Source: Gammaproteobacteria bacterium
GTDB lineage: Bacteria; Pseudomonadota; Gammaproteobacteria; UBA6429; Thiohalophilaceae
Direction: 5' to 3'
Assembly (NCBI GenBank): GCA_030594815.1
Contig: JAUVEN010000022.1
Span: forward strand, 1 to 33,102
DNA length: 33,102 nucleotides
Positions 1-33,102 of the stretch are shown in pieces (the first letter of the stretch is position 1; every line of letters begins with the position of its first letter). The notes under the pieces were generated by a model. The model was not told where the DNA came from. It saw nothing but the letters and a program-made list of their open reading frames with translations, and did no database searches. The position numbers and the translations under genes are program-made.

Positions 1-832
1 CCAGGCTTTAGTGACGGGAGTGAAAGATTATGTCACTAAAAATGGTTTTTCTGGTGTTGTCATTGGCCTCTCTGGTGGTATTGATTCAGCCTTAACCTTA
101 AGCATAGCCGTAGATGCATTAGGTGCAGATAAAGTCGAAGCAGTCATGATGCCTTCGTGTTACACCCTGGATATGAGTGTTGAGGATGCTAAGGAACAAG
201 CAGAACTCCTAGGTATTAACTTTAAAGTTATTCCAATTGAAAAACCGTTTAATATCTTCCTTGAATTATTGGCCGATGAATTTGCTGGGACAGAGGTTGA
301 TGCCACTGAAGAAAATATTCAGGCTCGTTGTCGAGGTTTATTGTTGATGGCGATTTCAAATAAAAAAGGTAAAATGGTTTTAACTACAGGTAATAAAAGT
401 GAGATGGCGGTGGGTTATGCTACTTTATATGGTGATATGGCAGGTGGCTATGATGTACTTAAAGATGTTAAAAAGACCCTGGTTTTTCGTTTGGCTGAAT
501 ACCGGAATACAATTTCAGCAAATATTCCACAACGTGTGATTGATCGTCCTCCTTCAGCAGAATTAGCTCCAGATCAAAAAGATACAGACTCTCTACCTCC
601 GTATGAAATACTTGATGTCATATTAGAAAGTTACGTCGAGTTGGATATGGGATTAGAGGATATCGTTGCCGCAGGATTTGATCGTGAAACTGTCCGTAAG
701 GTATTACGTCTGGTCGATATTAATGAATATAAACGCCGACAGGCTGCACCGGGAATACGTATTAGCAAGCGCGCCTTTGGACGAGATCGACGTTATCCGA
801 TTACTTCAGGGTATGGTCGAAGTCGAAAATAG
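1..832 (+). CDS. nadE: Glutamine-dependent NAD(+) synthetase, C-terminal synthetase domain (5' end outside window)
   Basis: Makes NAD+ from deamido-NAD+, ATP and glutamine-derived ammonia in the cytoplasm. The frame is already open at base 2 and reads QALV before a GTG at 11, so that GTG is internal and the gene starts upstream. The visible part is the adenine-nucleotide alpha-hydrolase domain. It has the ATP P-loop SGGIDS about 20 residues in, the TTGNKSE and YATLYGDMAGGY segments that bind ATP and deamido-NAD, and the typical RPPSAELAPDQKDTDSLPPY stretch. The C-terminal ISKRAFGRDRRYPITSGY is also usual. The length suggests that the N-terminal nitrilase-type glutaminase domain of the roughly 540-residue form lies outside the window; this is inferred and not seen. 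glnB follows 79 bases downstream on the same strand. Confidence 0.95.
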   Translation, partial: QALVTGVKDYVTKNGFSGVVIGLSGGIDSALTLSIAVDALGADKVEAVMMPSCYTLDMSVEDAKEQAELLGINFKVIPIEKPFNIFLELLADEFAGTEVDATEENIQARCRGLLLMAISNKKGKMVLTTGNKSEMAVGYATLYGDMAGGYDVLKDVKKTLVFRLAEYRNTISANIPQRVIDRPPSAELAPDQKDTDSLPPYEILDVILESYVELDMGLEDIVAAGFDRETVRKVLRLVDINEYKRRQAAPGIRISKRAFGRDRRYPITSGYGRSRK

Positions 833-902
833 CGCTGAAACGTGTGTAGAAACGGTCTTTTTCCTGTTAAAGTACGCAAAGTTGCAAGGATTATTTGCAT
901 GA

Positions 903-1250
<348 letters not shown>

Positions 1251-1263
1251 ATAGCAGAATACT

Positions 1264-1307
1264 CAAAAAAAACCGCTGGATGAAATGATTCACCAGCGGT
1301 TTTTTTG
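1264..1307. terminator. Bidirectional intrinsic terminator between glnB and bamD
   Basis: A 9-bp stem (AACCGCTGG at 1271-1279 with CCAGCGGTT at 1293-1301) continues across one bulged A into TGAA/TTCA around a 4-base loop. It has a run of A on the left and a run of T on the right. The two genes converge here, so it can serve both strands. Confidence 0.9.
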
Positions 1308-1322
1308 TTTAAAATTTGTATT

Positions 1323-2138
1323 TTATTGAGCTTTTTGTTTTTCACTTTTTGATAGTTTTTGTTGTGATTCTTTAAGTGATTTTGTTTTGTCATACTCAGG
1401 ATGATTTAGCTCTAATACTCTTAATGAGTCACTAGCAAGCTCATGCATGCCCAATTTACGGTAAGAATGAATCATTATGGCCAGCGCATCCGGAATGGCG
1501 CGTGAACCCTGATAGTTCTCAACGATGTATTTAGCTCGGTTTGCTGCCGCTAAATGAGCACCACGACGTTGATAATAATTGGCTACATGAACCTCATATC
1601 GCGCAAGATTTTCTCGTAGTTCTTTCATGCGCTTAATCGAGTCGGGTGTATATCGACTTTTCGGGAAGCGCTGAATTAATTCTGAGAAGTACTTAAAGGC
1701 TTTACGTACTGATTTTGGATCTCGCTCAGAAGGCTCCTGATCAAAGAGTTTGTCCATAAATGAAACGGAATTATCAAAACTGGCTAAACCCCGTATATAG
1801 TAGGCATAATCAACATTTTGGTGGTTCGGGTGTAGCTTGATAAATCGGTCTGCAGAAATAATCGCCGTTTCAGGTTGTGAATCTTTATAATAGGCATAAA
1901 TTACTTCCAAACGTGCACGTTCTGCATAAGTACCGTAAGGAAAACGTGATTCTAATTTTTCATAGTATTGGATGGCTGTAGAATACTCTGCATTTGTCAG
2001 AAGTCTTTTTGCTTCTTCATAAAGCTGGGCAACGGTCATGCCGTAGGTTTCATCGTCGACACCGCCCGATGAGGCACAGCCGGTTAAAAATGCGGCAAAA
2101 ATAAGAGCGGATAAATTTAATAAACTGGGAAAACGCAT
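1323..2138 (-). CDS. bamD: Outer membrane assembly lipoprotein BamD (ComL)
   Basis: Essential lipoprotein of the BAM complex that inserts beta-barrel proteins into the outer membrane. I start it at the ATG at 2138 (271 residues). This places a lipoprotein signal directly at the N-terminus, with lipobox LTGC and Cys21 as the lipidated residue. A longer frame reaches a TTG at 2204, but a TATAAT box falls inside that extension, so it is probably 5' leader. The body consists of TPR-like helical pairs (for example LYEEAKRLLTNAEYSTAIQYY and AYYIRGLASF) as in the YfiO/ComL family. E. coli BamD is about 245 residues; the extra length here is mostly a charged tail rich in Lys and Gln. It is divergent from rluD, as in E. 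coli. Confidence 0.94.
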   Translation of the reverse strand: MRFPSLLNLSALIFAAFLTGCASSGGVDDETYGMTVAQLYEEAKRLLTNAEYSTAIQYYEKLESRFPYGTYAERARLEVIYAYYKDSQPETAIISADRFIKLHPNHQNVDYAYYIRGLASFDNSVSFMDKLFDQEPSERDPKSVRKAFKYFSELIQRFPKSRYTPDSIKRMKELRENLARYEVHVANYYQRRGAHLAAANRAKYIVENYQGSRAIPDALAIMIHSYRKLGMHELASDSLRVLELNHPEYDKTKSLKESQQKLSKSEKQKAQ

Positions 2139-2183
2139 GCGTGCTAACCTATTGGTATTTAAATAATTAAACATTTTTTCAGT

Positions 2184-2189
2184 ATTATA
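2184..2189 (-). promoter_or_regulatory. Probable -10 box of bamD
   Basis: On the minus strand a perfect TATAAT lies 46 bases before the chosen bamD ATG. No convincing -35 hexamer is visible at the right spacing. The box supports the shorter start because it falls within the codons of the longer reading frame. Confidence 0.4.
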
Positions 2190-2271
2190 CCTTAGATTTG
2201 CCAATGGGCTACAGGCTAGAGTAAAGACTGGCTCACGGTTATATAAAATAGCAAAATAATGAGATTTTTAA

Positions 2272-3228
2272 ATGGATGAAACAGAAGTATTTGAAGGCGT
2301 AGTTCCTGATGAATGGGCCGGTGAACGGGTGGATCAGGCTTTAGCCAAGCTATTTCCTGATTATTCGCGCTCTCGCCTGCAAACATGGTTAAAAGATGGC
2401 CAAATACTTGTGAATGGTGAGAAAAAGCGTGCAAAAGACAAAGTTTTAGGTGGTGAGCAGGTACGATTACAAGTGGTTCTGGTCTCAGAAAATAGCTGGG
2501 AACCAGAAAACATTCCCTTAAATATCGTCTATGAAGACGAGCAGTTATTGGTCATTAATAAGCCTGCAGGTATGGTGGTGCATCCTGCCGTAGGTAATTT
2601 TAATGGCACCATGCTTAACGCTTTACTGCATTATGCCCCAGAGCTCGAAGCAGTTCCTCGAGCGGGTATCGTCCACCGTTTAGATAAGGAAACCAGCGGC
2701 ATACTGGTGGTTGCGCGTACTTTGATCTCGCAGAAATTATTAGTTGAACAGCTCCAGGCGCGTACGTTTTTACGTGAGTATGACGCAATTATTACCGGTT
2801 CGGTTACTGCGGGTAATACAATTAATCAGCCTATAGGCCGACATCCGGTTAACCGTAAACGTATGGCAGTAAATTCTAACGGTAAGGCTGCGATTACACA
2901 TTACCGTGTTAATGAGCGTTATCGTTTGCATACCAAGTTGTCGGTAAAACTGGAAACAGGTCGCACACATCAAATTAGAGTCCATATGGCATATATCAAT
3001 CATCCACTTTTGGGTGATCCTGTTTATGGTGGTCGCTTTAAAATCCCTGCAGCAAGTGATGATGCTTTTGTACAAATGTTGAAAAGTTTTAAACGTCAGG
3101 CACTTCATGCTCGTCACCTTGGTTTGATACATCCCGCAACAAATGAATTTATTGAGTGGGAAGTTGAAGTGCCACAAGACATGATTGATTTACAGGATGC
3201 CTTACGTCTTGATTTTGAAAAGCATTAA
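2272..3228 (+). CDS. rluD: 23S rRNA pseudouridine synthase (1911/1915/1917)
   Basis: Isomerises uridines in helix 69 of 23S rRNA, which is needed for normal ribosome assembly. The 318-residue protein has an N-terminal S4 RNA-binding domain (about 17-75: ERVDQALAKLF, SRSRLQTWLKDGQILVNGE) and a RluA-type catalytic domain. The catalytic aspartate is Asp138 in HRLDKETSG, and the later signature LETGRTHQIRVHM is present. The divergent position next to bamD and the pgeF neighbour match the E. coli bamD/rluD-yfiH-clpB locus. This supports RluD over the paralogue RluC. The next gene starts 3 bases after its stop, so the two are probably translationally coupled. Confidence 0.94.
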   Translation: MDETEVFEGVVPDEWAGERVDQALAKLFPDYSRSRLQTWLKDGQILVNGEKKRAKDKVLGGEQVRLQVVLVSENSWEPENIPLNIVYEDEQLLVINKPAGMVVHPAVGNFNGTMLNALLHYAPELEAVPRAGIVHRLDKETSGILVVARTLISQKLLVEQLQARTFLREYDAIITGSVTAGNTINQPIGRHPVNRKRMAVNSNGKAAITHYRVNERYRLHTKLSVKLETGRTHQIRVHMAYINHPLLGDPVYGGRFKIPAASDDAFVQMLKSFKRQALHARHLGLIHPATNEFIEWEVEVPQDMIDLQDALRLDFEKH

Positions 3229-3231
3229 ACA

Positions 3232-3957
3232 GTGATAGATAATTGGTTAAAAGCAGATTGGCCTGCACCTGACTTTATTAAAGCCGGAATCACTTTGCGA
3301 CAGGGAGGTGTAAGTGAACAACCTTATGATAGTTTTAATCTCGCCACACATGTGGGGGATGAGTTTTCAGCTGTTCAGCAAAATCGGGCAATGTTACAAG
3401 TGCCTAATGAGCCTCAGTGGTTAGAACAAATTCACAGTACCCATGCAGTTTTGTTACCGAGTGAAGACATTATTCCTCAAGCAGATGCGGTTTACACTTC
3501 ACAAAAGAAAATTATTTGCGCGGTAATGACGGCGGATTGTTTGCCATTGCTGATTACAGATAAGCAGGGAAGTTGTGTTGCTGCCATTCATGCTGGTTGG
3601 CGAGGTTTATGTGACGGCATTATTGAGGCCACTATAAAAAAACTACCTACAGAGCCAGAATCATTATTAGTTTGGCTAGGTCCTGCGATTGGCCCGGATG
3701 TTTATGAAGTGGGGCAAGAGGTATATGATGCCTTTATCAATATTGAATCGAAAGCAAAAGAAAGTTTTGCCGATGTGTCTGATGGACACTGGTTATTTGA
3801 TATTTACCAATTAGCAACATTACGCTTGAATAAAATGGGCGTTAGCCATATTTATGGTGGTATGCATTGTACTCTGAGCGAGGAAGAAGACTTTTTTTCT
3901 TACCGACGTGATGGTGTGACAGGGCGAATGGCAAGCTTGATTTGGATTGATAAGTAA
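3232..3957 (+). CDS. pgeF: PgeF/YfiH family protein (LACC1-type purine nucleoside phosphorylase / peptidoglycan editing factor)
   Basis: A 241-residue member of the YfiH (DUF152) family. Members act on purine nucleosides in vitro, and the E. coli protein keeps misincorporated amino acids out of peptidoglycan precursors. The zinc-site residues are visible: a histidine near EQIHSTH (68-71), Cys103 in MTADCLPLL and His120 in AIHAGWRG. The C-terminal FSYRRDGVTGRMAS stretch is typical. The start is a GTG at 3232, only 3 bases after rluD, which fits coupling. It follows rluD as in E. coli, but here five further genes separate it from clpB. Confidence 0.92.
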   Translation: MIDNWLKADWPAPDFIKAGITLRQGGVSEQPYDSFNLATHVGDEFSAVQQNRAMLQVPNEPQWLEQIHSTHAVLLPSEDIIPQADAVYTSQKKIICAVMTADCLPLLITDKQGSCVAAIHAGWRGLCDGIIEATIKKLPTEPESLLVWLGPAIGPDVYEVGQEVYDAFINIESKAKESFADVSDGHWLFDIYQLATLRLNKMGVSHIYGGMHCTLSEEEDFFSYRRDGVTGRMASLIWIDK

Positions 3958-3989
3958 GAGTTTAATAATAGGGTTTAGAGAAAAAAATT

Positions 3990-4847
3990 ATGTCATTACT
4001 GGGTTGGATTATTGCTTTTAGTTTATTAGGTGGTGTGCTGAGTGTTTTAGCTGCATCCATCTTTTTATTAATTAATGATGAATATCAAAAAAAGTTGTTA
4101 CCACATACAGTCAGCTTTGCCATTGGCGCGCTATTAGGTGCAGCACTCTTAGCATTATTACCGCATGCAATAACAATGAATGAAAATGTAGATTTTCATG
4201 ACTTGGGTTTAACTATTCTTGTTGGCTTATTAGGTTTTTTTCTACTCGAAAAAATGGTGTTATGGCGCCACTGTCATTCGAGTCACTGTGAGGTTCATTC
4301 GCCTAGTGAAGTGCATGCACCGAGCAATAAAATTGTATCAGGAGAAGTTCCTTCACCTGTCGAGACTCACTCGCATACACATAGTCATCAACATAATAAA
4401 GACGCTAGTGGCACATTAATTATTATTGGTGATGCGGTTCATAACCTTGTCGACGGTGTTTTGATAGCAGCAGCATTTATGACTGATATTGATCTTGGTA
4501 TTGTCACTGCGTTAGCTGTTGCCGCACATGAAATTCCGCAAGAGATAGGCGACTTCGCTATTTTATTAAACAGTGGTTATAAACGAGGACGTGCATTATT
4601 CTTTAATGTATTAGCCAGTATGGCAACAATAGTGGGTGCAGTTATTGCTTATTATAGTTTACAAAGCATGCAACATGCCTTGCCTTATATATTAGCCATT
4701 GCGGCTTCAAGTTTTATTTATATTGCTGTGGCTGATCTTATTCCCGGCTTACATAAGAAAACAGAATTACGTGAGACTCTTCAGCAAATTACGTTAATCA
4801 TACTTGGTGTGACGACAATATATTGGGCGCACTCAACGTTACATTAA
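3990..4847 (+). CDS. ZIP family divalent metal transporter
   Basis: Inner-membrane transporter of the ZIP (zinc/iron-regulated) family, 285 residues with about eight hydrophobic segments. TM4 contains the family motif GDAVHNLVDG (His151, Asn152, Asp155). TM5 contains HEIPQEIGDFA (His180, Glu181, Glu185). Together these form the binuclear metal site of the family. Between TM3 and TM4 lies a cytoplasmic loop rich in His (about 94-135, including THSHTHSHQH), a usual metal-sensing feature. Zinc is the likeliest substrate, but iron or other divalent ions cannot be excluded. It starts 32 bases after pgeF and is probably in the same operon. Confidence 0.9.
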   Translation: MSLLGWIIAFSLLGGVLSVLAASIFLLINDEYQKKLLPHTVSFAIGALLGAALLALLPHAITMNENVDFHDLGLTILVGLLGFFLLEKMVLWRHCHSSHCEVHSPSEVHAPSNKIVSGEVPSPVETHSHTHSHQHNKDASGTLIIIGDAVHNLVDGVLIAAAFMTDIDLGIVTALAVAAHEIPQEIGDFAILLNSGYKRGRALFFNVLASMATIVGAVIAYYSLQSMQHALPYILAIAASSFIYIAVADLIPGLHKKTELRETLQQITLIILGVTTIYWAHSTLH

Positions 4848-4888
4848 ATATAACCTCTTCTTTAGCACACTACATAAGGGAAATTGCC

Positions 4889-5425
4889 ATGTCAGAATCT
4901 AAACGTAAATGGTATATGGTGACGTTAATTGGTAAAGATCGAAAAAGTATTGTTTCACACGTTACCGCTGCTCTTTATGAAGGGGGAGGTAACCTGGGTG
5001 AAACCAGTATGATGCGCCTTGGTGGTACTTTTAGCATTATGATGATGGTTGAATTTCCTGGTCGTAAAAAAGAATTACAAGATGCCCTAAGTACAGTAAC
5101 CGACTCAATGGATCTACATCTGCATATCGATCAAATTGATGCGAAGTTACATGAACATAAAATTCCTGATGTTCGTATTTCTGTTTATGGTGCTGATCGA
5201 GCGGGCATTGTAAGTAAAGTCACAACCGTACTGGCGGAAGCCGGGTTAAATATTCTTGATCTGGAATCCGATGTGGCGGGCGATAAAGAAAAACCACTTT
5301 ATATTATGCATATTGAAGGCGAAGCAACGGAAGGTGTTAAGGCTTTAGAATCTGCATTACAAATCGTTAAAGAAGAAGATGGTGTTGATGCTGAGTTGGT
5401 TGAAATTGATACCTTAATCGGTTAA
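4889..5425 (+). CDS. Tandem ACT-domain protein, GcvR-like
   Basis: A protein of 178 residues with two ACT domains: about 7-80 (WYMVTLIGKDRKSIVSHVTAAL) and 90-175 (DVRISVYGADRAGIVSKVTTVL). This architecture matches GcvR, which binds glycine and restrains GcvA-driven expression of the glycine cleavage system. The ATG at 4889 is preferred because an AAGGG ribosome site lies 8 bases upstream; an in-frame upstream codon at 4823 would overlap the transporter gene. It is followed after 5 bases by def. In E. coli gcvR sits between bcp and dapA. In this window that slot holds a GalT-like gene instead, so this copy may be a relocated gcvR or a paralogue. Confidence 0.82.
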   Translation: MSESKRKWYMVTLIGKDRKSIVSHVTAALYEGGGNLGETSMMRLGGTFSIMMMVEFPGRKKELQDALSTVTDSMDLHLHIDQIDAKLHEHKIPDVRISVYGADRAGIVSKVTTVLAEAGLNILDLESDVAGDKEKPLYIMHIEGEATEGVKALESALQIVKEEDGVDAELVEIDTLIG

Positions 5426-5430
5426 AGAAA

Positions 5431-5934
5431 ATGGCCGTATTGGATATCATCACCTATCCGGATGCTCGTCTGAAGCAAGTTGCAGAAGAAGTAACCTCTT
5501 TTGACTCAGCACTCTCTGAATTTATTCATAACCTTGATGAAACAATGGTCGCGGGCCCGGGTGGTGTAGGAATTGCGGCAACACAAGTGGGTGTCATGCA
5601 ACGCATCGTCATCGTTGATGTTTCAAATTATCCTCGCATTAAAAAGGCTAAGCACCACGGACATCTTATTTTAATTAATCCTGAAATTTTAGATTGGCAA
5701 GGAATGAAAAAAGGACGTGAAGGTTGTATGTCTGTGCCTGATTTTACCGGTAACGTGATTCGCGCTGAAAATATTGTAATAAGTGCGTTAGATGAAAATG
5801 GAAATCAACATGAATATGAAATGGAAGGCTTTGAAGCACGTGCGGTACAACATGAAATCGATCATCTTGATGGATTGTTATTCCTGGATCGATTAGTCAG
5901 TCGACGAAATGATTTATTTAAAAGAAAAAAATAG
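5431..5934 (+). CDS. def: Peptide deformylase
   Basis: Removes the N-formyl group from nascent proteins; metal-dependent and cytoplasmic. All three family motifs are seen in 167 residues: GVGIAATQVG (Gln52), EGCMSVP (metal ligand Cys99) and HEIDHLDG (ligands His141 and His145, catalytic Glu142). The start is 5 bases after the ACT-domain gene, so the pair is likely coupled. It is not next to fmt, the usual partner. A second def at an fmt locus elsewhere in the genome is therefore possible, but nothing here shows it. Confidence 0.95.
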   Translation: MAVLDIITYPDARLKQVAEEVTSFDSALSEFIHNLDETMVAGPGGVGIAATQVGVMQRIVIVDVSNYPRIKKAKHHGHLILINPEILDWQGMKKGREGCMSVPDFTGNVIRAENIVISALDENGNQHEYEMEGFEARAVQHEIDHLDGLLFLDRLVSRRNDLFKRKK

Positions 5935-5959
5935 AAATAAAAATTTATAAAGGATGTAC

Positions 5960-6628
5960 ATGATCGAGTATTTAGTCGTTATAGTTTGTGTATTGTTTTT
6001 AGTCTTTATTTTTATTGGTTATAAAAACCATGTTGCAGAGTGGGATTACTTTATTATTAATGTCATAGATGGTTGGATCAGAATTTACTGTCGTCATTTT
6101 CACAACTTCATATATCAACCCATTCCCATTTCAGACAGCGGTCCAACATTACTTGCCTGTAACCACCTTTCAGGGCTGGATCCTTTTTTAATCGTGGCCG
6201 CTTGTCAGCATCCCATTCGATTTATGATTGCAAAAGAAGAGTATGAACGGTTTGGCCTGCAATGGATATTTCGAGCGGCGGGTTGTATTCCGGTGGAACG
6301 GTCAGGACGTGTTGAAGCCGCATTTCGTGCTACGTTAACCGCATTACATAATGGTGAAGTCGTGGTCTTATTTCCTGAAGGAGGCCTTAATCGAACAGGG
6401 CGGCCATTGCGAACACTCAAGCCAGGAATAATAAAACTGGCGAAAATGGCTAAAGTGCCGATAACACCATTACGGGTTGAGGGAATGAATGGTCAAGGTC
6501 ATACCGTAACGGCTCTTTTACTGCCAAGCCAGAGTTGTTTATACGTAATGCCAGAATTAGATTGTGTAAATAAAAAAGATGATGACAGTTTAATTCAACT
6601 TGCACTATTCTTATCACTTAAAGTTTAA
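5960..6628 (+). CDS. Lysophospholipid acyltransferase family protein (PlsC-like)
   Basis: Probable inner-membrane acyltransferase of the 1-acyl-glycerol-3-phosphate acyltransferase (LPLAT) fold. The second ATG (5960) is chosen because AAAGG lies 6 bases before it and runs into the first ATG at 5954. An N-terminal hydrophobic helix (about 4-21) anchors it. Catalytic motif I, H-x4-D, is NHLSGLD (His69, Asp74). Motif III is FPEGGLNRTG, and the fourth motif VPITPLRVEG follows. The length (222 residues) fits a minimal PlsC. The acyl acceptor cannot be told from sequence; phospholipid synthesis or remodelling is the safest reading. Confidence 0.85.
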   Translation: MIEYLVVIVCVLFLVFIFIGYKNHVAEWDYFIINVIDGWIRIYCRHFHNFIYQPIPISDSGPTLLACNHLSGLDPFLIVAACQHPIRFMIAKEEYERFGLQWIFRAAGCIPVERSGRVEAAFRATLTALHNGEVVVLFPEGGLNRTGRPLRTLKPGIIKLAKMAKVPITPLRVEGMNGQGHTVTALLLPSQSCLYVMPELDCVNKKDDDSLIQLALFLSLKV

Positions 6629-6681
6629 CAAGATTCGGATACATAAAAAGAAAATATAAAAACTAAATGGAGGTTGTATCC

Positions 6682-8169
6682 ATGTTGGAAAATTTCTTTA
6701 TGAGTTTCACATGGTCAGATGGAGCCCTGTACTTATTATATATATTAATAATAGGTCTTATTTGGTTGTTTTTTCATGACGTACTTCAAAAAGGTCACGC
6801 TATACAACGAAACTACCCCGTCATTGGCCACATTCGTTATATGTTCGAGAACATGGGTGAGTATTTTCGCCAGTATTGGTTTGCCGATGATCGTGAAGAA
6901 CTTCCTTTTAACCGTGCAACCCGTGGATGGATTTATCGAACAGCAAAGGGACTTGGGGGATTGTTGGGCTTTGGTTCAACCAATGATCTCAGGGAACCCG
7001 GTTCAATTATTTTTGTTAATGCCGCTTATCCTATGCTCGAAGAAGAATTTACCGATGTGCAACCCGTTGTCATTGGTCCAGATTGCAAATATCCTTTTGA
7101 AGCAAAATCAATTTTTAATATTTCAGGCATGAGCTACGGTGCCATTTCTGCGGCAGCTGTTCGTGCTTTATCTAAAGGAGCTGGAAAAGCAGGTATCTGG
7201 ATGAATACGGGTGAAGGTGGAATTTCGCCTTATCATATAGAAGGGCAATGCGATGCTATTTACCAGGTTGGAACAGCAAAATATGGTGTGCGAGATGAAG
7301 CCGGAAATCTGAGTGATGAAAAGCTGCGAGCCGTATCAAAACACGTTAATGCCTTTGAAATAAAATTGTCGCAAGGTGCAAAACCCGGTCGGGGTGGTGT
7401 ATTACCCGGTGGGAAAGTGACCGCAGAAATTGCAGAAATCAGGGGCATTCCTGAAGGACAGGTTTCCAGTAGCCCTAATCGGCATAAAGAAATTCGAAGT
7501 GCGGATGATCTTCTGGATATGATTAATCGGGTACGTGATGTTACCGGCAAACCCGTTGGTTTTAAATCCGTTTTAGGCTCAGATAAATTCCCAAAAGATT
7601 TATGTGAGACAATTTTACGCAGAGGCATAGAGTGTGCTCCCGATTTTATTACCGTTGATGGTGGTGAAGGTGGTACTGGTGCGGCACCACAAATATTATC
7701 GGACCATGTGGGCTTGCCCATAACGGAATCGTTACCCTTGTTAGTCGATGTTTTATCTGAATATGGATTACGTGAACGAATTCGAGTTGTCGCTTCCGGT
7801 AAACTTGTGCATTCAGCAAAAGTTGCCTGGGCATTATGCGCAGGTGCGGACTTTGTCGTAAGCGCTCGTGGTTTTATGTTTTCATTAGGTTGTGTGCAAT
7901 CCATGCAATGCCATAAAGACACTTGCCCAACCGGTATAACGACACACAGTAAATATCGACAGCGTGGTTTAGTTGTGGAAGACAAAGCAGAACGGGTAAA
8001 GCAATACGCTTATTGGATGTGTTATGAAGTTAATGCACTGGCGCATTCATGTGGCCTGGGTAATGCGCGAGAATTTAAGCGTGAGCATATCCGGATAGTA
8101 CAGTCACCAGGTGTGAGTTGGGCTTTGGATGTGATTCATCCTTATCGCGCGCAAACAAAAAACAGCTAA
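6682..8169 (+). CDS. Membrane-anchored FMN-binding glutamate synthase-related protein
   Basis: A protein of 495 residues built on the FMN-binding barrel of the glutamate synthase large subunit (GltB central part), without the N-terminal glutaminase or C-terminal beta-helix domains. A transmembrane helix lies near residues 15-32. The barrel shows NISGMSYGAIS, TGEGGISPYH, KLSQGAKPGRGG, VDGGEGGTGAAP and ASGKL. Cys404, Cys410 and Cys415 are spaced C-x5-C-x4-C, the [3Fe-4S] ligand pattern of glutamate synthase. The start at 6682 is supported by GGAGG 8 bases upstream, which overlaps the alternative ATG at 6667. The substrate is unknown. Free-standing proteins of this class are often annotated as glutamate synthase without proof. 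Confidence 0.85.
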   Translation: MLENFFMSFTWSDGALYLLYILIIGLIWLFFHDVLQKGHAIQRNYPVIGHIRYMFENMGEYFRQYWFADDREELPFNRATRGWIYRTAKGLGGLLGFGSTNDLREPGSIIFVNAAYPMLEEEFTDVQPVVIGPDCKYPFEAKSIFNISGMSYGAISAAAVRALSKGAGKAGIWMNTGEGGISPYHIEGQCDAIYQVGTAKYGVRDEAGNLSDEKLRAVSKHVNAFEIKLSQGAKPGRGGVLPGGKVTAEIAEIRGIPEGQVSSSPNRHKEIRSADDLLDMINRVRDVTGKPVGFKSVLGSDKFPKDLCETILRRGIECAPDFITVDGGEGGTGAAPQILSDHVGLPITESLPLLVDVLSEYGLRERIRVVASGKLVHSAKVAWALCAGADFVVSARGFMFSLGCVQSMQCHKDTCPTGITTHSKYRQRGLVVEDKAERVKQYAYWMCYEVNALAHSCGLGNAREFKREHIRIVQSPGVSWALDVIHPYRAQTKNS

Positions 8170-8171
8170 AA

Positions 8172-8199
8172 CTTGAAAAGTTAAACAGTGCCCCTATAT
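8172..8199 (+). promoter_or_regulatory. Sigma-32 (RpoH) heat-shock promoter of clpB
   Basis: CTTGAA at 8172-8177, a 13-base gap, then CCCCTATAT at 8191-8199. The sigma-32 consensus is CTTGAA, 13-15 bases, CCCCAT. It lies 42 bases before the clpB ATG and just after the upstream stop codon, so clpB can be heat-induced independently of the operon before it. Confidence 0.88.
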
Positions 8200-8241
8200 A
8201 TGAAGTAGTTATTTTTAACCCTTCTAACAGGATACTAAATT

Positions 8242-10854
8242 ATGCGCATGGATAAACTGACCAGTAAATTTCAGCTAGCAATAGCAGATGCACAAAGTCT
8301 TGCTGTAGGTCGAGACCATCAGTTTATTGAACCCATTCATTTGATGAGTGCCTTACTTGATCAAGAGGGTGGAACAGTAAATCACTTACTCATTCAGTCG
8401 GGTGTAAATGTAAATGTCTTACGTTCACAAATAGGTGAAGCGTTGGAACGCTTATCATCAATTGAAAATGCAACAGGAGACGTGCATCTTTCTAATGATC
8501 TTTCTCGCTTATTAAACCTTACCGATAAACTTGCACAACAACGTAAAGATCAATTTATCTCAAGTGAGTTATTTGTACTGGCTGCGATTGATGACAAAGG
8601 CACATTAGGTGACCTTATGCGTAATGCTGGTTCAAACAAAGCCGCGCTTGAAAAAACAATTGAAAATGTTCGTGGTGGACAGTCAGTGGATGATCCTAAT
8701 GCTGAAGAACAACGTCAGGCATTAGATAAATACAGTATAGATTTAACTGAGCGCGCAGAGCAGGGAAAACTTGATCCTGTTATTGGTCGTGATGATGAAA
8801 TTCGTCGTATTATCCAGGTGTTACAACGTCGTACTAAAAACAATCCCGTTATTATCGGTGAGCCAGGTGTAGGTAAAACTGCAATCGTTGAAGGATTAGC
8901 ACAACGTATTATTAATGGTGAAGTGCCTGAAGGCTTAAAAGGTAAACGGGTCTTATCACTTGATATGGGCGCACTCATTGCCGGCGCTAAATTCCGCGGT
9001 GAATTTGAAGAACGCTTAAAGGCGGTATTGAATGATTTGGCAAAACAGGAAGGCCAAATTATTTTATTTATCGATGAATTACATACTATGGTTGGTGCAG
9101 GCAAAGCTGATGGTGCGATGGATGCAGGTAATATGTTGAAACCCGCATTAGCGCGTGGTGAATTGCATTGTGTGGGTGCGACTACACTTGATGAATATCG
9201 TCAGTACATTGAAAAAGATGCTGCCTTAGAAAGACGTTTTCAAAAAGTGTTGGTGGAAGAACCAACAGTTGAAGACACTATTGCAATTTTGCGCGGCTTA
9301 AAAGAAAAGTACGAAGTACATCATGGTGTCGATATTACTGACCCTGCCATTGTTGCCGCAGCAACGTTATCGCATCGTTACATTACTGATCGTCAACTAC
9401 CGGATAAAGCGATTGACTTAATAGATGAATCAGCAAGTCGTATTCGTATGGAAATTGATTCTAAACCTGAATCAATGGACAAAATGGAACGTAAATTAAT
9501 TCAACTTAAAATTGAATGTGAGGCATTAAAGAAAGAAACAGATGCTGCATCTAAAGCTCGTTTAAAGAAACTTCAAAGTGAAATAGATGTATTGGAAAGA
9601 GAATTCAGCGAGCTGGATGAAATATGGAAATCTGAAAAAGCCGCTGTTCAGGGAACTCAACACATTAAAGAAGAACTAGAACGCGCTCGCCAGGAATTGG
9701 AAACTGCACGACGTGCCAGTGATCTTGCTCGTATGTCAGAGTTGCAGTATGGACGTATTCCAGATTTGGAAAAACAACTGGATATGGCCTCACAAGTTGA
9801 AATGCAGGAAACAACGTTACTACGTAATTCGGTAACAGAAGAAGAAATTGCAGAGGTTGTTTCAAAGTGGACGGGAATTCCTGTTACAAAAATGCTTGAA
9901 GGTGAACGTGAAAAACTGTTGCAAATGGAAGATGTTTTACACAAACGTGTCATCGGTCAAACTGAAGCAGTACAAGCCGTATCGGATGCAATCCGTCGTT
10001 CACGCGCAGGTCTTTCTGATCCCGAACGCCCTAATGGTTCATTTTTATTCCTCGGACCGACTGGCGTTGGTAAAACAGAGTTAACAAAAGCATTAGCCGA
10101 ATTTCTATTTGATACTGAAGACGCTATGGTGCGCATCGATATGTCTGAGTTTATGGAGAAACATTCTGTTGCCCGGTTAATTGGTGCACCTCCGGGTTAT
10201 GTCGGTTATGAGGAAGGAGGCTATTTAACCGAAGCGGTTAGACGTAAACCTTATTCAATTATTTTGTTAGATGAAATTGAGAAAGCACACCCTGATGTCT
10301 TTAATATTTTATTGCAGGTATTAGATGATGGTCGCTTAACAGATGGCAAGGGACGTACAGTTGATTTTCGTAATTGCGTTATTGTAATGACTTCAAATTT
10401 AGGTTCTCAACAGATACAGGAAATATCATCCTCTAATACAGAACAGGATGATCACTACGCTGAAATGAAAAAAGTAGTTATGGAAACGGTAGGTGAACAT
10501 TTCAGACCTGAGTTTATAAATCGTATTGATGAAGTTGTTGTTTTCCATCCATTAGGTCAGGACGAAATTCGTTCTATTGCAAATATTCAGTTTGAATATC
10601 TACATGCTCGTTTAGCCGATAGGCAAATTGGTATCGAGTTAACCGAATCTGCATTGGATAAACTGGGTGAAGCAGGATTTGATCCTGTATACGGTGCAAG
10701 ACCATTGAAACGAGCAATTCAACAGCAGGTTGAAAATCCATTGGCGCAAGATATTTTGTCAGGGAAGTTTTTAGCCGGAGATGTTATTCACGTTGATGCA
10801 GGTAGTGAGGGTTTGGTTTTTACTAAATCACAGAAGAAAGCATCTGTTGCGTAA
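8242..10854 (+). CDS. clpB: ATP-dependent disaggregase ClpB
   Basis: Hexameric AAA+ chaperone that extracts proteins from aggregates together with DnaK. The order over 870 residues is: N-domain (about 1-145), AAA1 with Walker A GEPGVGKT (206-213, Lys212) and Walker [11 protein letters not shown], a long coiled-coil middle domain (about 410-525), AAA2 with Walker A GPTGVGKT (605-612, Lys611) and LLDEIEKAH, then a C-terminal domain. The start [18 protein letters not shown]-like sequence aligns with the E. coli start, and an AGGA site precedes it. There is no sign of a strong internal start for the short form beyond what the family shows. A sigma-32 promoter lies directly upstream. Confidence 0.98.
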
Positions 10855-10864
10855 TAAATTTATT

Positions 10865-10903
10865 GAGGTGCCGGGAGTGTTTCCGGTATCTTAATATTTG
10901 TTT
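10865..10903 (+). terminator. Probable intrinsic terminator of clpB
   Basis: GAGGTGCCGG (10865-10874) pairs with CCGGTATCTT (10883-10892) around an 8-base loop, including three G-U pairs, and is followed by a T-rich stretch. The G-U pairs would be mismatches on the other strand, so it points toward clpB rather than the convergent gene. Confidence 0.5.
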
Positions 10904-11516
10904 ATAATCTTACTTGTATAATCCGCGCCTTGGCATCAGCATAATGATTTTGAGTAATAATTCCTTCGTTTCTCAGCCGTCTCAGTTCATTCATTTCAAT
11001 ATCCAGCATTTGTTTTTTATCAATCTTTACTGCCTGGCTGGCCGTTAAACTCCGTAATTTTATTTCATCAATAAAACTTTTGAATTCTTTTTTATTTGGG
11101 TTGTTATACAGCAAACTTAATACCACGCAGTTGCCATAACGTGTTTTAAATTCGGTAACGTTTGGCGATCGGTATAAGAACATTAAGAATGCAGCAAGAC
11201 TCAATAACAAAAAAACAATAATGAAGGGTAATAACCTTTCTAATTTACCGCTTTCCTGAAAATATAAGAGGTAGGCAGTGTAGGCTAAGGTTGTTAATGA
11301 AAAATATATTACGGCAGATAACCATTGCCATGAAATATTTCTATGACGTACTGGCCAGGGAGCAAGCATGCTTAGATTTAAATGGTAACTGGTATTTTTT
11401 ATTATATTGTTGGTGACGACTTTGATAAATTTATCATTATAAATTTCAAATAAGCGCTTTTCCCCACGGGCACTGGATTCCTGATGTAAGTTTGAATTAT
11501 GTGTCTTTTCATTCAT
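10902..11516 (-). CDS. Small two-helix membrane protein of unknown function
   Basis: I do not recognise this protein (204 residues). Visible features are a hydrophilic N-terminus and two adjacent transmembrane helices (about 65-87 and 94-115: WLSAVIYFSLTTLAYTAYLLYF and LLPFIIVFLLLSLAAFLMFLY). A cytoplasmic-looking region follows, ending in a short charged helix pair (MNELRRLRNEGIITQNHYADAKARI). That tail resembles the SHOCT-type C-terminal motif, where a helix-turn-helix is set by an EGI/GxIT turn; this is a weak similarity. Codon use looks like the neighbours. It converges with clpB and is divergent from msrP. Confidence 0.7.
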   Translation of the reverse strand: MNEKTHNSNLHQESSARGEKRLFEIYNDKFIKVVTNNIIKNTSYHLNLSMLAPWPVRHRNISWQWLSAVIYFSLTTLAYTAYLLYFQESGKLERLLPFIIVFLLLSLAAFLMFLYRSPNVTEFKTRYGNCVVLSLLYNNPNKKEFKSFIDEIKLRSLTASQAVKIDKKQMLDIEMNELRRLRNEGIITQNHYADAKARIIQVRL

Positions 11517-11539
11517 GCGAATAATATACCTGAATTTTG

Positions 11540-11558
11540 ATCAAGATATGGTCTTGAT
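11540..11558. promoter_or_regulatory. Operator-like inverted repeat upstream of msrP
   Basis: A perfect 7-bp inverted repeat, ATCAAGA and TCTTGAT, is separated by 5 bases. It lies in the 162-base gap between the divergent membrane-protein gene and msrP. It has the size of a repressor or activator site, but no regulator can be named. Confidence 0.3.
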
Positions 11559-11678
11559 TGCCGATATTACCGCCATAAATGCTTTTTTATTTCTATTTAT
11601 CCATAATGAACTAAATTGATGCTGGGTAGTCTGAATTTGCACATGGGTGTTAACCGTTTCTGGCATTGAGGGCCTTAT

Positions 11679-12626
11679 ATGTTAATTAAAAAACCACAAG
11701 ATATTTCTTCTTCAGAGATTACCGAGCAGGCTATTTATCTGGATAGACGAAAATTTATGACATCTTCTATTGGTTTAACCGCAGCCGCTACACTTTTATC
11801 CCCTCATACCTCTGTTGCTGGTTATGGAGGAAAAACTTTAAAATTTACCGAAGATAAGATATTTGATAGAAAAGAAGAACTAACATCATTTGATAAAATA
11901 TCTAATTACAATAACTATTATGAATTTGGAACGGATAAATATTCCCCTGCAAAAAATGCTCAAGCACTAACAACGGATCCCTGGTCAGTTCAAATTGGTG
12001 GTGAAGTTGAGAAGCCAGGAACATTACATCTTGAGGATATTCTTAAGCAGAACCCTTTAGAAGAACGCATCTATCGTCTGCGCTGTGTTGAAAGATGGTC
12101 AATGGTTATTCCCTGGATTGGTTTTCCTCTTGCTAATTTAATCAAACAGGCGAAGCCGACGTCTAAAGCAAAATATGTTCAGTTCGAAACATTAGAACGG
12201 CCTTCTGAAATGATGGGACAAAAAAGAAATGTATTACCCTGGCCTTATATTGAGGGCTTGCGTATGGATGAAGCGATGAATCCTTTAACAATAATCGCCG
12301 TTGGACTTTATGGTGAAGTACTTCCAAAACAAAATGGTGCTCCTTTGCGATTAGTCGTACCGTGGAAATATGGTTTTAAAAGTATTAAATCAATTGTAAA
12401 AATCACTTTTGCTGAAAAAGAGCCTGTAAGTAGCTGGACTAAAGTCGCTCCCAATGAATACGGTTTTTACTCAAATGTTAATCCTGAAGTTGATCATCCA
12501 CGTTGGAGCCAAAGAAAAGAAAGACGTATTGGTGATTTCCTAAAACGGAAAACTTTATCATTCAATGGTTATGCAGAGCAGGTTGCTTCGCTTTATACTG
12601 GAATGGATCTCAAAAAATACTTCTAA
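11679..12626 (+). CDS. msrP: Protein-methionine-sulfoxide reductase catalytic subunit MsrP
   Basis: Periplasmic molybdopterin enzyme that repairs oxidised methionines in envelope proteins. In 315 residues it has a twin-arginine signal (DRRKFMTSS at 22-30, followed by a hydrophobic stretch ending near residue 47). The sulfite-oxidase-type fold carries the molybdenum ligand Cys136 in [20 protein letters not shown] ribosome site precedes the ATG. msrQ, encoding its membrane heme partner, starts 18 bases downstream, which makes the assignment firm. Confidence 0.95.
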
Positions 12627-12644
12627 GTATTTTATATTTTTTTA

Positions 12645-13241
12645 ATGATGTCGAAATTAATAAAACCACTAATTTTTTTACTTTGTTTAGTGCCATTAAT
12701 TTTACTGTTCAGAAGTTTTTATTTGGATGAACTTGGGGCCAACCCGTTTGAGGTACTGACACGCAGCAGTGGTGAATGGACACTTCGATTTTTACTGCTG
12801 ACACTTGCAATGACACCATTACGTCAATTAACGGGTTCAGCCTGGCCATTACGATTGCGTCGCATGTTTGGCTTGTTTGTCTTCTTTCATGTTTGTGTTC
12901 ATTTATTGACTTACCTTTGGCTAGATCACTTTTTCGATTGGGATGAGATCGTGACTGATATCATCAAACGTCCCTACATTACTTTTGGCATGTTAGCGTT
13001 TACTTTATTGTTACCTCTTGCTTTAACCTCAACAAAAAAAATGATGAAACGTTTAGGTAAGCGCTGGAAATCATTGCATAAATTGGTTTACGTTATCGCA
13101 ATTCTTGGCGTATTACATTTCATACTATTGGTGAAGGCAGATTTACGAGAACCCATTATTTATGCTTTTATTTTATTAGTCTTGCTACTTGTAAGGTTTA
13201 AACCTGCGCTGCTTCACAAGATACGTTACGCTACTCAGTGA
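12645..13241 (+). CDS. msrQ: Heme-binding membrane subunit MsrQ
   Basis: Inner-membrane b-type cytochrome that passes electrons from the quinone pool or respiratory chain to MsrP. It has 198 residues and about six hydrophobic segments, a ferric-reductase-like transmembrane domain. Candidate heme histidines in the helices are His82 and His86 (FFHVCVHLL), His145 (SLHKLVYV) and His158 (VLHFILL). The TPLRQLTG and LRRMFGL segments are typical of YedZ. Two consecutive ATGs (12645 and 12648) make the start uncertain by one codon. It forms an operon with msrP. Confidence 0.94.
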   Translation: MMSKLIKPLIFLLCLVPLILLFRSFYLDELGANPFEVLTRSSGEWTLRFLLLTLAMTPLRQLTGSAWPLRLRRMFGLFVFFHVCVHLLTYLWLDHFFDWDEIVTDIIKRPYITFGMLAFTLLLPLALTSTKKMMKRLGKRWKSLHKLVYVIAILGVLHFILLVKADLREPIIYAFILLVLLLVRFKPALLHKIRYATQ

Positions 13242-13589
13242 TACCGTGCAAATTGCAATTAATAATGAGTGATATGCATTAAATATTATTTATTCTTAGT
13301 TTATCCCCTCTATTTTAAGACTTTTGCAGCAGTGTTAGATTATTAAGACTGCACTTAACTTGCTGATAAATATAAGTTTAATTTTTCATCTCCCGTTGCT
13401 TTAACGAAACTTAGTTGCTTTTCATTACCTTTATGTCAGTGTCTCGTCATGGCATACTTATCGCTATAGAAACAACGAATTAAGATTAAATGACTCACTT
13501 AGAAGTCAGACAATTAAAAACATCTGGAAAGAAAACTCCAGCTCGATAATAAAATATTATAAATTTAAGAATTTTTCAGGAGAACGTCA
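13242..13589. other. Gene-free leader region before soxB
   Basis: 348 AT-rich bases with no reading frame I would support. It contains a sigma-54-like motif (13450-13465, listed separately) and a good AGGAG ribosome site at the end for soxB. No hairpin with a T-run was seen after msrQ. Confidence 0.6.
13450..13465 (+). promoter_or_regulatory. Sigma-54-like -24/-12 motif upstream of soxB
   Basis: TGGCATACTTATCGCT has GG and GC exactly 10 bases apart as in TGGCAC-N5-TTGC promoters, with one mismatch in the -12 part (TCGC for TTGC). It would give a leader of roughly 110 bases. A match of this size can arise by chance. Confidence 0.28.
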
Positions 13590-15383
13590 ATGTCACTCAA
13601 TCGCCGTGAGTTTATGCAAGTCATGGGTATGGCTGCAGCCGCTGGTATGTTACCAGGCTGTGATAGCAAGCCTGGTTCAGGTAATACCACTATTGGTGCC
13701 GCCGCCGCACCTGGTGATGTTTATAACGTTCCAAAATTCGGTAATGTCACTTTAATGCACATGACAGATTGTCATGCTCAGTTATTACCCATTTATTTCC
13801 GTGAACCAAATGTGAACATGGGAGTAGGTAACGCACATGGCCAACCACCACATTTAGTGGGTAACAAATTATTAGAGCATTTTGCTATCAAGCAAGATTC
13901 ATTAGAAGCACATGCTTTTACTTACCTTAACTATGCTGAAGCGGCAAAAACGTACGGTAAAGTAGGTGGCTTCGCACATTTACGTACTTTGGTTAAAAAG
14001 ATACGTGCGGATCATGGCGCAAATAAAACATTGTTGTTAGACGGTGGTGATACATGGCAAGGTTCAGGTACAGCCTACTGGACACGCGGTAAAGACATGG
14101 TCGGTGCATGTAATCTGTTAGGTGTAGATGTAATGACCGGTCACTGGGAATTCACTTATCTTGATGAAGAAGTTATTTCAAACGTTAAAGACTTCAAAGG
14201 TGACTTCGTTTGCCAAAATGTTTTCGTAAAAGACGATGCTTCTTTTGATTACAACTTTGCAGATTTCGAAGGTTATGACGAAGAAACTCAACGTGCTTTC
14301 AAACCGTACACCATTAAAGAAATGGATGGCGGCATTCGTGTTGCAGTTATTGGTCAGGCATTCCCATATACACCAATAGCAAACCCAGGTCGTTTCATTC
14401 CTGACTGGACCTTTGGTATTCGTGATTCAGAAATGCAAGCAACGGTTGATCAGGTTCGTGCAACTGAAAAGCCAGATGTTGTGGTTGTTATTTCACACAA
14501 CGGTATGGACGTAGATTTAAAAATGGCATCGGTTGTTTCAGGCATTGATGTAATTTTTGGTGGCCATACTCATGATGGCGTACCGCATCCTTCTGTTATT
14601 AAAAATAAAGGCGGTAAAACATTAGTAACTAATGCGGGTTCAAACGGTAAATTCCTAGGGATGATGCAGTTGGATGTTCGTAACGGTAAAGTACAAGACT
14701 TCCGTTATAAATTATTACCTGTTTTCTCTAACTTGTTAGAACCTGATGCAGAAATGGCAAATTACATTGAAGAAGTACGTAAGCCATACCTAACAACATT
14801 AACTGAAGAGTTAGCTGTTGCAGACCAGGTTCTTTATCGACGTGGTAATTTTAATGGTACGTTCGATCAAATTATTTGTGATGCTTTAAATGAAGTAAAA
14901 GATGCGCAGATTTCACTTTCACCAGGTTTCCGTTGGGGTACAACGGTGTTACCAGGTCAGACTATTACGATGGATCATGTAATGGATCAAACCTGTATTA
15001 CTTATCCTGAAACGTATCGTCGTGAAATGAAGGGCTCTGAAATTAAAGCCATTCTGGAAGATGTAGCAGATAACTTGTTCAACAACGATCCTTACTACCA
15101 GCAAGGTGGTGACATGGTGCGTGTAGGCGGACTGGATTACACCATGAGCCCTACAAATAAATTTAACACTCGCGTTACGGATATGGTATTGGATGACGGC
15201 ACTAAGATTGAAGCCGACAAGAGCTATGTTGTAGCGGGCTGGGCAACGGTAGGATCTAAAGCGCCAGGTGCACCTATCTGGGATGTTGTAGCCGATTATT
15301 TACGTACTAAAAAGGTTGCAAAAGTTACCAAGCTCAACACGCCAAAAATTGTTGGTATGGAAGGAAATCCGGGTATCGCATAA
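13590..15383 (+). CDS. soxB: Thiosulfohydrolase SoxB
   Basis: Periplasmic dimanganese enzyme of the Sox pathway that cleaves the sulfone group off SoxY-bound thiosulfate as sulfate. The 597-residue protein belongs to the 5'-nucleotidase/metallophosphatase family. It has a Tat signal (NRREFMQ at 4-10) and the metal-binding blocks MTDCHAQ (Asp60, His62), DGGDTWQGSG (Asp154), GHWEF (His185, the SoxB version of GNHE), ISHNG and FGGHTHDG. The C-terminal nucleotidase domain holds PGFRWG. Cys24 in MLPGC might be a lipidation site, although Pro at -2 is unusual. No soxXAYZ genes lie nearby, so the gene is solitary here. A strong hairpin ends it. Confidence 0.96.
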   Translation: MSLNRREFMQVMGMAAAAGMLPGCDSKPGSGNTTIGAAAAPGDVYNVPKFGNVTLMHMTDCHAQLLPIYFREPNVNMGVGNAHGQPPHLVGNKLLEHFAIKQDSLEAHAFTYLNYAEAAKTYGKVGGFAHLRTLVKKIRADHGANKTLLLDGGDTWQGSGTAYWTRGKDMVGACNLLGVDVMTGHWEFTYLDEEVISNVKDFKGDFVCQNVFVKDDASFDYNFADFEGYDEETQRAFKPYTIKEMDGGIRVAVIGQAFPYTPIANPGRFIPDWTFGIRDSEMQATVDQVRATEKPDVVVVISHNGMDVDLKMASVVSGIDVIFGGHTHDGVPHPSVIKNKGGKTLVTNAGSNGKFLGMMQLDVRNGKVQDFRYKLLPVFSNLLEPDAEMANYIEEVRKPYLTTLTEELAVADQVLYRRGNFNGTFDQIICDALNEVKDAQISLSPGFRWGTTVLPGQTITMDHVMDQTCITYPETYRREMKGSEIKAILEDVADNLFNNDPYYQQGGDMVRVGGLDYTMSPTNKFNTRVTDMVLDDGTKIEADKSYVVAGWATVGSKAPGAPIWDVVADYLRTKKVAKVTKLNTPKIVGMEGNPGIA

Positions 15384-15403
15384 GAATACTTTGGTTTACT
15401 TAT

Positions 15404-15433
15404 AAAAAAGGGAAGCTTCGGCTTCCTTTTTTT
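15404..15433. terminator. Intrinsic terminator after soxB
   Basis: GGAAGC (15411-15416) pairs with GCTTCC (15421-15426) around a TTCG tetraloop, extended by an A-run before and a 7-base T-run after. It is strong for soxB and usable in both directions. Confidence 0.93.
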
Positions 15434-15443
15434 ATGAAAAAAA

Positions 15444-15671
15444 TTAGCCACAAACGACTGCATGGACGCAGGAGGTAGAGCAACGCAGGAGCAGTTGCCG
15501 AGGACACGAAGAACACTAAGATAAATAAATATTTTGAACCACTGGGGCACGGGGTAGATTATTAAAATTAAATCTAACAAGTTTTATATTTTGAATTTCC
15601 CAGTGCCCCCGTGTTCCCAGTGGTTTATTCTTGATGTTTTTCTTGGTGTTCTTCGTGTCCTCGGTGGCTAA
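15444..15671. repeat. Inverted-repeat element carrying a nested 47-nt module, at the soxB/hemH junction
   Basis: The ends are TTAGCCAC (15444-15451) and its complement GTGGCTAA (15664-15671). Just inside them the arms share CGAGGACACGAAGAACAC and its complement. A second inner pair of arms (CCACTGGG...) follows. The left arm differs from the right mainly by 47 extra bases inserted after TTAGCCAC. Without them the element would be about 181 bp. The arms repeat with a 9-base period (CACGAAGAA, CACCAAGAA), as in the element at 26834-26973. The right arm extends into the hemH reading frame. Confidence 0.88.
15454..15500 (+). repeat. 47-nt hairpin module, copy A
   Basis: Begins ACGACTGCATGGACGCAGG and ends GCAGTTGCCG. 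It contains the stem GCAAC/GTTGC around the loop GCAGGAGCA. It matches copy B (18435-18481, opposite strand) at 42 of 47 positions by eye. Confidence 0.85.
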
Positions 15672-16716
15672 ATATTTTTTTCTCGATATCTAACCAATCA
15701 GAGGCATGTTGTTTGATGAGTTGCCCCATCATACCGATATGCTCAACATCATCATTAAGTGCAGGAATGTATTCAAATTTGTCACCACCCGCATTTAAAA
15801 AGTAATCTCGATTCTCAACTTTAATTTCTTCTAATGTCTCAAGACAGTCAGCTGAAAAACCGGGACAAATAACTTGTACATTTTTAATGCCTTCTTTAGC
15901 CCAATTAATTAAAACATTTTTTGCATACGGCTTGAGCCACTCTTCTCGACCAAAGAGTGATTGGAAGGCCAGGATCCATTGATCATCTTTAAGTCCCATT
16001 TTTTCAGCAACAAGCCGCGCTGTTTTATGACATTCGCAAAAATAGGGATCACCCTGATCCAGGTAACGTTGTGGTAAACCATGAAATGAAAATAATAATT
16101 TTTCAGGTGCGCCATTTTCTTTTTGATAAAAAGTAATGCTGTTTACCAATGCCTGAATATAAGCTTCATGATCATGGTAATGCTGCACCATGCGAAACTC
16201 AGGTATCCATCGCCATGTTTTTAATTCGTCAGCTATTGCATCAAAAGTTGATGCGGTAGTAGTCGCTGAATATTGCGGGTAAAGAGGTAATACCAGAATA
16301 CGACGGGCTCCCGCTTTTTTTAAATTAAGTAAGGCGGTTTTAATTGAAGGATTACCATAACGCATGGCAAGTTCAACTTTTACCTTTCCTTTAAAGTGCG
16401 GAGTGATCGCTTGTTGTAATAAAGCCTGTTGTTTTTTACTTATACTTAACAAGGGTGAACCTTCGTCGGTCCAGATTTTTTTATAATTTTTTGCTACAGG
16501 TCTTGGTCGAATGCGCAAAATAACACCGTGTAAGGCAAACCACCAAATTAATCGTGGCGCTTCTACAATACGTGGGTCACTGAGAAATTCTGCAAGGTAT
16601 CGTCGCACCGCTGATGGTGTGGGTTGGTCTGGTGTACCCAGGTTAGTAATTAAAATACCGGTACATGAAGAGTCTTCATCGTGGCTGAAATGCTCTGTGC
16701 CAATGTAATTTGTCAT
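15625..16716 (-). CDS. hemH: Ferrochelatase
   Basis: Inserts ferrous iron into protoporphyrin IX, the last step of protoheme synthesis. The active-site His212 (SFHGLPQRY) and Glu293 (CLETLEE) are both present, as are NLGTPDQP near the N-terminus, RYGNPS and PLYPQYSATT. At 363 residues it is somewhat longer than the E. coli enzyme (320). Part of the extra length is the C-terminal tail HRGHEEHQEKHQE, which is encoded by the right arm of the adjacent repeat element and is not family sequence. The catalytic core looks complete. It converges with soxB, and a Sox/cytochrome-rich lifestyle would need heme. Confidence 0.95.
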   Translation of the reverse strand: MTNYIGTEHFSHDEDSSCTGILITNLGTPDQPTPSAVRRYLAEFLSDPRIVEAPRLIWWFALHGVILRIRPRPVAKNYKKIWTDEGSPLLSISKKQQALLQQAITPHFKGKVKVELAMRYGNPSIKTALLNLKKAGARRILVLPLYPQYSATTTASTFDAIADELKTWRWIPEFRMVQHYHDHEAYIQALVNSITFYQKENGAPEKLLFSFHGLPQRYLDQGDPYFCECHKTARLVAEKMGLKDDQWILAFQSLFGREEWLKPYAKNVLINWAKEGIKNVQVICPGFSADCLETLEEIKVENRDYFLNAGGDKFEYIPALNDDVEHIGMMGQLIKQHASDWLDIEKKIFSHRGHEEHQEKHQE

Positions 16717-16832
16717 AAATGCAGTGTCATTTTATAAGTTAGTTATGATTATGAATGAGCATTATTACTGAGTTTTACTCAAATCAAAAGCTCTGAACTG
16801 AAACTTAGTGAGTATTATAATCTCTTTAACTC

Positions 16833-16848
16833 TGTGATTCTGCTCACA
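16833..16848. promoter_or_regulatory. CRP/Vfr-type binding site between hemH and the DUF2914 gene
   Basis: TGTGA-TTCTGC-TCACA has both CRP half-sites perfect with the 6-base spacing, and the symmetry extends to 7 bp (TCTGTGA/TCACAGA). It lies 117 bases before hemH's start on one side and 100 bases before the DUF2914 gene on the other, so either or both could be controlled. Confidence 0.6.
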
Positions 16849-16947
16849 GAACAAGCTTCAATAATGATGTCTTATAGTGCCTGTTAGATATATGACAGAT
16901 TTTAGAATTAAACCTAATCCTGTATTAGGGAAATCAAGGAGAAGAAC

Positions 16948-17529
16948 ATGAAAAATACAATTGGAATAATAAGTTTATTACTTATCTCACAATCATTACT
17001 TGCAGAAGAAATGCCAACAGAGCCTGCGACAACTCAATTAATTGAATCTGATACAGCCGTTGTTGAAACAGCGCCTGCAACAGCACCGGCGGCGCAGGTG
17101 ATGAAAGAACAAAGTGGTTTTTCACGTGGAAGTGTTGTTCGCTCAGCATTTACCAGAACAATTGATGAACGTGAACCAACCGAAAACCTGGAAAATTTAA
17201 CTAACGAAAGTGGACAAGTAAAATTCTTTACTGAGCTACGTGATATGAGTGGACAGACGGCAATTCATCGTTGGGAATATGATGGCAAGGTTGTTGCGGA
17301 AATAGAGTTTAACGTTAAAGGTCCTCGCTGGCGTGTATGGTCAAGTAAAAGTTTCGTTCCTGAGTGGACCGGAGATTGGAAAGTATCTGTGATTAATGGT
17401 GCTGGCGAAGTGATATCTGAAAAAAATCTTAGTTATGATGTTGCGACTGCTGCACCTGAAACAGCTCCAGCGGCAATATCAGAGCCAGAAGCTGCTCCTA
17501 CAGGCAGTGCTTCTGAAACAATGCAGTAA
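16948..17529 (+). CDS. Exported DUF2914 domain protein
   Basis: A protein of 193 residues with an N-terminal signal peptide (about 1-19, cleavage near LLA-EE). A linker rich in Ala, Pro, Thr and Glu (20-52) leads to a DUF2914 domain at about 60-165. The family pattern is clear: VVRSAFTRTIDEREPTENL, FFTELRDMSGQTAIHRWEYDGK, GPRWRVWSSKSFVPEWTGDWKVSVI. A second Ala/Pro/Glu-rich tail follows. The domain has a predicted beta-sandwich look and no catalytic motif. Its function is unknown; periplasmic location is inferred from the signal. GGAGA provides the ribosome site. A terminator follows at 17561. Confidence 0.85.
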   Translation: MKNTIGIISLLLISQSLLAEEMPTEPATTQLIESDTAVVETAPATAPAAQVMKEQSGFSRGSVVRSAFTRTIDEREPTENLENLTNESGQVKFFTELRDMSGQTAIHRWEYDGKVVAEIEFNVKGPRWRVWSSKSFVPEWTGDWKVSVINGAGEVISEKNLSYDVATAAPETAPAAISEPEAAPTGSASETMQ

Positions 17530-17560
17530 GTAAGTTAAGTTACTGTATTTTAAGCTGTTT

Positions 17561-17606
17561 AAATACGTTTCACTTATATTGATTTAGGCGAAGCGTATTT
17601 TTTTGT
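17561..17606 (+). terminator. Intrinsic terminator after the DUF2914 gene
   Basis: AAATACGTTTC (17561-17571) pairs with GAAGCGTATTT (17590-17600) with a single G-U pair, around an 18-base loop, and is followed by T residues. Confidence 0.6.
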
Positions 17607-17731
17607 CTATTATTTATATATTGGCTTAGAAACAGTGCAAATTTCACAGACGGTGCTAATGTTGTAGGGAGAGGAGTCGCTTTTTTGTTGTAGGTGAGTG
17701 CTAATTTACTTGGAGCTTATGGAGAACGATC

Positions 17732-18019
17732 ATGGCAATTGCACTGTGTAATCCTGAAATTGGTTTATGGTATCGGGATGTTCAAAATCGTTTATTTGAA
17801 GTTGTTGCAATAGAGAATGAAGACGCGATTGAGGTACAGTATTACGATGGTGATGTTACTGAGTTTGATCGAGAAAGCTGGGATCTATTGTGCGTTAATG
17901 TCATCTCTGAACCTGGCTTGAGTTTAAATATATTGGGAGAAATATTTGAAGATGATTTAGCTTTTGATGCATTGAAAACCATCAGCTGGGATGATGTTGT
18001 TAGCGATATAGAAAATTAG
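17732..18019 (+). CDS. Small acidic protein, DUF6763-like
   Basis: A protein of 95 residues, strongly acidic and Trp-containing, with no signal peptide or membrane segment. It begins MAIALCNPEIGLWYRDVQNRLFEVVAIENED. The NPxIGxWYRD start, a central YYDGDVTEFD and the acidic SW segment recall the small proteins annotated DUF6763 in sulfur-oxidising gammaproteobacteria; this is from memory and is not certain. A GGAG site lies before the ATG. The stop overlaps the end of the broken DUF1272 frame on the other strand. Function unknown. Confidence 0.75.
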   Translation: MAIALCNPEIGLWYRDVQNRLFEVVAIENEDAIEVQYYDGDVTEFDRESWDLLCVNVISEPGLSLNILGEIFEDDLAFDALKTISWDDVVSDIEN

Positions 18020-18255
18020 TTTTTTATAATTCGCTTTTTTGATGCAGGATATTTAAGAAGTTCTTCCTTTGGTCGAATAGGTCGCGGGACGAAGTTGCCA
18101 CCACGCTTGGTTTAGATAGTGGTGCAGCAACCTTTTAGTTCCGTTTCTACACAATTTTTACAAAATGTGCACTCGAAAGAACAAATCATCGCCTCTTCTG
18201 AATCTGCAGGAAGATCCTTGTTACAATATTCACAATTTGGTCTAAGTTCTAACAT
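18016..18255 (-). pseudogene. DUF1272 (small Cys-rich protein) gene interrupted by an in-frame stop
   Basis: Reading left from the ATG at 18255, the frame gives MLELRPNCEYCNKDLPADS, then ICSFECTFCKNCVE. This is the DUF1272 signature, with paired cysteines that probably bind zinc. At codon 48 there is TAA (18112-18114). The same frame then resumes GGNFVPRPIRP and KYPASKKR, the expected C-terminus, and stops at 18016. Against the usual GxCPNCGG junction, about four extra codons surround the stop and the third Cys-x2-Cys pair is spoiled. As it stands only 47 residues would be made. An assembly error is possible. The whole 80-codon frame is otherwise intact, so the break looks recent. Confidence 0.8.
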
Positions 18256-18266
18256 ATATTTTCTTT

Positions 18267-18344
18267 GTTGGAGTAGGTGGGGTCAAGCGAAGCGGAACCA
18301 ACGAAAAAGATGGATCCGTCACATTGTTTCTTGATCCATCCTAC
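18267..18344. repeat. Palindromic repeat upstream of the broken DUF1272 gene
   Basis: An outer stem GTAGG (18273-18277) / CCTAC (18340-18344) encloses GATGGATC (18309-18316) / GATCCATC (18333-18340), and GTTGG (18267-18271) pairs with CCAAC (18298-18302). It resembles the widespread GTAGG...CCTAC repeats of gammaproteobacterial intergenic regions. Confidence 0.6.
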
Positions 18345-18358
18345 TTACTGTGCACGGA

Positions 18359-18611
18359 TAGCGAAAAGCCAGAGAACAAGGCGAAACTCAACGAAAAAGC
18401 GGAGTGTACGATGAGGTCGTTCTCGCACATCCCTCGGTAATTGCTCCTGCATTACCCTACCTCCTGCGTCCATGCAGTCGTGTGCTACACGACACCTGAA
18501 CATCCTTGTTCAATGTACATGAGCACCCCAAGAGTATTTCCTCGTATTGTTTACAACAATACTCAGGGCACTTTTGAGTTGGGTTTCAACGCCGTAATCT
18601 GGCTTCGCAGC
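18359..18611 (-). repeat. MITE-like element B, filled with the 47-nt module
   Basis: Read on the minus strand, this is the same family as element D (31295-31503). The shared blocks include AGATTACGGCGTTGAAA, TACTCTTGGGGTGCTCATG and TACACTCCGCTTTTTCGTT. The terminal repeats are imperfect (TAGCGAAAAGCCAGA at the left end, complement of GCTGCGAAGCCAGA at the right end). It is 253 bp against 209 bp for D; the difference is essentially the 47-nt module. It has no coding capacity and abuts the ettA stop codon. Confidence 0.85.
18435..18481 (-). repeat. 47-nt hairpin module, copy B
   Basis: On the minus strand it reads ACGACTGCATGGACGCAGG onwards like copy A. The stem is GTAAT/ATTAC instead of GCAAC/GTTGC, with the loop GCAGGAGCA unchanged. 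Element D lacks these bases at the matching position. Confidence 0.85.
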
Positions 18612-18619
18612 ATTCGTGG

Positions 18620-20284
18620 TTATGCATCCAGTTTTTTGTATTTAATACGGTGTGGTAACGCATCATCCCCAAGGCGACGTTTTCTATCTTCCTCATAATC
18701 TGCGTAGTTTCCTTCAAACCATTCAACATGACTATCACCTTCAAACGCCAGTATATGAGTTGCAATTCGATCAAGGAACCAGCGATCATGTGAAATGACC
18801 ACAACACAACCGGCATATTCTAAAATGGCTTCTTCTAATGCACGTAAGGTTTCAATATCCAAATCATTTGTGGGTTCATCAAGCAGTAATACGTTGCCTC
18901 CACTTTTAAGTAATTTCGCCAGATGCACCCGGTTACGTTCACCACCGGATAGATCGCCCACCCGTTTTTGTTGGTCTGAGCCATTGAAATTAAAACGTGA
19001 AACATAAGCGCGACTATTAAGTTCAAACTCACCAACCGTCATAATGTCATGTTCATCTGCAATTTCCTGCCAGACCGTTTTATTATCATCGAGAGAATCA
19101 CGGCTTTGATCAACGTAAGAAATTTGAACAGTGTCACCGATGCGTAATTCACCACCATCAGGTTGTTCTTCACCAGCCATCATGCGAAATAGAGTTGTTT
19201 TACCCGCACCATTTGCACCAATAATGCCGACGATGCCACCACGAGGTAAGTTAAAGTTTAAATTTTCAAATAACACTTTGTCACCAAAGCTTTTGCTAAT
19301 ATTATTTGCCTCAATAACCAACTCACCTAGACGAGGCCCTGGTGGAACGAACAACTCATTGGTTTCATTACGTTTTTGGTAGTCTTTGGATGCCATTTCT
19401 TCATAACGGGCAAGACGTGCTTTGCTTTTAGCGTGACGGCCTTTAGCATTGGATCGTACCCACTCCAATTCAGTTTTCATGGCTTTGGCATGTGCGCTTT
19501 CCTGTTTTTTCTCCATCTTGAGGCGATTGCCTTTTTGCTCTAACCAGGATGAATAGTTTCCTTCCCACGGAATACCTTCACCACGATCAAGTTCAAGAAT
19601 CCAACCTGCAACATTATCTAAGAAGTAACGATCATGGGTGACAGCAACAACGGTACTGGGGTAGTCGTGTAAGAAGCGCTCTAACCAGGCAACAGATTCA
19701 GCATCAAGATGATTCGTTGGTTCATCGAGTAATAACATATCGGGTTTAGATAAAAGTAATTTACAGAGTGCAACACGGCGGCGTTCACCACCGGATAATT
19801 TGGTGACATCAGCATCCCAGGGTGGCAAGCGTAAAGCATCGGCTGCAACTTCTAAGGTTCGCTCAATATTATGTCCATCAGTTGCCTGGATTAAGTTTTC
19901 CAGCTTCGCTTGTTCTGCTGCGAGAGCGTCAAAGTCAGCATCTGCCTCAGCATAAGCGGCATATACTTCATCAAGACGAGTTAGTGCAGCTTTAATTTCT
20001 CCCAGACCTTCTTCAACATTTCCACGAACATCTTTATCAGGATCGAGCTGAGGTTCTTGTGGTAAATAGCCAATGTTAATACCTGGCTGTGGACGGGCTT
20101 CACCGTCAACTTCCGTATCCAGTCCTGCCATAATTTTTAATAAAGTGGATTTACCTGAGCCATTAAGCCCCAAAACACCGATTTTTGCGCCAGGGAAAAA
20201 TGATAGCGAAATATCTTTTAATATGACGCGCTTTGGTGGCACGATTTTGCTGACCTGGTTCATGGTGTAAATATATTGAGCCAT
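18620..20284 (-). CDS. ettA: Energy-dependent translational throttle protein EttA (ABC-F)
   Basis: ABC-F ATPase that binds the ribosomal E site and gates the first elongation steps according to ADP/ATP ratio. Starting at the ATG at 20284 ([13 protein letters not shown]) it is 555 residues, the same as E. coli EttA; an upstream in-frame start adds only four residues. There are two ABC domains. The first has Walker [10 protein letters not shown], signature [11 protein letters not shown] and [11 protein letters not shown]. The second has [20 protein letters not shown] and [11 protein letters not shown]. Between them is the P-site tRNA interaction region containing [19 protein letters not shown]. 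The identity to EttA is high throughout. The C-terminus lies next to repeat element B. Confidence 0.96.
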
Positions 20285-20475
20285 TGATAAATCCAAATTA
20301 AGTTTTAAAAGTTAGAGAAAGATAATAGTACTGTGTCTGTTTTGTGAGTGAAATAAATTTAAGCATATTTTTGTAAAAATAATGAAAATATCATTATCCC
20401 TCTAAAGCTTGAGGCAATTTTGGACGATAAACTGGTTGGTAAGTACCTAAAATTTAATGTTTATGAGTAAGACTG

Positions 20476-22047
20476 ATGAAAAAGAATTTACCTATTACGG
20501 ATCATGAAGTTACCTTTGATACCAGCGTTGCGCTTACTACAACAACGGATCTCAAAGGTGCTTTTACTTATGTAAATCAGGACTTTTTAAATGTCAGTGG
20601 TTTTTCGACTGATGAGTTAATGGGAAAAAATCATAATATTGTTCGACATCCGGACATGCCTTCTGCGGCGTTTGAAGATTTATGGACAACAGTAAAATCG
20701 GGTAAGAGCTGGATGGGGTTGGTGAAAAACCGATGCAAAAATGGAGATTATTACTGGGTCGACGCTTTTGTAACTCCGCTGGCAAAGAATGGTGAGATTA
20801 CAGGATATGAATCAACACGTGTAAAACTCTCTTCAATACGCAAAAAAGCTGCTGTTGCCCTATATAAAAAGATTAACGCGGGTAAAAAAATCAAACTGAA
20901 AAGTTTAAGCTTTTTACATAAGCAGATATTAACCGGGTCGCTTTTTCAACTATTTATATCGACGCTTTTAGCTACAATGGGTTTATTAAGTGTTCCTGTT
21001 GCAGCGGTGGCCTGGGTGGGCATCAGTCTTATTTGGGCAGGCATTTCTTATTATCAATTACAGGATTTTCAAAAATTACTTAATCGGTCGAAAACGATTA
21101 TAGACAATCCGCTTATGACACTGGCTTATTACGGTAAAGTAGATGATGTGAGTCAAATTCGGCTTTCAGTTCGAATGATGAGATCAAAATTACGTGCTGT
21201 AGTGAAAAGAATCGTGCGCGCGGCAGAGCAATTAAGTGAACAAGCGCAAAATGGAGTGAATGTTGCGAATGCATCAAATGCCAACATTAATATGCAAAAG
21301 CAAGAGCTGGAAATGGTTGCTACCGCGGTAAATGAAATGACGGCAGCGGTACAAGAAGTCGCACAAAGTACATCGAATGCGGCTCAGGCAACACATGATG
21401 CCAGCGGTATGGCACGACAAGGTGCGTTAACCATTACGGATGCGATTGGTATTATTGATTCGCTTGATGCGAATGTATCTACCGCATCAAGCTCAATATC
21501 TCAACTGAAAATGGATAGTGAAAATATCGGTGGTGTTCTGGATGTTATTCGTAGTATTGCAGAACAAACTAATTTACTGGCGCTTAACGCAGCGATTGAA
21601 GCCGCACGCGCAGGTGAACAAGGTCGTGGTTTTGCGGTGGTTGCTGATGAAGTGCGGACACTGGCTAGTCGTTCCCATGATGCAACCCAGGAAATTCAGG
21701 AAATGATTGAGAAATTGCAGCAGGGTGTTGCGACTGCGGTTGCTAATATGGAAGAAGTGAGTAAACGTGCAGCAGAAGGGGTTGCTCAAGTAGAGGAATC
21801 TGCGGAAGCCCTGGCTGAAATGTCTGGCTCCGTTTCAGTGATAAATGATATGAATACACATATTGCTGCCGCAACAGAAGAACAAAGCGCGGTTGCGGGA
21901 GAAATTAGCCAAAACATTGAACATATCAATCAACTTTCTTCAGAAACAGCTCAAAGTTCTCAGCAAACGCAGCAAACCAGCGAAAATCTAACGGAACTCG
22001 CCATGGATCTGAGATCAATGGTCGAACAACTCAATGATGAGACTTAG
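20476..22047 (+). CDS. Aer-type PAS chemoreceptor (methyl-accepting chemotaxis protein)
   Basis: A protein of 523 residues. The N-terminal PAS domain (about 15-115) has [21 protein letters not shown] and [17 protein letters not shown], which closely resemble the FAD-binding PAS of Aer. A hydrophobic hairpin (about 150-195) anchors it with no periplasmic domain. A HAMP-like stretch is followed by the MCP signalling domain (about 240-520), with the conserved tip [20 protein letters not shown] and [15 protein letters not shown]. No C-terminal NWETF-type CheR tether is present. Redox or energy taxis is the likely role, but the FAD ligand is inferred. No che genes are nearby. Confidence 0.92.
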
Positions 22048-22279
22048 TTAATTTACTGTTTTAAGGTGGTAGTATTGAGGGAGAGGGGCATTTTTCTCTC
22101 TAATTATCCCATATAAGAAATTAGTTAATTCTGTACTCTGCAATTTAATCATATTATTAACTTCTAACTCATTAGTTCTATTCATGTTTCCTTAGAACCC
22201 TGCTATCCTTCGCCTCCATAGTTTTCCCAATGTGGATATAGAATAATATAATGGTCGAGAGGCCGTAAGAGTAAACATT

Positions 22280-23191
22280 ATGTCTGATAGACGATTACAG
22301 GTTTTTTACACGGTAGCGCGCTTATTAAGCTTCACTAAAGCCGCAGAAGAGCTGCATATGACGCAACCGGCAGTTACGTTCCAGGTGCGTCAGTTGGAAG
22401 AGCAGTTTAATACCCGGTTATTTGATCGCACCCATAATCGAATAAGCCTGACTGAAGCCGGTAAAAAAGTGTATGAATGCGGCGGACGTATTTTCGAAAT
22501 TTATGCAGAAATGGATAATGCAGTACGTCAATTAACCGGTGATATCAGTGGTGTGCTCATTCTTGGTGCCAGTACGACAATTGCTGAATATATGTTGCCA
22601 GTATTATTAGGTGATTTCAAAGCCGAGCATCCAGATGTTACGGTTCGTTTAAAAGTAGCGAATACCGATGGTATCGTTTCACAAGTTGAAAACAATGCGA
22701 TTGATCTTGGTGTGGTAGAGGCACCTGTTACTAATAAGAACCTGGTTGTTGAAGAATGTAGCACAGATCAACTTGTTGTGATTGTTGCTCCAGGACATGA
22801 CTTAGCGAATGAAAGTGTTATACCTCTTAAACGGCTGGCAGAATTTCCATTCATATGCCGTGAAGAAGGATCGGGAACACGTGAAGTCATGCTTGAAAGT
22901 ATGCATGCTTCAGGTATTGAAGAATGTGAACTTCGAGTTTCGATGGAGTTGGGCAGTATCGAGTCAATTAAAGGTGCGGTTGAAGCTGGAATGGGAATCT
23001 CTGTTATTTCATCTGCCACAATTCAAAAAGAAATTAAGCTCGGTACTCTGGTGGCAATTAAAACAGAGCCACCGATTGTACGTCCTTTCTCTTTTGTCCA
23101 TCAAAAACAGAAATTCCGTATGAGTGCGATGGATGAGTTGCTGAGTTTTGCACGGAATTATTGTAAATCCTATCATGCAGATAAGAGCTAA
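22280..23191 (+). CDS. LysR family transcriptional regulator (CysL-like)
   Basis: A protein of 303 residues. The N-terminal winged helix-turn-helix (about 1-60) has FTKAAEELHMTQPAVTFQVRQLEEQFNTRLFDRT. The effector-binding domain (about 90-295) follows, with REEGSGTREVMLE and GAVEAGMGISVISS. The REEGSGTR ligand loop and overall look resemble the CysL/YwfK subgroup, some members of which control sulfite or cysteine metabolism. This subgroup call is tentative, and the target genes cannot be read from the context. The next gene is on the same strand but 56 bases away. Confidence 0.85.
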   Translation: MSDRRLQVFYTVARLLSFTKAAEELHMTQPAVTFQVRQLEEQFNTRLFDRTHNRISLTEAGKKVYECGGRIFEIYAEMDNAVRQLTGDISGVLILGASTTIAEYMLPVLLGDFKAEHPDVTVRLKVANTDGIVSQVENNAIDLGVVEAPVTNKNLVVEECSTDQLVVIVAPGHDLANESVIPLKRLAEFPFICREEGSGTREVMLESMHASGIEECELRVSMELGSIESIKGAVEAGMGISVISSATIQKEIKLGTLVAIKTEPPIVRPFSFVHQKQKFRMSAMDELLSFARNYCKSYHADKS

Positions 23192-23247
23192 TTTAGTTAG
23201 GGCATACTTGAGTTCAATATTATAATAATTGAGTTTAAATATATCCT

Positions 23248-23622
23248 GTGAAAAAAAGTACCAAGAAACTATTAGAGTTTTACCGCAGCCTTCCTGATGA
23301 AGTTGCAGAGCAGTTACTCGATTATGCTGAATTTCTGGCTTTACGTCATAATGTAGAGATTCAAGCGATATCTTCGCCCGAAGATATTTCCCGTCCGAAT
23401 AAAGAATCTGTCGTTGTTGCAGTTAAGCGCTTAACCGCAACTTACCCAATGGTAAACAAGGATAAACTTCTCGATAAAACTGCCTCGTTAGTTAGTCAAA
23501 ACATGCTTCAAGGGCGTGATGCAATTGAAGTAATTGACGAGCTTGAAATCATCTTTCGTCAGCATTACGAGATACTTGTTAGTGAATCAAAGGCAGAAGT
23601 AAATCAGGAAGAGTCTGAATGA
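23248..23622 (+). CDS. Small DUF2281-like hypothetical protein upstream of the PerM-type gene
   Basis: A protein of 124 residues, soluble and mostly helical, with a GTG start. The segment FYRSLPDEVAEQLLDYAEFLALR resembles the short LPxE...ADFLxFL motif of DUF2281-type proteins. The rest (KRLTATYPMVNKDKLLDKTASLV, then an acidic C-terminus) is not recognised. Its stop overlaps the next start by 4 bases (ATGA), so it is translationally coupled to the AI-2E/PerM family gene and probably works with it. No clear ribosome site is seen before the GTG, so the start is uncertain. Confidence 0.75.
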   Translation: MKKSTKKLLEFYRSLPDEVAEQLLDYAEFLALRHNVEIQAISSPEDISRPNKESVVVAVKRLTATYPMVNKDKLLDKTASLVSQNMLQGRDAIEVIDELEIIFRQHYEILVSESKAEVNQEESE

Positions 23623-24677
23623 TTGAGCTGGTTAAGACATGGTACAACCGGTATTTTTCTGATCCTCAGGCGATTATTCTAACGGCGGTTTTAATTGTTG
23701 GTGCGACTATTGTTTTAACAATGGGTGATATGTTGTTGCCTGTATTTGCTTCAATTGTTATCGCCTATTTGCTTGAAGGTGTTGTGCGACGAATGCAACA
23801 CTACGGTTCGAAACGTCTTACCTCTGTTATTCTTGTGTTTGCCATCTTTGTGGCATTTTTAATCTTTCTTTTCTTTGGTATTGCACCGTTAGTTTCCAGT
23901 CAGTTAAGTGAATTATTTAAAGAGTTACCGCGTTATTTAACACAAGGCCAGCAACTGTTATTACAACTGCCGGAAATTTATTCATTTATTTCTGAAAAAC
24001 AGGTTATAGAGTTAAATGATTTAATTAACCGTGAGATAACCGGCTTAGGCTCACAGATTGTTAGCCTGTCATTTTCATCCATTCCAGGTTTGATCACGTT
24101 AGCCGTTTATATTTTTCTTGTACCGGTACTTGTTTTTTTGTTTATGAAAGACAAAGAACGTATCTGGCTATGGTTTGGTGAGATGTTGCCAAAAGATCGC
24201 ATTTTAGTTTCTCAGGTTTCAGATGAAATGGATTTACAGTTAGGTAAGTATATTCGCGGTAAGTTTTTTGAAATTATGGTTGTGGGTGTAGTGACGTATA
24301 TTGGATTCGCAATTCTTGGAATTAAATATGCGATTTTATTATCTGTCCTGGTCGGCATATCTGTTTTAATTCCATACATTGGTGCAGCGGTTGTCACTAT
24401 TCCTGTTGTGTTGATTGCGTTTTTCCAATGGGGCTGGACTAATGAGTTCTTTTGGTTAATTGGTTTCTTTGGCATAAGCCAGGCGCTTGATGGAACAATA
24501 CTTGTTCCCTGGTTATTTTCCGGATTAGTTAACCTGCATCCCATTGCCATTATTGTTAGTGTATTAGTGTTTGGTGGCTTGTGGGGTTTTTGGGGGGTAT
24601 TCTTTGCTATTCCGCTCGCGACATTAGTGAGCGCTGTCATTCATGCATGGCCACGGATCGAAGCTGCTACAGAATAA
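23619..24677 (+). CDS. AI-2E/PerM family transporter
   Basis: Inner-membrane protein of 352 residues in the AI-2E transporter (UPF0118, PerM/YhhT) family. About eight transmembrane helices are seen: a pair near residues 18-55, one at about 65-90, a large loop (about 92-150), and five or more toward the C-terminus. The family landmarks are LPKDR, LGKYIRGKFFEIMVVGVV, YAILLSVLVGISVLIPYIGA and the Pro-rich FFAIPLATLVSAV end. Family members are variously reported as autoinducer-2 exporters or Na+/H+ antiporters. The substrate here is unknown. It is coupled to the upstream small gene. Confidence 0.9.
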   Translation: MIELVKTWYNRYFSDPQAIILTAVLIVGATIVLTMGDMLLPVFASIVIAYLLEGVVRRMQHYGSKRLTSVILVFAIFVAFLIFLFFGIAPLVSSQLSELFKELPRYLTQGQQLLLQLPEIYSFISEKQVIELNDLINREITGLGSQIVSLSFSSIPGLITLAVYIFLVPVLVFLFMKDKERIWLWFGEMLPKDRILVSQVSDEMDLQLGKYIRGKFFEIMVVGVVTYIGFAILGIKYAILLSVLVGISVLIPYIGAAVVTIPVVLIAFFQWGWTNEFFWLIGFFGISQALDGTILVPWLFSGLVNLHPIAIIVSVLVFGGLWGFWGVFFAIPLATLVSAVIHAWPRIEAATE

Positions 24678-24691
24678 AAAATCAAGAGACT

Positions 24692-24878
24692 TCAACGCAA
24701 AGGCGCAAAGAACGCCAAGGTTCGCAAGGAAAAACCAAATAATAATTCATAAGATGGTTGACGAAATAAACTAATACTTTAGTTTTGGTTTATTTGCTAT
24801 TTCTCATCTAGAAAAAAGCAGCCAAGCTCTACAAGCAATTTTTGATTTTCCTTTGCGTTCTTTGCGCCTTTGCGTTGA
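24692..24878. repeat. Inverted-repeat element between the PerM-type gene and phoH
   Basis: The arms share TCAACGCAAAGGCGCAAAG (left, from 24692) and its complement CTTTGCGCCTTTGCGTTGA (right, ending at 24878), each extended by a diverging GCAAGG/GCAAAGG tail. About 110 bases lie between. The arm is built of 8-9-base units (CGCAAAGG, CGCAAAGAA). It sits between two convergent genes and has no protein-coding content. Confidence 0.88.
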
Positions 24879-24896
24879 GAATATTTTGACTTTGAC

Positions 24897-26315
24897 TTAT
24901 AAAACCTCAGAAGCAAAGTCTGCCAGTCTTGAACGCTCGCCACGTATCAACGTGATATGTCCACCGTGTTCCCATTGTTTAAAACGATCTATAACGTAGG
25001 TCAGGCCTGATGTGGTTTCGGTTAGATACGGCGTATCGATTTGCGCAATATTACCTAAACAAACAATCTTGGTACCCGGACCACTGCGGGTAATTAATGT
25101 TTTAAGTTGATGAGATGTCAGGTTTTGTGCTTCATCAATAATGATGTAACGATTTAAAAATGTACGGCCTCGCATAAAGTTGATAGAACGAATTTTAATG
25201 CGGTTTGAAATTAAGTCATTGGTTGCGGCTTGCCCCCATTCACTGGAAAAGCTTGAATCAGATGCATCGTCATCTGTTTTATTTAGTACTTCAAGGTTAT
25301 CCATTAGAGCCCCCATCCAGGGCGTCATTTTTTCTTCTTCTGTGCCGGGTAAGAATCCAATGTCTTCACCAACGGGAATGGTTACTCGCGTCATTATGAT
25401 TTCAGAGTAGAGTTTCTGTTCCAGGGTTTGTTCAAGTCCAGCAGCAAGGGTCAAAAGTGTTTTACCTGTGCCCGCCATACCTATAAGGCTGACAAAATCA
25501 ATTTCCGGATCCATAAGTAAGTTAAGCGCATAACTTTGTTCCTGGTTACGCGCATTTATACCCCAGACAGTGTGAGAGGCACTTTGAAAATCCTTAGTGG
25601 TTTCAATAACCGCAGTATCACCATCAATAGTTCTGACCAGGGCTTCGAAAGGCTGTTCTTCATCCTGGCTGCTAATAAAAGCATTAGGGTGCCAGTTTTT
25701 TACTTCTGGTCCATGTAACTTATAGAAGGTGCGACCTTCTTCCAGCCATGAGTCCATCTCTCTTGCATGTTGTTCCCAAAAGTCATCGTTGAGTTTGATT
25801 GTTCCTGTATATAAAAGATCAACGTCTTCTAAAACACGATCGTTGTGATAGTCCTCGACCTTTATACCCAACGCAGCCGCTTTAATGCGCAGATTAATAT
25901 CTTTTGTAACCAGGGTTATATCGTAATTTTCAAATTTCTCATGTAACGCAAGAGTGGTGCCGAGAATATTATTGTCAGGTAAACTGCCAGGCAGGTAATC
26001 GGGTAATGTTGCTGTATATGAGCGGGTTTGGAAAAATAACTTTCCGCTGGAAATATTATTTTCATCATTATTTAAGACAGAATTTAGAGTAATTCCGTCT
26101 TCAATTTGTTCTTGTGTTGCATCACTTATCAAGTCATCAAGGAATCGACTTGTTTGCCTTGCATTACGTGCGACTTCCGAACGGCCTTTTTTGTTGTTAT
26201 CGAGTTCTTCTAATACCATCATAGGTAAAAAAAGATCGTGCTCCTGAAAGCGAAATAATGCGGTGGGGTCATGCATCAATACATTGGTATCCAGTACAAA
26301 TAAACGCTGTGACAT
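24897..26315 (-). CDS. PIN domain-PhoH ATPase fusion (PhoH2 type)
   Basis: A protein of 472 residues. The N-terminal PIN nuclease domain (about 4-150) has the acidic residues expected for metal binding: Asp9 in VLDTNVL, Glu36/Glu37, Asp114 and Asp139 in VTKDINLR. The PhoH ATPase domain (about 255-470) has Walker A GMAGTGKT (279-286) and Walker B YIIIDEAQN (390-398). Members of this fused family show RNA-unwinding and RNase activity, so a role in RNA metabolism is likely. The classic phosphate-starvation PhoH lacks the PIN domain. It is 5 bases downstream of bcp on the same strand. Confidence 0.93.
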   Translation of the reverse strand: MSQRLFVLDTNVLMHDPTALFRFQEHDLFLPMMVLEELDNNKKGRSEVARNARQTSRFLDDLISDATQEQIEDGITLNSVLNNDENNISSGKLFFQTRSYTATLPDYLPGSLPDNNILGTTLALHEKFENYDITLVTKDINLRIKAAALGIKVEDYHNDRVLEDVDLLYTGTIKLNDDFWEQHAREMDSWLEEGRTFYKLHGPEVKNWHPNAFISSQDEEQPFEALVRTIDGDTAVIETTKDFQSASHTVWGINARNQEQSYALNLLMDPEIDFVSLIGMAGTGKTLLTLAAGLEQTLEQKLYSEIIMTRVTIPVGEDIGFLPGTEEEKMTPWMGALMDNLEVLNKTDDDASDSSFSSEWGQAATNDLISNRIKIRSINFMRGRTFLNRYIIIDEAQNLTSHQLKTLITRSGPGTKIVCLGNIAQIDTPYLTETTSGLTYVIDRFKQWEHGGHITLIRGERSRLADFASEVL

Positions 26316-26320
26316 AATTA

Positions 26321-26800
26321 TTACAGGTTTCCTTTATTAAGAGCCTTAACAGCTATTAGGACTTCTTCAACGTGACCATTAACTTTTACTTTACGCCATT
26401 CTTGTTTTAAGACACCTTTTTCATTAATAAGAAAGGTGCTGCGTTCGATACCTAAGTGTTTTTTACCGTACATGTTTTTCAATTTTATGACATCAAATAA
26501 ATTACACAATACTTCTTCGGTGTCTGATAATAAATCAAAAGGAAATTTTTGTTTTTCTTTGAAATTTTCATGCTTGGTTAAAGTGTCTCGAGACACTCCT
26601 AAGATAACGCAGTTTTGTCTTTTAAACTTTGCGATATTGTCACGAAAATTTTGCCCTTCGGTTGTACAACCGGGGGTACTGTCTCTGGGATAAAAATACA
26701 GAACAATATTTTGTCCTTTTAAACTTGAAAGTGAGATAGTTTGCTCTCCCGTTGCAGGGAGTTTGAAAGCAGGAACTTTTTTACCAACTTCAATGGTCAT
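26321..26800 (-). CDS. bcp: Thioredoxin-dependent peroxiredoxin (BCP type)
   Basis: Reduces hydrogen peroxide and organic peroxides in the cytoplasm. I use the ATG at 26800, placed 8 bases after AGG; an ATG two codons upstream is also possible. In 159 residues the peroxidatic Cys45 lies in DSTPGCTTEG, followed by FYPRD-type strand contacts and a conserved ERSTFLI. The second cysteine five residues later, found in E. coli Bcp (Cys50), is missing here. Cys64 and Cys98 are the only other cysteines, so this may be a 1-Cys or atypical type. It is followed closely by phoH. In E. coli bcp lies near dapA, as here. Confidence 0.93.
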   Translation of the reverse strand: MTIEVGKKVPAFKLPATGEQTISLSSLKGQNIVLYFYPRDSTPGCTTEGQNFRDNIAKFKRQNCVILGVSRDTLTKHENFKEKQKFPFDLLSDTEEVLCNLFDVIKLKNMYGKKHLGIERSTFLINEKGVLKQEWRKVKVNGHVEEVLIAVKALNKGNL

Positions 26801-26833
26801 TTTCATTACCTATGATAAATTTCAAAAACTGTC

Positions 26834-26973
26834 TTGGCCACCAAGGACACGAAGAACACCAAGAAAAAAGTTAATAAGAAACAGCTAAAATATAAAAATA
26901 TTATGGATATTTCTGTCTATTTTTCAGTTTTTTCTTTTCAAACTTGGTTTTCTTCGTGTTCTTGGTGGCCAAA
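26834..26973. repeat. Inverted-repeat element between galT-like gene and bcp
   Basis: The left arm TTGGCCACCAAGGACACG (from 26834) matches the complement of the right arm ending TTGGTGGCC (26943-26972), with few differences over about 30 bases. About 80 AT-rich bases lie between. The units CACCAAGGA, CACGAAGAA and CACCAAGAA repeat with a 9-base period, as in the 15444-15671 element. A short open frame in the left arm is an artefact of this periodicity. Confidence 0.88.
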
Positions 26974-26996
26974 GCTCTTAAACTATAGCCGAGTTA

Positions 26997-28112
26997 TTAC
27001 TCTTCATCGAGCACAACTTCGCTTAATTGTTTTGCTGCTTCTTCAGGGCTCACCGTATTTACAAATAAACCTGAACCTAATTCGAAACCGGAAGGAATAC
27101 TGGTACGTGGGCAAATTTCTAAATGCCAGTGAAAGCTGTTTTGATAATCATCATACTGATGATCCAACGGTATGGTGTGTAAGAAATAGTTATATTGAGC
27201 ACCACCTATCACAGCATCAAGTCGTTGCATGGTACGTTTAAGTACACGTGCAAAATCATCTAATTCTTCCTGGGTTGCCTTTATGAAGTCACTTTTATGT
27301 ACCAGGGGTAAAATATGCACTTCCCACTCATATCGACTGGCAAAGGGTTTGATCGCAATAAAATGTTTGCCGCGTTCAACCACGTATTGGCCAACATTAA
27401 TCTTTCTAACTATCTCGCCTGAGTCACGATCATAAATAGTGGCTTCATAGGTTAATGCTTCATCAACCAGGGTACAGAAAATACAATGATGATGTTTTTC
27501 ATAATATTTTTTACTGTATTTAACTTCATCCTGAACATTTTGCGGGATAACAGGAGTAGCAATAATCTGACTATGCGTATGTGCCATACTGGCACCTGCA
27601 GCAGGCCCAAAATTTTTGAATATCAGAACATACTTTAATCGCTCATCACTTTCATAAAGTTCTTTCATACGTTTTTGATATGTCTGAAATAGAAGTGACA
27701 AATGCGACTGGCTCATTTCATGAATTGCAATGCCGTGCTGGGAATGATCAACAATAACTTCATGGCGTCCATAACCATTAATGGCTTGTTGCAATCCAAA
27801 TACCATATCGGGATTTTGTCGATCATCACCTAAAACAGGATAGAGGTTTTCCACAATACGTATCGCCCACTCACCATCTTCACTTCCTTCTTTAGCTACA
27901 CGCGTTATCTCTGGTGGTGTTTTCTCCTCATTGCCCAGGCAGAAGGGACAGCGTTCGACATGATGTCGAGTATCACGTGGAGCGGCATCTTCGGCTTTTT
28001 GCGGTCGCATTGAGCGTGCAGTGGCAATAAGTACTGATTCGGTGGGAATAATGGGGTTAATACGTAATTCTCTTGTTCCGAGATCTTGCTCGTTATTATC
28101 TTGCTGGCTCAT
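26997..28112 (-). CDS. GalT-like HIT-superfamily nucleotidyltransferase
   Basis: A protein of 371 residues from the ATG at 28112; a TTG two codons earlier is less likely. It has the GalT fold of two HIT-like halves. Zinc-type pairs CPFC (55-58) and CIFC (210-213) are present, with catalytic HTHSQ (His178, His180, Gln182). The second-half signature FHWHLEICPR is also seen. The usual name is galactose-1-phosphate uridylyltransferase. No galK, galE or galM is nearby and the host has SoxB, so an APS:phosphate adenylyltransferase (ADP sulfurylase), a known member of this superfamily in Thiobacillus denitrificans, is an alternative. An ADP-glucose phosphorylase-type role is also possible. Sequence alone does not decide. 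Confidence 0.85.
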   Translation of the reverse strand: MSQQDNNEQDLGTRELRINPIIPTESVLIATARSMRPQKAEDAAPRDTRHHVERCPFCLGNEEKTPPEITRVAKEGSEDGEWAIRIVENLYPVLGDDRQNPDMVFGLQQAINGYGRHEVIVDHSQHGIAIHEMSQSHLSLLFQTYQKRMKELYESDERLKYVLIFKNFGPAAGASMAHTHSQIIATPVIPQNVQDEVKYSKKYYEKHHHCIFCTLVDEALTYEATIYDRDSGEIVRKINVGQYVVERGKHFIAIKPFASRYEWEVHILPLVHKSDFIKATQEELDDFARVLKRTMQRLDAVIGGAQYNYFLHTIPLDHQYDDYQNSFHWHLEICPRTSIPSGFELGSGLFVNTVSPEEAAKQLSEVVLDEE

Positions 28113-28167
28113 TTTCAATTCCGTTAAATGTGATTATTCTTGCCTGATAACATACTCCTAACATTAT

Positions 28168-28430
28168 CTGCTGTCGAAGCGGCGTTATTTATGACCACTT
28201 AAATGAAATTATTGTCCGAATACTTCGCTCGAAGCATCTTTTTCGTTATGGCTGCGTTATAAAAGGTCTCAAAACGCTTATTTTATGCCAATTCGGCAAC
28301 TGCTCCTGCGTTGCCCTATCTTCTCCTTTCCATAGGCTCGTCGTGCGCTTTTTCGACAATTTATGCCTTGCCCTAACGAAAAATTGAAAAATCTATTAAG
28401 TACAAAGCATTCGACAGATAAAAAGCATCT
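28168..28430. repeat. MITE-like element C containing a diverged module copy
   Basis: This lies in the 400-base gap between the divergent GalT-like gene and dapA. Approximate terminal inverted repeats are TATCTG-CTG-TCGAAGC on the left and the complement of TATCTGTCGAATGC on the right, about 260 bp apart. The interior holds the module copy at 28294-28344. No coding frame is supported. The edges are my estimate from the inverted repeats. Confidence 0.6.
28294..28344 (-). repeat. 47-nt-type hairpin module, copy C (51 nt, diverged)
   Basis: On the minus strand it ends GGGCAACGCAGGAGCAGTTG followed by CCGA, like copies A and B, and starts CACGACGAGCC. The hairpin half is almost identical to copy A with a full 6-bp stem GGCAAC/GTTGCC. 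The other half has drifted and is 4 bases longer. Confidence 0.75.
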
Positions 28431-28512
28431 ATTTTAGTCAGGAAACTTGTTTACCTAGCTTGCGACAAGTACCATTTGCGTTTCTTTTTTTCCGACATTT
28501 ACGGGGAACGAC

Positions 28513-29391
28513 ATGTTTCAAGGAAGTATGGTTGCTTTGGTTACTCCAATGCAATCGGATGGCAGTGTAGATGATGATGCTTTAATGCAACTCATTGAAT
28601 TTCATGTGAAAAATGGCACTGATGCCATTATCGCTGTGGGAACAACGGGTGAATCTGCCACTTTAGATGAGCACGAACACTGTACCCTGGTAAAGCGCAT
28701 TGTTGAACTTGCCGCTGGACGTGTGCCTGTGATTGCCGGTACCGGCGCTAATTCGACAACTGAGGCAATTACGCTGACGACTTGTGCAAAAGATGCTGGT
28801 GCCGATGCTTGTTTGTTGGTAACGCCGTACTACAACAAACCCACTCAGGAAGGGCTTTATTTACATCACAAAGCCATTGCTGAAGCCGTTGATATTCCAC
28901 AAATTCTTTATAACGTGCCGGGGCGTACCGCTGTAGATATGTTGCCTGAAACGGTTGAACGCTTGTCGAAAATATCAAATATTGTGGGTGTTAAAGAAGC
29001 AACGGGTGATGTCTCTCGTATAACGGATATTATTTCTCGCTGTGGAGAAGACTTTGATGTTTACAGTGGTGACGATGCTACCGCAATGGAAGCTATTTTA
29101 TCCGGTGCAAAAGGGGACATTTCTGTAACAGCCAATATTGCACCTGCTGAAATGCATGAAATGTGCGCCGCAGCATTAAACGGTGAGTCTGAAAAAGCGG
29201 CTTCAATAAATAAAAATTTAATTGGCTTACATGAGAACCTTTTTCTTGAAGCGAACCCAATACCTGTGAAATGGGCTTTAAGTGAAATGGGAATTATTCC
29301 TGCAGGAATTCGTTTGCCGTTAACGGTCTTTTCTGAGCAATATCATGAGACTCTTCGTCAGGCGATGCGCCAGGCGAAAGTACTATCTTGA
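28513..29391 (+). CDS. dapA: 4-hydroxy-tetrahydrodipicolinate synthase
   Basis: Condenses pyruvate with aspartate semialdehyde, the first committed step of the lysine/diaminopimelate pathway. At 292 residues it has the same length as the E. coli enzyme. Key residues fall at the same numbers: Schiff-base Lys161 (VGVKEATGD), Tyr133 and Arg138 (YNVPGRT), and Thr44/Thr45 in [10 protein letters not shown]. The Tyr107 region YYNKPTQEG is present. A GGGGAA ribosome site precedes the ATG. It is followed by bamC and then purC, as in E. coli. Confidence 0.98.
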
Positions 29392-29410
29392 ATTTGAAGT
29401 GAGAAATTGT

Positions 29411-30499
29411 ATGTTACGTGTTGTTTTAGTTGTTGGCTTTATGGCGAGTTTAATCGCTTGTTCAAGCTCCCCCGAGTGGAAAGGTGTTTACGCACAAAAG
29501 AATAAAGAAATAGATCGCTCCAAACTGGAAGTACCGCCTGATCTTTCACAACCTAATGTGTCTGACAGTCTTGCTTTACCCAATATTGCAGCAAGTGGAA
29601 AAACGTATTCTGCTTATAGTAATACTACTACATACACGGGCGATAAAATTACTCCTGCAAGTCCTAAAGGCGTTAAGTTAATTCGTGATGGTGCTCATCA
29701 GTGGTTAGAAATTAATGCAACGGCTGAAAAATTATGGCCTCAATTGAGAGAGTTTTTTGAGCAGGTTGGTTTTGAACTTAAACGTGAAGATAAACAGTTA
29801 GGAGTCATAGAAACTAACTGGTTAGAAAATAGAGCATCACTTCCCACAAACTGGCTCTCAAAATTGATAAATCGAATTTCATCAACAGGTTTAAGGGATA
29901 AATATCGTGCTCGCCTGGAAAAAACAGCAAATCCTAATGTGACACGTGTTTTTATTACCCATCAGGGGTTAAAAGAACATGCTGCTGAAGATATTAATGA
30001 AATTAAAATCTGGTGGACAGTAAGACCCTCAGATCCCGAGTTAGAAGCTGAAATGTATCAGCGTTTTCTGATTTTCCGAGATATCAGTAAGGCGAATGCG
30101 AAAAAACTGGTTGCGAAAATACAATCTAAAGAACGTACCCGTATCATTGATAAAGAAGAAACCAGGGTATTACAGGTAGGTGAAGGTTTCGCACGTACCT
30201 GGCGCCGGGTCGGTATTGCATTAGATCGCATTGGCTTGCTCGTTGAAGATCGTAATCGTTCTGGTGGTCTCTATTATTTACGCATTACAGATGATTTCCG
30301 TGACAAGGTAAAGGAAGAAAAAGGCTGGTTAGCAGGTCTGTTCTCAAGTAAAAACGTTAAAATTAAAGATCGTTATTTACTAAGCGTAAGTGCTGAAAAA
30401 GAGTCAACGATTATCAGTATTTATGAAACAACGGGTGCAAAAGCAGATGTTCGTTTTGTTAAGCAGTTATTAACAGATCTTAAGTCTTATTTAGACTAA
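29411..30499 (+). CDS. bamC: Outer membrane assembly lipoprotein BamC (NlpB)
   Basis: Accessory lipoprotein of the BAM complex. The ATG at 29411 gives 362 residues with a direct lipoprotein signal (MLRVVLVVGFMASLIAC, Cys17). In-frame codons upstream overlap dapA and would bury the signal. After an unstructured N-terminal stretch (about 20-85, containing LEVPPDLSQP, which in E. coli contacts BamD) come two helix-grip domains at about 95-215 and 240-360. BamD is also encoded in this window (1323-2138). The dapA-bamC order is conserved. Confidence 0.92.
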   Translation: MLRVVLVVGFMASLIACSSSPEWKGVYAQKNKEIDRSKLEVPPDLSQPNVSDSLALPNIAASGKTYSAYSNTTTYTGDKITPASPKGVKLIRDGAHQWLEINATAEKLWPQLREFFEQVGFELKREDKQLGVIETNWLENRASLPTNWLSKLINRISSTGLRDKYRARLEKTANPNVTRVFITHQGLKEHAAEDINEIKIWWTVRPSDPELEAEMYQRFLIFRDISKANAKKLVAKIQSKERTRIIDKEETRVLQVGEGFARTWRRVGIALDRIGLLVEDRNRSGGLYYLRITDDFRDKVKEEKGWLAGLFSSKNVKIKDRYLLSVSAEKESTIISIYETTGAKADVRFVKQLLTDLKSYLD

Positions 30500-30527
30500 G
30501 ACAGGTTGAAGGTGAGGGATAGATAAT

Positions 30528-31298
30528 TTGCAATTTGCATCGCTTGGTAGTGGCAGTCGTGGAAACAGTACTTTAATAGAAACGGATGGTACGGCGATAT
30601 TAGTTGATTGCGGGTTTTCAATGCGTGAAACTGAACGACGTTTACAACGCCTCTCACGTGAAATACAACAAGTTACCGCTATTTTGGTAACCCATGAACA
30701 TGGTGACCATATTCGTGGTGTGGCAAGCTTGTCAAAAAAATATGGCATACCGGTGTGGTCAAGTCGCGGTACGGCCAAAGCCGCTAAACTTGAAGAGCTG
30801 CAACACTGGAACTGTATTGATATACATCGTGAATTTGAGATTAATTCAATTCATATTCAACCCGTTCCAGTGCCGCATGATGCCAAAGAACCATGTCAGT
30901 TTGTTTTCAGTGACGGGGACTGGCGTATAGGCATATTGACCGATACAGGCTCTGTTACGCCGTATATTGAAGAACAATACTCTGCTTGTGATGCCTTTAT
31001 TCTAGAAGCTAATCATGATGAAGAAATGCTGGCTAATGGTTCTTACCCAGCATCATTGAAGCATCGAGTAGGTGGTAATTATGGCCATTTAAATAATCGA
31101 CAAGCAAAAAATTTATTAAATGCTATCGATATTTCAAAGCTGCAATATTTAGTTGCTTCACATATTAGTGACAAAAATAATACAGTAGCACTCGCGCGCG
31201 ATAAAATGAGTGAAGCATTGGATGCTGATGCGTCGTGGATAGATGTTGCGTCGCAAGATGAGGGCCTGGACTGGCGTGTTTTAATACATCATGACTAG
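30528..31298 (+). CDS. Metallo-beta-lactamase fold hydrolase (YycJ/WalJ-like)
   Basis: A protein of 256 residues. The start is a TTG at 30528, supported by GAGGG 10 bases upstream and by the family opening MxFxSLGSGSxGN. The metal motif HEHGDH is at 56-61, with further ligands likely in PHDAKEP, LTDTGSV and the late ASHIS histidine. The YycJ class is related to exonuclease-type MBL proteins; a nuclease role is possible but unproven. It sits between bamC and purC, a slot empty in E. coli. Its TAG stop lies inside the terminal inverted repeat of element D. Confidence 0.9.
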   Translation: MQFASLGSGSRGNSTLIETDGTAILVDCGFSMRETERRLQRLSREIQQVTAILVTHEHGDHIRGVASLSKKYGIPVWSSRGTAKAAKLEELQHWNCIDIHREFEINSIHIQPVPVPHDAKEPCQFVFSDGDWRIGILTDTGSVTPYIEEQYSACDAFILEANHDEEMLANGSYPASLKHRVGGNYGHLNNRQAKNLLNAIDISKLQYLVASHISDKNNTVALARDKMSEALDADASWIDVASQDEGLDWRVLIHHD

Positions 31299-31503
31299 CG
31301 AGAAGCTAGATTACGGCGTTGAAAACCGCCTCAAAATGTGCCGTGAGTACTTTTGAAAAAAGTGTGAGCAAATACTCTTGGGGTGCTCATGTACATTGAA
31401 CAGGGATGTTCAGGTGCCGTGAAGTACAGGGATGTGCGAGAACGGCCTAACGTACACTCCGCTTTTTCGTTGGTTTTCGCCTTGTACTCTAGCTTCTCGC
31501 TAG
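31295..31503 (+). repeat. MITE-like element D with perfect 16-bp terminal inverted repeats
   Basis: The left end CTAGCGAGAAGCTAGA (31295-31310) is the exact complement of the right end TCTAGCTTCTCGCTAG (31488-31503). The similarity continues imperfectly inward to about 30 bp. The 209-bp element has no coding frame and no internal transposase. It is the same family as element B (18359-18611) on the opposite strand but lacks the 47-nt module. Both ends carry CTAG, which may be part of the repeat or a duplicated 4-base target. Confidence 0.9.
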
Positions 31504-31547
31504 CCATTGAGATTTATATATTTTTAGAAGGTTTAGAAAGGTTCATC

Positions 31548-32261
31548 ATGGAAAAAAAAGCAGAACTTTGTCGGGGTAAAGCAAAATCCGTTTACTTTAC
31601 GGATGATGATGACTATTTAATTATTGAGTTTAGAAATGATACTTCTGCATTTGATGGTGAAAAGATTGAGCAGCTAGATCGTAAAGGCATGGTAAATAAT
31701 AAATTTACTGCCTTCATTATGGATAAGCTTGAAGACGCTGGCGTTAAAACACACCATGTTAAGTTACTCTCTGACGAAGAAGCCCTGGTTAGAAAGTTAG
31801 ACATGTTGCCGATTGAATGTGTGGTGCGAAATATTGCCGCAGGTAGCTTATGCAAGCGTTTAGGTGTGGAAGAGGGTGTTGATTTAAACCCACCTACCTT
31901 TGAGTTTTTCTTAAAAAATGATGCGCTGCATGATCCTATGATTAATGAATATCACATACGTTCTTTTGGTTGGGCAACGGATGAAGATATTAAAGAAATG
32001 AAGAAACTCACATTCCAGGTGAATGATGTACTGAAAAAAATGTTTGCTGACGCAGGTATGTTGTTAGTGGATTACAAACTGGAGTTTGGTCGTTTCAAAG
32101 GTGAATTATTGCTTGGTGATGAGTTTAGTCCAGATGGCTGTCGTTTATGGGATGTAGAGACACGTGAAAAACTGGATAAAGACCGTTTCCGACAAGGATT
32201 GGGTGGTGTTGTTGAAGCTTACGAGGAAGTAGGAAAAAGATTAGGAATTTCTTTCGATTAA
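31548..32261 (+). CDS. purC: Phosphoribosylaminoimidazole-succinocarboxamide synthase
   Basis: Joins CAIR and aspartate to SAICAR in purine synthesis. The start at 31548 ([16 protein letters not shown]) gives 237 residues, the usual bacterial length, with GAAAGG upstream. The open frame extends 55 codons further left, but those codons lie in repeat element D and are not purC. Landmarks are [47 protein letters not shown] and [12 protein letters not shown]. It is separated from the preceding gene by the repeat element, and a strong terminator follows. Confidence 0.97.
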
Positions 32262-32288
32262 GTTATTTCTCAAAAAATAATACATACT

Positions 32289-32326
32289 GAAAAAGCCTTA
32301 CATCCTTAATGTAAGGCTTTTTCTTT
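32289..32326. terminator. Strong intrinsic terminator after purC
   Basis: A 15-bp perfect stem (32289-32303 with 32309-32323, core AAGCCTTACAT) surrounds a 5-base loop. It begins with an A-run and ends in a T-run, so it can act on both strands. Confidence 0.95.
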
Positions 32327-32466
32327 TAAAATCAGGTGGTTGTAGATTGTATTTACATTTTAAATAGCACTGCAAAAAACGGTGTTTTTCGTACACATCT
32401 AAAGAATTTCTCCAATAAGCCGCTAAGCTTACATATAACAGCAAGTTTATTAGGGGTTCTATCAGT

Positions 32467-33102
32467 ATGTCTTCCATGGTCAATATTTTAAGTGGGCTTA
32501 AACTAAACAATATATCCATCAAAAACAAAATTTGGGGTGGGTTTGGCATAATCTTACTTGTTTTAGCTTTTGTCGCTATGACGTCCGCACTTAGCTTATC
32601 TAAAACAGAGAGCAGCATTGATAATGTAGTTAATCGCATTCAGCCTATGGTGCTCGCTTCAAATGAATTAACCAGCACATTAAATGAAACTTCCGGTGCG
32701 TTGGGTTATTACATGTTAACCAAAGATGAATCTTTTTGGCAGGGGTATGAGCAAGGAATACAAAAAGTTGAAACAGTTATTACTCATTTAATTTCATTAG
32801 TAGATAAAGATGACAAAGTAACCCAGACTTTAGTGAATGATATTAAAACGGATATTGATAGTTTTGCCTCCTTCAAAGGTACGATGTTAGAGCTATCAAA
32901 AGATGCCTTTAAAAATGAACCCGGTTTGGAATACTCGGCTCAAAAATTGAATCCAGTAGCCCAGGAAATTTTACAAAAGTTAAATGAGGCATGGATTTCT
33001 GAAGAAGAAGCTGAACTTTCGAAGTTAAGAAAAAAAATAGCAACATTGATTGCTGAGCTTAGGTATACATGGGCCAACACCATGGGTGGCGTGCGCCGTT
33101 TT
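32467..33102 (+). CDS. N-terminal part of a methyl-accepting chemotaxis-type sensor (runs off the window)
   Basis: An open frame of 212 codons continues to the last base without a stop. It starts MSSMVNILSGLKLNNISIKN and has AGGGG about 10 bases upstream; a second ATG at 32476 is possible. A transmembrane helix lies at about 24-43 (GGFGIILLVLAFVAMTSAL). A helical, polar periplasmic region follows, with the repeated short Leu pattern of a four-helix-bundle sensor (SSIDNVVNRIQPMVLASNEL, ETSGALGYYML). The ISIKNKIWGGFG entry is typical of chemoreceptors. The HAMP and signalling domains would be downstream, so a sensor kinase or cyclase cannot be excluded. Confidence 0.75.
   Translation, partial: MSSMVNILSGLKLNNISIKNKIWGGFGIILLVLAFVAMTSALSLSKTESSIDNVVNRIQPMVLASNELTSTLNETSGALGYYMLTKDESFWQGYEQGIQKVETVITHLISLVDKDDKVTQTLVNDIKTDIDSFASFKGTMLELSKDAFKNEPGLEYSAQKLNPVAQEILQKLNEAWISEEEAELSKLRKKIATLIAELRYTWANTMGGVRRF

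Follow-up and report, generated by a model that had tools for sequence, protein, structure and literature searches.

Are the extra bases in one arm of the palindromic repeat at 15444–15671 an original part of that repeat or an insertion, and, if inserted, what sort of unit are they and how might it move? The repeat, a member of the GGACACGAAGAACAC family with no strand assigned, is placed between a terminator-like hairpin (15408–15437) and hemH in the window, by which we mean the whole 33,102-nucleotide stretch of DNA analysed here. Its right arm (15616–15671) is continuous, as the sequence-only reading of this locus had reported, and its left arm is split into 15444–15453 and 15501–15546 by a unit of exactly 47 bp at 15454–15500 on the plus strand, which reads ACGACTGCATGGACGCAGGAGGTAGAGCAACGCAGGAGCAGTTGCCG. 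This unit, assigned to type I, was defined from its sequence, BLAST of the genome, an orthologous empty site, and the matches found once it is cut out. We consider it very probably a mobile element inserted at AG, and at 47 letters it is one of the smallest DNA units seen behaving in this way.

Occupied and empty sites

The ends of the unit are fixed as ACGA...CCG, save one A, because removing ACGA...CCG leaves TTAGCCACAA|AGGACACGAAGAACAC, a gap-free match to an empty genomic copy (AAAATTTAGCCACAAAGGACACGAAGAACACCAAGA). An alternative junction after TTAGCCAC was rejected on the same comparison. The junction had earlier been called ambiguous by one or two bases; some ambiguity does stand, limited to the single A with which unit and target both start. 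The CCGA described as following the module is made up of CCG, which belongs to the unit, and the first base of the host AG. That AG (15501–15502, plus strand; CT on the other strand) is already in the empty site, as seen in the orthologue, the junction set, and the cut-out match.

Two further copies are found in the window. The second, also of type I, was identified by BLAST and host alignment at 18435–18481 on the minus strand, inside an inverted repeat that we call host A (18356–18606, minus strand). A recount gives the same 42 of 47 identical positions that had been claimed between these two copies. All five differences fall within the second hairpin of the unit (H2), and comprise two double compensatory changes (C-G to T-A) and an A·C mismatch that becomes G-C. 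Host A has an empty paralogue, also an inverted repeat, at 31302–31505 on the plus strand (GAAGTAC^AGGGATGTGCG), and the alignment of the two contains a single clean 47-bp gap, with GTAC^AGGGATGTGCG in the paralogue and GCAC[unit]AGGGATGTGCG in the occupied repeat. The third copy, recognized by BLAST and comparison at 28294–28341 on the minus strand, is a diverged 48-bp version (ACGAGCCTATGGAAAGGAGAAGATAGGGCAACGCAGGAGCAGTTGCCG) followed by AA rather than AG. A second GGACACGAAGAACAC palindrome (26834–26982, no strand assigned), found as an inverted repeat, is empty in both arms when these are compared.

In the sister species G003, the orthologous hemH intergenic region carries the same palindrome with both arms empty (TATAGCCACCAAGGACACGAAGG). 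The sequence-only reading had taken the opposite arm as its empty-site control, and that use is borne out by the G003 palindrome and by the window paralogue, which is without exactly 47 bp. The empty G003 orthologue, the empty second palindrome of the window, and the presence of the unit in unrelated hosts refute, at this locus, the idea that the module was original to the palindrome and lost from the right arm, a reading for which we found no supporting point and whose probability we regard as negligible. Judged by these site comparisons, the unit at 15454–15500 is an insertion and not an ancestral part of the palindrome.

The hemH slot also varies among sister species. Behind the same terminator-like hairpin upstream of the hemH 3' end (window 15380–15680; L244, L246, L247, and L248), the palindrome type differs by species and may be GGACACGAAG, GTAGGTTCGAAT, CCACAGAGGTCACGG, or none, so that palindromes replace or add to one another at one place. 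G001 and G006 have other palindromes in this slot, and G007 has no palindrome.

BLAST of the window's genome (a 2.8-Mb assembly in 162 contigs) with the unit returned forty-four matches at E ≤ 0.01, and a pattern search returned forty-seven, compared with one for the reversed control pattern. There are about forty-five copies in total, an abundance that is far from chance. When the unit is cut out, 36 of 43 copies match uninterrupted sequence across the junction elsewhere in the sampled genome, and thus have an empty counterpart; these matches were sought in about 150 kb of the genome selected around copies, a choice that favours finding such repeats. Random intergenic 80-mers gave 52 matches out of 200, and random 80-mers gave 15 out of 200. 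From the comparison with the intergenic controls, the unit is found in repeats far more often than general intergenic DNA is.

Anatomy of the unit and its target

Folded as single-stranded DNA, the unit forms two hairpins (z about −2.4 to −3.3). In the copy at 15454–15500, the first hairpin (H1, CTGC-ATGGAC-GCAG) lies at 15458–15471, a GTAG tag at 15475–15478, and H2 (GCAAC-GC-AGGA-GC-(bulge A)-GTTGC) at 15480–15498, all on the plus strand. H1 and H2 differ in sequence, there is a single GTAG per unit, and terminal inverted repeats are absent (the ends are A... and ...CG). This layout is that of the whole family, in which units of 46–48 nt consist of a variable-stem H1 with loop A(N)GGAY, the GTAG tag, a bulged H2 with loop AGGA, and a final CG. 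The constants across members are the H1 loop, GTAG, the AGGA loop of H2 with its GC/GC closing pairs and bulged A, and the terminal CG. Among twenty-two varied members, TAG is invariant and its preceding G nearly so, with one base between the tag and H2. The module itself had been argued to be mobile; what the letters of this locus did not reveal is that it folds into two hairpins, has a GTAG tag, and belongs to a family with many covarying types.

Support for the stems comes from a set of units drawn from many genera, in which H1 was located by its loop only, avoiding selection for pairing. Over forty-five distinct H1 arm pairs, 93 per cent of positions are paired, compared with 56 per cent after shuffling (maximum 68 per cent in 2000 shuffles). 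The stems include CTGC/GCAG, GCCC/GGGC, GGGC/GCCC, TGTCC/GGACG, CTTAC/GTAAG, and others. The three variable pairs of H2 covary above all shuffles; the stem shuffles ignore relatedness, though the arm pairs are nonetheless distinct and span many stem sequences. At the level of sequence covariation, both hairpin stems are shown to be kept by compensatory change.

A related unit type has an H2 stem of CAGATATT/AAATATCTG and no GTAG before H2 (CCACATGGATGTGGTGAATGCAGATATTGCAGGAGCAAATATCTG), and was seen in Methylobacter and a gammaproteobacterial MAG (L172, L173, and L139). At L125 and L190 it interrupts, in reverse orientation, the H1 loop of a type I unit.

The possibility of a short target preference, raised when the locus was first read, was examined with forty-one distinct junctions gathered without requiring G. 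In 39 of the 41, AG immediately follows the unit on its 3' side, where 9.2 per cent would be expected from the AG frequency in host flanks; host families recur among these junctions, which are thus not all independent but represent at least a dozen different host positions. Purines are preferred at positions 3 and 4 after the junction, and the left flank carries nearly no information. The exceptions to AG are the third window copy (AA) and, with AC, a copy within the pglX gene and the joints of tandem arrays (both described below). No multi-base target duplication was seen at the junctions, which show at most one ambiguous A.

Hosts, nesting, and distribution

Within the window's genome, the unit occurs at two positions of the GGACACGAAGAACAC palindrome, in the loop and the linker of a CCCTCCCC...GGGGAGGG palindrome, in the GTCATTGCGAG... 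and GTAGGTTGGATCAAGCG... hosts, in host A, and in the CGCAAAGACGCA and GGCGTTAGC repeats. Mobility had been argued from two unrelated hosts; we find at least four unrelated palindrome families carrying the unit, in addition to its own family. Elsewhere in the window, a near-perfect 29-bp inverted repeat at 24692–24878 (TCAACGCAAAGGCGCAAAGAACGCCAAGG) resembles the CGCAAAGACGCA repeat in which the L022 copy is inserted. An Rfam search of the window gave no match.

The family is its own host, with units inserted within the GTAG tags and hairpin loops of other units. The outer unit type ACGAGCCCATGGACGGGCGAAGGTAGAACAATGCAGGAGCAATTGTCG illustrates the steps: it is uninterrupted at L068–L071, L074, and L076, carries one insert at GGT^AG (L020) or another at ATGC^AGGAGC (L037 and L067), and carries both at L017–L019. 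In other genera, about ten loci have a unit inserted at GGT^AG, within a GTAG tag that follows an H1, and insertion recurs at GC^AGGAGC in H2-like hairpin loops whose stems are of at least five kinds. Insertions into insertions explain the mosaic palindromes found between the genes of these genomes. Once joined, host flanks form more stable folds, with a median of −25.3 kcal/mol against −15.0 kcal/mol for intergenic controls (P = 7e-5), and the junction base is unpaired in 52 per cent of hosts and 43 per cent of controls, which is no clear difference.

When 84,980 species genomes were scanned for the pattern, at least 117 stretches with the unit were returned. Every placeable titled organism among the matches listed is gammaproteobacterial, some titles giving only 'Proteobacteria', and the taxa listed include Shewanella, Pseudoalteromonas, Methylobacter, Methylomonas, Colwellia, Solimonas, Endozoicomonas, Chromatiales, and others. 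Going by these matches, the unit family is widespread in Gammaproteobacteria. Copy counts reach 111 in Shewanella sp. KJ10-1 and 82 in M. tundripaludum SV96, with 27 in G006, which belongs to the same genus as the window's organism. Phage sequences searched for the unit gave no match.

In Shewanella sp. KJ10-1 (G040:C1; L262–L291 region), units form head-to-tail arrays of up to eight inside a recurrent host repeat. Forty-three of the forty-four within-array spacings are 47 bp, and the units are joined as ...CCG|ACGA... with no AG in between. Many of the Shewanella copies have one host repeat in common, whose own spread therefore accounts for part of the copy number.

A 48-bp in-frame variant was also found inside pglX, the BREX-1 methyltransferase gene, where it adds sixteen residues (DDCMDAGGRATQDAKA; L372:1501–1548, L373, and L374). 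It is carried by E. coli ZF34/ZF31, a Salmonella Panama plasmid, and a Moellerella plasmid, and the pglX alleles of other E. coli plasmids are without exactly those 48 bp.

Possible routes of movement and relation to known repeats

The direct observations that a mechanism has to accommodate are a defined unit, clean insertion, the AG rule, conserved hairpins, nesting, and tandem joining. We give roughly an even chance to the reading that the unit is a non-autonomous, two-hairpin mobile mini-element of 46–48 nt, moved as a folded single strand by an HUH-like route that recognizes hairpins. Under this proposal, the unit moves or once moved as a folded single strand and would be recognized in trans. 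The mover would be a hairpin-binding single-strand nuclease, most likely of HUH type and related to TnpA of IS200/IS605 or to TnpA_REP. The element would be bounded by its two hairpins, and the target would be cut at the CT that pairs with AG. Landing would occur mostly in extruded or looped palindromes, which may produce the nested mosaics. The reported requirements of TnpA_REP are GTAG and a bulged hairpin, with CT as the site of the cut (PMC8266576). The GTAG beside a bulged hairpin, together with CT as the dinucleotide cut by TnpA_REP, favours a REP/IS200 direction.

These same two features would also suit a plain REP mobilized by an ordinary genomic RAYT (TnpA_REP) acting on the GTAG-H2 part, and the window's genome does have six Y1 genes, of which three are bordered by GTAG palindromes (REPtrons). 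However, the three REPtrons (L033:1275–1988, L035:350–1170, and L036:1320–1938) have their own palindromes (GTAGGTCAGACT..., GTAGGTGGGTTCAAG..., and GTAGCCCGGAT..., respectively), which differ from the unit. The module flanks no RAYT in any genome examined, and copies are plentiful where no Y1 gene was detected. Furthermore, CT at the right junction is found only on the strand that does not carry GTAG, which sets the unit apart from the TnpA_REP substrates reported, and H1 is always present in the unit and is not an inverted REP. We regard this explanation as unlikely, while still giving it some weight.

The search for a linked enzyme covered about seventy Y1 loci, namely all six in the window's genome, the Y1 genes of relatives, and those of eight copy-rich genomes. 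None of these genes is flanked by the unit within 1 kb, the nearest locus in this check being 1.15 kb away (L311), and neither a cognate RAYT with the same repeat nor a parental element with the unit's ends and a Y1 gene was seen among them. At L211, a unit and a Y1 gene are about 0.2 kb apart, and this gene was considered as a cognate and rejected; we read the proximity as chance, with the unit in a CCCTC-type host and the gene having its own GGGGTCAG repeats. A search of G006, with its twenty-seven copies, detected no Y1 gene, and the only one found in Shewanella sp. KJ10-1 (L299) lacks its 5' end and has other genes on either side. The Y1 gene at L036 has one stop in the searched frame. Some genomes are incomplete, which makes a gene missing from any one of them weak evidence and the lack of linkage over about seventy loci stronger. 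Copy number does not correlate with Y1 number (Spearman 0.12). Replication-strand bias is likewise absent (25:31 and 19:23 in two genomes), although spread with host repeats may blur it. Y2 (IS91-type) transposases are absent from the organism's own genus and present in Shewanella and Methylobacter. Simple membership of the REP/IS200 group is thus opposed by the lack of a linked RAYT, of a correlation between Y1 genes and copies, and of strand bias, and by the position of CT on the non-GTAG strand.

Spread without any transposition, through replication template switching, gene conversion between hairpins, or recombination carrying composite repeats, would fit the fact that all hosts are hairpin-forming repeats, as well as the exact unit-length arrays and the shared Shewanella host. 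We consider it improbable, since identical, precise ends and the AG rule are met again and again across unrelated hosts and positions, and also within a coding gene, and fixed ends in unrelated sequence are not expected from template switching. A double-strand MITE of a DDE transposase would likewise be small, non-autonomous, intergenic, and multi-copy, but is very improbable for a unit with no terminal inverted repeats and no target duplication beyond one ambiguous A at most. It was set aside along with attC-like and IS110-like readings, the core motifs, two-sided flanking dinucleotides, or inverted repeats with duplications being missing.

We judge the GTAG REPs to be the nearest known kind. 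As described (families 1–24; PMC3733652), they share with the unit a GTAG by a short, often bulged palindrome, compensatory stem changes, and tens to hundreds of intergenic copies per genome. The same source places some families inside other palindromes (A. variabilis GTAG-15 and T. roseum GTAG-23), described there without empty-site junctions or a target rule (PMC3733652). In contrast, the unit here is H1, GTAG, and H2 with fixed ends; empty sites and the AG rule can be read, units nest in each other, no RAYT is linked, and head-to-tail arrays are formed, which are reported as absent or under-represented for REPs. This comparison with the twenty-four families is one of their described features. 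REPINs are also composite, two-hairpin, non-autonomous replicating units, but consist of two inverted REPs over about 70–100 bp (PMC3116915), whereas the unit here has 47 bp and an H1 that is neither an inverted H2 nor tagged with a GTAG.

IS200/IS605 elements and their derivatives (IS608, ISDra2) share subterminal hairpins at both ends, the lack of a multi-base duplication, and a one-sided fixed sequence. The unit differs from them in having no gene between the hairpins, a total of 47 bp, no lagging-strand bias, and no consistent Y1 gene. Rickettsia palindromic elements (RPE) are palindromic units found in frame within genes, as is the 48-bp pglX variant. They are about 100–150 bp long, and to our knowledge their sequences are unrelated to the unit.

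Among the papers listed, literature searches by sequence fragment returned only unrelated primer matches, and searches by concept, which left subscription papers mostly outside, returned the precedent in PMC3733652 and no description of the unit. We judge it to be a new variant of REP-like mini-elements, with 'undescribed' kept as a provisional term. Tentatively, and a little short of an even chance, we propose that these 46–48-nt units are a provisionally new class of two-hairpin mini-transposons with no gene and no terminal repeats, which would insert at ^AG into the loops and tags of repeats, including their relatives, and build the mosaic palindromic repeats of many Gammaproteobacteria, moved by an enzyme other than the linked RAYT of classical REPs.

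The spread of REP sequences has been described as unresolved (PMC8266576). This family supplies many exact pairs of occupied and empty sites, a sharp target rule, and a defined unit with fixed ends, along with nesting intermediates (empty, one insert, and two inserts) and copies in culturable strains. With such a family, how REPs move, and by which enzyme, becomes directly testable.
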